Shown here piece after piece: positions 1-61,266 of a stretch of 61,266 nucleotides of DNA (position 1 is the first letter of the stretch; every line of letters begins with the position of its first letter). Origin of the DNA: Bacteroidales bacterium (lineage in GTDB: Bacteria; Bacteroidota; Bacteroidia; Bacteroidales; P3). The DNA lies in assembly GCA_009783885.1 (NCBI GenBank), contig WRCN01000012.1, positions 1-61,266 on the forward strand, read 5' to 3'. The notes under the pieces are model-generated. The model did no database searches and had not been told where the DNA came from. It saw only the letters and a program-made list of their open reading frames with translations. The translations under genes and the position numbers were made by a program.

Positions 1-83
1 AATTGTTTCGGTCTACCCGTGCGTTCTTGACGGATAAGTTTTTCTAAAACAACTAAGTTTTTGAGGTTTTTGATTCGGTTCAT
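1..83 (-). CDS. 5' end of a probable HTH-domain regulator (runs off the window)
   Basis: An open reading frame starts with ATG at 83-81 and stays open for 27 codons to the window edge. It reads MNRIKNLKNLVVLEKLIRQE followed by RTGRPKQ. The pattern (short basic N-terminus, LEKLIR, then a TG-P segment leading into what would be a helix-turn-helix) resembles the start of small Bacteroidota HTH proteins. That is a family impression, not a demonstrated match. The start lies about 33 nt downstream of the terminator of the structured RNA described next, so the gene is either controlled by that RNA or read from its own promoter. No TAnnTTTG box is visible between the terminator and the ATG. The rest of the protein is outside the window. 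Confidence 0.5.
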   Translation of the reverse strand, partial: MNRIKNLKNLVVLEKLIRQERTGRPKQ

Positions 84-116
84 TATGGTTTGTTTAAAGG
101 TTTTTTATTTGTGTAT

Positions 117-146
117 AAAAAAAAGCGGACTTACATATCCGCCTTT
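117..146 (-). terminator. rho-independent terminator of the structured RNA
   Basis: On the minus strand GCGGA (142-138) pairs with TCCGC (129-125) across an 8-nt loop and is followed directly by eight T (124-117). The orientation of the T run fixes the transcribed strand. The next ORF begins about 33 nt further on, so the hairpin could also act as an attenuator for that gene. Confidence 0.75.
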
Positions 147-330
147 GAGGTATTGGACAACCCAGATCACAAATAAGTAGCCCGCTTTTAGCGAGCGTTC
201 ACTTATCCCTGTGATCTTGAAAGTGTCCAATTTTCAAAGAGCAAGAACATAGCTAAACGCTATTTCGTATGTATGTTTTTCGATGTGCGTATTAACTACG
301 CGGATTTTTCATAGGCAATTCTTTTAATTT
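117..330 (-). ncRNA. structured non-coding RNA, possibly a 6S/Bacteroidales-1-type RNA
   Basis: On the minus strand this 210-nt stretch has no good ORF but folds strongly. One long rod pairs 239-235 with 147-143, 230-224 with 159-153 (TTGGACA/TGTCCAA), 217-210 with 171-164 (AGATCACA/TGTGATCT), 206-201 with 178-173 (ATAAGT/ACTTAT) and 196-190 with 186-180, separated by small internal loops. In the apical stem, position 182 against 194 is a C/A mismatch on the plus strand but a G-U wobble on the minus strand, which supports minus-strand transcription. Two smaller hairpins precede the rod (GCGTA/TACGC and ATAGC/GCTAT). A rho-independent terminator follows. An imperfect -7 box (TATTTTG) lies near 345-338 at the end of the neighbouring gene. 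Size, rod shape and an intrinsic terminator fit a 6S-like RNA or the Bacteroidales-1 motif. The exact family is not settled from sequence alone. Confidence 0.6.
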
Positions 331-346
331 TTGCAAAATACATACA

Positions 347-1543
347 TTACAATTCCAAATCTACATCATGCAATTCAACGTATGGTAAGCCCCATTTTCC
401 AAGTTCTTCCATAAATGGATCCGGATCAAATTCTTCAACATTGAACACACCGGGCTTTTTCCAAAGGCCTTTCAGATACATCATTGCACCAATCATGGCA
501 GGAACACCGGTGGTGTAACTCACACCTTGTGTGCCGGTTTCTTTGTAAGCCACCTCGTGACTGCAATTGTTGTAAATATAATACGTTTTTTCTTTGCCTT
601 GTTTATCCAAACCTTTGATGCGACAACCAATGGATGTCCAACCGGTGTAATTCTCGCCCAAATCACCCGGATTTGGCAATACGGCTTTCAAAAATTGAAT
701 TGGAACTATTTCCTTTCCTTCGTACATAATTGGCTCTATACCTGCCATTCCAATGTTTTGAATCACACGGAGATGAGTTAAATATTCTTGACCAAACGTC
801 ATCCAAAAACGTGCACGTTTCAACGTTGGGAAATTCTTCACCAACGATTCTAATTCCTCGTGATAAATCAAATAGGATTCTTTCGGCCCGATATTCGGAT
901 AGGTGATCGGTTGATGAATTTCGTGTGGTTTAGTCTCGATCCATTTTCCGTTTTCCCAGTATTTACCGGGTTGTGTTACTTCACGAATGTTGATTTCGGG
1001 ATTAAAATTCGTTGCAAATGCTTTGCCATGATCGCCGGCATTGCAATCCACAATATCCAAATAATGAATTTCGCTGAAATGATGTTTCGCTGCATAAGCC
1101 ACAAAAATACTGGTTACGCCCGGATCAAAACCACATCCCAAAATCGCAGTGATACCTTTCTGTTTGTAACGATCTTGATAGGCCCACTGCCATTTGTATT
1201 CAAATTTGGCTTCATCGATAGGCTCGTAGTTGGCGGTATCTAAATAACTCACGCCTGTTTCCAAACATGCATCCATAATGGGCAAATCTTGATAAGGCAA
1301 TGCCAAATTCACCACTAAATCGGGTTTGACTTCGTTGATTAATTTCACCATTTCGGGAACATTGTCCGCATCAACTTGTGCAGTCTTAATGTTTTTTCCC
1401 GGAAGTGCAGCTGCAATAGCATCACACTTGGATTTGGTTCGACTTGCAATCACGATTTCGCTGAAAACATCCGAATTTTCAGCCATTTTGTGAACAGCTA
1501 CGGTGGAAACACCACCTGCTCCGATAACTAAAACTTTGCTCAT
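347..1543 (-). CDS. saccharopine dehydrogenase family protein, probable carboxynorspermidine dehydrogenase
   Basis: A 398-residue cytoplasmic enzyme. The N-terminus MSKVLVIGAGGVST is a Rossmann NAD(P)-binding motif. The middle has the family's NLALPYQDLPIMDACLETGV and LGCGFDPGVTS segments. Overall length and motifs fit the carboxynorspermidine/carboxyspermidine dehydrogenase branch, which condenses aspartate semialdehyde with a diamine, rather than true saccharopine dehydrogenase. An arginine decarboxylase at 39.5 kb would feed the same polyamine pathway. The start at 1543 follows a TATCTTTG box (minus strand, 1568-1561) by 17 nt; an upstream in-frame ATG would lie beyond the promoter. The gene diverges from the M20 dipeptidase across one palindromic promoter. 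The specific substrate is inferred from family resemblance. Confidence 0.85.
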   Translation of the reverse strand: MSKVLVIGAGGVSTVAVHKMAENSDVFSEIVIASRTKSKCDAIAAALPGKNIKTAQVDADNVPEMVKLINEVKPDLVVNLALPYQDLPIMDACLETGVSYLDTANYEPIDEAKFEYKWQWAYQDRYKQKGITAILGCGFDPGVTSIFVAYAAKHHFSEIHYLDIVDCNAGDHGKAFATNFNPEINIREVTQPGKYWENGKWIETKPHEIHQPITYPNIGPKESYLIYHEELESLVKNFPTLKRARFWMTFGQEYLTHLRVIQNIGMAGIEPIMYEGKEIVPIQFLKAVLPNPGDLGENYTGWTSIGCRIKGLDKQGKEKTYYIYNNCSHEVAYKETGTQGVSYTTGVPAMIGAMMYLKGLWKKPGVFNVEEFDPDPFMEELGKWGLPYVELHDVDLEL

Positions 1544-1555
1544 AGTACTATTTTT

Positions 1556-1593
1556 TTTTGCAAAGATACGAAAAAAATTGTATCTTTGCAAAA
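1556..1593. promoter_or_regulatory. palindromic divergent promoter
   Basis: The two arms TTTTTGCAAAGATAC and GTATCTTTGCAAAAA are inverted copies around an A/T-rich centre. The right arm carries the plus-strand -7 box TATCTTTG (1581-1588) and the left arm carries the minus-strand one (1568-1561). Each box has a TTTG about 20 bp upstream, which lies next to the opposite -7 box. The two promoters therefore overlap physically and can hardly be occupied together. Confidence 0.8.
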
Positions 1594-1611
1594 AACAAAA
1601 ACTCAACACTT

Positions 1612-2973
1612 ATGAAAGACTTGAAAAACTACATCGAAACAAACAAAGACCGCTTTCTTCAAGAATTGTTCGGTTTAATCCGTATTCCGTCCATCAGTTC
1701 GGGCGGTAAAAAAGAAGATATGGAAGCTTGCGCTGAATATCTAAAAAAATCGCTTTTGGAGGCAGGAGTCGACAAAGCGGAAGTGATGCCAACCAAAGGC
1801 AATCCCGTTGTTTATGCCGAAAAAATTATTGACCCAAAACTTAAAACCGTTTTGGTTTACGGCCACTACGACGTAATGCCCGCCGATCCGCTTGATTTGT
1901 GGACAACTCCACCGTTTGAGCCTAATATCAGAGATGGAAAGATTTACGCGCGCGGCGCAAACGATGATAAAGGTCAGTTGTTCATGCATGCCAAAGCCTT
2001 TGAGTTTATGGTAAAAACCGGACAATTGCCCTGCAACGTGAAATTTATGCTCGAAGGCGAAGAGGAAATCGGCTCGCCAAGTTTGGAAACCTGGTGCATC
2101 GAACACAAAGACATGCTGAAAGCCGATGTGATTTTGGTTTCCGACACCAGTATGATTGCCAACGACATTCCTTCAATAACCACGGGATTGCGTGGTTTGA
2201 GCTATGTTGAAGTGGAAGTTATCGGACCTGATAAAGATTTACATTCGGGATTATTCGGCGGCGCTGTTGCAAATCCCGCCAATATTTTAGCAAAAATGAT
2301 TGCCGATTTGCTTGATGAAAATAATCGCATTACGATTCCCGGATTTTACGATGATGTGATTGAAATTTCCGCTGAAGAGCGCGCTGCAATGGCCAAAGCA
2401 CCATTCTCGCAAGAGGCATACAATAAAGCGTTAGACATCGCTGAAGAGTGGGGAGAAAAAGGGTTTTCAACAAACGAACGCACTGGAATTCGTCCGTCGT
2501 TAGATGTGAACGGAATCTGGTCAGGCTATACCGGAGAAGGCGCGAAAACAGTGTTGCCATCTGTTGCAAAAGCCAAAATTTCCATGCGTTTAGTACCTGC
2601 ACAAGACCATGTAAAAATCACCGAACTTGTCAAAAAACATTTGGAAAGCACTGCGCCAAAATATGTGAAAGTAAATGTAAAAGCACTTCACGGCGGATAC
2701 CCTTACGTTTCGCCAATCGACATGCCCGCCTATAAAGCAGCCGAAAAAGCATACGAAGCGGTTTATGGAAAAACACCAATTCCAACACGAAGCGGCGGCA
2801 GTATTCCAATCATCGCCACATTTGAAAAAGTGCTTGGTTTGAAATCTATTTTGATGGGATTTGGTTTGGAAGCCGATGCCATTCACTCGCCAAACGAAAG
2901 TTTCGAATTGGAACGTTTCTACAAAGGAATTGAAACCATTCCTTATTTTTACGAAGCTTTTGCTGCTGAGTAA
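1612..2973 (+). CDS. M20 family dipeptidase
   Basis: A 453-residue zinc-dependent M20/M28-fold dipeptidase, predicted cytoplasmic because no signal peptide is seen. Metal and catalytic motifs are visible: YGHYDVMPADP (first zinc His, catalytic Asp), ARGANDDKGQ (bridging Asp), EGEEEIGS (catalytic base Glu and zinc Glu) and, near the C-terminus, the His of GLEADAIHSPNE. The lid/dimerisation domain (GLRGLSYVEVEV onward) occupies the middle third. The start MKDLKNYI was chosen because it lies 23 nt after the TATCTTTG box; the frame is open further upstream but only through the promoter. It probably cleaves small peptides released by other proteases. The exact substrate is not evident. Confidence 0.9.
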   Translation: MKDLKNYIETNKDRFLQELFGLIRIPSISSGGKKEDMEACAEYLKKSLLEAGVDKAEVMPTKGNPVVYAEKIIDPKLKTVLVYGHYDVMPADPLDLWTTPPFEPNIRDGKIYARGANDDKGQLFMHAKAFEFMVKTGQLPCNVKFMLEGEEEIGSPSLETWCIEHKDMLKADVILVSDTSMIANDIPSITTGLRGLSYVEVEVIGPDKDLHSGLFGGAVANPANILAKMIADLLDENNRITIPGFYDDVIEISAEERAAMAKAPFSQEAYNKALDIAEEWGEKGFSTNERTGIRPSLDVNGIWSGYTGEGAKTVLPSVAKAKISMRLVPAQDHVKITELVKKHLESTAPKYVKVNVKALHGGYPYVSPIDMPAYKAAEKAYEAVYGKTPIPTRSGGSIPIIATFEKVLGLKSILMGFGLEADAIHSPNESFELERFYKGIETIPYFYEAFAAE

Positions 2974-3037
2974 AAATCCAAAACTCTGCGTTACGCTCCT
3001 TCGATAAAATGCTCTTTTACTAAAGTAAACCCTGTTC

Positions 3038-3060
3038 GGCGGAGGCTCCACGCCTCCGCC
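3038..3060. repeat. 9-bp perfect hairpin GGCGGAGGC/GCCTCCGCC
   Basis: Two 9-nt arms flank TCCAC. It lies 65 bp after the dipeptidase stop and could slow or end that transcript, although no T tract follows. It is much more GC-rich than its surroundings. Confidence 0.6.
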
Positions 3061-3149
3061 GTTCTATTCAGGCAGGTTGTGTTTGCACAGCTAAAGGATA
3101 GTAGCAGGCAGATCCCTCACTACTGTGGTGCGGTTTTCCACCCCCTTAA

Positions 3150-3167
3150 TCCCCCGTCAGCGGGGGA
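3150..3167. repeat. hairpin TCCCCCG/CGGGGGA
   Basis: Seven-nt arms around a TCAG loop, preceded by ACCCCCTTAA. This has the look of a dispersed palindromic repeat rather than a terminator, since no T run follows on either strand. Confidence 0.5.
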
Positions 3168-3303
3168 CATGTTCGTACCTAATAGCAACAGATCGCTAAT
3201 TCGAGCCAGCGGATTTTTTGCCAATTCCAACACTTCAACAAAACGCATCCTTAAAAAACAAACTAAACTTGCAAAATTGAGAACACATTTCAATTATTTT
3301 TCG

Positions 3304-3311
3304 TACCTTTG
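3304..3311 (+). promoter_or_regulatory. -7 box TACCTTTG
   Basis: A match to the Bacteroidota TAnnTTTG element, 21 nt before the flippase ATG. Confidence 0.7.
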
Positions 3312-3332
3312 CGGTGAAACAAACAAAAAAAT

Positions 3333-4829
3333 ATGGGCATCATCATTCGCCAAAGTCTGAAAGCTACGATAGTAAACTACGTTGGAGCATTCATCGGGTT
3401 CATAACAACGATGTTTGTTTCAACGAAGTTTTTGTCACCCGAAGAAATCGGACTGACACGTGTGATGATCGAAGCGGCAACGATTTTGGGCGGTTTGATG
3501 GCGCTCGGAATCAGTTCATCCGGGTTGAGATTTTTTCCATTTTTTAAGACGGATAAAAATTCACATAACAACGGTTTTTTGTTCTATTTACTCTTGTTTC
3601 CAATGATTGGAGCAATTGTTTTCGGACTTTTGTTTTTATGCCTAAAAACAGGTATCACAGGTTATTTCGAAGCCGAATCGCCGTTGTTCAACCGATTTTT
3701 CTATTACGTTATTCCTTTGGCGATATTCATGGCGTTCACATACGCATTTGAAGCATACGCTACAAATTTAATGCGTATTGTTATTCCAAAATTTATTCGT
3801 GAAATTTTGTTGCGATTGATGAATATTGTCATAATTTTGCTTTACTTTTTTGGGTTTTTTACACTTCCACAATTCATTTTTGGATTGGTTTCCATTTACG
3901 GAATCATGATGGTGTTGAATGGGATTTATATTGCAACAATGGGGAAATTTTCATTGAAATACGATTTTAGTTATATCGAAAAACCATTGAAAAAAGAGGT
4001 CAGAAATTACACCGGATTTCTCCTGTTAGCTTCCATGGGCGGAGCGATAGTAACCAAAGTGGATATTTTTATGCTGAGTGGAATGTTGGGGTTGGAATAT
4101 AGTGGGGTTTACAGCATTGCCATGTATATGGCGGTGATTGTTGAAATTCCGAATCGCTCGTTGCAAGCCATTTCTTCTCCTGTAGCAGCACAAGCTATCA
4201 AAGAAAAAAATCACGATAAAGCGCAAGAATTATTCAAAAAAGTGAGTCTGAATCAACTGTTGGTGGGTTCTTTGATTTTTATTTTTCTCTGGATTAATAT
4301 CGACACCATATTTTATTATATCCCTAATTCTGAGATTTATCGCACCGGAAAATATGTGGTATTATTTATCGGAATTGCTCGAATCTTTGATTCTGTTGCG
4401 AATTTCGCAGGAATATTGGTAACGTATTCTAAATACTATTACTACTCCCTGTTTTTTATGTTTTTTCTGATGTTTGTAACTATCGGATTAAACCTTACAT
4501 TTATCCCGATTTATGCCATTTCCGGCGCAGCATTTTCCACAGCATTAACTTTTATACTTTACAATATCCTCATGCTTTCATTTGTAAAATGGAAATTAAA
4601 TTTACATCCATTCTCAATAAATATGCTGAAAATACTTGTAATTATTGCAACGATAGTGTTGATAAATTTTGTATTACCAACTGTTGGAAATCCGTTGATC
4701 GATAGTTTATATCGTTCTTCTATTTTAGCTATAATAGCAGGATGTTCCGTGTTTTTCTGGAATGTTTCGGAAGATATGAATTCAGTTATAAAATCATTTT
4801 TACGTCGTGACAAAATCCGCTCGTTGTAA
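3333..4829 (+). CDS. polysaccharide flippase (Wzx/MATE-like, MOP superfamily)
   Basis: A 498-residue, strongly hydrophobic integral membrane protein with about 12-14 predicted transmembrane segments spread over its length. The N-terminal IIIRQSLKATIVNYVGAFIG is the typical first helix of the polysaccharide-export/flippase branch of the MOP superfamily. Such proteins move lipid-linked oligosaccharides across the inner membrane. No surface-polysaccharide cluster surrounds it; it overlaps endonuclease III by 23 bp and is co-transcribed with it. The assignment to the superfamily is firm; the carried glycan is unknown. Confidence 0.8.
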   Translation: MGIIIRQSLKATIVNYVGAFIGFITTMFVSTKFLSPEEIGLTRVMIEAATILGGLMALGISSSGLRFFPFFKTDKNSHNNGFLFYLLLFPMIGAIVFGLLFLCLKTGITGYFEAESPLFNRFFYYVIPLAIFMAFTYAFEAYATNLMRIVIPKFIREILLRLMNIVIILLYFFGFFTLPQFIFGLVSIYGIMMVLNGIYIATMGKFSLKYDFSYIEKPLKKEVRNYTGFLLLASMGGAIVTKVDIFMLSGMLGLEYSGVYSIAMYMAVIVEIPNRSLQAISSPVAAQAIKEKNHDKAQELFKKVSLNQLLVGSLIFIFLWINIDTIFYYIPNSEIYRTGKYVVLFIGIARIFDSVANFAGILVTYSKYYYYSLFFMFFLMFVTIGLNLTFIPIYAISGAAFSTALTFILYNILMLSFVKWKLNLHPFSINMLKILVIIATIVLINFVLPTVGNPLIDSLYRSSILAIIAGCSVFFWNVSEDMNSVIKSFLRRDKIRSL

Positions 4830-5448
4830 AGCCATCATCGCATGGTTTGAGAAAAACAAACCCTTGCCAAAATCGGAATTGAATTACAAAAATCCGTATC
4901 AATTGTTAGTTGCTGTTATTCTTTCGGCACAATGCACCGACAAGCGTGTAAACCTGACCACGCCAGCATTTTTCAAACAATTTCCAACTCCAAAATTACT
5001 CGCAAAAGCAGATGTTGAAACCGTTTTTTTATTGATCAAATCTATTTCATATCCCAACAATAAAGCGAAAAATTTAATTGGAATGGCCAATGTTTTGGTC
5101 AACGAATTCAAAGGTGTCGTTCCCGATGATGTGAACTTATTGCAAAAGATGCCCGGCGTAGGACGAAAAACGGCGAACGTTGTGGCTTCCGTAATTTATC
5201 ACAAACCTGTGTTAGCCGTTGATACGCACGTATTTCGCGTGTCTGCGCGAATCGGATTTACACCGAATGCCAAAACGCCGTTAGAAACCGAACGCGAATT
5301 AATGAAGTTAGTTCCACTCGAAAAAGTTCCCGATTTTCACCATTGGCTCATCTTGCACGGACGCTACGTTTGCACAGCACGCTCGCCGAAATGCAATGAA
5401 TGTGGGATTAGCAAATATTGCCAATCGTTTGGAAAATTTAATGTTTAA
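4807..5448 (+). CDS. nth: endonuclease III
   Basis: A 213-residue DNA glycosylase/AP lyase of base-excision repair that removes oxidised pyrimidines. The helix-hairpin-helix motif reads MPGVGRKTANVV with the catalytic Lys, followed by AVDTHVFRVSARIG with the catalytic Asp. The C-terminal cluster motif CTARSPKCNECGISKYC has the C-x6-C-x2-C-x5-C spacing for a [4Fe-4S] cluster. The start is GTG at 4807, inside the 3' end of the flippase gene, so translation is probably coupled. The length is normal for the family. Confidence 0.95.
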   Translation: MTKSARCKAIIAWFEKNKPLPKSELNYKNPYQLLVAVILSAQCTDKRVNLTTPAFFKQFPTPKLLAKADVETVFLLIKSISYPNNKAKNLIGMANVLVNEFKGVVPDDVNLLQKMPGVGRKTANVVASVIYHKPVLAVDTHVFRVSARIGFTPNAKTPLETERELMKLVPLEKVPDFHHWLILHGRYVCTARSPKCNECGISKYCQSFGKFNV

Positions 5449-5455
5449 TGTGTTT

Positions 5456-5544
5456 CTCGGCGATGCTCGTTTCGACTCTGCTCAACGAGCGGTGAGTGGA
5501 ATCAACAAGCGGTAAAAGGGTAGCTTAGCGGAGTCGAAGCTACC
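5456..5544. repeat. palindromic repeat cluster between convergent genes
   Basis: The stretch includes TTTCGACTCTGCTCAACGAG and then a hairpin GGTAGCTT (5519-5526)/AAGCTACC (5537-5544) whose loop is AGCGGAGTCG. The same TTCGACT-CGCTCA core recurs at 40.93 kb. Read on the minus strand, the hairpin contains the TAG stop codon of the T9SS cargo gene (5542-5540). Confidence 0.7.
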
Positions 5545-6928
5545 GTAAAATCGTTACTGCTCCACGCGCTTGGTGACTACTCCCACATTTATCAGTAGCT
5601 TTGACCACCCAAAAATATACGCCATCCGGAACTTGTGACCCCCCGTTTGTTCCGTCCCATGCAACTTTCGAAGGATCGCCGTCAAATCTATAAACCTCAC
5701 GATTCCATCGATTATAAATTCGCAAATGAAAGCTGTTCAATTGATCTTTTAATTGTTCAGGATTAATAACCAAAAAAACATCGTTCGTTCCGTCATCGTT
5801 AGGTGTAAAAATATTAGGCATATGCTCCTTGATTTGTGGAGATTGCTCGTTCAATAAAATATCAACAGAAAATTCGCTTTGACAGCCTGCACTATCGGTC
5901 AAAGTAATCGTAAAACTTAAATTTTCCCGAACGTTAATGGTTCTGTAAAATAGAGTATAAGTAGTATCGTTACTCCAATGATATTTGGTTAATGGAAATG
6001 GCACAAAGGCATCAACCTTGACAGACTGTCCTCTGCAAAAAACCGTTGTATCAATCAATACATCTTCTGTTTTACGCAATATAGGTTCCCTCCATTCTTT
6101 AGGCCAAAAATTGATGGTAACCGTGTCCGAAACTATGGTACTGTCCATGCACGTGTTGTTCCAAATCGTTACATGATACTCGCCTTGATTGTCGTAATCA
6201 ATTGTGATGGTATTTTCTGTACTGCCATTACTCCAAAGGAATTCGTATTTAGAAGTCAAAAAATCCCACGATTGTGTAGGTAGTGTAAACCCTTCGCCAT
6301 CATAGCAAAGCGTTGTATCGGGCCCAAAATCAAGGTCGGGACGGTTTGCGAAAAACACAAAGGCCGTGTCTAAAACCGAGTACGGTGGCGGGTAAGAAGA
6401 GTAATCTCCTTGGCAAAAAGATCCTGTGTACCAAACAATATAGCGTTTGACTCCCATAGAATTTCTGGTAGTGTCGAAAATCACTTCTAAAACAGAATCT
6501 TGAACATCTCCAAAACCTTCCGGATTAAACCAAAAGAAATCATCTACATATTCCGTCTCCCCTATTTTCAGAATAAGCGTATCGCCGAAACATAACGTTG
6601 TATCTATATTTAGTTTGCCGATTATTCTTGGAATGGGAAACGTGTCGATAACAATCGTGTAAAGACTATCACACTCGTTCACAGTATCAGTGATACGAAC
6701 CCAAATTTCTCCAAAAATATTACCTGTGGCTGGAAATACGTAAAAAGAATTTGTAGTACCGTTACTCCATTCATACTCGAATGCAGTGTGTTGTTCGATA
6801 TGTAAGGTATCCCTTCTGCAAGCGGTTACTGTATCCGGAATTTGTAAACTATTCAGTAAGCTGCAATCTTGTGCAAAAACTGCAGACGAAGCGGATAAAA
6901 GGGCGAATATAAAAAGTTTTCTAATCAT
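5540..6928 (-). CDS. secreted protein with gliding-motility-type (type B) T9SS sorting domain
   Basis: About 462 residues. A signal peptide (MIRKLFIFALLSASSAVFAQ) is followed by several repeated immunoglobulin/PKD-like segments in which WSNGST- or WSNDTT-type motifs recur. The C-terminal ~90 residues (PNIFTPNDDGTNDVF, then IYNRWNREVY, WDGTNGG, VPDGVYFW) are the CHU_C/gliding-motility C-terminal domain that directs export by the type IX secretion system. A second possible start lies 9 nt upstream (MAKMIRK). I chose the one that leaves room for a leader after the -7 box (6953-6946). The function of the surface part is unknown; it is probably a cell-surface or adhesin-like protein. Confidence 0.8.
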   Translation of the reverse strand: MIRKLFIFALLSASSAVFAQDCSLLNSLQIPDTVTACRRDTLHIEQHTAFEYEWSNGTTNSFYVFPATGNIFGEIWVRITDTVNECDSLYTIVIDTFPIPRIIGKLNIDTTLCFGDTLILKIGETEYVDDFFWFNPEGFGDVQDSVLEVIFDTTRNSMGVKRYIVWYTGSFCQGDYSSYPPPYSVLDTAFVFFANRPDLDFGPDTTLCYDGEGFTLPTQSWDFLTSKYEFLWSNGSTENTITIDYDNQGEYHVTIWNNTCMDSTIVSDTVTINFWPKEWREPILRKTEDVLIDTTVFCRGQSVKVDAFVPFPLTKYHWSNDTTYTLFYRTINVRENLSFTITLTDSAGCQSEFSVDILLNEQSPQIKEHMPNIFTPNDDGTNDVFLVINPEQLKDQLNSFHLRIYNRWNREVYRFDGDPSKVAWDGTNGGSQVPDGVYFWVVKATDKCGSSHQARGAVTILR

Positions 6929-6945
6929 TTTAGCCATATAAACTA

Positions 6946-6953
6946 CAAAGATA
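6946..6953 (-). promoter_or_regulatory. -7 box TATCTTTG
   Basis: Minus-strand box upstream of the T9SS cargo gene, 17 nt before the chosen ATG and 8 nt before the alternative ATG. Confidence 0.7.
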
Positions 6954-7006
6954 CAAAAAAATTGTGAATTTAAGCACAAAAATTTTGTAAATTCAAAAAA
7001 AAGTTG

Positions 7007-7014
7007 TAACTTTG
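7007..7014 (+). promoter_or_regulatory. -7 box TAACTTTG of tRNA-Ser
   Basis: The box ends 4 nt before the mature 5' end of the tRNA, so transcription starts at or next to the first tRNA base. Confidence 0.7.
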
Positions 7015-7018
7015 CAGT

Positions 7019-7103
7019 GGAAAGCTGGCAGAGTGGTCGATTGCGGCGGTCTTGAAAACCGTTGACTGTAACAGGTCCGGGGGTTCGAATCCCTCGCTTT
7101 CCG
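7019..7103 (+). tRNA. tRNA-Ser (anticodon TGA)
   Basis: A complete cloverleaf with acceptor GGAAAGC/GCTTTCC, D arm with GCAGAGTGGTCGATTGC, anticodon loop CTTGAAA (anticodon TGA), a long variable arm typical of serine tRNAs, T arm GGGGGTTCGAATCCCTC and discriminator G. CCA is not encoded. It reads UCN serine codons, mainly UCA. Confidence 0.95.
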
Positions 7104-7137
7104 CTTCCGCAAAAATTCGAAAAAATGTGTGTAAGAG

Positions 7138-7165
7138 GATATATTCAATATATCTTTACGTTTTT
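7138..7165. terminator. possible terminator after tRNA-Ser
   Basis: GATATAT/ATATATC arms (7138-7154) are followed on the plus strand by TTTACGTTTTTAA. The hairpin is AT-rich and weak. It lies between the tRNA and the convergent lipoprotein gene. Confidence 0.4.
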
Positions 7166-7646
7166 AATTCTGAACCCGAAACTGTCTATCACGCTCTTTA
7201 GTCACTTTATATTTTCTCATCGGATACCTGTTTCCTGAACCTTTCGGATAGCCGTCTAATATATTAAATTTAGCCTTGCAGCAAAGACATTCAAACTCCA
7301 ATGGTGCAACACGAGCCATATCGGAGAATTCAATAACCATACAGCCGTAGAAATGGTCAACCGGACAAGCCATGTCGTAAGCAAAAAACTCGTCGTCAGC
7401 AAAGCGATAAACCACAACACCTCCTTTATACTGAGAACTTCCGAAACAACCGGTATACCCGCGTTTGTCATTGAACGTTTTTACATTTCCTATAGATAAA
7501 TCTTGATCGAACGAGTCCAAGTAAATAACAAAATTAACTGCACAAATCGGAATAGGATTGGGGTTGCGCTTATCGTTGCAGCTACTGCTGCTAAAAAGCA
7601 CAGCAAGACTCAAAAAACAGAGGATGGATAGAAAATTTCGCTTCAT
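7164..7646 (-). CDS. lipoprotein with degenerate Rieske-like fold
   Basis: A 160-residue protein. The N-terminus MKRNFLSILCFLSLAVLFSS followed by SSCND is a lipoprotein signal, so it is anchored in the periplasm or outer membrane. The C-terminal half has the layout of a Rieske [2Fe-2S] domain: a first loop ACPVDH, a second loop FECLCCKAKFNILDGYPKGS and a closing strand PMRKYKV. The His of each ligand pair seems lost: the first loop has CPV where a Rieske protein has C-x-H, and the second has CLCC where it has C-x-x-H. It may bind another metal or none. The start ATG is only 4 nt after the TATCTTTG box (7658-7651). The Rieske relation is inferred from motif layout. Confidence 0.65.
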   Translation of the reverse strand: MKRNFLSILCFLSLAVLFSSSSCNDKRNPNPIPICAVNFVIYLDSFDQDLSIGNVKTFNDKRGYTGCFGSSQYKGGVVVYRFADDEFFAYDMACPVDHFYGCMVIEFSDMARVAPLEFECLCCKAKFNILDGYPKGSGNRYPMRKYKVTKERDRQFRVQN

Positions 7647-7650
7647 AATG

Positions 7651-7658
7651 CAAAGATA
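7651..7658 (-). promoter_or_regulatory. -7 box TATCTTTG, predicts a leaderless mRNA
   Basis: Exactly 4 nt separate the last G of the box from the ATG of the Rieske-like lipoprotein. A TTG lies about 20 bp upstream of the box. Confidence 0.75.
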
Positions 7659-7733
7659 CGAAAAAAAATGATAATTAACAATAAATTGTTCGCAAAACCA
7701 GTAAAATAATATACAAAATTCTTTTTTTTTTTG

Positions 7734-7741
7734 TACCTTTG
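7734..7741 (+). promoter_or_regulatory. -7 box TACCTTTG of the mreBCD operon
   Basis: Follows a run of 11 T. The leader to the mreB ATG is about 20 nt. Confidence 0.7.
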
Positions 7742-7761
7742 TACGCAGAAAAACAAAAACT

Positions 7762-8784
7762 ATGGGACTTTTTTCTTTTATGACGCAAGAAATTGCGATT
7801 GATCTTGGCACGGCAAACACCGTAATTATACACAATGACAAGGTTGTTGTGGATGAACCTTCCATTATTGCGATGGATCGCAAAACCAACAAAGTTATAG
7901 CCATTGGTAAACGTGCATTGCAAATGCACGGCAAAACTCACGACAACATCAAAACTATTCGTCCTCTCCAAGGCGGTGTTATCGCGGATTTTCATGCTAC
8001 CGAATACATGGTGAAAGAAATGATTAAAATGGTCAACCCAAAAAAATCTGTCTTCCCGAAAGTCATGAAAATGGTAATTTGTATTCCATCGGGAATCACA
8101 GAAGTGGAAGAACGCGCTGTTCGTGATTCTGCCGAACAAGCTGGAGCGCGCGAAGTTCGACTGATTCACGAACCGATGGCAGCTGCTATCGGAATTGGTA
8201 TCAACGTGCTTGAACCTACCGGAAATATGGTTGTTGATATCGGCGGTGGTACGAGTGAAATAGCGGTAATTGCGCTGGGCGGAATTGTGAGCAATAAATC
8301 CATTCGCATTGGAGGCGACGAGTTCAATCAAGATATTGAAGACTACATGCGTAGACAGCACAACATCAACATTGGTGAACGTACTGCCGAAAAAATCAAA
8401 ATCGAAGTGGGTTCCGCAATTCCTGATTTGGACAATCCGCCGGAGGATTACCCGGTGCAAGGTCGCGATATGTTGACTGGTATTCCGAAAGAAATCATCG
8501 TGAGTTATTCTGAAATTGCGCACGCTTTGGATAAATCCATCATCAAAATTGAAGCCGCCGTGTTGAGCGCGTTGGAGCAAACACCGCCCGAATTGTCGGC
8601 TGATATTTATCGCACCGGAATTTATTTGGCCGGGGGCGGTTCAATGCTTAGAGGCTTAGACAAGCGTTTAAGTATGAAAACCAAACTTCCCGTTCGCTTA
8701 GCCGAAGACCCACTTCGTGCGGTAGCCCGCGGAACAGGTATCGCCTTGAAAAATTTTGACAAATTCGTATTTTTGATCAAATAA
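7762..8784 (+). CDS. mreB: rod shape-determining protein MreB
   Basis: A 340-residue bacterial actin that polymerises under the inner membrane and guides lateral wall synthesis. Actin-fold nucleotide motifs are visible: IDLGTANTVI (phosphate 1), VVDIGGGTSEIAVI (phosphate 2) and YLAGGGSMLRGLD (adenosine loop). HEPMAAAIGIGIN is the conserved interdomain segment. The short hydrophobic N-terminus MGLFSFM would serve as a membrane-binding tip. It heads mreB-mreC-mreD. Length is normal. Confidence 0.97.
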   Translation: MGLFSFMTQEIAIDLGTANTVIIHNDKVVVDEPSIIAMDRKTNKVIAIGKRALQMHGKTHDNIKTIRPLQGGVIADFHATEYMVKEMIKMVNPKKSVFPKVMKMVICIPSGITEVEERAVRDSAEQAGAREVRLIHEPMAAAIGIGINVLEPTGNMVVDIGGGTSEIAVIALGGIVSNKSIRIGGDEFNQDIEDYMRRQHNINIGERTAEKIKIEVGSAIPDLDNPPEDYPVQGRDMLTGIPKEIIVSYSEIAHALDKSIIKIEAAVLSALEQTPPELSADIYRTGIYLAGGGSMLRGLDKRLSMKTKLPVRLAEDPLRAVARGTGIALKNFDKFVFLIK

Positions 8785-8793
8785 TTTTAACTA

Positions 8794-9627
8794 GTGAACA
8801 CGCTTGTTCGATTTTTAAAACGATTTCATTTTGTCTTGCTATTCCTTCTGCTTGAAGGGATAGCATTGACTTTATTAGTCCAAAACAATCGCTATCAGGC
8901 CAGACAAGTCAGACATTTTTACAACGAAGTGACAGGCTTTATTTTTGGCGAATACAGCAGTTTGACCGAGTATTTTAGTTTGCGAAGAACCAACCTTGAG
9001 CTTAGTGCTGAAAACGCTCGTCTGCGTAGTCAAATAACGCAATCCTATCAAATTAACGATCGTAAATTATTTTTCGTAAACGATACAACTTACAGACTTC
9101 AATACGAATATATTCAAGCCAAAATCATCAAAAACTCAACTACCAAACGAAACAATTATTTAATGGTTAATAAAGGCGCTAATCACGGTATAGAGGCTGG
9201 AATGGCGGTGATCTCTCCAAACGGCGTGGTTGGTGTAGTGAAAGTGGTGTCTACTAATTTTTCATCCATTCTGTCCCTGCTTCATAGCGACAGTCGGCTT
9301 AGTGCAAAACTAAAAAGAGGAAATTTTTCAGGTTCTATTCATTGGAATGGAAAATCATCCGGCATTGCTCAAATGACTGTCGAGCAACAACACGCCGATG
9401 TTCAGATAGGAGATACAATCATTACCAGTGGATATTCATTAGATTTTCCGGAGGGCATATTTATCGGGACAGTTAGCGCAATACGAACTAAACCGGGAGA
9501 CAATTTTCCTGTGTTGGATGTCAAATTGAGCACTAATTTCAACACATTAGAGCATGTTTATGTAGTCAGAAATTTAGCAAAAGACGAATTAAAAACCCTT
9601 TTACAACAGCATTTGAATGATGAATAA
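8794..9627 (+). CDS. mreC: rod shape-determining protein MreC
   Basis: A 277-residue bitopic inner-membrane protein. One transmembrane helix (about residues 12-28) is followed by a coiled-coil with NLELSAENARLRSQ, then two beta domains carrying NYLMVNKGANHGIEAGMAVI and VQIGDTIITSGYS, the MreC hallmark. It links cytoplasmic MreB to the periplasmic wall-synthesis enzymes. The start is GTG, 9 bp after mreB; it overlaps mreD by 11 bp. Confidence 0.92.
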   Translation: MNTLVRFLKRFHFVLLFLLLEGIALTLLVQNNRYQARQVRHFYNEVTGFIFGEYSSLTEYFSLRRTNLELSAENARLRSQITQSYQINDRKLFFVNDTTYRLQYEYIQAKIIKNSTTKRNNYLMVNKGANHGIEAGMAVISPNGVVGVVKVVSTNFSSILSLLHSDSRLSAKLKRGNFSGSIHWNGKSSGIAQMTVEQQHADVQIGDTIITSGYSLDFPEGIFIGTVSAIRTKPGDNFPVLDVKLSTNFNTLEHVYVVRNLAKDELKTLLQQHLNDE

Positions 9628-10132
9628 TAGGATTACAAAAAATATTCTGCGTTTCGCCCTTTTCTTGCTGCTGCAAGTTTTGCTGATTGACCGTATGCAT
9701 ATTTCGAGCATGGTAACGCCGTATATTTATATTTTGGCTATACTCTTGTTGCCGTTCAATACGCCGAAATGGCTGTTGTTAATGTCGGCATTTATTTTAG
9801 GCTTTTTTGTGGATATTTTTTCGGGAACGATGGGCCTGAACATGGCAGCAACCGTTTTGATTGCATTTGTGCGTCCCAGATTATTAAATTCGATCGCTTT
9901 CGGACAAAGTTTTGATAGTGATGATTCTCCAAATATGAAAGTATTAGGAGCAGATCGGTTTATTTCTTACGCTTTAATCATGATTCTAATTCACCATACG
10001 GCATTGATTCTTTTAGAAGTATTTCGTTGGAATGAATTTGGAACAACTCTTTTGCGAATTTTTTACTGTTCCGTAGCAACGTTGGTATTGGTAGTTTTGA
10101 CTCAACTTTTATTTGTGTTTCGGAAAGAATAA
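9617..10132 (+). CDS. mreD: rod shape-determining protein MreD
   Basis: A 171-residue integral membrane protein with about five hydrophobic segments. FVDIFSGTMGLNMAA matches the conserved MreD loop. Its start overlaps the end of mreC, so translation is coupled. In many Bacteroidota the operon continues with the PBP2 and RodA genes, but here a promoter and unrelated lipoprotein genes follow. Confidence 0.9.
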   Translation: MMNNRITKNILRFALFLLLQVLLIDRMHISSMVTPYIYILAILLLPFNTPKWLLLMSAFILGFFVDIFSGTMGLNMAATVLIAFVRPRLLNSIAFGQSFDSDDSPNMKVLGADRFISYALIMILIHHTALILLEVFRWNEFGTTLLRIFYCSVATLVLVVLTQLLFVFRKE

Positions 10133-10164
10133 TAGAAAAAATTGCAGTTCTAACATTTTTTTTG

Positions 10165-10172
10165 TACCTTTG
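10165..10172 (+). promoter_or_regulatory. -7 box TACCTTTG
   Basis: Follows a T-rich stretch after mreD; the leader to the DUF4878 gene is about 50 nt. Confidence 0.65.
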
Positions 10173-10223
10173 CGGCAACAAAACTAAATAAATCAAACAA
10201 TAATCTTAAAAATAATTACAACT

Positions 10224-10619
10224 ATGAAAAAAATTGCATCTTTGGTTATCGCACTTTGCGTTATAACTTTTGTTTCTTGCTCGCCAAGAGAAAAAACTCC
10301 ATCAGACACTGTAAAAAATTATTTAGAATGCCTCCAATCCGGAAAGTATGAAAAAGCGATCAGCTACTACAATATTGATCTCGGGGAATCTATGGAAATG
10401 AAAATGCTTGCCGACAAAATGGAAGAGTCTCTAAAAGAGCAAAATGGTTTAAAAAGTTTCAAATTAGTAGAAGGCGGTGAAACCATTTCGGAAGATGGAA
10501 AAACGGCAACTGTCGCTGTTCTTATGACTCACGGAAACGGTGACGTTGAAGAAGAAATTCTTGACCTCGTAAAAGTTGATGGCGAGTGGAAACTTGAAGT
10601 GAACCTGAAAAACAAATAA
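10224..10619 (+). CDS. DUF4878-type small lipoprotein
   Basis: 131 residues. The signal MKKIASLVIALCVITFVSC ends in a lipobox-like Cys at position 19. The mature part (SDTVKNYLECLQSGKYEKAI through VDGEWKLEVNLK) has the NTF2-like alpha+beta layout of the DUF4878 family. These are secreted or membrane-anchored proteins of unknown function. It is followed after 5 bp by another lipoprotein gene and is probably co-transcribed with it. Confidence 0.75.
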   Translation: MKKIASLVIALCVITFVSCSPREKTPSDTVKNYLECLQSGKYEKAISYYNIDLGESMEMKMLADKMEESLKEQNGLKSFKLVEGGETISEDGKTATVAVLMTHGNGDVEEEILDLVKVDGEWKLEVNLKNK

Positions 10620-10624
10620 AGTTC

Positions 10625-11257
10625 ATGCTTTTAAAACGAATTTGTATATTCACGTTCGTTCTAATCATTGCGGCAGGCTGTAATCAGCAGGTTGAGCCTG
10701 AACTTGAAGTTATCATCGATAAAACCAAATTGCAGGAAGGCGATTTGGTTTTTCGTTTGGGGAGAAGCCGGTCAAGCCGAATAGTGAATTTTGCCGATAA
10801 GGAGCGTTCTTATTCTCACATTGGTCTTTTGGTTAAAAATAGTTTGGGCGAATGGTGTGTGATTCATGCCGTTCCCGGAGAGAGCGAAGAAACAGAAGGA
10901 AGAGAGATCATCAAATGCGATCTGCTTCTACATTTCTTTGGAGCTGATCGCACGGTTATAGGTATCGTGATGCGGTTTGATTCGATTGCTCCTATCTCGC
11001 AACAAATTGTTGACAAAATCAAAGAGCTTTACGACAAAGAACTTCCTTTTGACCATAATTACGCTCTTTCGGACATATCTACCGTGTATTGCACAGAATT
11101 TGTCTATCGCGTATTTCTCAGTGCAGGCATTGACTTGAGCGAAGGAAGACGACATACAATTCCGTTGTTCAAAGAGGCCATTATTTTTCCTTCCGATATT
11201 TTGAAAAACAAAGCCCTCCAGGAAGTTTGCGAGGTCAGTTTTGTAAAGAAAAATTAG
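10625..11257 (+). CDS. YiiX-like NlpC/P60-superfamily lipoprotein
   Basis: 210 residues. The signal segment CIFTFVLIIAAGC carries a lipobox Cys. The catalytic layout is that of permuted papain-fold (YiiX/YebB) hydrolases: EGDLVFRLG, then SYSHIGLLV with the His, then VYCTEFVYRVF with the Cys. It is probably an envelope hydrolase acting on an amide or ester. The 3' end overlaps the convergent glgB gene by 23 bp. Confidence 0.75.
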   Translation: MLLKRICIFTFVLIIAAGCNQQVEPELEVIIDKTKLQEGDLVFRLGRSRSSRIVNFADKERSYSHIGLLVKNSLGEWCVIHAVPGESEETEGREIIKCDLLLHFFGADRTVIGIVMRFDSIAPISQQIVDKIKELYDKELPFDHNYALSDISTVYCTEFVYRVFLSAGIDLSEGRRHTIPLFKEAIIFPSDILKNKALQEVCEVSFVKKN

Positions 11258-13238
11258 ATTTTTTCAACACCATACCAACGCGATTGGGAACATATAATTT
11301 TAACATCGCCTTCCCGTTTTCGCGATGAGTAAAGTATTCCAAATTTGTGTCAACGCGGTTTTGTCCTCCGAATTGCGTGTCATCACTACAAAGTAGGATT
11401 TTATAAGATCCTTCGTCGATTTGAAACCCATAATCGGCAAACGATGTTTCGGGATTAAAATTAAACACAAACACCAATTCGCCACGCTTGAAAATTAGCG
11501 TTTGGTCAAGCGTATTTTGCACGATTGCGAATGGCTGAAATTCGAAAATATGATGTTGCTTGACGAGATGTATCATCGCTTTGTCAAAATCGTTCAAAAA
11601 ATGATATTTCAATAACTGGTCATCGCTCAAACTCCACTGACGACGAGCATAATGATAACTCCATCCATTGCCTTCTCTTGGAAAATCAATCCATTCGGGA
11701 TGTCCAAACTCGTTGCCCATAAAATTCAAATAACCATTTCCAGCAGTTGCTAAAGAAATCAGACGAATGATTTTGTGCAAGGCAATTCCTCGATCAACCA
11801 ACAGACTCGGCGTAAGCACACTCATCGACGTATACATGTCTTTATCGAGCAATCGGAAAATAATGGTTTTGTCGCCGACCATGGCTTGGTCATGACTTTC
11901 GGCGTAACTGATGGTTTTTTCATCGGTACGCTTGTTGGTCAATTCATGATATAAATCGCCTACATGCCACTGTTCATCGAGCTTTTCTTTAATAAGTTTA
12001 ATCCAATAATCCGCAACGCCCATACTCATTCGGAAATCAAACCCCATACCTCCATCGCTCAAAGGTGCTGCTAATCCTGGATATCCGCTTACATCTTCGG
12101 CAATCGTTGTTGCATCAGGATTGATTTCGTGAATGACTTGATTTGCAAGAGCCAAATACGTGAGGGCATCCTCGTCTTGTAAGCCGTCAAAATACATCGA
12201 ATAATTGGTAAATGCAGTTCCCATGCCGTGATTCCAGTAGATCATAGATGTTACGCCGTCGAAACGAAATCCGTCGAAACGAAATTCGTCCAACCAATAT
12301 TTCAAATTTGAAAGCAAAAACGCAATCACTTCATTTTTTCCATAGTTGAAGCATTTCGAATCCCAAATGGGGTGATCTCCACGTTCGCCTTCATAGAAAA
12401 ATTGCGTCAAAGTGCCGTCAAATTTGGCTAATCCTTCCAATTCATTTTTCACGGCGTGCGAATGTACAACATCTAAAATCACAGCTATATTCAATTCGTG
12501 AGCCGCGTCAATCAGGGCTTTCAACTCTTCGGGTGTTCCAAATCGCGAACTTACTGCAAAAAAATTCGATACTTGATAACCAAACGAACCGTAATACGGA
12601 TGCTCTTGAATCGCCATCATTTGTATCATATTGTAGCCTAAATCTGCGATTCGCGGTAATACATTTTCTCGAAATTCGTTGTACGTTGAAATTTTCGGTT
12701 CTTCGCTGCTCATTCCGATATGAACTTCGTAGATTAATGGATTTTCAACCTTTTTGAGCGGTTTGTGCCTCCATTTGTAAGGCGTAGGATTCCAAACTTG
12801 TGCACAAAAAACCTTGCTTTGCTCGTCTTGAATCACACGCCGAACGTGTGTCGGCAAACGCTCGCCGGAACCGCCATTCCATTCAATATGCAATTTGTAC
12901 AAATCGCCATGTTTTACGGCATTTTTCGGAAGTTGGATTTCCCAATTTCCGTTTTCGATACGATTTAATTGAAATTCATCTTTTTGTTGCCAGTTGCTAA
13001 AATCACCAACCAGCCAAATGTTTGTTGCATTAGGCGCCCACTCTCGAAACACCCAACCTGCTTTGGTTTCGTGCAATCCATAATACAAATATCCATTGAA
13101 ACAATCACTCAACTTTTTTTTGCCTTGTGTAAAATCAAACGCTTTGACTAACGTATGTTGCAAGCGGTTTTGAATCACATGTTCATAGGGTTTCAACGAC
13201 GGATCGTTTTTAATGAGGGGCAAAGTAAGCGGTTTCAT
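11235..13238 (-). CDS. glgB: 1,4-alpha-glucan branching enzyme
   Basis: A 667-residue GH13 enzyme that transfers alpha-1,4 chains to alpha-1,6 positions during glycogen synthesis. An N-terminal CBM48-type domain (WVFREWAPNATNIWLVGDFS) is followed by the TIM barrel with FDGFRFDGVTSM (nucleophile Asp), TTIAEDVSGYP (acid/base Glu) and AESHDQAMVGDK (third Asp). The sequence style, with the short start MKPLTLPLIKNDPSLKPYE, is that of the eukaryote-like branching enzymes common in Bacteroidota. The TACCTTTG box lies only 7 nt before the ATG. It ends with TGA. No other glycogen gene is nearby. Confidence 0.95.
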   Translation of the reverse strand: MKPLTLPLIKNDPSLKPYEHVIQNRLQHTLVKAFDFTQGKKKLSDCFNGYLYYGLHETKAGWVFREWAPNATNIWLVGDFSNWQQKDEFQLNRIENGNWEIQLPKNAVKHGDLYKLHIEWNGGSGERLPTHVRRVIQDEQSKVFCAQVWNPTPYKWRHKPLKKVENPLIYEVHIGMSSEEPKISTYNEFRENVLPRIADLGYNMIQMMAIQEHPYYGSFGYQVSNFFAVSSRFGTPEELKALIDAAHELNIAVILDVVHSHAVKNELEGLAKFDGTLTQFFYEGERGDHPIWDSKCFNYGKNEVIAFLLSNLKYWLDEFRFDGFRFDGVTSMIYWNHGMGTAFTNYSMYFDGLQDEDALTYLALANQVIHEINPDATTIAEDVSGYPGLAAPLSDGGMGFDFRMSMGVADYWIKLIKEKLDEQWHVGDLYHELTNKRTDEKTISYAESHDQAMVGDKTIIFRLLDKDMYTSMSVLTPSLLVDRGIALHKIIRLISLATAGNGYLNFMGNEFGHPEWIDFPREGNGWSYHYARRQWSLSDDQLLKYHFLNDFDKAMIHLVKQHHIFEFQPFAIVQNTLDQTLIFKRGELVFVFNFNPETSFADYGFQIDEGSYKILLCSDDTQFGGQNRVDTNLEYFTHRENGKAMLKLYVPNRVGMVLKKSNFSLQN

Positions 13239-13245
13239 GACCCTG

Positions 13246-13253
13246 CAAAGGTA
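13246..13253 (-). promoter_or_regulatory. -7 box TACCTTTG of glgB, very short or no leader
   Basis: Seven nt separate the box from the glgB ATG, leaving essentially no 5' untranslated region. Confidence 0.65.
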
Positions 13254-13295
13254 CGATTTTTTTTTGAATTGGTAATTTTTTGTTCAAGAATTAAA

Positions 13296-13484
13296 GTTCA
13301 AGAATAGCAAGCAGATTCCTCGATTTCGCATACTTTGTATGCTCCACTCGGAATGACGTCTTATCGTATGTGGGATAAGAGGGGAGCAGCGGTGGCATAG
13401 CCACCGCTGCTCCTCCCCCTTTAAAGTTGTTGCTCGTCATGTCGAGCGAGGCGAGACATCTGCCAGCTATTCTAACTCTTGAAC
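13296..13484. repeat. nested composite palindromic element (MITE-like)
   Basis: The outer arms are GTTCAAGAATAGC (13296-13308) and GCTATTCT-aactc-TTGAAC (13466-13484). Inside lie AGATTCCTCG...CTCGGAATGACG on the left and CGTCATGTCGAGCGAGGCGA on the right. A small GCATAC/GTATGC hairpin follows. The centre is a perfect 14-bp hairpin (13383-13413), GGAGCAGCGGTGGC/GCCACCGCTGCTCC around ATA. No ORF is present. The right arm provides the TAG stop codon of the radical SAM gene (13469-13467). A sister element lies at 32.6 kb. Confidence 0.75.
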
Positions 13485-15113
13485 CCAATTAATTACAAGT
13501 TCTCTACTCTCATACCTGGTTGTTATCGGATTCTTTTTTTCGAAGTTAAATAGCATGTATTTGTTTTCAAACTCGAAAAATTCTACGCGGAATTTTTTGT
13601 GTTCAAACTCCTTTTTAAACGATAACTCGGCTTGTTTGTTTCGTTGTTGCGGAATCGTATCAGGTAACGAAGCGCCTGCGTCAAAAGCGAAGCAGTCTAA
13701 TTTGATGCGGTGTGTGGCTTCATTTCCGCCACCGTTAGCCAATAGAAAGTTATACAGTGTTGTGTATGCGTTTTTAAGCGACAGCTTAGTTTCACCCACA
13801 CCACCAAGATAATCCGAAAAAGCGTCAAAGAATTTATACGGCGAACCGAGAAGTTTTATCCCGTATTCTACCGACAAAGCAAACCCGCCGCAGTTGTAAA
13901 AACGATCTATAACGCCCTCGATTTTTTTAAGTTTCATGAAATCGCTGTGAGACATCGTTTCGGTTTGATAAACCTCGTATGGTGCGAAATCAGCGAAAAT
14001 GGCTTTGAAACTGTCGCTTTCTTTTCGGATTCTTGTACCTTTAAGCATTTTCAGAAACCCGAGTTGTAGCATATTCGGTTTGCATAATATACATTGATTA
14101 ATCGATTCGACAAAGGTGTCAAGCGTTTCATACGGTAACCCCGCTATTAAATCTACGTGAATATGACAATTTTGGAAAGAAGTAAGCGTTTTTATATTTT
14201 GTAACGCAAGAGCCGTGTTGGTCTTTCTGCATACAGCAGAAAGGGTTTCTTCGTTTATCGTTTGGATACCGATTTCAAACTGCACCCTGCAGATCGGCAG
14301 TTTTTCAACTATCCACAACAATTCGTCGTCAAACAAATCGGCTGCCACCTCGAAGTGGAATACACAATCCGTATCCAAGCCACCTATAAATTCCAAAATC
14401 TGTTTTGTACGTCTTTTATTGGAGTTAAAGGTACGATCAACAAATTTTATGCATTTCGCTCCATGTTTCATAAACCGCAATAAATCATGCTTAACTCTTT
14501 CAATCGGCAAATATTGCACACCTTTATCCGCCGATGAAAGGCAGTATGCACAGGAAAACGGACAACCCCTTGAGCTTTCGTAATAAACGAGTTGGTTTTG
14601 GATATCCGGAATTTGATTGGTTTTAAAAGAGTTGAAATAATCGTCTGTATACGGCGAAGGATAATTCTCAAAGCCCAACCCACAACCGTCTATGAGTTTG
14701 GGTTCAGCACGGCCGTTTTTTTCGATTTGAACCATCAACTCATAAAACACTTTTTCGCCTGCACCCTTGATGATATAGTCGGCATAAGGATAATTATTTA
14801 AATTTTCCTCAAAAGATACCTCCGGACCACCCAAAACTATGGTCAGATTAGGCCGTAATTTTTTGAGCAAAGGTGCGGTTTTGTTAACGTAATCTATATT
14901 CCAAATATAACACGAAAAAGCTGCAACCGTAGGCTGCGCCTCGTAAATTTTGCTTACGGTTTCGTAAATTTTGTTGTTGATATTAACTTCTATAACGCTG
15001 ATGTTTTCCATTCTTTTTTCCTCGCAATACGTTTTAAGGTACCACGGGGCCGGACTTTTATGGATGTTTTTAGCGTTTATAGCTATTAGCGATACATTCA
15101 TGGTAGTAGTCAT
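13467..15113 (-). CDS. B12-binding-domain radical SAM protein with DUF4080
   Basis: About 548 residues. The N-terminal third is a cobalamin-binding-type Rossmann domain (IVLGGPEVSFE, DYIIKGAGEKVF). Next comes a radical SAM core with the cluster motif RGCPFSCAYCLSS (C-x3-C-x2-C) and VDLIAGLPYET. The C-terminal third matches the layout of DUF4080. Such enzymes modify an unknown substrate by radical chemistry. A second possible start lies 12 nt downstream (MNVSLIAINAK). The stop codon lies within the composite repeat, so the last residues may have been altered by its arrival. It is downstream of groEL across a strong terminator. Confidence 0.8.
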   Translation of the reverse strand: MTTTMNVSLIAINAKNIHKSPAPWYLKTYCEEKRMENISVIEVNINNKIYETVSKIYEAQPTVAAFSCYIWNIDYVNKTAPLLKKLRPNLTIVLGGPEVSFEENLNNYPYADYIIKGAGEKVFYELMVQIEKNGRAEPKLIDGCGLGFENYPSPYTDDYFNSFKTNQIPDIQNQLVYYESSRGCPFSCAYCLSSADKGVQYLPIERVKHDLLRFMKHGAKCIKFVDRTFNSNKRRTKQILEFIGGLDTDCVFHFEVAADLFDDELLWIVEKLPICRVQFEIGIQTINEETLSAVCRKTNTALALQNIKTLTSFQNCHIHVDLIAGLPYETLDTFVESINQCILCKPNMLQLGFLKMLKGTRIRKESDSFKAIFADFAPYEVYQTETMSHSDFMKLKKIEGVIDRFYNCGGFALSVEYGIKLLGSPYKFFDAFSDYLGGVGETKLSLKNAYTTLYNFLLANGGGNEATHRIKLDCFAFDAGASLPDTIPQQRNKQAELSFKKEFEHKKFRVEFFEFENKYMLFNFEKKNPITTRYESRELVINWVQELE

Positions 15114-15143
15114 AACTGATTCCGTCCGCAAATAATGGTTTCG

Positions 15144-15175
15144 AAAAAAAATAGGGCGAGGAGTCCTCGCCCTTA
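15144..15175 (-). terminator. groEL terminator formed by a palindromic repeat
   Basis: On the minus strand GGGCGAGGA (15172-15164) and TCCTCGCCC (15162-15154) flank a single base and are followed by TA and then T x8 (15151-15144). The arms have the same GGGCGAGG sequence as the repeats at 19.7 and 56.0 kb, which suggests that a mobile palindrome became the terminator. Confidence 0.7.
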
Positions 15176-15180
15176 CAGTT

Positions 15181-16821
<1,641 letters not shown>

Positions 16822-16881
16822 TTATTGTTTAGTCATTAATTTTATTGATTTGTTTATTTGGTTCGAGGTGGCGGGGTGCGG

Positions 16882-16928
16882 GGTACGAGGTGTGTCCTTA
16901 TGGATTGCTTCGGGGTTTACCTCGTACC
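16882..16928. repeat. inverted repeat between groES and groEL
   Basis: GGTACGAGGT (16882-16891) and ACCTCGTACC (16919-16928) flank a 27-nt loop. It lies in the 115-bp spacer of the operon, next to the groES stop. It may stabilise or trim the mRNA between the two genes; that role is inferred. Confidence 0.65.
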
Positions 16929-16930
16929 TT

Positions 16931-17212
16931 TTATCTTACGATAGCATAAATATCCGATTCTTTCATGATGAGATAATCGGTGCCATCAACGTTGACTTCG
17001 GTTCCCGAATATTTTCCATAGAGAACAGCATCGCCGACTTTTACGGTCATTGGCTCATCTTTTTTTCCGTTTCCAATGGCAACAACTGTGCCTTTTTGCG
17101 GTTTTTCTTTCGCCGTGTCGGGAATGATGATACCTCCTGCGGTTTTTTGTTCGGCAGCGGCGGGTTCAACAACCACGCGGTCTGCAAGCGGAGTGAGATT
17201 TAGTTTGCTCAT
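16931..17212 (-). CDS. groES: co-chaperonin GroES
   Basis: A 93-residue lid protein of the GroEL ring. [16 protein letters not shown] at the start, [19 protein letters not shown] as the mobile loop region, and [21 protein letters not shown] near the end are standard. Genes run groES then groEL on the minus strand. The upstream region shows no CIRCE operator. Confidence 0.97.
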
Positions 17213-17315
17213 AGTGTTATGTTTTTTATTAGTATTTTTTTATTTTATTCTACATGAAACAAGTTTTGTACCAAATTGAAAAATCTGACAAATTTTCAGT
17301 TTTGTACTTTCAAAT
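17213..17315 (-). promoter_or_regulatory. groES upstream region with a direct repeat
   Basis: The 103 bp before groES lack an obvious TAnnTTTG box and lack CIRCE. Read on the minus strand, GTACAAAACT occurs twice about 40 nt apart (near 17306 and 17273). This could be a heat-shock regulator site, but nothing beyond the repeat itself supports that. Confidence 0.35.
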
Positions 17316-18974
17316 TCAATTTGAATTTGGAAGATACTCAACCAATAATGTGGGTGTAGAGTTCGGAGCATTTGTTCCAATAGTATGAATAACTCTAAAT
17401 TTTTCAGGATTTCTTTGTATGGCCGGATAAATCACGCTGTATGCCCGTCCAAACCAATGGTCTAGCAAAATATAATTCACATTTTGAGTATCTAAAAAAG
17501 TCAATACATCTTCCGGTGAGGTGTTCATACCGGGCAATCCTACTGTTCTAAAATAATTCGAATACATATAAAACACTTCCGGTTTTCTGTTGGCAACAAC
17601 TTTTTCTTGCGAAATATTTTGTGATACCCATTCTGCCATTTCTTGAAATTCGACAAATCCTTGCGATGAGTTGTAAACATTCCATACTTTAAACTTAGAA
17701 AGCTTCTTTCGTCGTTCAAATGAATCAGCATACGCAGGAACGAAAATCATCGCCAAAACTGCAATAATCGCTAAGTCTAAAATTATATTTGGTTTGAATT
17801 TTTTATTGATAAACGCTATGCCTTGATACACTAATGTGTAAACGCCATAAACAAAATAAAAAATCAAAAATGGAACTACTCCGACCATATAACGCATTCC
17901 GGCATACGTTTCATTGTAAAATAGTTGAACTCCAATCGAAAATCCGACATACAGAAAAATCAACCATGAATTCGCTTTGTATGCTCCCCAAAACAATACC
18001 CCAAGCAATAAGATTCCCAAAAACCAAGATGTTGGTGTCAGGTTCGGATTAGTCGATTTGTTTTGAAATATAGAGTATGGAACCCATTGTTGAATGGCGT
18101 CTTGTGTATGTTTGGTAATGCGAGTTTCCCAATCTTTATACGTTGTCATTTCGGTGCCATCTGATTTTCGCATAAATTGTCCCGTGTAGTTATCTCCTCC
18201 CAAACTTTTAGTACGTTGCCCCCAAATTTTATAGGGTACATAAAACATTGAAACAGTCATCAACATAAATATACCTAAAACGATTGTATTTTTTTGAAAA
18301 TTCGATTTTTCTAATGTCCGTTTTTTCCAATACAAAATTGACATTCGAATGACTTCAATACCCAATGTGATACACATTGCCAAAAACAGTGCCATTCCAA
18401 TGGATTTAATAAAATATGCAAATACCATACAAAAAACAGCCCCCGCAAAGCATAGATAATGTCTAATTTTTATTGCTGTAATTTTTTCAAAATGGAATGC
18501 TTTCAAAAACAAAAGTATAGACAGAGTTGTCCAAAAAAGATACGGAATTTCGCTCATCATAATTGTTGCCCAACCCAACAAACTCGCATTAAGCCCTATT
18601 AATCCACCAACAAAAAAAGAAAGCCATTTATTCTTTGTCAAATGAAGAAAAATGAAAAAACAAACGATAACCGAGAGTACCAAGAAAACGCCATTCATAA
18701 TTTTCATAGCCTTTATCGTATCAAATCCTGTTCTCATTAAAAGACTCATCAAGACAGGGTATCCCGGAGGAAAATGCGAGTGTGGCGTAAGTTTTCCAAA
18801 GTTAATTCCATCTACATAACCATCACCTTGCGACAAAGATTTTGCAAGAGAGAAATAAAAAATATTATCACCATTTTGGTCCAATTTCATATCAAAAATT
18901 TTCACAAAAGCAATGGTTGTGATAACTATCAAAATAACTGCTAATGCTGCAGTAAGCAGATTTTTTCTGTTCAT
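17316..18974 (-). CDS. GT39-like membrane glycosyltransferase (ArnT/PMT type)
   Basis: A 552-residue integral membrane protein with an N-terminal transmembrane helix, then a periplasmic-type loop beginning [20 protein letters not shown] and containing [17 protein letters not shown], which is the acidic-loop region of polyprenyl-phosphate-sugar-dependent transferases. About ten further helices and a soluble C-terminal domain follow. The start overlaps the end of the upstream GT2 gene by 4 nt (ATGA), so the two are coupled: GT2 probably makes the polyprenyl-linked sugar this enzyme uses. Acceptor unknown. Confidence 0.7.
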
Positions 18975-19690
18975 GATCGCGAAAACCAATTATATTTAAC
19001 AATACAATAAATAGCTCTAACTCCGTCTTTCCAGCCAATTTTTTTGCCTTCTTCATAAGTTCTGCCATAATAAGAAATCCCAACTTCGTAAATTCGCACC
19101 TTTGGAACTCGTGAGATTTTCGCCGTAACTTCAGGTTCAAATCCAAAGCGTTTTTCTTTAAATCGAATACTTTTGATCATATCTGCACGGAACAACTTGT
19201 AGCAAGTTTCCATATCGGTAAGATTAAGATTGGTAAGCATATTCGACAAGAACGTTAGCCAACGATTTCCAATCGTGTGCCAAAAGAACAAAATGCGATG
19301 CGGACGTCCACCTGCAAAGCGACTGCCATAAACAACATCTGCAAAACCGTCTAAAACCGGTTTCAACAGAATATTGTATTCAGCGGGATCGTATTCCAAA
19401 TCCGCATCTTGAATAATAATCAAATCTCCTGTAGCCTTTGCTATTCCTGTGTGTAAGGCAGCGCCTTTACCTTGGTTAACGACATGAGAATAGTATTGAA
19501 TATCCATCTCCGGATTGTTGTTTTTGTAGGTTAGAATGGCTTCCTCCGTATTGTCTTTCGAGCAATCATTTACAATAACAATTTCTTTCGAAAGGCTGCC
19601 TATCAGTTCAACTTTTTTGACTTTATCCAAAATGTAATGAATGGTTGGCCCTTCGTTGTATGCAGGAATAATGATGGATAGTTTTTTCAT
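18971..19690 (-). CDS. family 2 glycosyltransferase (dolichyl-phosphate sugar synthase-like)
   Basis: 239 residues. [20 protein letters not shown] is the GT2 start; VNDCSKDNT and [11 protein letters not shown] (DxD-type motif) bind the nucleotide sugar and metal. There is no long C-terminal membrane region, so it acts at the cytoplasmic face. The closest familiar type is the polyprenyl-phosphate mannose/glucose synthase group. It is the upstream partner of the GT39-like gene and lies 74 bp after gcvP, with a palindrome between them. Confidence 0.8.
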
Positions 19691-19705
19691 TTTGGTTTGA
19701 TTTTT

Positions 19706-19757
19706 GTAGGAGCGAGGCATGGTTGCTGAGTAAAATCGAACCATGCCTCGCCCCTAC
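19706..19757. repeat. palindromic repeat of the GTAGGGGCGAGGC family
   Basis: Nineteen-nt arms, GTAGGAGCGAGGCATGGTT (19706-19724) and AACCATGCCTCGCCCCTAC (19739-19757), with one mismatch. It lies between gcvP and the GT2 gene. Confidence 0.85.
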
Positions 19758-19764
19758 GGGTGTT

Positions 19765-22620
19765 TTAATTGCAGCTACACAGCAAGTTTCTGTCGCCGTA
19801 GGCATCGTCTACACGACCGACTGTAGGCCAATATTTGTCATCGTGTGGCTGCGGGAATGCAGCTTGTTCACGGGTATATGGGTGTGTCCATTCGCTTGCG
19901 GAAACCACGTGAACGGTGTGTGGTGCGTTTTTGAGCGGATTGTCGGATTTATCGGATGTTCCGTTTTCAATATCGGCGATTTCTTTGCGAATAGCTATAA
20001 ATGCGTCAATTAGACGATTAATTTCAGAAAGCGGCTCGCTTTCGGTTGGTTCTACCATTAAAGTTCCATGCACCGGAAATGCCACTGTTGGCGCGTGAAA
20101 GCCGTAATCCATCAAACGTTTGGCGATGTCGGAAACTTGCACGTTTGCACTCATGCTAAACGCGTTGCAATCTACGATCATTTCGTGTGCAACCATGCCG
20201 TTTTGGCCGGTGTACAAAATCGGAAAATGCTCTTTAAGTTTTGCTTTCATGTAGTTTGCATTAAGTATCGCAACTTTTGTGGCTTCTGTCAAACCTTGTC
20301 CGCCGAGCATTTTGATGTAACCATAAGTAATCGGCAAAATCATAGGATAACCAAATGGAGAGGCGGAAACCGCTGTAATACCTTGCTCTCCGCTTGTTTT
20401 TATGACGGTGTGATTAGGTAAAAACGGAACTAAATGTTCGGCAACTCCAATTGGACCAACACCTGGGCCGCCGCCGCCATGCGGCATTGCAAACGTTTTG
20501 TGTAAATTCAAATGACAAACATCTACACCCATAAATCCGGGGTGAGTCAATCCCACCTGAGCATTCATATTGGCACCATCCATGTAAACTTGTCCACCGT
20601 TATCGTGAATAATTTTGATGATGTCTAAAATCGATTCCTCGAAAACGCCGTGTGTAGATGGGTACGTGATCATAATACACGACAAATCGGTTTTGTGTTC
20701 CTCCGCTTTTTGTTTCAAATCCTCAACATCAATTTCGCCATTTGGCGTAGATTTTACAATCACGATTTTCATGCCTGCCACCGCTGCTGTCGCAGGATTG
20801 GTGCCGTGCGCAGAAGCCGGTATCAAACACACATTACGATGAGTTTCACCACGCAAACGGTGATAAGCCTGAATCACCATCAAGCCTGTATACTCGCCAG
20901 CAGCGCCCGAATTGGGCTGAAACGACATCTTTGCAAAACCCGTGATTTCGCATAAATCTTTATTCAAATCTTCAATCAATTCGTAATACCCTTCGGCTTG
21001 ATCTTTTGGCACAAACGGATGAATTCCACCGAATTCAGAAAAGGTAATCGGCATCATTTCCGCAGCAGCATTGAGTTTCATCGTGCACGAGCCGAGCGGT
21101 ATCATTGCGCGATTCAACGAAAGATCTTTGATTTCGAGTTTTTTGATGTACCGCATCATTGCTGTTTCACTGCGATACGTGTTGAAAACGTTGTGTGTCA
21201 AAAATGGCGATTTGCGTTTCAACGTTTCGGGAATGCCTGCAACTTTGTCGCAATGTTCACCACACTCAAGCGGTTTGTATTCTTTTTTTGCAGCTTGTGC
21301 AAAGATCCTTAGAATGTCATCAATATCCGATTTTGCTGTGGTTTCATTCAAACTAACACCAATATGTTTATCGTCGAAATAACGAAAGTTTATTTCAAAT
21401 GATAATGCGAGTTGTTTGAATTCATCCATTTTCACATCGCTTGGACTTTCGATCATCAACGTATCAAAGAACGTTTTGTTCAGCGTTTTATAGCCGTATT
21501 TTTCAGCTTCCATTGATAAAACGCCCGTCATCGTGTGTATATTTTGAGCAATGTTTCGAATGCCATCTTGTCCATGGTAAACTGCGTAAAAGCCGGACAT
21601 AATTGCCATCAGAGCCGATGCCGTACATATATTTGAGGTTGCTTTTTCGCGTTTGATGTGTTGCTCGCGAGTTGCAAGTGCCATACGCAACGCACGATTA
21701 CCTTGTGCGTCAATGGTTACTCCAATAATTCGTCCCGGAAATTGACGTTTGAAATCTTCTTTACAAGCAAAATATCCTGCAGCCGGACCACCAAATCCCA
21801 ACGGCAACCCAAATCGCTGTGTTGAGCCAACCACACAGTCTGCACCCCATTCACCCGGAGGCGTGAGCAGTGCTAAAGACATCAAATCAGCAGCAACAGC
21901 TACAAAAATATTTGCCTCATGCGCTTGTTTCACCAACTCCGAATAATCACAAATCGAACCGCATTGCATCGGGTATTGAACGATGGCGCCAAACACATTT
22001 TCGGTAAATTTAAATTCAGTATGTTTCACAATTACCAATTCGATATCAAGCGGAAGCGCCCGTGTTCTCAACACATCTATCGTTTGCGGAAATAAATTTT
22101 CCGACACTAAAAACCGGTTTGCACCGCTTTTCATTTTCTCTTTCGAACGCGAATTAAAAAACATAAACATCGCTTCTGCCGCAGCTGTGGCTTCATCTAA
22201 CAAACTTGCATTGGAAATCGGCATTGCCGTTAAATCCATAATCATGGTTTGATAATTCAGCAACGCTTCCAAACGACCTTGCGAAATCTCCGCTTGATAC
22301 GGTGTGTAGGACGTATACCAACCCGGATTTTCCAACACATTCCGTAAAAGCACAGCAGGCGTAATCGCCGAATAATAGCCCATTCCGATAAACGAACGGA
22401 ATAGTTTGTTTTTCGAAGCAATCGCTTTGATGTGATTAAGATATTCAAACTCGTTCATACCGCGTGCCGGCAAATTTAGTGGTTTTGATAGGCGAATTCG
22501 TGCAGGAATGGTTTTGTCGATGAGTTCGTTCATTGATTTTACACCAATTGTTTTGAGCATTTCGGATTGTTCAGCAACAGTCGGGCCATTGTGACGAGAT
22601 AAAAAGTTGTTGGTAAGCAT
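19765..22620 (-). CDS. gcvP: glycine dehydrogenase (decarboxylating), P protein
   Basis: A 951-residue PLP enzyme of the glycine cleavage system; it decarboxylates glycine and hands the aminomethyl group to the H protein. It is a single long chain with both halves of the P protein. The PLP Lys lies in [20 protein letters not shown]. The N-terminal half starts [19 protein letters not shown]. The remaining components (H, T) are not in this window. A TATCTTTG box precedes it at 22663-22656, with a 35-nt leader. Confidence 0.97.
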
Positions 22621-22655
22621 GGTATGTTTTGATATTTTATTTTTGCATTAACTTG

Positions 22656-22663
22656 CAAAGATA
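22656..22663 (-). promoter_or_regulatory. -7 box TATCTTTG of gcvP
   Basis: Minus-strand box with a 35-nt leader. No glycine-riboswitch-like structure is apparent in the leader. Confidence 0.7.
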
Positions 22664-22688
22664 CGAAAAATAATCGAGAAAACAAAAC

Positions 22689-22754
22689 CGTCATGTCGAG
22701 CGTAGTCGAGACATCCCATAGCACGGGGATTCCTCGACTACGCTCGACATGACG
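22689..22754. repeat. 22-bp perfect inverted repeat between gcvP and priA
   Basis: Arms CGTCATGTCGAGCGTAGTCG+AG (22689-22710) and its exact reverse complement (22733-22754) around a 22-nt loop. The arm sequence matches the inner arms of the composite elements at 13.4 and 32.7 kb. It lies between two divergent promoters. Confidence 0.85.
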
Positions 22755-22775
22755 ACCTTATTCCATTTTTTTTCG

Positions 22776-22783
22776 TATCTTTG
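22776..22783 (+). promoter_or_regulatory. -7 box TATCTTTG of priA, predicts a leaderless mRNA
   Basis: Exactly 4 nt (CAAA) separate the box from the priA ATG. Confidence 0.75.
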
Positions 22784-22787
22784 CAAA

Positions 22788-25262
22788 ATGGAACGTCTCA
22801 CCTATTTCGTTGATATTTTACTTCCGCTTCCACTTCAGAGCACATTTACCTATCGTGTTCCGCAAGAATTGGAGGGCGAAATTGCTGTTGGAAAACGCAT
22901 GGTTGTTCCTTTTGCAAGCCATAAGAAATATGCCGGTTTGATTGTGCGCATTCATCATGAAGCGCCAACGGCTTATATCACAAAATATGCGCAATCGGTT
23001 TTGGACGAAAAACCGATTATTCAAGGTGTTCAACTCGAATTTTGGCAATGGATTTCATCGTATTATATGTGCACGATGGGTGATGTAATGGCAGCCGCTC
23101 TACCTTCTGCGTTCAAACTCAGTAATGAAAGTAAAATCGTGCTGAATCCTGATTTTGATGGCGATGTTTCCACGCTTTCCGAACGTGAATTTCGCGTTAC
23201 GGAAGCCTTGCATCACAAACCGGAACTAACAATTGATGAAATTTCAAAAATCACGGGATTAGTCAAAACTATTCATTTGATTAAAAATCTTCGCGATAAA
23301 AATATAGTGATGGTCAAAGATGAAGTTTTGGAAAAAATAAAACCAAAAATTGAGATTTACCTAAGACTTCACGCTGATTATGAAAACGAAGGAAATTTGC
23401 AAAATCTGTTTAATCAATTAGAGAAAAAAGCGGTTAAACAATTGGAAGTTTTGATGATGTTTATTCATTTAACGAATGGTCAAACACACAGAGAAATCAA
23501 GCGTTCCGAACTTTCGCAAGCCTTACCGAATGTAACGGCGATTATTCAAACATTAGTCAAAAAACAAGTTTTTGAATTGATCGAAAAAACAGAAACACGC
23601 TTGGAAACCTCAGACTCTACACATGAAATCGGGCACATCAAATTTTCTGATGAACAACAAAATGTTTTCGATAAAATTCAAACTGATTTTCAAAAAAAGA
23701 ATGTTGTTTTGTTGCACGGTGTAACCGGAAGCGGAAAAACCGAAATTTATATCAAACTTATCGAACAGGCTGTCAATAGCGGAAAGCAAGTGTTGTATCT
23801 CTTGCCCGAAATCGCATTGACATCACAAATTATTCATCGTTTGAGAAAGTATTTTGGCGAAAAAGTCGGTATTTATCATTCTAAATTCAACGAACAAGAA
23901 CGTGTTGAGGTTTGGCAACGTGTGATGGACAAAAGCGAAAAGCGGTTTCAGATTGTTTTGGGCGCACGGTCAGCAGTGTTTTTGCCGTTCGATGATTTAG
24001 GTCTTGTAATTGTAGATGAGGAACACGAAACGTCGTTCAAACAGTATGATCCAGCACCACGTTACAATGCTCGCGATGCTGCAACTTATCTTGCAAATCT
24101 GCATCAAGCCAAGACTATTTTGGGTTCAGCAACACCTTCGATTGAAAGTTATTTCAACGCACAAACCGGAAAATATGGTTTTGCTGAACTTCTGAAACGC
24201 TACGGAAACGTGAATTTACCAAATGTTCGAATTTCCGACCTCAAACAAGAAACCCGCAAAAAAACCATGTACGGTCATTTTTCATCTTTATTAATGGAGG
24301 AAATGACCAAAGCATTAGAGAAGAAAGAACAAATCATTTTATTCCAAAATCGGCGTGGTTTCTCGCTTCGCTTAGAATGCGACGTATGTAGTTTTATGCC
24401 CGAATGCAATAATTGCGATGTGACGTTGACCTACCACAAGCACAGCAATCAACTGAAATGTCACTATTGCGGATTGGCCATTCCCGTTCCCGAAAAATGC
24501 CCCAAATGCGGACATTCGCACCTAACCATGCGCGGTTTTGGAACCGAAAAAATCGAAGATGATTTAGCTGTTTTTTTTCCGGATGCCAAAATCCGCCGAA
24601 TGGATTTAGACACGACACGCTCTAAAAACGCCTATCGGCAAATCATTCAGGATTTTGAGGAAAGAAAAATAGATATTTTAGTGGGCACGCAGATGGTCAC
24701 AAAAGGCTTGGACTTCGACAATGTAAGTGTGGTTGGCATTTTAAGCGCCGATAACCTAATTTCGTTTCCCGATTTTCGTGCTTACGAACGCAGTTTTCAA
24801 CTTATGTCACAAGTGAGTGGGCGTGCAGGACGGCGAAACACGCAAGGAACAGTAATCATTCAAACCTACAATAAAAATTTCCCTGTGCTACAACAAGTAA
24901 TTGACAACAATTATTTGGGCATGTACCTTTCGCAACTTCACGATAGGCAGAAATTCCACTATCCGCCGTATTTTCGATTGATTCGCATTGCTGTCAAACA
25001 CAAAGATTTTAATGTTTTGGAAAAAGGTGTTGCCGCTTTGTCGCATCAATTAAAACACACATTTGGAAATCAAGTTTTAGGCCCAAATTTCCCTTTGGTA
25101 TCGCGTATTAACACGTATTATATCAAAGAATTTTTGCTAAAATTCGATCGACGAAATAACATTACCGAAACAAAAAAACGGCTGGCAGATGCTTTACAAA
25201 ATTTTTCAAAACATTCTCCACACAAGAATCTCCGCGTAATTGTAGATGTGGATCCGCAGTAA
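22788..25262 (+). CDS. priA: primosomal protein N' (replication restart helicase PriA)
   Basis: 824 residues. An N-terminal 3'-DNA-binding domain starting MERLTYFVDILLPLPLQSTF is followed by a superfamily 2 helicase core with LHGVTGSGKTEIY (Walker A) and VIVDEEHE (Walker B). The zinc-binding cysteine insert has CDVC, CNNC, CHYC and CPKC pairs. GTQMVTKGLDFDNV and SQVSGRAGRR complete the second RecA lobe. It restarts stalled replication forks. The start is fixed by homology and lies 4 nt after the -7 box. The frame is open a little upstream only through promoter and repeat. Confidence 0.97.
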   Translation: MERLTYFVDILLPLPLQSTFTYRVPQELEGEIAVGKRMVVPFASHKKYAGLIVRIHHEAPTAYITKYAQSVLDEKPIIQGVQLEFWQWISSYYMCTMGDVMAAALPSAFKLSNESKIVLNPDFDGDVSTLSEREFRVTEALHHKPELTIDEISKITGLVKTIHLIKNLRDKNIVMVKDEVLEKIKPKIEIYLRLHADYENEGNLQNLFNQLEKKAVKQLEVLMMFIHLTNGQTHREIKRSELSQALPNVTAIIQTLVKKQVFELIEKTETRLETSDSTHEIGHIKFSDEQQNVFDKIQTDFQKKNVVLLHGVTGSGKTEIYIKLIEQAVNSGKQVLYLLPEIALTSQIIHRLRKYFGEKVGIYHSKFNEQERVEVWQRVMDKSEKRFQIVLGARSAVFLPFDDLGLVIVDEEHETSFKQYDPAPRYNARDAATYLANLHQAKTILGSATPSIESYFNAQTGKYGFAELLKRYGNVNLPNVRISDLKQETRKKTMYGHFSSLLMEEMTKALEKKEQIILFQNRRGFSLRLECDVCSFMPECNNCDVTLTYHKHSNQLKCHYCGLAIPVPEKCPKCGHSHLTMRGFGTEKIEDDLAVFFPDAKIRRMDLDTTRSKNAYRQIIQDFEERKIDILVGTQMVTKGLDFDNVSVVGILSADNLISFPDFRAYERSFQLMSQVSGRAGRRNTQGTVIIQTYNKNFPVLQQVIDNNYLGMYLSQLHDRQKFHYPPYFRLIRIAVKHKDFNVLEKGVAALSHQLKHTFGNQVLGPNFPLVSRINTYYIKEFLLKFDRRNNITETKKRLADALQNFSKHSPHKNLRVIVDVDPQ

Positions 25263-25386
25263 AAAACCTGCTTAACTATCCGTTTTTCAAAGGTTTTAAA
25301 TTGAAAATAAATTAATTACAAACTAATTAACTCAACATTGTTAAAAATTATTAGAAAACGCCATACGAATATTGATTATAAACAAC

Positions 25387-25394
25387 TAACTTTG
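25387..25394 (+). promoter_or_regulatory. -7 box TAACTTTG
   Basis: Within the 161-bp gap after priA; about 30 nt before the next ATG. Confidence 0.65.
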
Positions 25395-25423
25395 CAAAAT
25401 AGTTTCTAAAAAATTATTACATT

Positions 25424-26251
25424 ATGTCAAAATCGTTGTTGCAAACCCGTATCGTTGATAAGTTGGAAGTCATTATGACCCAAGTGGATACCATGAATAA
25501 ATTCGGAAATAGTATTCCGTTAATTCATTTGGATATTTTGAAATCGAATATTCGCATGTTGTATGAACAAATTTGTGAGTTGGAACGTGTGCACAAGCCA
25601 ATGACGGCAACTGCCAGAAAATCACCCGAAGTGCTGTATAAAGAAGAAGAGATGCCTGCTGTTTCCAAAGCCGTCGAAGAACGCATGATTTATGAGGCCA
25701 GAGAAACTATTTCCAAGTTGGTTGAGTCCATTCATGAAGATGTGGCAAACGAATATGATCCCGAAATCAAATTGGATTTTTCAGTTGAAATCGTTGAGCA
25801 GCCTACTGTTGTTGAGTCCCCTGTTGTCAAGATTGAAGAACTTCCATTGTTGCAAACTGAAATCACGATTGTTGAAGAAAACATATCTGTTGAAAACCCA
25901 ATTCCCGATATTTTTACATCGTTGCAAACGATCGCCGATCGTTATAAAACGCCTGATTCATCACTAAACGAGGCCATGGCGATTAGCAATATTTCAACGG
26001 TTAATACAGCAGTAAAACAAATTCGAGATTTGAAATCTGCTATCGGTATCAACGAAAAGTTTTTGTTTATCAACGAACTTTTCAAAGGTAATATGAAAGA
26101 ATACACGGATGCGATTGTAGCGTTGAGCGATGCTGAAACCTTAGATTTGGCGCATGAAGTCTTAATTCCACTCAAATCTAAGTATGAATGGCGAGAAGAC
26201 AGTGCTGCCTACATTACATTAGTTGATTTTTTACAACGTCGTTTTGTATAA
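25424..26251 (+). CDS. conserved Bacteroidota protein of unknown function
   Basis: 275 residues, no signal peptide. The N-terminal ~110 residues are helical (SLLQTRIVDKLEVIMTQVDT, YEQICELERVHK). A Glu/Val/Pro-rich linker follows (about residues 125-165), then a conserved C-terminal region with TVNTAVKQIRDLKSAIGINE and KFLFINELFKGNMKEYTDAI. I know this kind of C-terminal segment from unannotated Bacteroidales proteins but not its function. It lies 2 bp upstream of nadD, so the two are co-transcribed. Confidence 0.7.
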   Translation: MSKSLLQTRIVDKLEVIMTQVDTMNKFGNSIPLIHLDILKSNIRMLYEQICELERVHKPMTATARKSPEVLYKEEEMPAVSKAVEERMIYEARETISKLVESIHEDVANEYDPEIKLDFSVEIVEQPTVVESPVVKIEELPLLQTEITIVEENISVENPIPDIFTSLQTIADRYKTPDSSLNEAMAISNISTVNTAVKQIRDLKSAIGINEKFLFINELFKGNMKEYTDAIVALSDAETLDLAHEVLIPLKSKYEWREDSAAYITLVDFLQRRFV

Positions 26252-26253
26252 GT

Positions 26254-26763
26254 ATGTCCACAGTCGGGCTTTATTTCGGTTCTTTCAATCCCGTTCACGA
26301 CGGGCATTTGGCGATTGCCGAGTATATGCTCGAACATGCGTCGATTGATGAACTTTGGTTTATGTTATCACCACAAAATCCGTTGAAAAATCCCGATGAA
26401 CTGTGGTCGAACGAAAAACGTTTTGAACTTCTAAAATCCGCTATAGACAAGCGTTCCAAGATGTCAATCTCTACTATTGAGTGGGATATGCCCAAACCGT
26501 CTTATACGATTGACACACTCGAAAAATTGACGGAACTCTATCCAAATACAACGTTTTCAATCATCATGGGGTCTGATAATTTAGAAAAAATTGAACAATG
26601 GAAATCGTTTGAAAACATTTTGAATGTTTACAAAATTTTTGTTTATCCTCGTCCGAATGTTATACCAAACGCTTATTTCAAGCATCCAAATGTAACCATT
26701 TTTGATGCTCCGCTGATGGATATTTCGTCTACAGAAGTTCGGAAAGGTCTGAAAAATCAATAA
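26254..26763 (+). CDS. nadD: nicotinate-nucleotide adenylyltransferase
   Basis: A 169-residue cytidylyltransferase-fold enzyme that makes deamido-NAD from nicotinate mononucleotide and ATP. GLYFGSFNPVHDGHLAIAEY holds the phosphate-binding and HxGH motifs; ISSTEVRKGL is the C-terminal signature. The 3' end overlaps the convergent TauE-like gene by 35 bp. Slightly short for the family because it lacks a C-terminal extension. Confidence 0.93.
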   Translation: MSTVGLYFGSFNPVHDGHLAIAEYMLEHASIDELWFMLSPQNPLKNPDELWSNEKRFELLKSAIDKRSKMSISTIEWDMPKPSYTIDTLEKLTELYPNTTFSIIMGSDNLEKIEQWKSFENILNVYKIFVYPRPNVIPNAYFKHPNVTIFDAPLMDISSTEVRKGLKNQ

Positions 26764-27520
26764 TTCCAAACAATTTCATCGCGGTCAAGATAATGACCAC
26801 AAACATTAGCCAACGAATAAAATTATTGCCCCATTTCATGCCAAAATGTGTGGCTAAAGTAGCTCCAATTACATTGCCGATGGCGTGAATGAGTCCGTAA
26901 ATTGCCATTTTCATGGTCAAGTCGCCATTGAAAATAAAAAATCCAATTGCAAACGGCGAATACAACAGCACCAAAAAATTCTTTTGTGCATTGCCTTTCA
27001 ACAAATCATAACCCATCAGCAGCACTAATCCGCCAAGCAAAAAATAACCTACGCCAACATGCAGGAAACCTGCGTAAAATCCAGTGAATAGAAATACAGT
27101 AAATATTTTCCAATCCATTTTTTTCTGTCGCAGTTTTTCATTTCCTTTGAGCCATGCTTCGGGTTTGTAAAAAATGAAAAATAACATCATTAATAAAATC
27201 AAACCTAAACAAATACTGAACACCTTCTGATTGACCACAACCGAAACATTTGCACCAACCAAACAACCCATGACTACTGGAATTCCGATGGTCAACCCAC
27301 GTTTTATATCCAATAATCCTTTTTTCCAAAACAAATACGACGATGCCATCGTTTGAAAAAATACAGGCACTCGATTGATAACATTTGCTTGAAACGGCGA
27401 CATCCCCATCACCATAAACAACGATATCGAAATCACAGAAGCTCCACCGGCAAAGGTGTTGATGAAGGCAACGACGATGCCGGAAAGAATTAATGCAGAT
27501 ATTTCGACAATAGAAAGCAC
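26729..27520 (-). CDS. TauE/SafE-family sulfite exporter-like permease
   Basis: About 263 residues with seven or eight hydrophobic segments. LSGIVVAFINTFAGGASVIS is the signature first repeat of the TauE/SafE (DUF81) family, and FYAGFLHVGVGYFLLGGLVL is the second. Members export or import small sulfur- or carbon-containing anions. The GTG start at 27520 lies 13 bp after the upstream gene. An alternative GTG at 27568 would overlap it. Substrate unknown. Confidence 0.75.
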   Translation of the reverse strand: MLSIVEISALILSGIVVAFINTFAGGASVISISLFMVMGMSPFQANVINRVPVFFQTMASSYLFWKKGLLDIKRGLTIGIPVVMGCLVGANVSVVVNQKVFSICLGLILLMMLFFIFYKPEAWLKGNEKLRQKKMDWKIFTVFLFTGFYAGFLHVGVGYFLLGGLVLLMGYDLLKGNAQKNFLVLLYSPFAIGFFIFNGDLTMKMAIYGLIHAIGNVIGATLATHFGMKWGNNFIRWLMFVVIILTAMKLFGIIDFSDLSELL

Positions 27521-27533
27521 GTGTTGTAAACAA

Positions 27534-27956
27534 TTAATTTTTTCGTCCGAAATCAGCGGGAATTTCACCCCATTTTTCGGTGTCCCATTTGAGAATTGGA
27601 TTTTTATAGGTATTCGTTTTTAGCCAATTTTCGGCACGTGCGATGAGATCGAAAAGTACAGCATTGTCAGGAGTTCGCTCAAGCTTGGTTTTGGCTTTTT
27701 TGTCGCGAACCCAAGCCATCGCTGTAACGGAATCCGTAAAAATCGGCACAGAATTGTGTCCGTGTTTTTTCAAATAGCCTAATCCATGCACCAAAGCAAG
27801 AAATTCACCGATGTTGTTAGTAGCGTCTTTGAAAGGGCCTTGATGAAATATTCGATGTTTGGTGTTAGTTTCAACACCTTGATATTCCATCGTTCCCGGA
27901 TTTCCGGAACATGCAGCATCAACGCAGATAGAGATTTGAGGTAATTTTGAAACCAT
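27534..27956 (-). CDS. ribonuclease H-like protein
   Basis: 140 residues, RNase H fold. The acidic catalytic residues can be placed: Asp in SICVDAACSGNPG, Glu in NNIGEFLALVHGL, Asp in PIFTDSVTAMAWV, and a final Asp in EIPADFGRK. This is the short RNase HI-related form of Bacteroidota without the viroplasmin-like N-terminus. It probably cuts RNA in RNA-DNA hybrids. The start is 4 nt after the -7 box. Confidence 0.85.
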   Translation of the reverse strand: MVSKLPQISICVDAACSGNPGTMEYQGVETNTKHRIFHQGPFKDATNNIGEFLALVHGLGYLKKHGHNSVPIFTDSVTAMAWVRDKKAKTKLERTPDNAVLFDLIARAENWLKTNTYKNPILKWDTEKWGEIPADFGRKN

Positions 27957-27960
27957 TTTA

Positions 27961-27968
27961 CAAAGATA
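27961..27968 (-). promoter_or_regulatory. -7 box TATCTTTG, predicts a leaderless mRNA
   Basis: Exactly 4 nt (TAAA) lie between the box and the ATG of the RNase H-like gene. Confidence 0.75.
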
Positions 27969-27981
27969 CGAAAAAAATCTC

Positions 27982-28018
27982 AATAGCAAGGAGATTTCTC
28001 ACTTTGCTCAAAATGATA
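27982..28018. repeat. decayed copy of the composite repeat's left arm
   Basis: CAATAGCAAGGAGATTTCTC followed by ACTTTGCTCAAAATGA resembles the AATAGCA-rGcrGATTCCTC-GGAATGACG arm at 13.3 and 32.6 kb. No right arm is visible. Confidence 0.5.
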
Positions 28019-28048
28019 CCTATAGTTTTAAATTATCATTTTTTTTTG

Positions 28049-28056
28049 TATCTTTG
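28049..28056 (+). promoter_or_regulatory. -7 box TATCTTTG of queE
   Basis: Follows a T run. The leader holds a four-codon mini-ORF (ATG ACA AAT AAG TGA, 28075-28089) whose stop overlaps the queE GTG. Confidence 0.7.
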
Positions 28057-28085
28057 CATTATCATCAAAAAATCATGACAAATAA

Positions 28086-28703
28086 GTGAAACATTATCCC
28101 ATTACCGAACATTTTTTTTCTCTTCAAGGCGAAGGTGCGAACGTTGGAAAACCTGCGTATTTTCTGCGATTGAGCGGATGTAATGTGCGGTGCGATTTTT
28201 GTGATTCGAAAAATTCTTGGGATGATGCAAACGCACAAAATAAGTCGTCGAAAGAAATTGCTGATTTGGTAAAAAAATCAGGTGCAAAAAATGTTGTGGT
28301 TACAGGCGGAGAACCACTTTTGCACAATTTAGACGAACTTTGTCAGGTGTTGCGGGCTCATGTTCCGAATGTTTGTTTGTGGCTCGAAACATCAGGAACG
28401 GCAAAATTTAGCGGAGATTTCGATTGGGTATGTTTGTCACCGAAAAAGCACAAATTACCGCTTTCTGAAAATTATGCAAAAACGAATGAATTGAAAGTGA
28501 TTGTTGAAAATTCTGACGATTTTGAGTTTGCAGAACAGCAGGCGCAGCAAGTCAATCCGGATTGTGAATTATTTTTGCAGGGAAAATGGTCAAACATGGG
28601 CATTGCGCGCAACACCCGTACAACGGGAATCATTAATTATATTTTGAAAAATCCAAAATGGCGATTGTCGGTGCAGGTGCACAAATTTTTGAGGATTTTG
28701 TAA
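28086..28703 (+). CDS. queE: 7-carboxy-7-deazaguanine synthase
   Basis: A 205-residue radical SAM enzyme of queuosine/preQ1 synthesis; it rearranges carboxytetrahydropterin. FSLQGEGANVGKPAYFLRLS is the family's N-terminus and CNVRCDFCDSK the cluster motif (C-x3-C-x2-C). VVTGGEPLLH binds SAM. The start is GTG (MKHYPITEHFFS), because the only nearby ATG is out of frame. No other queuosine gene is in the window. Confidence 0.93.
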   Translation: MKHYPITEHFFSLQGEGANVGKPAYFLRLSGCNVRCDFCDSKNSWDDANAQNKSSKEIADLVKKSGAKNVVVTGGEPLLHNLDELCQVLRAHVPNVCLWLETSGTAKFSGDFDWVCLSPKKHKLPLSENYAKTNELKVIVENSDDFEFAEQQAQQVNPDCELFLQGKWSNMGIARNTRTTGIINYILKNPKWRLSVQVHKFLRIL

Positions 28704-28764
28704 TGACATGATGGGTGGGGTAGAATCGTGCTCTTACAACATGGGCAAATTCATGTGTTTGCCG

Positions 28765-29211
28765 CTATAATGCTTCAATCGCTAAATCGTAAACTAATAG
28801 TCCTAAACCTGCGATAACACCTTTGCAATTGGGTGCGATCAACGATTTGTGTCGAAATTCCTCACGTGCATAAACATTGGAAATGTGAACTTCAATAACC
28901 GGCGTAGTGATGGATTTCACCGCATCGGCAATGGATACGGACGTGTGCGTGTAACCCGCTGCGTTGAGTATAATTCCATCATAACTAAATCCGATTTCGT
29001 GGAGTTTGTTGATGATTTCTCCCTCGACATTGCTTTGAAAATACGTCAATTCAACATTCTGAAATTTGGATTGCAGTTGCTTGAAATATGCTTCAAACGT
29101 TTGATTTCCATAGATTTCTGGCTCTCTTGTACCTAACAAATTCAAGTTTGGTCCATTGATTACAGCAATTTTTTTAGCTCTGCTGAGCTCACACGTCGTG
29201 TTTTGATTCAT
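28765..29211 (-). CDS. aroQ: 3-dehydroquinate dehydratase, type II
   Basis: 148 residues, third step of the shikimate pathway. INGPNLNLLGTREPEIYG contains the catalytic Tyr, LNAAGYTHTSV the substrate-binding loop, and VIEVHISNVYAREEFRHKS the catalytic His and Arg region. The ATG overlaps the upstream GT2 stop (ATGA). It is last in a three-gene operon with an acyltransferase and a glycosyltransferase. Confidence 0.95.
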   Translation of the reverse strand: MNQNTTCELSRAKKIAVINGPNLNLLGTREPEIYGNQTFEAYFKQLQSKFQNVELTYFQSNVEGEIINKLHEIGFSYDGIILNAAGYTHTSVSIADAVKSITTPVIEVHISNVYAREEFRHKSLIAPNCKGVIAGLGLLVYDLAIEAL

Positions 29212-30212
29212 AATTTATCAAATGTTTTACGCTTTTGGACGTAGTATTTCCAAACAATTGAAAACGGATATATACCCGTATGAAATTTGCAAATAGTAAG
29301 TTGTTTTTTGCGTTTTTTTCGGATTTGCGGAAATCGTCTGACAAAGTGGGCATAACCTCTGAACACCATGAAAGAGTCTTTGAAATTCCCTTCAAACAAG
29401 AATTTCGCAGCAGCAATTTGATCTAAAAAGAACCGTACAAAAAGCACAAAAAACCGTTCGGATGGATATAAATTTTTATAAAGTAAACTCAAGTTATTTC
29501 TGAAATTCAAATATGTTTTTCGAGATGATTGTTTAGGTAAAGTGCCTCCACCAATGTGGTAAATCGTGGAATTCGGACAATACATCACTTTGTATCCCGC
29601 ATTTTTGACGCGCCAGCAAAAATCAATTTCCTCCATGTGAGCGAAAAAATCTTCGTCAAGACCTCCAAATTCCCTATAAACAGAGGCTTTTACGAACATT
29701 GCAGCACCGGTTGCCCAAAACACTTCGCAAACATCGTCGTATTGCCCTTTATCAACTTCGATGGTTTCAAAAATTCGTCCGCGACAAAACGGATAGCCGA
29801 ATCTATCAATGAAACCACCTGCTGCACCCGCATATTCAAACTTTTCGCGTTCGTCATACGAACGAATTTTAGGTTGACAAACGACAATATTTGGATCGCT
29901 TTCCATCAAATCAATTACCGGTTGAATCCAATTCGACGTAACTTCAATATCGGAATTTAACAATATAAAATAATCCGCTTCAACATGTTTTAACGCATCG
30001 TTATAACCCTTGGAAAATCCACCATTTTCTGCATTTTGTATCAAACGAATATGAGGGAAATTTTGCTTCAAAAATTCCACCGAATCATCGGTCGAAGCAT
30101 TGTCTGCAACAATCACTTCTGCCCTATCTGTCGAGTGTTCGATAACATTCGGCAGAAATTTTTCGAGGAACTTTTTCCCATTCCAATTTAGTATGACGAC
30201 TGCGATTTTCAT
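29208..30212 (-). CDS. family 2 glycosyltransferase (rhamnosyltransferase-like)
   Basis: 334 residues. MKIAVVILNWNGKKFLEKFL, VADNASTDDS and LLNSDIEVTSNW are the GT2 nucleotide-sugar motifs; HMEEIDFCWRVKNAGYKVMY is the catalytic-base region with the ED pair. The C-terminal third is basic and hydrophobic, which suggests membrane association. Overlapping ATGA junctions on both sides couple it to the lipid A acyltransferase-like gene and aroQ. The sugar and acceptor are unknown; an envelope glycan is likely. Confidence 0.85.
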   Translation of the reverse strand: MKIAVVILNWNGKKFLEKFLPNVIEHSTDRAEVIVADNASTDDSVEFLKQNFPHIRLIQNAENGGFSKGYNDALKHVEADYFILLNSDIEVTSNWIQPVIDLMESDPNIVVCQPKIRSYDEREKFEYAGAAGGFIDRFGYPFCRGRIFETIEVDKGQYDDVCEVFWATGAAMFVKASVYREFGGLDEDFFAHMEEIDFCWRVKNAGYKVMYCPNSTIYHIGGGTLPKQSSRKTYLNFRNNLSLLYKNLYPSERFFVLFVRFFLDQIAAAKFLFEGNFKDSFMVFRGYAHFVRRFPQIRKKRKKQLTICKFHTGIYPFSIVWKYYVQKRKTFDKL

Positions 30213-31069
30213 GGTTTTTTGTGTTTCCAACGGCGGTGCGACCAAAGCCAATATTGCGGTTTTTCGTTGATAGTTTGTTCAAGAATATTGACGCAAGTTT
30301 GCGTGATTTCGCCGTATGGTGCTTGATCGGGATATTCGGAAACAGGAATTAAATCAAACTCGTAATAGCCGCGTTTGACTTTTCTCACATTATAGTAAAA
30401 CACCGGAAAATCATATTTTTTAGCAAAATATTCAGGTCCAAAAATAAATCCGGTATCTTGGTGCAAAAATGTCGTCCAGTAACTTTTTTTCGGATTGTGC
30501 GATTGGTCAAAAAGCATCATGTAAGCTGTTGGGAGTTGTTGATTTTCGTAGGTTTCAAACGTTTCGCGAATATTGGATGCAAACACCACTTCGGTTCCAT
30601 AGCGTTGACGATAGCGGTTTAAAATTTGGTCAAACCATTTGTCTGCCAAGGGTTTTCCGACGCCTACACCATGGTGTTTGAATTGCATATCCAATGAAAG
30701 TACCATGTATTCCCAATTATTATAATGCGACGAAACCAAAATAACAGATTTTTTTTTCTCAAAATAAGGTGTTAGAATTTCCGGATTTGTGCAAACGTAG
30801 CGCTCCATCACTTGCTTTTTAGAGAGTGATAAATTTTTGATTCCTTCCAAAAAAATATCAGCAAGGTGATCGTAAAATTGATTGGCTATGATTTTGATTT
30901 CCTTTTGGCTATGATTTGGAAAGGCGTTTGTCAAATTTTGTATAACAATTTTTTTGCGATATTTCAAAACATGATTCAAAACAAAAGATAAGCCATTAGA
31001 AATAATATACATACAAGCAAACGGCAACTTGGAAAAAGGCAAAATTACAATATAAAATAATACTCGCAT
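30209..31069 (-). CDS. lipid A biosynthesis acyltransferase (LpxL/HtrB family)
   Basis: 286 residues. One N-terminal hydrophobic stretch (LFYIVILPFSKLPFACMYII) precedes the acyltransferase domain. SSHYNNWEYMVLSL is the H-x4-[DE]-like catalytic motif (H-x3-NWE type), and PQYWLWSHRRWK near the C-terminus is the LpxL/M ending. It acts at the cytoplasmic face of the inner membrane, adding a secondary acyl chain to lipid A or a related lipid. The start is 4 nt after a -7 box. It heads the operon with GT2 and aroQ. Confidence 0.88.
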   Translation of the reverse strand: MRVLFYIVILPFSKLPFACMYIISNGLSFVLNHVLKYRKKIVIQNLTNAFPNHSQKEIKIIANQFYDHLADIFLEGIKNLSLSKKQVMERYVCTNPEILTPYFEKKKSVILVSSHYNNWEYMVLSLDMQFKHHGVGVGKPLADKWFDQILNRYRQRYGTEVVFASNIRETFETYENQQLPTAYMMLFDQSHNPKKSYWTTFLHQDTGFIFGPEYFAKKYDFPVFYYNVRKVKRGYYEFDLIPVSEYPDQAPYGEITQTCVNILEQTINEKPQYWLWSHRRWKHKKP

Positions 31070-31073
31070 AGTG

Positions 31074-31102
31074 CAAAGATACAAAAACTTTTCGTATCTT
31101 TG
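31074..31102. promoter_or_regulatory. divergent -7 boxes of the acyltransferase and pyk
   Basis: Minus-strand TATCTTTG (31081-31074) and plus-strand TATCTTTG (31095-31102) face apart with 13 bp between them. The minus-strand box is 4 nt from its ATG (leaderless); the plus-strand leader is 19 nt. Confidence 0.75.
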
Positions 31103-31121
31103 TACTTTAAATTTATTTATC

Positions 31122-32570
31122 ATGAATTTCCGTAAAGAATCCCAAGCCAAAATCGTTGCAACCATAGGGCCTGCAAGCCGTTCGCTAGAAATGCTAACCA
31201 AATTGGCAGAAGCCGGTGCCGATGTATTTCGATTGAATTTATCGCACGACACGCATGAAACCCACGCTGAAGCCATTCGCAACATCAAATTAGTTCGTGA
31301 GAAAACAGGAAAAAATTTGGTAATTTTGGGCGATTTGCAAGGTCCAAAATTACGCATTGGCATAATGAAAAACAATGGTGCGATGTTGGAAAATGGCCAA
31401 ACGTTCATCCTCACAGCACACGAATGTGAAGGCGATGAAACACGCGCATACATGAATTATACTGCACTTCCAAAGAGTGTAAAGACAGGTGAAATGGTAT
31501 TGATTGATGACGGAAAAATCAAATTAGAAGTTGTATCAACAAATGAAGTTGACGAAGTCGTTACGAAAGTGCTCAACGGTGGTATTTTGAGCTCACGAAA
31601 AGGTGTGAATTTGCCGAATACACAATTGAGTCTACCTTGTTTAACAGAAAAAGATTTGAACGATTTGCAATTCGCCATCGAACAGAATATGGACTGGGTT
31701 GGGCTTTCATTCGTTCGCTGTAACACGGATATCATTGAACTTCGCAATCAAATTCACGCGCGAAATTCCAAATTGAAAATCGTTGCGAAGATTGAAAAAC
31801 CTGAAGCTTTGCAATATTTGGATAAAATTATTGAGGCCACAGACGCCGTGATGGTTGCGCGTGGCGATTTGGGCGTAGAAGTTTCGTTCGAAAAAGTGCC
31901 GTTGATTCAAAAAGAAATTGTCGCAAAATGTATTAAGGCTTCAAAACCCGTCATCATTGCCACACAAATGATGGAAAGCATGATCACTAATTTTTCGCCT
32001 ACACGTGCGGAGGCGAATGACGTGGCCAATGCTGTTTTGGAAGGTGCCGATGCCATGATGTTGAGCGCTGAAACTTCGATGGGCCAATTTCCGGTTGAAG
32101 CCGTTCAATCTATGCAGAAAATCATCACTTGGACGGAATCGAAACAAATATTGCAATTTCCTTTACATCCACCGGTAGACAACGGTCGCGGAAACGGCTA
32201 TCTTGCCCAATCCATTTGCTTCAACGCTGCTGCTTTGGCCAAACAAGTGAATGCAAAAGGTATCATTATTTTTGCCAACAGTGATTTTCCGGTGCGGTGG
32301 GTTTCCTCGCACCGTGCGGCTCACGCGAAAATTATCGTTTACACCACAAAACCCGAATTGTTGCTAACACTGCCTTTGATTTGGGGCGTGGACGTATATT
32401 TGTATCCCGAATTTAAGATGATCGCAGAAGCTGTTGCTTACGCTAAAGGGCATATTTTGGAAAATAAACTTCTTGTTGAAGGGGTTAAAGTTGTTTATGT
32501 TGCTAGCACTCCGTTTACGTTGGATCGCCCGAATATGGTGCGATTGGGGCGAATGGAATGGAGAAAATGA
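31122..32570 (+). CDS. pyk: pyruvate kinase
   Basis: 482 residues; makes pyruvate and ATP from phosphoenolpyruvate in glycolysis. IVATIGPASRSLEMLTKLAE opens the barrel; KIVAKIEKPEAL and VMVARGDLGVEV are the active-site Lys and metal region; IIATQMMESMI follows. The C-terminal regulatory domain is complete (GRMEWRK end). The start MNFRKESQAKIV follows a TATCTTTG box by 19 nt. A composite repeat follows directly. Confidence 0.96.
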   Translation: MNFRKESQAKIVATIGPASRSLEMLTKLAEAGADVFRLNLSHDTHETHAEAIRNIKLVREKTGKNLVILGDLQGPKLRIGIMKNNGAMLENGQTFILTAHECEGDETRAYMNYTALPKSVKTGEMVLIDDGKIKLEVVSTNEVDEVVTKVLNGGILSSRKGVNLPNTQLSLPCLTEKDLNDLQFAIEQNMDWVGLSFVRCNTDIIELRNQIHARNSKLKIVAKIEKPEALQYLDKIIEATDAVMVARGDLGVEVSFEKVPLIQKEIVAKCIKASKPVIIATQMMESMITNFSPTRAEANDVANAVLEGADAMMLSAETSMGQFPVEAVQSMQKIITWTESKQILQFPLHPPVDNGRGNGYLAQSICFNAAALAKQVNAKGIIIFANSDFPVRWVSSHRAAHAKIIVYTTKPELLLTLPLIWGVDVYLYPEFKMIAEAVAYAKGHILENKLLVEGVKVVYVASTPFTLDRPNMVRLGRMEWRK

Positions 32571-32592
32571 TCTATCTACGAAAAAGTTCTGA

Positions 32593-32769
32593 AATAGCAG
32601 GCGGATTCCTCACTGCGTTCGGAATGACGGCGATTTTTTGTAGAACAAGAGGAAAAAGGGGCAGCGAAGCTGCCCCTTTTTCCTCTCCTCATAGCACGTT
32701 CCTCGTCATTCCGAGCGAAGCATCCGCAGGGTGCGTAGTCGAGGAATCTCCTTGCTATTGTCGGCACGG
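32593..32769. repeat. nested composite palindromic element (MITE-like), sister of 13.3 kb
   Basis: Left arm AATAGCAGGCGGATTCCTC then CGGAATGACG (32593-32629). The centre is a perfect 17-bp hairpin (32649-32685), GAGGAAAAAGGGGCAGC and its complement around GAA. Right arm CGTCATTCCGAGCGAAGC (32704-32721) to GAGGAATCTCCTTGCTATT (to 32769). The ends and inner arms match the 13.3-kb element while the central hairpin is unrelated. It lies between convergent pyk and the M3 gene. Confidence 0.78.
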
Positions 32770-32779
32770 TAATTTTCCA

Positions 32780-34936
32780 TTACTTCAATCCACGTCGTCT
32801 CAACAACGCATCCGGATTCGGATCCGTACCTCTAAAATCTCTAAAAAGTTGAGCAGGATCAACCGTTCCGCCTTTTGAAAAAACTGTGCGAAGTTTTTGT
32901 GCCAAAACCGGATTGTAAATATCGCCACTTTCAACAAATGCTCGGTAGATATCCGCATCCAAAACTTCCGCCCAAAGATAGCTGTAATAGCCCATGTTGT
33001 AGCCACCTCCGAAGATGTGCGTGAAATACGTCGTACGATGTCTTGGCATCAATTCAGGAATTAAGTGTATTCTTTTCATCGCTTCTATTTCAAAATCCAT
33101 GCCGTTTTTCGTAACCGGTTCGGTGATATTATACCAAAAATAATCCAACCATGCTGAAGCCAAATTCTCGCCCGTTACAAAGCCTTGATTAAATTTTCCG
33201 GCTCTTTCCATTTGTGCGATTAACACGTCAGGAATAACTTCTCCGGTTTTGTAATGTTTGGCAAACGTTTTCAAAAATTCGGGTTCAAGTGACCAGTTTT
33301 CCATAACCGACGAAGGCATTTCAACAAAATCACGTTTCACGTTGGTTCCCGACAAACTGCGATATTTGGTTCTACTGAACAACATATGCAACGCATGTCC
33401 CATTTCGTGAAATAACGTGGTCATTTCATCAATCGACAACAACGAAGGCATATCACTTGATGGAGCGGTATAATTACTCACATTCGTAACAATCGGCATC
33501 ACATTGTTATTCGGCCAACCAGATTGCGGACGGAAATACCACATCCATGCACCGCCTTTCTTAGTCGCACGCGGGTGATAGTCGGCAATGAAAATTCCTA
33601 TTTCTGTGCCATCGGCTTCTTTCATAAGCCAAGTTCGGTTTGCAGGATTAAATTTCGGAATGTCAAAACGTTCTTCCCACTGTACGCCCCAAAGTCTTGT
33701 GGTGAGATCGAAACAACCTTGAATCACGTTTTCCAACGGTAAGTATTCGCGAAATGCAGTTTCATCGAAATCGTATTTGGCTTGTTTTACCATTTCAGCA
33801 TAATAACGCCAATCTCATGCTTGGAGATTGGGTATGTCTTCCACGGAGAATCTCGTTTCACCTCGAGCTTTTGCAGCATTTGCTGCAATACTCACGTAAT
33901 GTCGCATCACATAATTTTGAAGTACTTCGCGTTCTTTTTTCAAAACCTCTTGCGTTGGTTTCCAAAGATCACTCAAAAATTTGTGAACCGTTTGCGGATT
34001 TTTCGCCATATTCTCTTCCAAAACGAAAGCAGCAGAGGTTTCAAAGCCGAATAACTTCGCTTTTTCCAATTCGAGAGATGCTATTCTTGAAACGATTTGA
34101 TTGTTATCGTTTTCGTTACCGTTATTACCTACATTCACATACGCTCGCCATACTTTTTCGCGCAAATCACGATTGTCTAAAAACGTCAAAAGCGGTGTAA
34201 ACACTGATCTTTGAAGCGATTTCCACATCCATTTTCCTTCATGTCCTTCGCGTTTTGCCAAATCGGCTGCTGCTGCAACAACGGCTGCCGGAAGTCCCGC
34301 CAAATCTTCTTCGTTGTCGATAATCAAAACAAATGCGTTCTGATCGTTCAACACATTTTTACCAAATTGTACGCCCAAAATCGAAAGTTCTTCATTGATT
34401 TTCATCAATTCGGCTTTGGATTCTTCATCTAAATTTGCACCACCACGAACAAAATTTTTGTACACGATGTCGAGCAACATTAAATCTTCTCCTTGAAGAT
34501 TCGCGCGTTCGTTGTCATAAACGAATTTCACACGTTCAAACAATTTTGGATTCATCGCAATTTCGTCGGTATGTTTCGACAAAATCGGAGCCATTTCTTC
34601 ATCAAGAGCGGTTAATTTTTCTGTACGTTCCGAAGAAATAATGTTGAAAAAGCAGAGCATGACTCTTTCAAGGAATAAGCCTGAGGCTTCGAGAGCAACG
34701 ATAGTGTTTTCGAACGTAGGTTCTTCCGGATTGTTCACAATAGCGTTGATTTCGGCATTGTGACGTTTCATGCCTTCCATGAAAGCAGGTTTGTAATGTT
34801 CGCATTTAATTTTGTCGAACGGATTTACTCCCCAAGGAGTGTCCCAATTTTCTTGGAAAAACGGGTTTCTAGAGTTAGGATTGCAACTGCACATAAGCGT
34901 AAGGGCTGCGAGTGTGATGATGGTTAAGTGTTTCAT
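32780..34936 (-). pseudogene. M3 family peptidyl-dipeptidase lipoprotein interrupted by an in-frame TGA
   Basis: The reading frame spans about 718 codons, normal for oligopeptidase/Dcp-type M3 metallopeptidases. A lipoprotein signal (MKHLTIITLAALTLMCSC) is followed by the helical N-terminal half. The zinc site TTLFHEMGHALHMLF is intact in the C-terminal half. A single TGA at 33817-33815 interrupts the frame between DIPNLQA and DWRYYAEMVKQ. M3 proteins have a Trp at this point (WDWRYYAE-type motif), so one G-to-A change (TGG to TGA) explains it. Without readthrough the product is a 373-residue fragment lacking the zinc site. It could also be a sequencing error. A normal -7 box precedes it. Confidence 0.85.
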
Positions 34937-34959
34937 ATGTTTTGTGTTTTAGTTTTTTG

Positions 34960-34967
34960 CAAAGATA
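34960..34967 (-). promoter_or_regulatory. -7 box TATCTTTG of the M3 peptidase gene
   Basis: Minus-strand box 23 nt before the ATG, intact despite the nonsense codon in the gene. Confidence 0.7.
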
Positions 34968-35048
34968 CGAAAAAGTTTTCAGTTTTCATTTTTTTTAATT
35001 TGTAATGGCAACTTTTTCTATAACGTTTTGTTGGATTTAAGCTGATTT

Positions 35049-36674
35049 TTACAACTGCGGTCCTGCCGAAATCAAAGTCTTTGCCGCATCATTATCGCAG
35101 TATTGTGCAAAATTATTGATGTAGCGTTCGGCCAAATCTTTCGCTTTGGTTTCCCATTCTTTGGGATCTTCATAGGTTTCGCGCGGGTCTAAAATACCTT
35201 CACTTACATTATTCAATTTAATCGGAATGGTGAGATTGAGAATCGGAATGTGTTTGCGTTCTGCTTTTTCAATACTTCCGTCAATAATCGCGTCGATAAT
35301 CGCGCGCGTATCTTTAAGCGAAATGCGCTTTCCTGTACCGTTCCAGCCAGTGTTAACCAAGTAGGCTTTGGCATTATGTTCGTCCATTCGTTTTGCTAAT
35401 TGAGATGCATAAACCGTTGGATGCAGCATCAAAAAGGCTTCACCGAAAGCCGGCGAAAACGTCGGTACTGGCTCCGAAATGCCACGTTCTGTTCCTGCAA
35501 GTTTGGATGTATAGCCGCAAAGGAAGTGGTATTGTGCTTGGTCTCTATCTAAAATAGACACAGGAGGCAATACGCCAAACGCGTCTGCAGAAAGGTAAAC
35601 GATGGTTTTGGCATGTCCGGCTCTAGATGGTAAAACAATTTTCGAAATATGAGAAATAGGATAGGATACACGCGTGTTTTCCGTAATACTGTCATCACTG
35701 AAATCAACTGTATTATCAGGCAAAACCACTACATTTTCCAAAAGCGCATTACGTTGAATCGCCCACCAAATATCGGGTTCGTTTTCTTCGGAAAGGTTGA
35801 TGACTTTTGCATAGCAACCGCCTTCGTAATTGAAAATGCCTTGTTCGTCCCAACCGTGCTCGTCGTCGCCGATAAGATAGCGTTTAGGATCAGCACTTAA
35901 CGTTGTTTTTCCCGTTCCGGACAAACCAAAGAAAATCGCTACATCGCCCTCTTCGCCAACATTTGCCGAACAGTGCATAGAAGCAATATTTCTCAAGGGT
36001 TGGTAATAATTCATCATGGAAAACATGCCTTTTTTCATTTCACCTCCATACCAGCTTCCGCCAATGATTTGCATGTGTTCCGTCAAATTGAAAAGCACAT
36101 AGGTGCTTGAATTAAGTCCGTGTTTTTCCCAATTGCGGTTGCTTGTTTTAGAGGAATTAAGTACTACAAAATCCGGTTCACCGAAATGTTCCAAATCATA
36201 ACGCGACGGACGAATAAACATATTCGTCACAAAATGCGCCTGCCAAGCCACCTCCATGATGAAACGAACTTTCATTCTGGAATTTTTATTGGTGCCACAA
36301 AACGCATCAACAACGTAGAGCGGTTTATGAGAAAGATGATTCAACGAAATATTTTTCAATTCGTCCCAAACATCTTGATTAACAGGACGATTAATTTTCC
36401 CATCCCACCAAACGGATTTCTTACTGATTTCATCTTCCACAATGAAACGATCGCGCGGCGAACGTCCCGTAAATTCACCTGTTTTTACGGCAACAGCGCC
36501 TGTTTCGGTTTTGTAGCCTTTGTCGAAACCAGTTAGGTTTTTGTTGGTTTCGTGACGGAAAAGCGTGAGGTACGAAGGATTGTGATAAATCTTTTTGGTG
36601 TCTGTGATACCTATTTTTTCAAGATATTTCCTGATTTTGGTGTCCATGCTTTCGGTGTTTTTTTGGTGTTCCAT
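35049..36674 (-). CDS. pckA: phosphoenolpyruvate carboxykinase (ATP)
   Basis: 541 residues; interconverts oxaloacetate and phosphoenolpyruvate. [18 protein letters not shown] is the P-loop, with the kinase-2 metal motif at [26 protein letters not shown] and [14 protein letters not shown] bind substrate and metal. In anaerobic Bacteroidota it commonly fixes CO2 toward succinate. The start [11 protein letters not shown] leaves a 12-nt leader after the -7 box; a second ATG lies 9 codons in. Confidence 0.96.
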
Positions 36675-36686
36675 GATTTTTTTTTG

Positions 36687-36694
36687 CAAAGATA
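36687..36694 (-). promoter_or_regulatory. -7 box TATCTTTG of pckA
   Basis: Minus-strand box 12 nt before the chosen pckA start. Confidence 0.7.
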
Positions 36695-36812
36695 CGAAAA
36701 AAAATCTGAACCGCGATTTTTATAAGATTAAAAAGATTTACAAGATAAATAGAAAAAATAGCCGAAATCATAAAAATCTTAATAAAATCATGGTTCTGAC
36801 ATTTTTTTTTCG

Positions 36813-36820
36813 TATCTTTG
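36813..36820 (+). promoter_or_regulatory. -7 box TATCTTTG of sufS, predicts a leaderless mRNA
   Basis: Exactly 4 nt (CACT) separate the box from the sufS ATG, the same four bases as at the lipid A acyltransferase gene. Confidence 0.75.
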
Positions 36821-36824
36821 CACT

Positions 36825-38042
36825 ATGAACGTAACTTCCATTCGAAACGATTTTCCAATTTTAAATCAAACCATTAACGGAAAACCCTTGATTTATTTGG
36901 ATAATGCCGCTACAACGCAAAAACCACAAGTAGTCATTGACCGTATTTCGGACTATTACAAAACGATCAACAGCAATGTGCATCGCGGTGTTCACACACT
37001 CAGCCAAAGAGCGACAGAAGCGATGGAGAACGCAAGGATTACCGTTCAAAAGTTTATTAATGCCAAAGAGCATCGTGAAATTGTTTTCACAAAAGGGACT
37101 ACGGAAAGTATTAATTTAGTTGCTCAAACGTTTGCCCAACAATTTTTAAACGAAGGTGATAGTATTCTGATTTCTGCCGTGGAACATCACGCCAATATTG
37201 TGCCTTGGCAACAACTATGCAAACAAAAAAAAGCAAATTTATTGGTTATTCCAATCTTGGAAAACGGAGAATTAGATCTGTCGAACGTCGATGAATTGCT
37301 TTCAAAAAACGTGACACTCCTTGCTATTTCTCATATTTCAAATGTTCTCGGTACCATCAATCCAATTGAATTATTGATTGAAAAAGCGCACAAAAAAAAC
37401 ATTCCCGTATTGATTGATGCTGCTCAAAGTGTAGCCCACGAAACGATTGACGTGCAAAAATTAGACTGTGATTTTTTAGTATTTTCTGGGCATAAAATGT
37501 ATGCTCCAATGGGTATTGGCGTGCTTTACGGAAAAACCGATTGGCTCAACAAACTCCCACCCTACCAATTCGGCGGCGAAATGATTTTGGAGGTGCGTTT
37601 TGAAGAAACTATTTTCAACGAATTGCCGTTCAAATTCGAAACCGGGACACCCAATGTTGAAGGAATTTTAGGACTTGAAACCGCCATTCATTATCTGCAA
37701 AAAATCGGATTGAAACAAATTGCAGAATACGAACACAAATTGTTAACTTATGCCACTCAAAAACTCAACGAACTTTCCGGCATTATTTTTCACGGCATAG
37801 CCAAGCACAAATCTGCTGTTTTGAGTTTCAATTTTCAAGGAATTCACAATTCCGATATTGGTGCAATCCTCGACCAATTGGGTATTGCCGTAAGAACGGG
37901 GCATCACTGCGCTCAGCCGTTGATGGAAAATTTATGTGTTCCGGGAACGGTGCGTGCAAGTTTTGCATTTTACAATACGAAAGAAGAAATTGATATGTTT
38001 ATTGAAGGTGTGAAAATGGCAAAAAAAATGTTGACAATGTAG
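36825..38042 (+). CDS. sufS: cysteine desulfurase, SufS type
   Basis: A 405-residue PLP enzyme that takes sulfur from cysteine for Fe-S cluster assembly. LIYLDNAATTQKPQVVIDRI, the PLP Lys in FLVFSGHKMYAPMGIGVLYG, and the persulfide Cys in VRTGHHCAQPLMENL are group II (SufS/CsdA) features. The usual sufBCD genes are not adjacent. Its TAG stop codon is the TAG within the palindrome GTAGGGGC that follows, so the C-terminus was set by that repeat. Confidence 0.93.
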   Translation: MNVTSIRNDFPILNQTINGKPLIYLDNAATTQKPQVVIDRISDYYKTINSNVHRGVHTLSQRATEAMENARITVQKFINAKEHREIVFTKGTTESINLVAQTFAQQFLNEGDSILISAVEHHANIVPWQQLCKQKKANLLVIPILENGELDLSNVDELLSKNVTLLAISHISNVLGTINPIELLIEKAHKKNIPVLIDAAQSVAHETIDVQKLDCDFLVFSGHKMYAPMGIGVLYGKTDWLNKLPPYQFGGEMILEVRFEETIFNELPFKFETGTPNVEGILGLETAIHYLQKIGLKQIAEYEHKLLTYATQKLNELSGIIFHGIAKHKSAVLSFNFQGIHNSDIGAILDQLGIAVRTGHHCAQPLMENLCVPGTVRASFAFYNTKEEIDMFIEGVKMAKKMLTM

Positions 38043-38065
38043 GGGCGTATTGAATACGCCCCTAC
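38039..38065. repeat. 13-bp perfect palindrome GTAGGGGCGTATT/AATACGCCCCTAC
   Basis: The arms flank one G. It overlaps the last codons of sufS and supplies its TAG stop (38040-38042). It sits 7 bp from the stop of the convergent exonuclease gene and may stop both transcripts. Confidence 0.85.
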
Positions 38066-38072
38066 GAAAACA

Positions 38073-38885
38073 TTACCGATTCCGTAAACGAATTTCTGTC
38101 AATTTGCGTTTGGTCGAAAGCGAAAAATCCGCATCCATCATCCATGCATAATACGAAGGCTCATATTCGAAAACCTCCGAGACCAAGCGCCCTTTGTGTT
38201 TACCAATGTTGAACACTTCTTGTCCTTTGTCATTGTAGACCATTGTTCCTGCATAATCTACGTGTTTTTGTTGGGTTGTAAACACCGATAATGCTTCAAT
38301 ATCATTAACCACAGGAAACGAGACTTGTCCTTTTCTGTCTTCGAAAGGTACATCTTTATAACGTTCCAACTGTGCTAATAAAATTTCGTAAGTTGCCAAC
38401 GTATCTGCTTCTGCACCGTGTGCACCTTCCAATTTTTTATTGCAATAAAATTTATATGCCGCAATAAGCGTGCGCTGTTCCATTTGATGAAAAATGTTTT
38501 GCACATCCACCAATCGGCGATTTTTCATATCAAAATCCACATCGGCACGCAAAAATTCCTCAACTAAAATCGGCACATCGAACTTATTTGAGTTATAGCC
38601 CGCCAAATCGCTGTTGCCTATGAATGCACTGAGCTCGCCGGCAATCGCTTTGAATGTTGGGCAATCTTTTACATCTTTGTCGTAAATTCCATGTACCAGA
38701 CTTGCTTCCAAAGGGATAGTAATCGTCGGATTTAAGCGGTAAGTTTTAGTTTGCGAAGATTGATCGGGATTGATTTTATGCACGCAAATCTCAACAATGC
38801 GATCTTTATTTATGTTTATTCCCGTTGTTTCCAAATCGAAAAAACAAATGGGTTTGGTTAAATTCAGTGTCATCATATAGTTCAT
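38073..38885 (-). CDS. DnaQ-like 3'-5' exonuclease
   Basis: About 270 residues (three clustered ATGs make the exact start uncertain). ICFFDLETTGININKDRIVE is Exo I (DxE), LAGYNSNKFDVPILVEEF is Exo II, and GAHGAEADTLATYEILLAQL is Exo III with the HxAxxD-type ending of the epsilon family. A C-terminal region with GKHKGRLVSEVFEYEPSYYA resembles the domain attached to many Bacteroidota exonucleases of this type. It may proofread or process DNA ends. A strong terminator lies 10 bp upstream and no promoter is visible between. Confidence 0.88.
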   Translation of the reverse strand: MNYMMTLNLTKPICFFDLETTGININKDRIVEICVHKINPDQSSQTKTYRLNPTITIPLEASLVHGIYDKDVKDCPTFKAIAGELSAFIGNSDLAGYNSNKFDVPILVEEFLRADVDFDMKNRRLVDVQNIFHQMEQRTLIAAYKFYCNKKLEGAHGAEADTLATYEILLAQLERYKDVPFEDRKGQVSFPVVNDIEALSVFTTQQKHVDYAGTMVYNDKGQEVFNIGKHKGRLVSEVFEYEPSYYAWMMDADFSLSTKRKLTEIRLRNR

Positions 38886-38894
38886 TTTGAAATT

Positions 38895-38920
38895 AAAAAC
38901 CCCGCAATTGCGGGGTTTTT
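38895..38920. terminator. bidirectional terminator AAAAACCCCGCAATTGCGGGGTTTTT
   Basis: Arms of CCCCGCA/TGCGGGG type with A5 before and T5 after, so it works on both strands. It lies 21 bp downstream of the minus-strand Cys-rich lipoprotein gene and is therefore its terminator. Confidence 0.9.
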
Positions 38921-38941
38921 AAGTATTTTGGAAGTGTAAAA

Positions 38942-39352
38942 TTATCTTCCTATAGCGGCTGCAGGTTGTTCTACAGTTGCATTTGCAGCTTCTTTTTCTG
39001 CTTTTGTCGCGCCTCTTTTTGAGCCTCCAGCAGCCGTTGCAGATTGTTCTACAGTTACATTTGCATTTGCTACTTCTTTTTCTTGTTTCACTTCTTTTTT
39101 GTCACATTTTTTTTCTCCTTCGCACTTTTTTTCACACTCTTTCTTGGTTTCATTTTTTCCTTCGCATTTTTTTTCACATTCTTTTTTGCAATTTTCTTTA
39201 CCTTCACAAGGTTTTCCGTCTTTGCAACAAATTTTACCTTCGTAGTCTGCACATTCGTGTTCTGCCTTTTCAACACATTCTTCTTGTTTTACAGTGTTGC
39301 CACAAGCGAAAACGAATGCAGCCATAGCAATCAATAAAAATACTTTTTTCAT
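38942..39352 (-). CDS. Cys/Lys/Glu-rich lipoprotein, possible metal binder
   Basis: 136 residues. The signal MKKVFLLIAMAAFVFACG ends in a lipobox Cys. The middle (about residues 25-85) is built from short repeats such as CKKECEKKCEGK with roughly a dozen Cys, mostly spaced by three to seven residues among Lys and Glu. The C-terminus has two copies of an NATVEQ-AAA motif. The mature protein is predicted to be disordered unless it binds metal. Cys spacing suggests thiol-based metal or redox binding; this is inference. It has its own TATTTTTG box and a strong terminator, so it is a single-gene unit. Confidence 0.75.
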   Translation of the reverse strand: MKKVFLLIAMAAFVFACGNTVKQEECVEKAEHECADYEGKICCKDGKPCEGKENCKKECEKKCEGKNETKKECEKKCEGEKKCDKKEVKQEKEVANANVTVEQSATAAGGSKRGATKAEKEAANATVEQPAAAIGR

Positions 39353-39382
39353 GGTTTTTTGTTATTTTAGTTAATAATTCTG

Positions 39383-39390
39383 CAAAAATA
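39383..39390 (-). promoter_or_regulatory. -7 box TATTTTTG of the Cys-rich lipoprotein
   Basis: Fits TAnnTTTG on the minus strand, 30 nt before the ATG. Confidence 0.6.
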
Positions 39391-39454
39391 CAACTTTTTT
39401 TTCAAAAAAACAAATTTTATTGTATATTTCTTTGTTTTTTTGTTTTTTTATTTG

Positions 39455-39462
39455 TAACTTTG
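39455..39462 (+). promoter_or_regulatory. -7 box TAACTTTG of arginine decarboxylase
   Basis: Long leader of about 70 nt to the ATG, longer than most in this window. Confidence 0.65.
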
Positions 39463-39532
39463 CAGAAAAAAATCAATGCAAGTCAATCGGATTGACAAAA
39501 TTTATCAAATCTAACTCAACTAAATTGAAAAA

Positions 39533-40924
39533 ATGAAAAACAAGTACATCGACTTAATTGAACAATCATTTGAGTTTCCTCAAGAGGAATTTAAAGTTAT
39601 TGACTCCGAATTGTATTTCCATAATGTACCGTTGATGGATATAATTAAACAATACGGAACACCATTAAAAATTAGTTATCTACCTAGAATAAGTTCACAG
39701 ATTCAACGAGCTAAACGCTTATTTAATGTGGCTATGGCTAAGGTAGACTATCAAGGCGATTACAATTATTGCTATTGTACAAAGAGTTCGCATTTCTCTT
39801 TTGTATTGGAAGAAGCTCTGAAAAATGACATTAATATAGAGACCTCATCGGCATTCGACATTAATTTGATTAATGAACTTTACGAACAGGGAAAGATTAC
39901 CAATAAAGATATCTATATCATTTGCAATGGTTTTAAACGTCCGCAATATATCGAAAATATTGCCGATCTCATTAATAAAGGGTTTCACAACACCATTCCC
40001 ATTATTGATAATAAAGAGGAAATGGATTTATTAGAAACCAATGTACAAGGAAAATGCCAAATCGGCATTCGCATTGCTACGGAAGAAGAGCCAATATTTG
40101 AATTTTATACCTCACGCTTAGGCCTACGTATCAATGATATTGTTGATTTTTACATCAAACGCATCAAACGAAGCAGGTTTGAAGTAAAGATGTTGCATTT
40201 CTTTATTAACACCGGAATTAAAGATACGGCACACTATTGGAATGAGCTTTCCAAAGCAGTAAGTGTCTATTGCGAGCTAAAAAAAGTATGTCCGTCTCTA
40301 ACATCTTTGAACATCGGGGGCGGCTTTCCTTTCAAAAATTCATTGGCATTTAGCTACGATTATGAGTATATGGCAGAAGAAATCATTGCACAAATTCAAC
40401 AAGTTTGTAATGCACATGGCGTAGTTGAACCGGATATATTTACTGAATTTGGATCGTTTACAGTAAGTGAATCCGGCGCAGTTTTATACTCTATTGTCAA
40501 TCAAAAGCAACAAAACGATCGAGAATTATGGTATATGATTGATAGTTCATTTATCACTACTTTGCCTGATGTTTGGGGGCTTAATCAACGATTTATCATG
40601 ATGGCTATCAATAACTGGGATCACGAATATCAACGCGTATTTCTCGGTGGTTTGACCTGCGACGGACAAGATTTTTACAACTCTGAACGCCATTCAAATG
40701 CTGTCTTTTTACCAAAATTACAACCTGATGTGCCACAATACGTCGGATTTTTCCATACCGGCGCTTACCAAGAATCTGTGGGCGGATATGGCGGCATTCA
40801 GCACTGTTTAACGCCCGCACCTAAACACATTTTGATTGATGTGGACGAAACCGGTGAGTATTTCACAAAATTATTCGCGAAAGAACAAAGCCATAAATCT
40901 ATGTTGAAGATTTTGGGGTACTAG
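39533..40924 (+). CDS. speA: arginine decarboxylase (short Bacteroidota SpeA type)
   Basis: A 463-residue fold III PLP decarboxylase that makes agmatine for polyamine synthesis. YNYCYCTKSSHFSFVLEEAL carries the PLP Lys region, LTSLNIGGGFPFKN the phosphate-binding glycines and FTEFGSFTVSESGAVLYSIV the Glu/Gly loop. FLGGLTCDGQDFY holds the second-subunit Cys-Asp motif. It lacks the long insertion of the E. coli enzyme, as usual for this phylum. It links functionally to the carboxynorspermidine dehydrogenase-like gene at 0.3-1.5 kb. A repeat begins 5 bp after its TAG stop. Confidence 0.88.
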   Translation: MKNKYIDLIEQSFEFPQEEFKVIDSELYFHNVPLMDIIKQYGTPLKISYLPRISSQIQRAKRLFNVAMAKVDYQGDYNYCYCTKSSHFSFVLEEALKNDINIETSSAFDINLINELYEQGKITNKDIYIICNGFKRPQYIENIADLINKGFHNTIPIIDNKEEMDLLETNVQGKCQIGIRIATEEEPIFEFYTSRLGLRINDIVDFYIKRIKRSRFEVKMLHFFINTGIKDTAHYWNELSKAVSVYCELKKVCPSLTSLNIGGGFPFKNSLAFSYDYEYMAEEIIAQIQQVCNAHGVVEPDIFTEFGSFTVSESGAVLYSIVNQKQQNDRELWYMIDSSFITTLPDVWGLNQRFIMMAINNWDHEYQRVFLGGLTCDGQDFYNSERHSNAVFLPKLQPDVPQYVGFFHTGAYQESVGGYGGIQHCLTPAPKHILIDVDETGEYFTKLFAKEQSHKSMLKILGY

Positions 40925-40925
40925 T

Positions 40926-40977
40926 GTGGCTTCGACTCCGCTCAGCCGCCACATCCGGTCGTTGAGCGAAGTCGAAA
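40926..40977. repeat. inverted repeat with TTCGACT-CGCTCA arms
   Basis: TTCGACTCCGCTCA (40931-40944) pairs with TGAGCGAAGTCGAA (40962-40975), one mismatch. It fills the gap between the convergent arginine decarboxylase and rfbB genes. Confidence 0.75.
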
Positions 40978-40984
40978 CGACTGT

Positions 40985-42043
40985 TTAGCGTCTCGAATAC
41001 ATGGTTTCGTAATATTTTTGGTAATCTCCCGAAGTTACATTGTTCAGCCATTCTTCGTTTTCCAAATACCAATCTACGGTTTTTTCCATGCCTTCTTCGA
41101 ATTGAAGGGAGGGTTTCCAACCCAAGTCGTTTACTAATTTTGATGCGTCGATAGCATAACGCAAGTCGTGTCCGGCGCGATCTTGCACAAATGTGATCAG
41201 TTTTGCTGAAGTACCGGGCTCACGGTTCAATTTGCGATCCATAATTTCGCAAAGTCTGTGAATTAAATCAATATTGGTCCATTCGTTGAGACCGCCAATA
41301 TTATAGGTATCTCCTATTTTTCCACTATGAAAAATCACATCTATCGCACGCGCATGATCCACCACATAAAGCCAATCGCGCACGTTTTCACCCTTTCCAT
41401 AAATCGGAATTGGCTTCATGTTTTTGATATTGTTGATAGCCAACGGTAGCAATTTTTCCGGAAAATGGTTGGGACCATAGTTGTTCGAACAATTTGAAAG
41501 CACAACCGGCAAATAATACGTGTGAAAATATGCTCTCACTAAATGGTCGGAGCTCGCTTTAGAGGCGGAATACGGACTTCGCGGATCGTACGGTGTTTCT
41601 TCCGTAAATAACGAACCGTCCTTTGCCAACGAGCCATACACCTCATCTGTACTGACATGATAAAAACGTTTGCCGTCGAAATTGTTCTTCCATATGTGAC
41701 GTGCAGCATTTAGCAAATTCACAGTACCAACAATATTGGTCATGATAAATTCCATCGGATTTGCAATTGAGCGATCCACGTGTGATTCGGCTGCCAAATG
41801 AATGACACCAAATGGCTGATAGTTTTCAAACAAAGCCTGAACAGCCTTTCCATCCACGATATCCACCTTTTCAAACTTATAATTCGGCAGATCTTTTACA
41901 TCTTTCAAATTCTCCAAATTTCCTGCGTACGTGAGTTTATCAAGATTTACAATTTGATAATCCGGATACTTTGTTACAAATAATCTCACTACGTGAGAGC
42001 CTATGAAACCTGCGCCGCCTGTGACGAATAGAGTTTTTTTCAT
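40985..42043 (-). CDS. rfbB: dTDP-glucose 4,6-dehydratase
   Basis: A 352-residue short-chain dehydrogenase-fold enzyme of dTDP-rhamnose and related deoxysugar synthesis. FVTGGAGFIGSHVVRLFV binds NAD; HLAAESHVDRSI, STDEVYGSL (Thr-Asp-Glu catalytic set) and YSASKASSDHLVRAY (Tyr/Lys) are all intact. It lies 46 bp downstream of coaD on the same strand with no promoter box between them, so they form an operon. The rest of the rhamnose pathway is not here. Confidence 0.95.
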   Translation of the reverse strand: MKKTLFVTGGAGFIGSHVVRLFVTKYPDYQIVNLDKLTYAGNLENLKDVKDLPNYKFEKVDIVDGKAVQALFENYQPFGVIHLAAESHVDRSIANPMEFIMTNIVGTVNLLNAARHIWKNNFDGKRFYHVSTDEVYGSLAKDGSLFTEETPYDPRSPYSASKASSDHLVRAYFHTYYLPVVLSNCSNNYGPNHFPEKLLPLAINNIKNMKPIPIYGKGENVRDWLYVVDHARAIDVIFHSGKIGDTYNIGGLNEWTNIDLIHRLCEIMDRKLNREPGTSAKLITFVQDRAGHDLRYAIDASKLVNDLGWKPSLQFEEGMEKTVDWYLENEEWLNNVTSGDYQKYYETMYSRR

Positions 42044-42066
42044 GTTTTTTTAATTATTCATTTTTT

Positions 42067-42092
42067 ATAGGATGAGGTATGCCTTGCCCCTA
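42067..42092. repeat. imperfect GTAGGGGC-family palindrome at the coaD 3' end
   Basis: TAGGATGAGGTATGCCTTGC followed by CCCTA; arms diverged. On the minus strand it begins TAGGGGC, and that TAG is the coaD stop codon (42092-42090). Confidence 0.65.
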
Positions 42093-42563
42093 TTGCAATT
42101 TAACATAGCCTTGTAATGCTTTGGGTAAAAAATTCGAGATATCTCCATCATTACGCAACACTTCACGAACAATGGTCGAGGAAATGTGGTTGTAAGCGGT
42201 TCCCGGACACATAAATATGGTTTCCAAATCCGGACATAATTCTTTATTTATTGATGCCAACATACGCTCATTTTTGAAATCTGCGATACCTCTCAAACCA
42301 CGCAACAAAAATTTGGCTTTATGTTTTTCACAAAAATCCACCGTCAAACCCTCATACGAAGCTACTATAACATTAGGCGTATCAGCAAATGTTTTTTTGA
42401 TAAAATATACGCGTTGTTCAACTGAAAACACACTTTTTTTATTCGCATTGTAGCCCACTGCCACAATAATTTTATCGAACAGCGGCAACGCACGATGCAC
42501 AATACTTTCATGACCTTTGGTGATCGGGTCAAATGATCCTGGGAAGACGGCGATATTTGGCAT
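42090..42563 (-). CDS. coaD: phosphopantetheine adenylyltransferase
   Basis: 157 residues; makes dephospho-CoA. VFPGSFDPITKGHESIVHRA holds the HxGH motif (TKGH), RGLRGIADFKNE and YNHISSTIVREVL are the other nucleotidyltransferase signatures. The start follows the TATCTTTG box (42583-42576) by 12 nt. Its stop codon comes from a palindromic repeat. It is upstream of rfbB. Confidence 0.95.
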   Translation of the reverse strand: MPNIAVFPGSFDPITKGHESIVHRALPLFDKIIVAVGYNANKKSVFSVEQRVYFIKKTFADTPNVIVASYEGLTVDFCEKHKAKFLLRGLRGIADFKNERMLASINKELCPDLETIFMCPGTAYNHISSTIVREVLRNDGDISNFLPKALQGYVKLQ

Positions 42564-42571
42564 AGTTTTTT

Positions 42572-42606
42572 TTTGCAAAGATACAAAAAAATTGTATCTT
42601 TGCAAA
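42572..42606. promoter_or_regulatory. palindromic divergent promoter of coaD and the beta-propeller gene
   Basis: TTTTGCAAAGATACAA and TTGTATCTTTGCAAAA are inverted copies around five A. The minus-strand -7 box is 42583-42576 and the plus-strand box 42595-42602. The plus-strand box is exactly 4 nt (CAAA) before the ATG, which predicts a leaderless mRNA. Confidence 0.8.
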
Positions 42607-44364
42607 ATGAAAAAACCAATCAGCAGAAACATTGCCATCGTATCGGCAATTTTTATGGTCACATTTTCCATAATGCTTGTAACCAACTATTTTAAAGTTA
42701 GTGGCACAGATCCTTTGCAAACGATTGAAGCTCTAAAACAGGCCAACGAGGAAGTTGGCGAAAATCCGCAATTACAAGAACAAATTCGGGAATTAGATTT
42801 GTTGGCAAGAAGAGCCTATTTTATCAGCATTGGCAGACTTAGATTGGGTGTTGCGATTTTATTGGTGATGGTGATTGTTTTTGTGATCTGTTTACGGATT
42901 TATTTTGCGAAAACTAAAGATATTCCCAACAAGGACCTCGACCCTATTGACGATTGGGTCATCCAATCCCAAACAAGAACCTACATTGTTTGGATTGCAA
43001 GCGGATTGGCGATAAGCGGAATTGTTTTTGCTTTGTTAACTTCGTCATATCTGAAAAAATTAAACACAAAGGGCACAAAGAACACAAAAATGCTTGCTTT
43101 GGATTATTTAACTGCGAATTTTGAAGAAGAAATACAAGCCTTAGAACAGGCAGAATCTGTTGAAACAACAGATGTTACAAACGTATTAGTTGCTATTGAT
43201 ACGCATGAAATATCAAACGTAACACACAGTGGATTTCGAGGAAATAATTCGCTTGGTATAAGCCCTGCAAGGTATATTCCGACATCCTGGGATTTAGCGT
43301 CGGGCAAAACTATTTTGTGGCAAGTTCCAATTCCTCGAAAAGGCTACAATTCGCCCATCATCAGTGGAAACAGAGTTTTCTTTACCGGAGCGGACGAGGA
43401 CATTAGAGAATTGTTTTGCTACGAATTAAGTTCGGGTAAACTACTTTGGAGATTGGAAGCCAAAAACATTCCGGGTTCGCCAAGTGAAGCACCCAAAACA
43501 ACCGATGATACCGGACTTGGCGCGCCAACGGCAGCAACCAACGGCAAAGTGGTATGCGCGATTTTCGGCACAGGCGACGTGATTTGTGCCGATATGAACG
43601 GCAAACAACTTTGGGCAAAAAACCTTGGTGTGCCTGATAATGCTTACGGATTTGCCTCATCGCTGCTAATTTACGGAAATTTATTGATTATTCAATACGA
43701 TAATCGTAATTCGCCAAGAGTTATCGCTTTGGATTTGGCAAACGGCAATGAACGTTGGTCAAGACCGCGTCCCGAGCGTAATCCATCGTGGAGCAGTCCG
43801 ATCTTGGCGATGGTAAATAATCGTCCTCAACTCATATTGATAGGAAATCCGGGCATCACGTCTTACAATCCGAATACCGGAGAACAAAACTGGCGTGTGG
43901 AAGCAATGGCCGGAGAACCTGCTCCGGGTCCCGCTTATGCTAATGGCATTATTTTCGCAGGAACTGAATACGCAACATTAGTCGCCATCAATGCAGCAGA
44001 CGGCACCATACTTTGGAGAAACAATGAAATTCTGCCTGAAATAGCAAGTCCGGTAGCAACACAGGATTTCGTGTTCGTTGCCACATCCTACGGTGTGGTA
44101 GCAAGTTTTGATCCTCAAACCGGACACGTCATAAAATCCATGGAATTGAGTGGGGATTTTAACGCTTCGCCAATCATTGTTGAAGGAAAAATCTATTTGA
44201 TTTGTACCAAAGGAAAGGTGTATATTTTCTCCGCACAACGCGAATTTACGTTAATCAATTCTTTCGAAACTGGTGAGAAAACATTTGCTACGCCCGCGTT
44301 TACAGATAGAAAAATTGTGATTCGAACCGAGAAAAGTATTTATTGTGTGAAAAAATTTGAGTAA
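42607..44364 (+). CDS. membrane-anchored PQQ-like beta-propeller protein
   Basis: 585 residues. Three hydrophobic segments lie near residues 9-27, 78-98 and 122-140, with a Gln/Glu-rich coiled-coil region between the first two. A linker follows, then from about residue 220 a PQQ-like (BamB-type) propeller with repeated blades: SGKTILWQVPIP, SGKLLWRLEA, NGKQLWAKNLG, NGNERWSRP, TGEQNWRVEA and DGTILWRNNE. PQQ-enzyme catalytic residues are not evident, so it is probably a binding or scaffold protein. Its stop overlaps the next ATG by one base (TAATG), so it is made together with the NuoE-NuoF fusion. A repeat-like segment NTKGTKNTK interrupts the linker. Confidence 0.72.
   Translation: MKKPISRNIAIVSAIFMVTFSIMLVTNYFKVSGTDPLQTIEALKQANEEVGENPQLQEQIRELDLLARRAYFISIGRLRLGVAILLVMVIVFVICLRIYFAKTKDIPNKDLDPIDDWVIQSQTRTYIVWIASGLAISGIVFALLTSSYLKKLNTKGTKNTKMLALDYLTANFEEEIQALEQAESVETTDVTNVLVAIDTHEISNVTHSGFRGNNSLGISPARYIPTSWDLASGKTILWQVPIPRKGYNSPIISGNRVFFTGADEDIRELFCYELSSGKLLWRLEAKNIPGSPSEAPKTTDDTGLGAPTAATNGKVVCAIFGTGDVICADMNGKQLWAKNLGVPDNAYGFASSLLIYGNLLIIQYDNRNSPRVIALDLANGNERWSRPRPERNPSWSSPILAMVNNRPQLILIGNPGITSYNPNTGEQNWRVEAMAGEPAPGPAYANGIIFAGTEYATLVAINAADGTILWRNNEILPEIASPVATQDFVFVATSYGVVASFDPQTGHVIKSMELSGDFNASPIIVEGKIYLICTKGKVYIFSAQREFTLINSFETGEKTFATPAFTDRKIVIRTEKSIYCVKKFE
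43063..43089 (+). repeat. in-frame ACACAAAGGGCACAAAGAAC repeat in the propeller gene
   Basis: An A/C/G-only tract related to the dispersed CACAAAGGGCACAAAGAACA sequence seen between genes in many bacteria. Here it encodes NTKGTKNTK just after the third membrane segment, in a linker that would tolerate an insertion. Confidence 0.5.
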
Positions 44365-46751
44365 TGTCCTGTACCTGCAATCCAAATAATAACCTCGATT
44401 TTATTGGTAAAACCGATGAAATTATATTGCAAATCGGAACATCGCGAAGCACGATCATTCCTTTGCTTCAAGCATTACAAAACAAATTTGGCTATTTGCC
44501 GGCTGAGGCTATCGAACGCGTATATGAGAAAACCGAGATCAACCGCGCACAACTCATCAGCGTATCCACATTTTATTCGCAATTTCGACATATTCCTTAC
44601 GGAAAACATTTAATCAAAGTGTGCACCGGAACGGCTTGCCACGTGAAGGGCGCGGGAAATGTGATTGACGCATTTCGTCGTGAATTGAACATGGACGACG
44701 ATAAAATTACCACCAACGATGAGTTGTTTTCAATCGAAAAAATCGCCTGTTTGGGTTGCTGTTCGCTCGCACCCGTAGTGCAAATTGATGAAAAAATTTA
44801 CGGCCACGTGCAATCCGGAAAAGTTGGTGAAATTATCAACGAATTTTTATTCGAAACCACCGTAGGGGCGGGGTCTACCCGCCCTAAAAAATCCCAACGC
44901 AAAATCGCAGGAGAAATCCGAATAGGAATGGGCTCATGCTGCCAAGCAAGCGGTTCATCCGGCATTCTGGAAGAACTGAAGAAAGCAGAACGCGAATTAG
45001 GAATTGACGTTCATATCAAAATGGTAGGCTGTGTCGGTGTTTGCAGCAAAGTGCCGTTGATTGATGTGGTGTTGCCCGATGGATCTATTGAACGTTACCC
45101 TAACGTGAAGCCCTCTGAAATCAAGGAAATCTTGCATCATCATTTTGAACCGGAAAGTTATTTCAAACGTTGGAAAAACAAATTGCTCAACCACGTTGAC
45201 ACATTTCACACCGATACCACGTGGGACAACGTGATTTGGAAACCCGAAAACGAACGTACAGGTGTAATTGACAGTTTCCTTTCCGAACAAAAACACATTT
45301 CAACCGAAGGCTACGGCTTCCTTGCACCATTGAACATCGACGAATATATTACGCAAAACGGTTTTGAAGCATTGAAAAAAACACTTTCAACAAAACCGAA
45401 CGAAATTGTCGAAAGTATCTTGAATAGCGGTATTCGCGGACGCGGCGGCGGCGGTTTCCCTTCCGGAAAAAAATGGAAAATAACGGCCAATTCCGCAACG
45501 ACAGAAAAATATGTGATTTGCAACGGCGACGAAGGCGATCCGGGTGCATTTATGGATCGCATGATACTCGAATCGTATCCATTTCGTGTGATCGAAGGCA
45601 TGATTATCGCAGGTTTTGCAGTGAGTGCCCAAAAAGGGATTTTTTATATTCGTGCCGAATATCCGTTGGCAGTTGAACGAATCCGTAAGGCGATTGAGAT
45701 TTGTCGTGAACGAAATTTGCTTGGTGAAAACATTTTGGGAACTGATTTTTCGTTCGATATTAGCATTTTTGAAGGTGCTGGTGCATTTGTTTGTGGAGAG
45801 GAAACTGCGCTGATTGCTTCTATCGAAGGCAAGCGTGGCTTTCCGAAACAACGTCCGCCCTACCCTGCTGTTGAAGGCTTGAACAGCTGTCCGACTTTGG
45901 TCAATAATGTGGAAACATTGAGCCAAATTCCCTACATCATCAGAAATGGCGCAGAACACTATGCAAAAATCGGAACAGAAAAAAGCAAAGGAACAAAAGT
46001 GTTCGCTTTGGCAGGAAAAATTCGTCACGGCGGATTGATTGAAGTGCCGATGGGCATTACGTTGAATCAAATTGTGAACAACATTGGTGGCGGTGTTGTA
46101 GAGACGCACGGCCGTGCGTCTCTACTGAAAGCCATTCAAATTGGCGGACCTTCAGGAGGTTGTATTCCCGCACATTTGTGCGATGTTGAAGTGGATTTTG
46201 ATTCGTTTTCGCAGATGGGTGCGATGATGGGTTCAGGCGGTTTGGTGGTGTTGAGCGAGAATGATTGCATGGTGGATGTAGCAAGATATTTCTTGAGTTT
46301 TACGTGTGAGGAATCGTGCGGAAAATGCACATTTTGTCGCGTTGGAATTCGACGAATGTTGGATATTTTAGATAAAATTTGTAGCGGCCAAGCCGAAATG
46401 GGCGATATTGACAAATTGGAGCAACTTGCGTTGAATGTCAAAAAAACATCGCTTTGCGGATTAGGCAAAACCACGCCAAATCCCGTTCTCACAACATTGA
46501 AATATTTTCGCAACGAATACGAGGAACACATCAACGGCTTATGCAAAACTGGAACGTGCAAAGATATGATCAGCTATGTAATTACCGAAAACTGCGTTGG
46601 TTGCACTAAATGCGCCAAAGCCTGTCCTGTGGATGCCATCCCCTACACACCTTACGAAGTACACACAATTGATATTGAAAAATGTGTCAAATGCGGACTT
46701 TGTGTCGACGAGTGCGCGTTTGATGCAATACGGAAAGTTCCGATACAGTAA
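44364..46751 (+). CDS. fused NuoE-NuoF-ferredoxin flavoprotein (HydB/HndC-like NAD(P)H dehydrogenase)
   Basis: 795 residues. Domain order: NuoE-like [2Fe-2S] thioredoxin fold (ligands C87, C92, C129, C133); a second thioredoxin-like [2Fe-2S] domain (C192/C193, C223, C227); NuoF core with RGRGGGGFPSGKKW, NGDEGDPGAFMDR (NADH site) and GAGAFVCGEETALI (FMN/NADH); SLBB segment; [4Fe-4S] site ESCGKCTFCRVG; and a C-terminal 2[4Fe-4S] ferredoxin domain (CVGCTKCAKACP, CVKCGLCVDECA). This is the HydC+HydB architecture of electron-bifurcating hydrogenases and related NAD(P)H dehydrogenases. No HydA or other catalytic partner is adjacent. Two GC-rich palindromes are read in frame. Soluble, cytoplasmic. 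Confidence 0.88.
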   Translation: MSCTCNPNNNLDFIGKTDEIILQIGTSRSTIIPLLQALQNKFGYLPAEAIERVYEKTEINRAQLISVSTFYSQFRHIPYGKHLIKVCTGTACHVKGAGNVIDAFRRELNMDDDKITTNDELFSIEKIACLGCCSLAPVVQIDEKIYGHVQSGKVGEIINEFLFETTVGAGSTRPKKSQRKIAGEIRIGMGSCCQASGSSGILEELKKAERELGIDVHIKMVGCVGVCSKVPLIDVVLPDGSIERYPNVKPSEIKEILHHHFEPESYFKRWKNKLLNHVDTFHTDTTWDNVIWKPENERTGVIDSFLSEQKHISTEGYGFLAPLNIDEYITQNGFEALKKTLSTKPNEIVESILNSGIRGRGGGGFPSGKKWKITANSATTEKYVICNGDEGDPGAFMDRMILESYPFRVIEGMIIAGFAVSAQKGIFYIRAEYPLAVERIRKAIEICRERNLLGENILGTDFSFDISIFEGAGAFVCGEETALIASIEGKRGFPKQRPPYPAVEGLNSCPTLVNNVETLSQIPYIIRNGAEHYAKIGTEKSKGTKVFALAGKIRHGGLIEVPMGITLNQIVNNIGGGVVETHGRASLLKAIQIGGPSGGCIPAHLCDVEVDFDSFSQMGAMMGSGGLVVLSENDCMVDVARYFLSFTCEESCGKCTFCRVGIRRMLDILDKICSGQAEMGDIDKLEQLALNVKKTSLCGLGKTTPNPVLTTLKYFRNEYEEHINGLCKTGTCKDMISYVITENCVGCTKCAKACPVDAIPYTPYEVHTIDIEKCVKCGLCVDECAFDAIRKVPIQ
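44862..44886. repeat. in-frame GTAGGGGCGGG palindrome in the NuoE-NuoF gene
   Basis: GTAGGGGCGGG and CCCGCCCTA arms with a short centre, one base missing in the right arm. It encodes VGAGSTRPK in the linker between the NuoE-like and second [2Fe-2S] domains. It belongs to the same family as the intergenic copies at 38.04 and 56.00 kb. Confidence 0.8.
46098..46125. repeat. in-frame 28-bp perfect palindrome in the NuoE-NuoF gene
   Basis: GTAGAGACGCACGG followed directly by its exact complement CCGTGCGTCTCTAC. It encodes ETHGRASL within the SLBB segment, between IGGGVV and KAIQIGGPSGG, where homologues as I know them have a shorter stretch. Confidence 0.9.
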
Positions 46752-46757
46752 TTTTAT

Positions 46758-47252
46758 CTACGATTCGTCTTTCAACAAAAAGTTCTCAATAGCATTAACC
46801 AATTGCTCTTTGCCCATGCCGCCCGGTTGTAAAGCCGGCAAGCCCTTCATACGAGCAAACAACATCGTTGGAATACTTTGAACACCGAAAAAAGCGGACA
46901 CTTTTCGGTTATGATCAACATCCACCTTATAGATATTCACCTTTCCGGCGTAGTCTCTCGCCAATTCGTCTAAAATCGGAGCCATACGACGACACGGAGC
47001 GCACCAAGAAGCTGTAAAACTAACAATACAAGGTATCTCACCTTCAAATATCCATTCTTCGGGATTGGCTTCGAAGTTCATCACCAATTTTTTGAATTCG
47101 GCTTCAGAAATAAATGTTGCTTCTTTGACAGAAGCAGTAGCAACAGTAGTAGTTGTCGCGGCTTCAGACGAATTGGTCGAACTGCCGGAACAAGCGGCAA
47201 AAATTAAAGCCGCAAAGAAAATAATAGCATTCATAGGTCTAAAAATATTCAT
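46758..47252 (-). CDS. thioredoxin-domain lipoprotein
   Basis: 164 residues. The signal (FRPMNAIIFFAALIFAACSG) ends in a lipobox Cys. A Ser/Thr/Ala-rich spacer follows, then a complete thioredoxin fold with the active site FTASWCAPCRRMAPIL and the cis-Pro in GVQSIPTMLFARMKG. It probably works as a periplasmic disulfide reductase or oxidase. It is convergent with the flavoprotein gene (6 bp apart). An internal ATG at codon 7 is a possible alternative start. Confidence 0.88.
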   Translation of the reverse strand: MNIFRPMNAIIFFAALIFAACSGSSTNSSEAATTTTVATASVKEATFISEAEFKKLVMNFEANPEEWIFEGEIPCIVSFTASWCAPCRRMAPILDELARDYAGKVNIYKVDVDHNRKVSAFFGVQSIPTMLFARMKGLPALQPGGMGKEQLVNAIENFLLKDES

Positions 47253-47272
47253 GAAATATAAAAAAAGTTATA

Positions 47273-47280
47273 CAAAGGTA
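47273..47280 (-). promoter_or_regulatory. -7 box TACCTTTG of the thioredoxin lipoprotein
   Basis: Minus-strand box 20 nt before the ATG. Confidence 0.7.
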
Positions 47281-47292
47281 CGATTTTTTTTG

Positions 47293-47300
47293 TATCTTTG
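47293..47300 (+). promoter_or_regulatory. orphan plus-strand -7 box TATCTTTG
   Basis: A perfect box after a T run, pointing into the 75-bp gap and then antisense into the 3' end of lon. No plausible plus-strand gene follows within 75 bp. Confidence 0.55.
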
Positions 47301-47375
47301 CAAATTAAAGCTGCATTATTTTTATGTAGTAGATTCAACTATCAAGTGCAACTTAGCCTTGCAAAGAGGAAAAAA

Positions 47376-49781
47376 TCAAAACACCAAACCTAAAACCTCG
47401 CTCATTTTGTCGATATAATGAAATTTCAGATTTTTGAGGTAGTCTTTTTCAATTTCTTCAACATGTCGTTTGTTGTCTTTGCAAAGAACGATATTCTCAA
47501 TTCCAGCGCGCTTTGCAGCCAATATTTTTTCTTTAATTCCGCCAACGGGCAACACCTGACCACGTAGTGTAATTTCGCCCGTCATAGCAAAATTTGCGTT
47601 CACTTTTTTATCCAAAAATACGGATGCCAAAGCTGTAAACATGGCTATACCTGCCGATGGACCGTCTTTTGGTGTTGCACCTTCGGGCACGTGAATATGT
47701 ACGTTGCGTGTTTCGAATAGTTTTTCGTCTATACCGAATTTTTCGGCGTGAGCTTTCAGATATTCAAATGCTAATGTCGCGGATTCTTTCATTACATCGC
47801 CCAGATTTCCGGTCATCGTGAGGTTACCTTTGCCAATACTCAAACTACTTTCGATAAACAAAATATCACCACCAACGGCTGTCCACGCCAAACCCGTTAC
47901 TACACCTACAAAATTTTCTTCCAAACCTAACGATTTGTCGAATTTGAAAGCGCCCAACGATTTTTCGAGTTCTTTGGATGTCAATTTTGCCGAAAATTTC
48001 TTTTTTTCTGCGATTTGACGAGCGCGATGACGAATGAGTTTGGCAATTTGTTTGTCCAACTGACGAACGCCGGCTTCACGTGTGTATTTTTCAACAATTT
48101 CGCGAATCAAATCTTCCGAAAGTTCGAACTGGTCTACTTCAACGCCATGTGCCAAAAGTTGTTTGGTAACCAAATGGCGTTTGGCAATTTCGATTTTTTC
48201 CTCAATAATATAACCTGCAATATCAATGATTTCCATTCTGTCCAACAATGCGGGATGAATCGTGTTGATCGTGTTTGCCGTAGCCACAAACAACACTTTC
48301 GACAAATCGAAATCAATATCTATAAAATTATCGTGGAACGTTGTATTTTGTTCCGGATCAAGCACCTCAAGCAATGCGGCCGACGGGTCGCCTTGGATAT
48401 TCATACCCAAAATTTTATCAATTTCATCCAAAACAAAAACCGGATTTGCCGTTTTCACTTTCCTCAAACTCGTGATAATTCGTCCGGGCATAGCACCAAT
48501 GTAGGTTCTGCGATGTCCGCGAATTTCCGATTCATCACGCAATCCGCCCAACGACATGCGAATATATTTCCGTCCAATGGCTTCCGCCAACGATTTTCCA
48601 AGTGAAGTTTTTCCAACACCTGGAGGCCCAAACAAGCATAGAATCGGGGCTTTCAAGTCACCTTTGAGTTTCAAAACCGCCAAATGTTCGATGATGCGCT
48701 CTTTCACTTTTTCCAAACCAAAATGGTCGGCATCTAAAACTTTTTCAGCCTGTTTCAAATCAAAATTATCATCGGTATAGTCGTTCCAAGGCAAGTCTAC
48801 AAGCGTTGAAAGATAGTTTAATTGCGTTGAATAATCAGGCGACATGGAATGCAATCGCTGTAATTTTTTCAACTCTTTTTCAAACGTTTCAGCCACTTCG
48901 GGCGACCATTTTTTATCTTTGGCTTTTTCTTTGAGTTCCTTAACATCATTGTCCACCTGCGAACCGCCCAACTCCTGCTGAATGGCTTTGAGTTGTTCGT
49001 TCAAAATATGCTCGTGATATTGCTTATCTAATTTCGAACGCACTTTGCCTTGAATTTGCTGTTTCAAATCCACGCGTTGTTGCTCGTGAGTAAGCAATTC
49101 CAAAAGAATTTGAGCCCGTTCATGTAAATCCGAAGTTTCAATCAATCGCTGTTTGTCCACGCCATCGGCTTCAAGCAACGAAGCCACAAAGTTGAGCAGA
49201 AAATTGGTATTTCGAATATTGTTTATCATGAATTCCAAATCATTTGGAATATGCGGCGATTTGTGGATGATTTGTTTCGCCAAATCTCTGATTGATGAAA
49301 GAAGTGCAAGATTTTCCTTGTTCTCTACAAAAGGCGTTTCTTCTGCTGTTGGCGTAACTTCCGCAACAAAATACGGATCGGTTTGAATGTATTTTTTGAT
49401 TTTAATTCGACGAATGCCTTGAATGACAATCATCGTGCTGTCGTCGGGCATTTGAATGGTTTGTACAACCACACCCATCGTTGCAATATCGTACAAATCT
49501 TCGGGATTAGGCTCTTTGTCTAAGTCTTTGTCGCGTTGAGCCACCACTCCGATATATTGCTTTTTGCCTTGTAAGTGTTTGATCAATTCTTTGGCTTTGT
49601 CGCGCCCTGCGGTAACAGGCATAACAATTCCCGGATACAACACCGTATTCCGCAAAGGCAAAATCGGCAACGTTTCAGGAACAGGTTCGTTTTTGAGATT
49701 ATCCGCGTTTTCGGGTGAAAATACGGGAACAAAATCGTTTTCTGTTTCTATAAATTCCGTTAAATTCAGTAAATTATTCAT
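47376..49781 (-). CDS. lon: ATP-dependent protease Lon
   Basis: 801 residues. An N-terminal substrate-recognition domain starting at LPILPLRNTVLYPGIVMPV, a coiled-coil region, an AAA+ module (FGPPGVGKTSLGKSLAEAI, VFVLDEIDKI) and a C-terminal S16 protease with the catalytic Ser in PKDGPSAGIAMFTAL and Lys in GIKEKILAAKRAG. It degrades misfolded and regulatory proteins in the cytoplasm. Its ATG overlaps the stop of the GlmU-like gene (TAATG), so translation is coupled. Confidence 0.97.
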   Translation of the reverse strand: MNNLLNLTEFIETENDFVPVFSPENADNLKNEPVPETLPILPLRNTVLYPGIVMPVTAGRDKAKELIKHLQGKKQYIGVVAQRDKDLDKEPNPEDLYDIATMGVVVQTIQMPDDSTMIVIQGIRRIKIKKYIQTDPYFVAEVTPTAEETPFVENKENLALLSSIRDLAKQIIHKSPHIPNDLEFMINNIRNTNFLLNFVASLLEADGVDKQRLIETSDLHERAQILLELLTHEQQRVDLKQQIQGKVRSKLDKQYHEHILNEQLKAIQQELGGSQVDNDVKELKEKAKDKKWSPEVAETFEKELKKLQRLHSMSPDYSTQLNYLSTLVDLPWNDYTDDNFDLKQAEKVLDADHFGLEKVKERIIEHLAVLKLKGDLKAPILCLFGPPGVGKTSLGKSLAEAIGRKYIRMSLGGLRDESEIRGHRRTYIGAMPGRIITSLRKVKTANPVFVLDEIDKILGMNIQGDPSAALLEVLDPEQNTTFHDNFIDIDFDLSKVLFVATANTINTIHPALLDRMEIIDIAGYIIEEKIEIAKRHLVTKQLLAHGVEVDQFELSEDLIREIVEKYTREAGVRQLDKQIAKLIRHRARQIAEKKKFSAKLTSKELEKSLGAFKFDKSLGLEENFVGVVTGLAWTAVGGDILFIESSLSIGKGNLTMTGNLGDVMKESATLAFEYLKAHAEKFGIDEKLFETRNVHIHVPEGATPKDGPSAGIAMFTALASVFLDKKVNANFAMTGEITLRGQVLPVGGIKEKILAAKRAGIENIVLCKDNKRHVEEIEKDYLKNLKFHYIDKMSEVLGLVF

Positions 49782-50965
49782 TAGGATTTTCGTCTTCTGT
49801 AAGTGTGTGTAAGTTTAAATATGTTTTTCAAAATATCAGCTTCAATTTTATCAAAATCCTTTCCACGTCTCACGTACATACGCTTGGCAACGTCTATTAC
49901 TTTATCCACGTCGTACTGTTTTCCGCCCCACGTAAACGATGCGATGAAGTTACGCTGGAAACCTGATCCGAAAACGGTCGCGCCAACGCCAATTACAGTG
50001 CCTGTATTGAATGAGGTTTGAATGGCTACTTTGGTGTGATCGCCCATAAATAAACCACAAAACTGCTGTCCCGTAGGTTCAAACGTTTCCCACGTGTAAC
50101 TCCAAAGTTTAACTTCCTCATACGTATTTTTCAAGTTTGAAGAACTCGTTCCTGCGCCAATATTACACCATTCGCCAACGACCGAATTACCCAAATAACC
50201 ATCATGAGGCTTGTTCGAATAACCGATGAAAATCACGTTTTGCACTTCTCCGCCCACTTTGGCGTAAGGGCCTAACGTGGTTGCACCATAAATTTTTGCG
50301 CCCATTTTTACTTGTGCATGTTCGTTCATCGCAAACGGTCCGCGAATGCAAGCGCCTTCCATAATTTCAGCATTTTTATCCACGAAAATCGGACCAGTTG
50401 AAGCATTCAAAACAGCACCTTCAATTTTTGCACCTTTTTCAATAAAAATATGGCTGGCATCACCAATGATCATGTTGGTTTTGCTAATTTTTTCGGACTT
50501 ACGACCTTCTGTCAGTCGAGTAAAATCTTTTCGGATCATTTCATCATTAAGTAAATACAAATCCCAAAGATGATTGATTTTGATTAAATCACCTGTAAAC
50601 TCAACCTCTTCCATGTTTCCGTAGGCTTCATCAGAGCCCTCTAAACCTTCCTCGTTCATACGAAAAGCTACAATCGTATCTTCGTAGGAAAGGGCTTGAT
50701 TGGCTTTGAGTTTTTTGATTTGAGCCACTAATTCCGCGTTGGGAATAACCGAACCATCAATTAAAATATTGTTGGCTTTTTTAATCGTTGGAAACTTTTT
50801 TTCCAAATATTTTTCGGTTAATGTAGAGGTTTGGGCGCTCAAAAGGCTTTCCCATTTTTCTCTAATGGTTGTAACCCCCACTCGCAAATCTGCTGTAGGC
50901 CTTGTGAATGTAAGCGGCAAGAGGTTTGACCACGTGGTTGCATCATCGAAAAGAATGTAGTTCAT
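49781..50965 (-). CDS. GlmU-like putative sugar nucleotidyltransferase
   Basis: 394 residues. The N-terminus NYILFDDATTWSNLLPLTFT+RP and the left-handed beta-helix half (EKGAKIEGAVLNASTGPIFV, GAKIYGATTLGPYAKVGGEV) match the alternative GlmU family of Bacteroidota. That group is thought to supply UDP-GlcNAc where a canonical GlmU is lacking. The beta-helix C-terminus points to acyltransferase ability. It is upstream of and coupled to lon. The specific reaction is inferred. Confidence 0.85.
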   Translation of the reverse strand: MNYILFDDATTWSNLLPLTFTRPTADLRVGVTTIREKWESLLSAQTSTLTEKYLEKKFPTIKKANNILIDGSVIPNAELVAQIKKLKANQALSYEDTIVAFRMNEEGLEGSDEAYGNMEEVEFTGDLIKINHLWDLYLLNDEMIRKDFTRLTEGRKSEKISKTNMIIGDASHIFIEKGAKIEGAVLNASTGPIFVDKNAEIMEGACIRGPFAMNEHAQVKMGAKIYGATTLGPYAKVGGEVQNVIFIGYSNKPHDGYLGNSVVGEWCNIGAGTSSSNLKNTYEEVKLWSYTWETFEPTGQQFCGLFMGDHTKVAIQTSFNTGTVIGVGATVFGSGFQRNFIASFTWGGKQYDVDKVIDVAKRMYVRRGKDFDKIEADILKNIFKLTHTYRRRKS

Positions 50966-51021
50966 AGTAATTGTATTTGTATATATTTACGGTTTTTTAG
51001 GGAAAAAGTTACAGTATGGAA

Positions 51022-51060
51022 CAAAAAAAACGGATTTCAAAAAAATGAATCCGTTTTTTG
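51022..51060. terminator. terminator after rpmE2
   Basis: CGGATT (51031-51036) and AATCCG (51048-51053) arms with A and T runs on both sides. On the minus strand T x8 follows the stem, which ends the rpmE2 transcript. Confidence 0.8.
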
Positions 51061-51079
51061 TAGCAGTTATATTCATAGA

Positions 51080-51343
51080 TTATTTTTTCTCAGTCGAATA
51101 CTTTTTGTATTTGTTCATAAATTTATCCACGCGACCGGCGGTATCAACCAATTTCACTTTCCCGGTGAAGAAAGGATGCGATGCGCTGGAGATTTCAAAC
51201 TTCACCAAGGGATATTCGTTGCCGTCTTCCCATTTGATGGTTTCTTTCGTCGAAACAGTAGATTTTCCTAAGAACGCATACTCGTTCGACATATCTTTGA
51301 ATACAACTAGTCTGTAGTCTTTTGGATGGATTTCTGCTTTCAT
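51080..51343 (-). CDS. rpmE2: 50S ribosomal protein L31, type B
   Basis: 87 residues. [20 protein letters not shown] starts the protein, [11 protein letters not shown] is the core signature and [11 protein letters not shown] the end. The zinc-binding Cys of type A L31 are absent, so this is the zinc-free paralogue type. Own promoter (TACCTTTG, 51390-51383) and own terminator. Confidence 0.96.
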
Positions 51344-51382
51344 ATCTTGTACGTTTTTATTCTTTTTTCAAAATTCGGACTG

Positions 51383-51390
51383 CAAAGGTA
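51383..51390 (-). promoter_or_regulatory. -7 box TACCTTTG of rpmE2
   Basis: Minus-strand box with a leader of about 39 nt. Confidence 0.7.
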
Positions 51391-51432
51391 CAAAATTTTT
51401 TGGAAATAACCAAATTTTTTCAATTATTTTCG

Positions 51433-51440
51433 TATCTTTG
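51433..51440 (+). promoter_or_regulatory. -7 box TATCTTTG of the S41 peptidase
   Basis: 11 nt before the ATG; short leader. Confidence 0.7.
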
Positions 51441-51451
51441 CAAAAAAATCA

Positions 51452-53026
51452 ATGATGAAAAAACAATCTTGGATATACTACGTACTTTTCCTTTCTTTCG
51501 GCTTATTTATCGGCGTTCAACTCTCGAAATTCGTTTCTCGACCGGAGATTTCGTCCGGCGCACTTGATCAAATCAAACAATTAATTATCCACAATTATGT
51601 AGATACGGTAGACGTAAACAAACTTAATGACGCTGCTATTGAGGCCATGTTGAATACCTTAGATCCGTTTTCGGCTTTTCTCCCTGTTGTTTTGGCCAAA
51701 GAGGCCAACGATGATTTACAAGGGAAATTCGACGGAATTGGCGTTCAATTTCGAATGATTGACGATACAGTAACCATCATACAGCCCATATCCGGCGGGC
51801 CATCCGAAAAACTCGGGATTTTGGCCGGTGATAAAATTATTAACGTAGATGGTGAAGTTATAGCAGGCGTAAATATGCCTATAGACGAGGTGATGAGGCG
51901 TTTGAAAGGCCCAAAAGGAACAACGGTCAATGTTGAAATTCTACGTAGAGGGATTCCAAAACCTCTGAAATTTAGCATCGTTCGTGCTGTTATTCCTACT
52001 TACAGCATAGATGTTGATTTTATGGTTAATGAAACGATCGGCTACATCAAACTCAGCAAATTCTCTGCTACAACTTCGAATGAAGTTCACGAAGCTCTGA
52101 AACGCCTTAGCAAACAAGGCATGGAGAAACTGATTTTCGACTTACGTGGCAATGGAGGCGGCTTTTTGCATGAAGCCATTCATGTTGTCAACGAATTTCT
52201 ACCCGATGGCAAACTCATCGTTTACACGGAAGGTCGGAATCGCCCGAGACGAGACGCTTTCGCCACACGATATGGCGTTTTTGAGAATAAACCTATTGTG
52301 GTTTTGATTGATGAATGGTCGGCTTCGGCAAGTGAAATCATCGCAGGAGCTTTACAGGATAACGATGCAGGAACGATCGTCGGACGGCGCTCGTTCGGAA
52401 AAGGCTTGGTGCAAGAGCAAATTAGATTGAACAATGGTGCAAGTATTCGCTTGACGGTTGCACGTTACCACACGCCGAGTGGACGCTACATTCAAACGCC
52501 TTTCACACAAGGGCAACACGATTTTGAAGAACAACTTATCAAACGCTTGACGGAGGGCGAATTGCTATCGTCCGACAGTATAAAATTAGACACTACTCAA
52601 AGATTTTTTACCGTAGGCGGTCGTGTTGTTTATGGTGGAGGTGGGATTATGCCCGATATCTATGTGCCATACACTGTGGATAGCACACGAATTTACATCA
52701 ATTTACTATCCAATCGCGGTTTGATTTTGCGATATACATTTAATTACAGCAATGAACATCGAAAATCGCTTTTGAAAACTTATCCAGATGTGGCAATGTT
52801 TAAAGAAAAATTTCAAGTTTCACAAACTCTGATCGACGGGTTGATTGCTTACGGAAAATCCAACGGATTAGAACCCGATTGGCGCAGTATTGAGCTCCAC
52901 CGCGACCGTTTGAAAGGGCTTCTGAAAGCCTATATTGCTCGCGATTTGTATGGCGACAGCGGATTTTTCCCGATTTATCTGCCATTGGATGACGATTTCA
53001 AAAAGGCGATGGAAGTTTTGAAATAG
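51452..53026 (+). CDS. S41 family C-terminal processing peptidase
   Basis: 524 residues. One N-terminal membrane helix (SWIYYVLFLSFGLFIGVQLS) anchors it to the periplasmic face. Then come a PDZ domain (VTIIQPISGGPSEKLGILAG DKI region) and the S41 core with FDLRGNGGGFLHEAI, the nucleophile Ser in DEWSASASEIIAGAL and the Lys in GRRSFGKGLVQEQI. Unlike the short CtpA type it has a ~120-residue C-terminal helical extension common in Bacteroidota. It trims or degrades envelope proteins. Confidence 0.93.
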   Translation: MMKKQSWIYYVLFLSFGLFIGVQLSKFVSRPEISSGALDQIKQLIIHNYVDTVDVNKLNDAAIEAMLNTLDPFSAFLPVVLAKEANDDLQGKFDGIGVQFRMIDDTVTIIQPISGGPSEKLGILAGDKIINVDGEVIAGVNMPIDEVMRRLKGPKGTTVNVEILRRGIPKPLKFSIVRAVIPTYSIDVDFMVNETIGYIKLSKFSATTSNEVHEALKRLSKQGMEKLIFDLRGNGGGFLHEAIHVVNEFLPDGKLIVYTEGRNRPRRDAFATRYGVFENKPIVVLIDEWSASASEIIAGALQDNDAGTIVGRRSFGKGLVQEQIRLNNGASIRLTVARYHTPSGRYIQTPFTQGQHDFEEQLIKRLTEGELLSSDSIKLDTTQRFFTVGGRVVYGGGGIMPDIYVPYTVDSTRIYINLLSNRGLILRYTFNYSNEHRKSLLKTYPDVAMFKEKFQVSQTLIDGLIAYGKSNGLEPDWRSIELHRDRLKGLLKAYIARDLYGDSGFFPIYLPLDDDFKKAMEVLK

Positions 53027-53038
53027 TTGATTTTCTCG

Positions 53039-53046
53039 TATCTTTG
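53039..53046 (+). promoter_or_regulatory. -7 box TATCTTTG
   Basis: Lies 13 bp after the S41 gene; 28 nt before the ATG of the M23-like gene. Confidence 0.7.
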
Positions 53047-53074
53047 TAAAAACCCAATTCAATACTATACTATA

Positions 53075-53947
53075 ATGAGAAAAGTTATAATTTTTATTAT
53101 TTTATTATCGTCTGCATGTCGCATCAGTGGGCAATATACGAAGGATCCTAGCATTGCCGTACAGTTATCAAATAGCGTTGACGAAACTCGAATGCAAGTT
53201 ACCTTTTATGCTGAAAACAGTGATTTCTGCGAATATTATGTGCAAACTTCATTTTATCATTCACCGTTCACAATCGGCAGAGGTAGACGACAAATACATA
53301 GTTATAAAGCGCAGGCAGGAGCAAGAGATCATTTTTTTAGATATACTTATGTGATGTACAGAGGCAATGTAAACAAACTACCGAATAGTAATTTTGCATA
53401 CCGTTTGCCTGTGGCAGAAGGAGATAGCTTGTATTCAGAAATAACCGAAAATATATTTGGTTATCAACTAAAATTTACTATTTTCAATGACACTATTTAT
53501 GCTTGTCGTGGAGGCGTGGTATGTAACGATAACTTAAGAGACTTCTCTGCCAAAGGTTACCAAACTTTTAATAGCAGTCGCACTTTTTCGCAAATTACAG
53601 TTTATCATGCTGATTGTAGTTTTGGCGAATATGTTTTTCTGGGTAAATCGTTGGTTAACCCTGGAAAAACTGTTAAAATGGGCGACCCAATAGCTATTAT
53701 TCAAAAAAATACAGATGATAAAGATTGGGTACTTTTTTCTACTTATTTTCTAGATAGAAACAAAGTAAGAGATCATACTCACGGCAATAAACACACTCAT
53801 TTTCGTCCTTTTTTTCAAACGTCTAATCATGGAAAAACACGTTTGGAAAACAACATTTATTATTTTTGCAACCAAACAGACGAAATGCTTATGCAAGATA
53901 TGAACAAACGCGAAAGGAAAAATTTCCTAAAAAATAAGTCAAAATAA
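53075..53947 (+). CDS. secreted M23-like (lysostaphin-fold) protein, possibly inactive
   Basis: 290 residues with a signal peptide (MRKVIIFIILLSSACRISGQ). The C-terminal half follows the M23 order: IYACRGGVVCND, then ITVYHADCSFGEYVFLGKSL, then a lysine/glycine step VKMGDPIAII, then KHTHFRPFFQ in place of the usual HLHFEV. Some metal-ligand positions of active M23 enzymes appear changed, so it may be a pseudoenzyme. The N-terminal half is beta-rich and unassigned. It lies 4 bp before a gluzincin-like gene in one operon. Family assignment is by motif order only. Confidence 0.55.
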   Translation: MRKVIIFIILLSSACRISGQYTKDPSIAVQLSNSVDETRMQVTFYAENSDFCEYYVQTSFYHSPFTIGRGRRQIHSYKAQAGARDHFFRYTYVMYRGNVNKLPNSNFAYRLPVAEGDSLYSEITENIFGYQLKFTIFNDTIYACRGGVVCNDNLRDFSAKGYQTFNSSRTFSQITVYHADCSFGEYVFLGKSLVNPGKTVKMGDPIAIIQKNTDDKDWVLFSTYFLDRNKVRDHTHGNKHTHFRPFFQTSNHGKTRLENNIYYFCNQTDEMLMQDMNKRERKNFLKNKSK

Positions 53948-53951
53948 ATTG

Positions 53952-54731
53952 ATGATGAAGAAAAAATGTTATATTGCTTTTATTTTTAGTTTGTTTGCTG
54001 TTGGTCTATTGGCACAAGAATGGAATATTATTGATACGGAAAATTTGTTGACAAAAAAAGAAAAAATCGCTATTGAGAGATCGGTACAGTATCAATTAGA
54101 TTTTTTTAATCGGCTTTTCTCCGAAAAAACTGTGAATCGTTCAGATATAAAATTTGTGGTTGCTAAAAATCTTGCGGAATATTTATATTTGCAATCAAAA
54201 CACGAACTTTTACAAATCAATTCTTCAGGGTTTTTCTCACCAAAAGATAGTACTGTAGTAGTTTTTAAAAAATGTAAGAATCGTTTTTTACGAACCTGTT
54301 ATCACGAATTAAACCATGCTTTTTTGTATGTTCACGTTGACAGCAACCATATACCACCTGCATGGTTTATAGAAGGATTGGCTACCTATTATACAGAAAT
54401 GACTTATGACAAAAAGAAAATAACCCATCGTGTTAATAGCTATTATACTGCACGAGTTAAAACGCTTATTGCCCTCGAGGACATTAACCTTGTGGAATTT
54501 GTAAATTGGGACTATCAAAAATTTTCGAAAGAATCATTTGCGCAGGATGGTTATGGCTATGCGATTGGTTATTGTATGGTGCTTTTTATGATGAAGCAAT
54601 GTGAAAATAAGACCTTCACAATTTTCCGCAACCTTATTAATGAGTATTCAACTATAGAAGTTTTTGATAAATACTATTCCGGTGGTTTTTCCCAGTTTGA
54701 AAAGGATTTTATAGCGTATTTTGGGAAGTAA
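53952..54731 (+). CDS. secreted gluzincin-like (DUF1570-type) metalloprotein
   Basis: 259 residues with signal peptide (MMKKKCYIAFIFSLFAVGLL AQ). A zinc-protease motif is present: CYHELNHAFLYV (HExxH) followed about 20 residues later by WFIEGLATYYTE, in which the Glu would be the third ligand. The C-terminus is helical and ends FEKDFIAYFGK. This arrangement fits peptidase-MA-like/DUF1570 proteins. Two adjacent ATGs follow a TTG; I used the first ATG. Together with the M23-like gene it suggests an envelope-directed pair. Substrate unknown. Confidence 0.65.
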   Translation: MMKKKCYIAFIFSLFAVGLLAQEWNIIDTENLLTKKEKIAIERSVQYQLDFFNRLFSEKTVNRSDIKFVVAKNLAEYLYLQSKHELLQINSSGFFSPKDSTVVVFKKCKNRFLRTCYHELNHAFLYVHVDSNHIPPAWFIEGLATYYTEMTYDKKKITHRVNSYYTARVKTLIALEDINLVEFVNWDYQKFSKESFAQDGYGYAIGYCMVLFMMKQCENKTFTIFRNLINEYSTIEVFDKYYSGGFSQFEKDFIAYFGK

Positions 54732-54950
54732 TTTCCGTTACAAAAATATAATAAAAATAATTTTCATGACTTTTTTGAAAATATTTTTGTATCTTTCTTC
54801 TAAAAATCCTCTATATATTATCCTTCATACAAATCAAAAGGACAAATAATAGCTTTATATTGCGGGATGTAGGCAAAGTATAGTAGTAAGCGAGGCAGAG
54901 TGGTTTTGATTTTTATTGGGACTGCGCTTGGAAAATTCAGATTTTTTATG

Positions 54951-54958
54951 TAATTTTG
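54951..54958 (+). promoter_or_regulatory. -7 box TAATTTTG of the Omp28-like gene
   Basis: 21 nt before the ATG. The rest of the 248-bp gap (54732-54979) shows no gene; a TATCTTTC sequence near 54790 is a weaker near-match. Confidence 0.6.
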
Positions 54959-54979
54959 CGGTATTAAAAAATCAAAAAT

Positions 54980-55990
54980 ATGAAAAAAACTTTTACCCTT
55001 GCGCTTTCAACTATAATACTTGCAACACAACAAACCTTTGCAGTTCCTTTGATGCAGGAAAATAATGCTACTCCACTTGCCGTTCAAACAGCAAGTGAGC
55101 AAACATTTGTAGTGGTTGAAGTGCTTTCAAGTACCACTTGCGGATATTGTCCACCAGCGCGGGCTGCACTCGCAACTATGGCACAAAATCAAGAAGAATT
55201 TCCCTATTTAATTCCGCTTCTTTGGCAATTTGGTGGCAATCAAAGTCCTAATCTAATAGAAAGGTGGTCTTTTTATGATAACCTAAGCACCCCTACTGCT
55301 AGATTTGGTGGCTGTATTGTGGATGTAGGTGCCGGTGCTAATATATTACAGCGCTACACAGGACATTACAATACTGTAGCACAAAGACAGCCACCAATGA
55401 AAATTACAGTTGATTATGAAATAATAAACAATCAAATTAGAGTGATCAGTGACGTAGAGCTCATATCAAACATAACTACCACAAACAATAGGATCTTCTC
55501 TGTATTGACTTATGATTGGGGAACGGAACAGCCCGGTAATTACGATGCCTCAGTTATTGCATTTAATAATCAAGCATTCGAACTCACAACAAGCGGGCAA
55601 AGCGATACATTTGATCATACGTTTACATTAAATCCTGCATGGGACTTAACCAAAATCAGAGTGGTGTCCTTTGTTCAAACTACAGCAGATGATTTAGCTA
55701 TACATCAAGCGGCAACAAAAAGAGTGAGTGGTCAGACAACAAGCATTTCCCTTCTTGATCAAGATGCCATATTGAGCGTTTTTCCGAATCCTGTGCTCGA
55801 CGGAAAATTAGTTGTTGAAATCCCTGAAAATAGAAGAAGTGCAGCCATTCGAATTTACGATTTTTCAGGAAGATTAGTGTTAACACACGCTATTGATCGT
55901 CCAAAAACAGAAATTAATATTTCACATTTGCCAAACGGTGTATATGTTGTAAAAGTCGGACAGAATACGGCAAGAATTATCAAACAATAA
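54980..55990 (+). CDS. Omp28-like secreted protein with type A T9SS sorting domain
   Basis: 336 residues. Signal peptide MKKTFTLALSTIILATQQTF (+A), then a thioredoxin-like Omp28 domain with CxxC in VLSSTTCGYCPPARAALA. A beta-sandwich middle follows. The last ~75 residues (LSVFPNPVLDGKLVVEIPEN, then IRIYDFSGRLV, ISHLPNGVYVVKV) are a type A T9SS sorting domain, which is cleaved after export. It is probably attached to the cell surface. The CxxC could give disulfide activity. Confidence 0.85.
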   Translation: MKKTFTLALSTIILATQQTFAVPLMQENNATPLAVQTASEQTFVVVEVLSSTTCGYCPPARAALATMAQNQEEFPYLIPLLWQFGGNQSPNLIERWSFYDNLSTPTARFGGCIVDVGAGANILQRYTGHYNTVAQRQPPMKITVDYEIINNQIRVISDVELISNITTTNNRIFSVLTYDWGTEQPGNYDASVIAFNNQAFELTTSGQSDTFDHTFTLNPAWDLTKIRVVSFVQTTADDLAIHQAATKRVSGQTTSISLLDQDAILSVFPNPVLDGKLVVEIPENRRSAAIRIYDFSGRLVLTHAIDRPKTEINISHLPNGVYVVKVGQNTARIIKQ

Positions 55991-55999
55991 ACAACGTTT

Positions 56000-56024
56000 G
56001 TAGGGGTGAGGCACGCCTCGCCCC
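56000..56024. repeat. GTAGGGGTGAGGC/GCCTCGCCCC palindrome
   Basis: Near-perfect arms with one G-T type mismatch, lying 10 bp after the Omp28-like gene and 43 bp before efp. It lacks a T run. Confidence 0.75.
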
Positions 56025-56067
56025 AAATTAACAACTAAACGATTAAACAACTAATACAGCAAAATTT

Positions 56068-56637
56068 ATGGCAACAACAGCAGATTTCAAAAACGGCTTA
56101 TGTTTGGATTACAACAACGGACTTTGGCAAATCGTCGAATTTCAACACGTGAAACCCGGAAAAGGTCCGGCTTTCGTACGAACAAAACTTAAAAACCTTC
56201 GCGATGGACGTGTTTTGGAAAACACTTTTACAGCAGGAGTGCGTGTAGAAACTGCACGTGTGGAACGTCGTCCCTATCAATTTTTATTCAAAGATGATAT
56301 GGGTTATACATTTATGCACAACGAAACATTCGAGCAAATCACAATTGAAGAAAGACAAATCAATGCACCACAATTTCTTAAAGATGGCTCTAACGTTGAG
56401 ATTACCGTTCACGCTGAAACCGAAACTCCGTTAGTGTGTGAACTTCCTGCGTTTATCGAAGCTGTTGTTACTTACACTGAGCCTGCTGTGAAAGGCAACA
56501 CGTCAACCAATGCAATGAAAGAAGCCACTATCGACTGCGGTGCAACGGTTAAAGTTCCATTGTTTATCGAAATAGGCGAACGCATCAAAGTTGATACACG
56601 CACGAGCGAATACGGCGGACGAGTTTCCGAGAAATAA
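56068..56637 (+). CDS. efp: translation elongation factor P
   Basis: 189 residues; relieves ribosome stalling at polyproline. Three beta-barrel domains are complete. The conserved loop [20 protein letters not shown] holds the Lys that is modified in many species. No modification gene (epmA/ymfI-type) lies nearby. The half-repeat TTTCGACTACGCTCAACA follows the stop. No clear -7 box was found in the 77 bp upstream. Confidence 0.96.
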
Positions 56638-56669
56638 TGTTTCGACTACGCTCAACAACCTAATAAAAA

Positions 56670-57599
56670 ATGAAATTTCCAAACCCTCATACACTTGCCG
56701 AATTAGCAGATTTTTTAGGGGCTAAGGCTGTTGGCGAACTTGATTTCGTCATCACCGGAATGAACGAAATTCATACGGTTGAAGTTGGCGATATTACGTT
56801 TGTTGATCACCCGAAATACTATGAAAAGGCTCTGAATTCAGCGGCTACAACGATTTTGATCAACAGTTCGGACGTGGCTTGCCCTGAAGGAAAAGCACTG
56901 TTAATTTCACAAGATCCGTTTGCGGATTTTAATAAACTGACGATGAAATTTCGTCCCTTTACGACGTGTACCAAAATGATTTCGGACAGCGCGATAATTG
57001 GCGAAAATACGATTATTCAACCAAATGTATTTATCGGCAATCACGTTAAAATCGGTAAAAATTGTCTCATTCATGCAAATGTTAGTATTTATGATCATAC
57101 GGAAATCGGCGATGATGTAATTATTCATTCAGGCGCTGTGATTGGCGCAGACGCTTATTATTTTCAACGCAAACCTGAAGGGTATCGCAAATTTTTGTCG
57201 AGCGGAAAAGTGATTTTGGAAAATCAGGTGGAAGTTGGTGCGAATACCTGTATAGACAAAGGTGTTTCGGGCGATACGATTATTGGCGAAGGTACAAAAA
57301 TGGATAATTTTGTGCAAATCGGTCACGATACCATTATTGGCAAAAACTGTTTGATTGGCTCACATTCTGCGATTGCAGGCGTTACGAAAATTGAAGATGA
57401 TGTTGTGATTTGGGGACAGGTGGTTGTAAATAAAGATTTAGTCATTGGAAAAGGCGCTGTAATCCTTGCTACATCAGCCGTAGACAAAACGCTCGAAGGT
57501 GGAAAAACCTATTTTGGAATGCCCGCTATCGAAGCCAGAAAAAAATGGCGCGAACTTGCCGCACTTCGGAATTTACCGGATTTGTTAGGAAAATTATAA
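56670..57599 (+). CDS. lpxD: LpxD-like UDP-3-O-acyl-glucosamine N-acyltransferase
   Basis: 309 residues. An N-terminal uridine-binding domain (HTLAELADFLGAKAVGELDF, VDHPKYYEKALNSAATTILI) is followed by a left-handed hexapeptide beta-helix. MDNFVQIGHDTIIGKNCLIG contains the conserved catalytic His. It adds the N-linked hydroxyacyl chain in lipid A synthesis. It is about 30 residues shorter than the E. coli enzyme, mainly at the C-terminus. Bacteroidota often carry a second LpxD paralogue, so this may be the accessory copy. Confidence 0.85.
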   Translation: MKFPNPHTLAELADFLGAKAVGELDFVITGMNEIHTVEVGDITFVDHPKYYEKALNSAATTILINSSDVACPEGKALLISQDPFADFNKLTMKFRPFTTCTKMISDSAIIGENTIIQPNVFIGNHVKIGKNCLIHANVSIYDHTEIGDDVIIHSGAVIGADAYYFQRKPEGYRKFLSSGKVILENQVEVGANTCIDKGVSGDTIIGEGTKMDNFVQIGHDTIIGKNCLIGSHSAIAGVTKIEDDVVIWGQVVVNKDLVIGKGAVILATSAVDKTLEGGKTYFGMPAIEARKKWRELAALRNLPDLLGKL

Positions 57600-58694
57600 A
57601 TTTCCCAAATACACACAGCCTCCAATGTTATCGTGTTTTGCTCCAGTAACATCGGACAGGCAATTAGGTTCTTTGCGCAAGCGCAACACGCCGAGGAATG
57701 CGAAAATCAAGGCTTCTTTGAAATCGACAATGAGTGGATTACTTTCGTCAATTTTGCACAAACAATGCTGTTTAATTCGCGACATCAAAAAACCGTTTTT
57801 TGCTCCGCCTCCTGTAACAATCATGGTTTTTGTTGAAACATTTGGTTGCGCATTAACAACATTTGAAATTTGTTCGGCGATATGTTCGCAAACCGTGTGC
57901 AATTTATCTTCAATCGAACATTTGAAAGCATTTAAAATCGGTAAAAATTCGTTCTCAAACCATTCAAATCCTAAGGATTTAGGCGGTTGTTTTTGGAAAA
58001 AATCCAAATTATTCAATTTTGCTAATAATTCCGAATTTAATTTTCCGGATGCGGCGATATTTCCATTTTCGTCATACGTTGGGGCGTTGCACGCAATGTC
58101 CGTACAAATGTGCGACACCAAATAATTCAACGCCATATTACAAACGCAACTATCAAACGCCGTTGTTTTTGAATGTTCGGTAAATGAAATATTGGCAATA
58201 CCACCCAAATTCAAACAAAAATCAGCTGTATAAAACAACAATCTGTCTCCAATCGGAACTAATGGAGCGCCTTGTCCGCCAAGCGCTACATCGGTATTCC
58301 GAAATTGCGCAACTACCGGACATTTCACATAACTCGCCACAGCTCCGCCGTCGCCGATTTGCAACGTAAGCCGTTTTTCAGGCTGATGAAAAATAGTGTG
58401 ACCGTGGATAGAAACCAAATCAACATCCAATTGGTTTTTCTCAATAAATTTTTGAATTTCTTGTCCTAAAAAATGTCCATAATCTGAATTTAGCAACGCT
58501 AAATCTAACCCCGAAATAGTTACTGCATTTTTCAAACGATTTCTTAAACCATTTGAATACTCTATGGTTTTAGCGATTTTCAGTTGATACAACCAACGTG
58601 AATCTTCAAAACGAAATTCACAAAATGCCAAATCCAAACCATCCAAAGATGTTCCTGACATCACACCAACCACTCTGTAAAAATCTTGTATCAC
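57594..58694 (-). CDS. anmK: anhydro-N-acetylmuramic acid kinase
   Basis: 366 residues; phosphorylates 1,6-anhydroMurNAc during peptidoglycan recycling, giving MurNAc-6-phosphate. GVMSGTSLDGLDLAFCEF is the ATP/phosphate motif; SIHGHTIFHQPEK, FCLNLGGIANIS and MIVTGGGAKNGFL are the remaining family motifs. The start is GTG, overlapping the murF stop (GTGA). The 3' end overlaps convergent lpxD by 6 bp. Confidence 0.94.
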   Translation of the reverse strand: MIQDFYRVVGVMSGTSLDGLDLAFCEFRFEDSRWLYQLKIAKTIEYSNGLRNRLKNAVTISGLDLALLNSDYGHFLGQEIQKFIEKNQLDVDLVSIHGHTIFHQPEKRLTLQIGDGGAVASYVKCPVVAQFRNTDVALGGQGAPLVPIGDRLLFYTADFCLNLGGIANISFTEHSKTTAFDSCVCNMALNYLVSHICTDIACNAPTYDENGNIAASGKLNSELLAKLNNLDFFQKQPPKSLGFEWFENEFLPILNAFKCSIEDKLHTVCEHIAEQISNVVNAQPNVSTKTMIVTGGGAKNGFLMSRIKQHCLCKIDESNPLIVDFKEALIFAFLGVLRLRKEPNCLSDVTGAKHDNIGGCVYLGNL

Positions 58695-59968
58695 AACACA
58701 TCAATTACGGTTTCCAAACGAATGCCTCGCGAGCCTTTGATTAAAAATGTGTACCCATCGAATGCTTGCCCGTTCAGAAAATCGCGTGCTTCATCAGCAT
58801 TTTCAAATGCAAAAATGGTTTCGAGAAAAAATGATTGAAATATTTTTCCAACAACAATTCCTTCATGTAAATTTAATTTTTGCACAAGTGAAAGAATATG
58901 TTGATGCTCGACCAAACTGTCGTTTCCAAGTTCCAACATATCGCCGAGTACAAAGAATTTTTTGTCACAATTGAGTTTAGCGAAACTTTCCAATGCTGCA
59001 GCCATACTCGTTGGATTGGCGTTGTATGCATCCAGAATGATCGTGTTCTTATCGGTTTTGATGAGTTGCGAACGGTTGTTGGACGGAGTATAATTTTCCA
59101 GTCCGAATTTGATGTTTTCGATTGAAACTTTGAAATAGTCGCCAATTGCACAAGCAGCCAAGACATTGCTGAAATTATAGTCGCCGGTGAGTTGAGTACG
59201 GATAATTTGCGATTTGTAATTCAAACTCACAAAAATTCCATCATCAACCAAACGGCCTGTAAAATCACCATGTTCAGAACCATACGTTAATCGATTTTGA
59301 TGTTCGGAATGAGCCATCAACCGGTCTATTTCATTATTCACAAATACCAAGCCGTTATTTTTTTTCACCGAACGATATAATGCTGTTTTAGTTTCTACAA
59401 TAGTTTCGAAAGAACCAAAACCCTCTAAATGCGCCAATCCCAAACTGGTGATAATCCCAAAATTCGGTTGTGCAATTTCACATAATTCGGCAATTTCACC
59501 TGCGTGATTGGCACCCATTTCCACAATCAAGATTTCGGTATGCTTTGGTGTGGATAAAATGGTTAGCGGCACACCAATATGATTGTTGAAATTACCTTGT
59601 GTGGCATGCGTTTTGAACTGTGTTGAAAGTACAGCATTGAGTAGTTCTTTGGTGGTCGTTTTTCCATTGGTTCCAGTGATACCGATAACAGGAATATCTA
59701 ATTGTTTGCGATGATGAGTTGCCAAATCTTGCAAATATTTTATAACATCATCCACTAAGATATAGCGATTATCAACGGCAACCTTTGGGTCGTCAACAAC
59801 AGCCAACACACAGCCGTTGTCGAGCGCAGAAGCAGCAAAGGCGTTCGCGTTAAAGTGTTCGCCTTTGAGTGCAAAAAATATTGAGTTTGGAATCAGATTT
59901 CGAGTGTCTGTTGAAATGATAGGATGCTCCAAGTATTGGGCATATAGACCTTCGAGCTGTGATTTCAT
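58691..59968 (-). CDS. murF: UDP-MurNAc-tripeptide--D-Ala-D-Ala ligase
   Basis: 425 residues; last cytoplasmic peptide-ligation step of wall precursor synthesis. STDTRNLIPNSIFFALKGE is the UDP-sugar domain, VIGITGTNGKTTTKELLNAV the ATP P-loop, and EMGANHAGEIAELCEIAQPN and DAYNANPTSMAAALESF the central and C-terminal motifs. It is 8 bp downstream of gldJ and coupled to anmK, so the operon ties wall synthesis, wall recycling and T9SS/gliding. Confidence 0.96.
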   Translation of the reverse strand: MKSQLEGLYAQYLEHPIISTDTRNLIPNSIFFALKGEHFNANAFAASALDNGCVLAVVDDPKVAVDNRYILVDDVIKYLQDLATHHRKQLDIPVIGITGTNGKTTTKELLNAVLSTQFKTHATQGNFNNHIGVPLTILSTPKHTEILIVEMGANHAGEIAELCEIAQPNFGIITSLGLAHLEGFGSFETIVETKTALYRSVKKNNGLVFVNNEIDRLMAHSEHQNRLTYGSEHGDFTGRLVDDGIFVSLNYKSQIIRTQLTGDYNFSNVLAACAIGDYFKVSIENIKFGLENYTPSNNRSQLIKTDKNTIILDAYNANPTSMAAALESFAKLNCDKKFFVLGDMLELGNDSLVEHQHILSLVQKLNLHEGIVVGKIFQSFFLETIFAFENADEARDFLNGQAFDGYTFLIKGSRGIRLETVIDVL

Positions 59969-59976
59969 AACCGATT

Positions 59977-61266
59977 TTATCGTCTTGGAGCAGAAGGACG
60001 TCCTTTTGTTTGTCCGCCGATGCGAGACATTGCACAACGGAATCCAAGCCAAGCTTCACTTTGCCTTTGATCTAAATATCGACGATTTGCCGGAGACAAC
60101 CAATAAGCGCGATCTGTCCAATTTCCACCTTTGATAACTCGAGTATAATCAGAGATCATGGTACTATGCGGATCATATACCATCTCGGTTGTATTAACAC
60201 CAGATTCTCCGAGAGCCAGCCAGTCTTGAGTAATCGTAGAAGAGAAATCGCCATCTCGGAAATTTCGGTTATCGGACTGTTGAAAATTTCGGCGATTAGC
60301 CAATTCTTCCGGAGTTAGCGGGCGCATTGGAATGCGTCCCAAACTATCTCTTTCTGCAATACGTCCGTCTTCATCGCGAACTTCCGTCATATAGACATTT
60401 CCACGGAAAGGATTCAGTCCGTAAACGTCTTCGTGTGTCAATGGGCGATATACATCCATAACCCACTCGCTCACGTTTCCGGCCATGTTGTACAAACCGA
60501 AATCGTTTGGTGCATAAGAATAAACCGGAGCTGTATAACCGGCACCATCATTCAAGCTTCCTGCAATACCCATAAAGTCACCGCGTCCACGAACAAAGTT
60601 AGCACGCATTTCTCCCATGTGCCTTGGATCGCTCATACGAACATTCAAACCATTCCAAGGATAAACCCGGCGTTCAATAATTCGCTCATCATAGCTGTTG
60701 CCAATCAAACCATAGGCTGCATATTCCCATTCGGCTTCTGTCGGCAAACGGAAATAAGGCATCAAAATACCATCTCTCATTTGCACCTGACGTTTTTTCT
60801 CAGGAGCATTCGGATTCATATCCTGCAGTTGTCGTTTAGTCAAACCTGTATATTGTCCGGCAAGATAAGCAGCTGTAGTGAAGTGGTTGTCCGGAGTTTG
60901 ATTTGGATCAATATGTTGAAAAAATCCTAAATGAACCAAAATGGCTTCATTCACGCGATCCGTACGCCAAACGCAATAGTCATTGGCTTGTTCCCAAGTT
61001 ACGCCAACCACAGGATAATCTTTGTATGCCGGTGTTCGGAAATAATTCTCCACCATATGTTCCACGTAAGCATCTACCCTACGCCAAGCCAATTCATCTG
61101 GCCAAGCACGGCGAACAACCTCGGGGAACTCTTCTCCGAAAATGCGGTCCAACCAGTAAATATACTCCTGATAGTCTACATTTCGAACTTCGATTTCATC
61201 CATATAAAATGATGAAACCGTTACACGACGTGGAATCATGTTCCAATCCCGCATTAAATCTTCTTG
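59977..61266 (-). CDS. gldJ: GldJ-like gliding/T9SS lipoprotein, 3' part
   Basis: About 430 codons are present; the frame is open to the window edge (QEDLMRDWNMIPRRV), so the N-terminus with its signal is missing. The sequence is a sulfatase-modifying-factor (FGE) fold. VSSFYMDEIEVRNVDYQEYI, YPVVGVTWEQANDYCVWRTD, LPTEAEWEYAAYG, NVSEWVMDVYRP and VIKGGNWTDRAYWLSPANRR are typical of GldJ rather than GldK. GldJ is an outer-membrane lipoprotein needed for gliding and T9SS function in flavobacteria. The murF neighbour is in keeping with this assignment. Confidence 0.85.
   Translation of the reverse strand, partial: QEDLMRDWNMIPRRVTVSSFYMDEIEVRNVDYQEYIYWLDRIFGEEFPEVVRRAWPDELAWRRVDAYVEHMVENYFRTPAYKDYPVVGVTWEQANDYCVWRTDRVNEAILVHLGFFQHIDPNQTPDNHFTTAAYLAGQYTGLTKRQLQDMNPNAPEKKRQVQMRDGILMPYFRLPTEAEWEYAAYGLIGNSYDERIIERRVYPWNGLNVRMSDPRHMGEMRANFVRGRGDFMGIAGSLNDGAGYTAPVYSYAPNDFGLYNMAGNVSEWVMDVYRPLTHEDVYGLNPFRGNVYMTEVRDEDGRIAERDSLGRIPMRPLTPEELANRRNFQQSDNRNFRDGDFSSTITQDWLALGESGVNTTEMVYDPHSTMISDYTRVIKGGNWTDRAYWLSPANRRYLDQRQSEAWLGFRCAMSRIGGQTKGRPSAPRR

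Follow-up and report, generated by a model that had tools for sequence, protein, structure and literature searches.

The window, a 61,266-nucleotide stretch of a contig from a Bacteroidales bacterium, carries on its forward strand a NuoE-NuoF-type fusion flavoprotein gene (P0001, 44364–46751, 795 aa), delimited from the ORF list and its translation. Pfam matches place a 2Fe-2S_thioredx domain in the N-terminal part (aa 18–161), followed by Complex1_51K, then NADH_4Fe-4S and Fer4, and the closest solved structure is NfnB (9n5u_B), with the NfnB-like part beginning at aa 185. Two short palindromic elements are read in frame within this one gene, as the initial annotation had claimed, and the phenomenon proved larger than first seen. 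The downstream element, a double-foot REP at 46098–46125, is a perfect 28-bp palindrome (14 + 14 bp, GTAG...CTAC) and is translated as VETHGRASL within a loop of the NuoF part; its perfection had been recognized from the outset, although its peptide had been given without the leading V (ETHGRASL). The upstream element is a single-foot REP of 23 bp on the forward strand (44862–44884), in which a GTAG foot is followed by a hairpin; previously described as a longer palindrome encoding VGAGSTRPK, it is indeed in frame, but its peptide is VGAGSTRP and it lacks the perfect symmetry of a two-ended palindrome. It falls, as proposed, in the linker between the N-terminal NuoE-like domain and the NfnB-like (NuoF-like) part.

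Elsewhere in the window we found an intergenic double-foot REP of the GTAGGGGCG type (38039–38065), whose GTAG supplies the TAG stop of a 405-aa ORF (36825–38042), an inverted pair GTAGGAGCGAGGCATGG ... CCATGCCTCGCCCCTAC resembling a REP dimer (19706–19757, intergenic or at an ORF edge), and, by its sequence, an imperfect REP-like hairpin GTAGGGGTGAGGCACGCCTCGCCCC on the forward strand (56000–56027). The suggestion that the two elements are of a kind otherwise found between genes here thus applies to the GTAGGGGCG type but not to the 28-mer type, which occurs only once in the window.

Comparing P0001 with its homologues revealed that the loop at the 28-mer site spans 5 residues in 90 of the 119 listed homologues versus 9 in P0001 (with 9 residues in 2 others, 14 in 1 and 26 not parsed), which agrees with the earlier expectation that family members are about four residues shorter. 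In alignment, the nearest relatives of P0001 (91% and 86% identical) carry EKGEK in place of VETHGRASL, as expected for a peptide absent or different in close homologues, and the upstream element too is missing or altered in such homologues. Because the AlphaFold model of NuoEF is too poor to place the peptides (mean pLDDT 59.9), the assignment to a loop rests on these alignments. Decayed-looking copies occupy this site in sister genomes G001 and G004 and are absent from the closer G002 and G003, so that either a loss or a second insertion is needed to explain the distribution.

Far from being confined to P0001, and in keeping with what the initial annotation had supposed, both palindromes belong to dispersed repeat families across the genome, with 13 copies of the 28-mer type (GTAGAGACGC..GCGTCTCTAC), the identical 28-mer recurring at 10 places, and 29 copies of the single-foot type. 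A strict two-ended pattern matched 35 places in the 2.05-Mb genome and a single-foot pattern 29, versus 0 for the reversed control of either pattern, and the half site GTAGAGACGC occurred 0 times in 100 dinucleotide-preserving shuffles. Such controls rule out the reading that these are chance GC-rich hairpins in coding sequence, to which we assign practically no probability. The repeats have the hallmarks of GTAG REPs, namely a palindrome of 20–40 bp, a GTAG foot and repetition far above chance; the usual extragenic tendency of REPs is seen in the other 22 double-foot copies and not in the 28-mer type or the single-foot type. In the bacterium's own genome after curation, 11 of the 13 28-mer-type copies lie in coding sequence versus 1 of 22 other double-foot copies (p = 2e-6), and reassigning one GTAGAGACGTT copy to the 28-mer class leaves 11 of 14 versus 1 of 21 (p = 9e-6). 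Before curation all 13 fell in ORFs of at least 100 aa, and the two left out were L009, which covers codons 14–23, upstream of an EF-G match starting at codon 36, and L006, at a gene border, where the ORF ends 18 codons after the copy begins. Single-foot copies lie in ORFs of at least 150 aa in 16 of 29 cases.

Across this Bacteroidales-type bacterium and its sister species, dozens of these tiny palindromic repeats sit in frame in protein genes. Counting copies in ORFs of at least 150 aa, a tally that includes unverified ORFs, GAGACG-type copies were in genes in 17 of 20 cases in G001, 8 of 8 in G004, 23 of 34 examined (39 in total) in G002 and 6 of 13 in G003, leaving 11 of 34 outside such ORFs in G002 and a majority, 7 of 13, outside in G003. 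Beyond these genomes, at least 112 stretches from other organisms contain the exact 28-mer; in the 112 listed, ORFs of at least 100 aa take in 58 of 120 exact 28-mers, and ORFs of at least 150 aa take in 44. Carriers in this listing include Aequorivita lipolytica and Anaerophaga thermohalophila, which have four copies between them, one of which, in Anaerophaga, falls in an ORF. The proteins hosting in-gene copies include LeuRS, ArgRS, DNA polymerase I, a PcrA-type helicase, HemW, MurD, a FolC-like protein and an AcrB-type protein.

An alternative reading takes VETHGRASL-type loops for a linker or recognition tag that has been domesticated and is under selection as protein. Among 65 in-gene copies from five genomes, frame 0 (VETxxxASL) was used 56 times versus 9 for frame 1 with both frames open, a bias in the direction such selection predicts, although many copies are orthologous, so the 56:9 ratio does not represent independent events. 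Peptides of this kind are also kept in RAYT genes, where a VGADLRVCP-like stretch occurs in 19 of 19 aligned homologues, exactly in 14. Against this, the loop in sister species either lacks the peptide or is filled by an unrelated REP-encoded one, decayed copies exist, and host proteins as different as LeuRS, ArgRS, DNA polymerase I and MurD share no evident theme, such that we regard protein-level selection as unlikely.

The loops themselves are variable, with different REPs occupying the same loop in different species at 15 of the 33 sites compared. In the cleanest comparisons (NuoEF, L365/L415 and FolC of G001), 28 bp stand in place of 16 nt in relatives. Boundaries of same-site REPs are often shifted by a few codons, so that repeated insertion and in-place replacement look alike here. 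Having described the elements as still or recently mobile, the initial annotation finds support for recent mobility in this sister-species comparison, whereas present-day transposition would be a further step. We also considered whether quasi-palindrome template switching, acting at replication forks, might have created the palindromes or made them perfect where they stand, with no dispersal at all. Both core arms do change together at the same site (G001 ATAATTAT, G004 ATTGCAAT), and the 88 cores divide into 60 perfect ones, 27 with a single mismatch and 1 with two, a pattern that template switching could produce; yet an identical 28-mer at 10 places in the own genome and in those many foreign stretches implies copying from a shared source. 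Template switching as the sole origin is therefore very unlikely in our judgement, and it may act as a correction step alongside dispersal.

Candidate agents of that dispersal are encoded in the same genome. Searching with an alignment of 19 RAYTs (A1) identified three RAYT genes (C4, C10 and C24), and all three contain an in-frame REP between the HUH and Y motifs. C4 holds the 28-mer twice, once in each open frame, as CRDARPCVS and as VETHGRASL, the latter being the very peptide inserted in NuoEF; C10 carries the single-foot family as an inverted pair (VGAGFARP...GRADPAPT); and C24 contains a third, double-foot REP type. The NCBIfam model REP_Tyr_transpos matches C4 and C10 (E 1e-17, 64 and 63 bits, below the model cut-off of 80), neither of which has a Pfam match at 1e-3. 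By motif, C10 (NHFH, WQ, YIINNP) and C24 (NHVH, WQ, YIINNP) show the subclass 2.4 set of TnpA_REP, from which C4 (NHLH, WQ, YIIENP) departs, the published motifs being NH[IFV]H and YIxNNP in the accessible part of PMC6006769. A search with PF01797 (Y1_Tnp) detected no transposase in the own genome, and the 20 inspected loci of PF01797 matches contained no strict REP; one match in the genus, L085, has a Y..Q..HH motif like that of subclass 1.2. Viral contigs searched for RAYTs yielded no relative.

RAYT phylogeny follows REP type. In a tree of 38 RAYTs (10 of 48 RAYT ORFs, shorter than 150 aa, were dropped), the 15 whose gene contains or adjoins the exact 28-mer form one clade (support 100/99; 0 of 500 shuffles as low), and a branch with support 99/96 separates 20 RAYTs with GTAGAGAC REPs from 7 with GTAGGGGC REPs, the tree also containing 11 RAYTs for which no double-foot REP was found. 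Among 81 genomes, with shared ancestry uncorrected, all 12 with at least 5 palindromes had an A1-type RAYT versus 18 of the 69 others (p = 1.2e-6), and excluding the own genus left 7 of 7 versus 18 of 69 (p = 2e-4, likewise uncorrected).

These genes bear on the possibility that an ordinary DDE or other transposase, not the RAYTs, moves the repeats, which would then be RPE-like or MITE elements. RPEs do insert in frame into unrelated genes, adding peptides to many proteins, according to the accessible text of PMC10969869, and the likeness to Rickettsia palindromic elements drawn in the initial annotation holds for this behaviour. It does not extend to membership: RPEs are described there as about 150 bp long and from Rickettsia, the passage naming no link to RAYTs, while the present elements span 23–28 bp (8–9 aa), have no interior, carry GTAG tags and share a genome with RAYTs that contain the same palindromes and whose clades match REP type. 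PMC3733652 further identifies RPE-4 and RPE-6 as CGTC rather than GTAG repeats. Direct duplications of 1–7 nt flanking 86 copies were no more frequent than in shuffled flanks, which gives no sign of the target-site duplications expected of a DDE-transposase MITE. We therefore reject RPE membership, and movement by such transposases is quite improbable.

We consider it probable, with good confidence, that both NuoEF palindromes are REPs with family copies in the bacterium's own RAYT genes, likely moved by those RAYTs and likely tolerated by the host protein. Since the same palindrome families lie inside their own genes, C4 and C10 are the likely source of the spread, and we infer that RAYTs transposed these REPs; tolerance is likely given the position in loops and the retained reading frame. 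Under such a mechanism, an HUH/Tyr RAYT would recognize a single-stranded REP hairpin through its GTAG foot, nick it and join it elsewhere, in an event that would delete a variable stretch of target DNA. Within genes, only events with a net length change of a multiple of three would survive, and a REP arriving later could displace or overwrite the one already present in a loop. More tentatively, the genus might run a genome-wide exchange of peptide cassettes, in which RAYTs would use resident in-gene REPs as landing or conversion sites, swapping double-foot REPs with inverted pairs and core with core at fixed surface loops of core proteins, such that the loop peptides of many proteins would change together with a species' dominant REP; we see this as possible but doubtful.

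Published precedents exist for GTAG REPs, for double-foot REPs and for in-frame insertions. According to PMC6006769, TnpA_REP subclass 2.4 (Cyanobacteria and Bacteroidetes; RAYT group 4) has double-foot REPs, in which GT[AG]G at one terminus is matched by its complement at the opposite one, and carries in-frame REP insertions within the transposase gene itself. This resembles our case, except that here, in most of the genus, one double-foot family resides chiefly within other, housekeeping genes. The GTAG REP survey likewise describes, in its accessible portion, GTAG-tagged palindromes of 20–40 bp associated with RAYTs, the TAG of GTAG serving as a stop, and some in-frame copies in genes, including DNA polymerase I and UvrD/REP helicase (PMC3733652); the phyla named there are Proteobacteria, Cyanobacteria, Chloroflexi and the PVC group, Bacteroidetes not being listed in that portion, and the majority of those REPs are intergenic, in contrast to the 28-mer type. 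For the cleavage of REPs at CT by TnpA_REP, the GTAG is important to a varying degree (PMC8266576). The open-licence literature that we searched held nothing closer than PMC6006769, PMC3733652, PMC8266576 and PMC10969869, and on that basis the predominance in housekeeping genes and the loop-by-loop exchange appear new.

REPs are usually treated as extragenic, and here one double-foot type lies mostly in genes in 4 of 5 genomes of a genus, with the likely transposase pinpointed by the same palindrome within its own gene. The system amounts to a natural, repeated experiment in the uptake of foreign peptides by protein loops, and offers a concrete Bacteroidota RAYT-REP pair for studying REP movement and the overwriting of resident REPs. 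Like REPINs, the single-foot REP forms inverted pairs, some of them inside genes (LeuRS, C10); unlike REPINs, the inverted pair at the LeuRS site in two species stands at the position of a double-foot REP in a third, with an identical left junction.

The fused NuoE-NuoF-type flavoprotein gene (NuoEF; 44364-46751, 795-aa product, closest solved structure NfnB 9n5u_B) carries two palindromes that are read in frame. Palindrome 2 is a perfect 28-bp repeat (GTAGAGACGCACGGCCGTGCGTCTCTAC, 46098-46125) encoding VETHGRASL, and palindrome 1 is a hairpin after a GTAG foot (GTAGGGGCGGGGTCTACCCGCCC, 44862-44884) encoding VGAGSTRP; scanning the window's ORFs of at least 120 aa, we found no REP-type peptides besides these two. 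Given that the half site of palindrome 2 had no match in 100 shuffles and that reversed-pattern controls gave none for either repeat family (double-foot or single-foot), the chance expectation for both is nil. Across the source genome (2.05 Mb, 60 contigs, 98% complete) we counted 13 repeats of the 28-mer type (GTAGAGACGC..GCGTCTCTAC), 35 with the wider ends GTAGRGRCG..CGYCYCTAC, and 29 places matching the single-foot pattern of palindrome 1.

We found the 28-mer type to be predominantly intragenic in this genome. All 13 copies lie within ORFs of at least 100 aa and 11 were coding after manual curation, two of them in a RAYT (REP-associated tyrosine transposase) and the others in KdtA, a FolC-like Mur ligase, NuoEF, an AcrB-family pump, a nucleotidyltransferase, and PQQ-repeat, DUF2520, TPR and FtsX-domain proteins. 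The remaining strict double-foot copies number 22 and are almost all of the GTAGGGGCG type; 3 of them fall in ORFs of at least 150 aa and only 1, in a cytochrome c assembly protein, was coding after curation (11/13 versus 1/22, p=2e-6; 11/14 versus 1/21, p=9e-6, if one copy beginning GTAGAGACGTT is reassigned to the 28-mer class). Single-foot copies lay within ORFs of at least 150 aa at 16 of 29 places. Among the four sister species (G001-G004), GAGACG copies, which are of the 28-mer type, sat in ORFs of at least 150 aa in 17/20 cases in G001, 8/8 in G004, 23/34 in G002 (34 examined of 39) and only 6/13 in G003, with hosts including LeuRS, ArgRS, DNA polymerase I, a PcrA-type helicase, HemW and MurD. 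The reading frame of 65 in-gene copies, which are not independent of one another, was frame 0 (VETxxxASL) in 56 and frame 1 in 9, the third frame being closed by a stop. Separately, an intergenic GTAGGGGCG double-foot REP at 38039-38065 itself supplies the TAG stop of the 405-aa ORF before it.

Comparing the same sites in relatives, we saw that palindrome 2 occupies a loop of five residues in 90 of 119 NuoEF homologues: G002 and G003 have EKGEK where the source genome has VETHGRASL, such that 28 bp stand in place of 16 nt (net +12), and G001 and G004 have nine-residue peptides resembling decayed copies. Homologues P0132 (IGGGVDGGGV-VETGHALSL-LKAVQ) and P0141 (IGGGV-VETQRATSL-LKAVQ) carry REP-like peptides of their own in this loop, ETQRIAS peptides occur in the linker of P0135 and P0171 (a one-residue variant in P0136), and at another NuoEF site G001 and G004 have in-frame REPs whose cores differ. 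Over 33 sites compared across species (10 from the source genome, 8 of them coding, 22 from relatives, and NuoEF), 15 had differing REPs within one loop (L002, L007, L010, L012, L079, L282, L326, L327, L328, L334, L335, L336, L377, L378 and NuoEF; L282 and L328 assigned partly via the encoded peptide), and at the remaining 18 the relatives shared the REP, showed a decayed copy, lacked a REP, or had sequence without assignment. The LeuRS site has a double-foot REP in G002 versus an inverted single-foot pair in the source genome and G004, all three sharing the start junction AATATCT|GTAG. At the other shared sites REP boundaries lie a few codons apart between species, so both replacement in place and repeated insertion fit, and either process may account for the different REPs seen there in the sequences. 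As side observations, KdtA (L001, G000:C2:1333-4360) holds an intact 28-mer plus a second, decayed-looking copy (VIETYGRVSL) that is intact in G002 (VETHGRASL); in the L302 nucleotidyltransferase loop G004 has CTTCGGCTACGCTCAGCGACC, which may be another in-frame repeat family, where others have a REP; and further loops contain PRKRES- and YKSAP-like peptides.

Core symmetry was largely kept despite change: 60 of 88 cores were perfect, 27 had a single mismatch and 1 had two. Around 86 GAGACG copies from the five genomes, target duplication did not exceed the shuffled level; a pyrimidine preceded 79 and a purine followed 72, a bias that may belong to the element itself or reflect target preference. 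A swap of 16 nt for 28 was seen in three clean cases, which, together with the lack of target duplication, argues against ordinary cut-and-paste.

PF01797 fails to match the RAYTs of the source genome, but a search of 81 genomes with an alignment of 19 homologues gave matches in 30; those in the source genome make up three genes. In the RAYT at C4 there are two exact copies of the 28-mer, one per open frame (CRDARPCVS and VETHGRASL); the RAYT at C10 has an inverted pair of the single-foot REP, and that at C24 a third, double-foot type; thus each NuoEF palindrome has a relative within a RAYT of the same genome, identical for the 28-mer. The C4 and C10 genes match the NCBIfam model for REP-associated tyrosine transposase at E 1e-17, but their scores of 64 and 63 bits fall below its cut-off of 80. 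A maximum-likelihood tree of 38 ORFs (from 48, 10 under 150 aa being dropped) placed the 15 RAYTs with an exact 28-mer in or beside the gene in one clade (support 100/99; 0/500 shuffles as low), and, because many of these rows were collected for holding the 28-mer, the informative part is that their RAYTs form a single clade. All 20 GTAGAGAC RAYTs stood opposite all 7 GTAGGGGC RAYTs across a branch with support 99/96, and 11 of the 38 had no double-foot REP. With shared ancestry ignored, RAYTs occurred in 12/12 genomes with at least five palindromes versus 18/69 others (p=1.2e-6), or 7/7 versus 18/69 with the genus left out (p=2e-4).

The wide double-foot pattern was present in 119 of 395 genomes in a phylum survey (35 copies in the source genome versus 42 in the top-scoring other genome of the sample), and the genus counts were 35 (source), 43, 87, 40 and 25. 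Exact 28-mers occurred in at least 112 stretches in a species scan; 58/120 lay in ORFs of at least 100 aa and 44/120 in ORFs of at least 150 aa, at least 14 of the latter being RAYTs by motif, which makes the strong in-gene bias a feature of the source genome's genus. Among the matches listed, carriers were mostly Bacteroidota (80 titled stretches), other labels being Spirochaetales, Chitinivibrionales, Desulfatirhabdium, Desulfamplus, FCPU426, Phycisphaerae and Omnitrophica; these names are bin labels to which contamination may contribute. Transfer of a gene with a REP inside would carry the REP along. A 2201-bp match at full identity links G001 to WQWA01 (Bacteroidales bacterium Emb289P1bin57), and another of that length links G002 to JAIRRI01 (Bacteroidales bacterium Crp329_bin6); both presumably come from insect guts.

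PMC8266576 describes tested TnpA_REP groups as recognising single-stranded REP hairpins, with varying GTAG dependence and cleavage at CT, and PMC6006769 reports for subclass 2.4 double-foot REPs as well as in-frame REPs within the transposase's own gene. In the source genome the C4 and C10 RAYTs would probably copy or move their own REPs to new sites, arrival would often replace host nucleotides, and selection would retain in-frame events located in loops. GTAG REPs and their in-gene occurrence (PMC3733652) and the double-foot form (PMC6006769) are already published. In the literature we searched, no REP type was described as mainly intragenic in a Bacteroidota genus, and we met no account of one REP being exchanged for another in orthologous loops, although according to PMC3733652 recB of two Xanthomonas species carries differing REPs at roughly one position.

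The window also has TTTGCAAAGATAC-type inverted repeats at 1551-1598, 31074-31102 and 42571-42607. They may be back-to-back Bacteroidota promoters.
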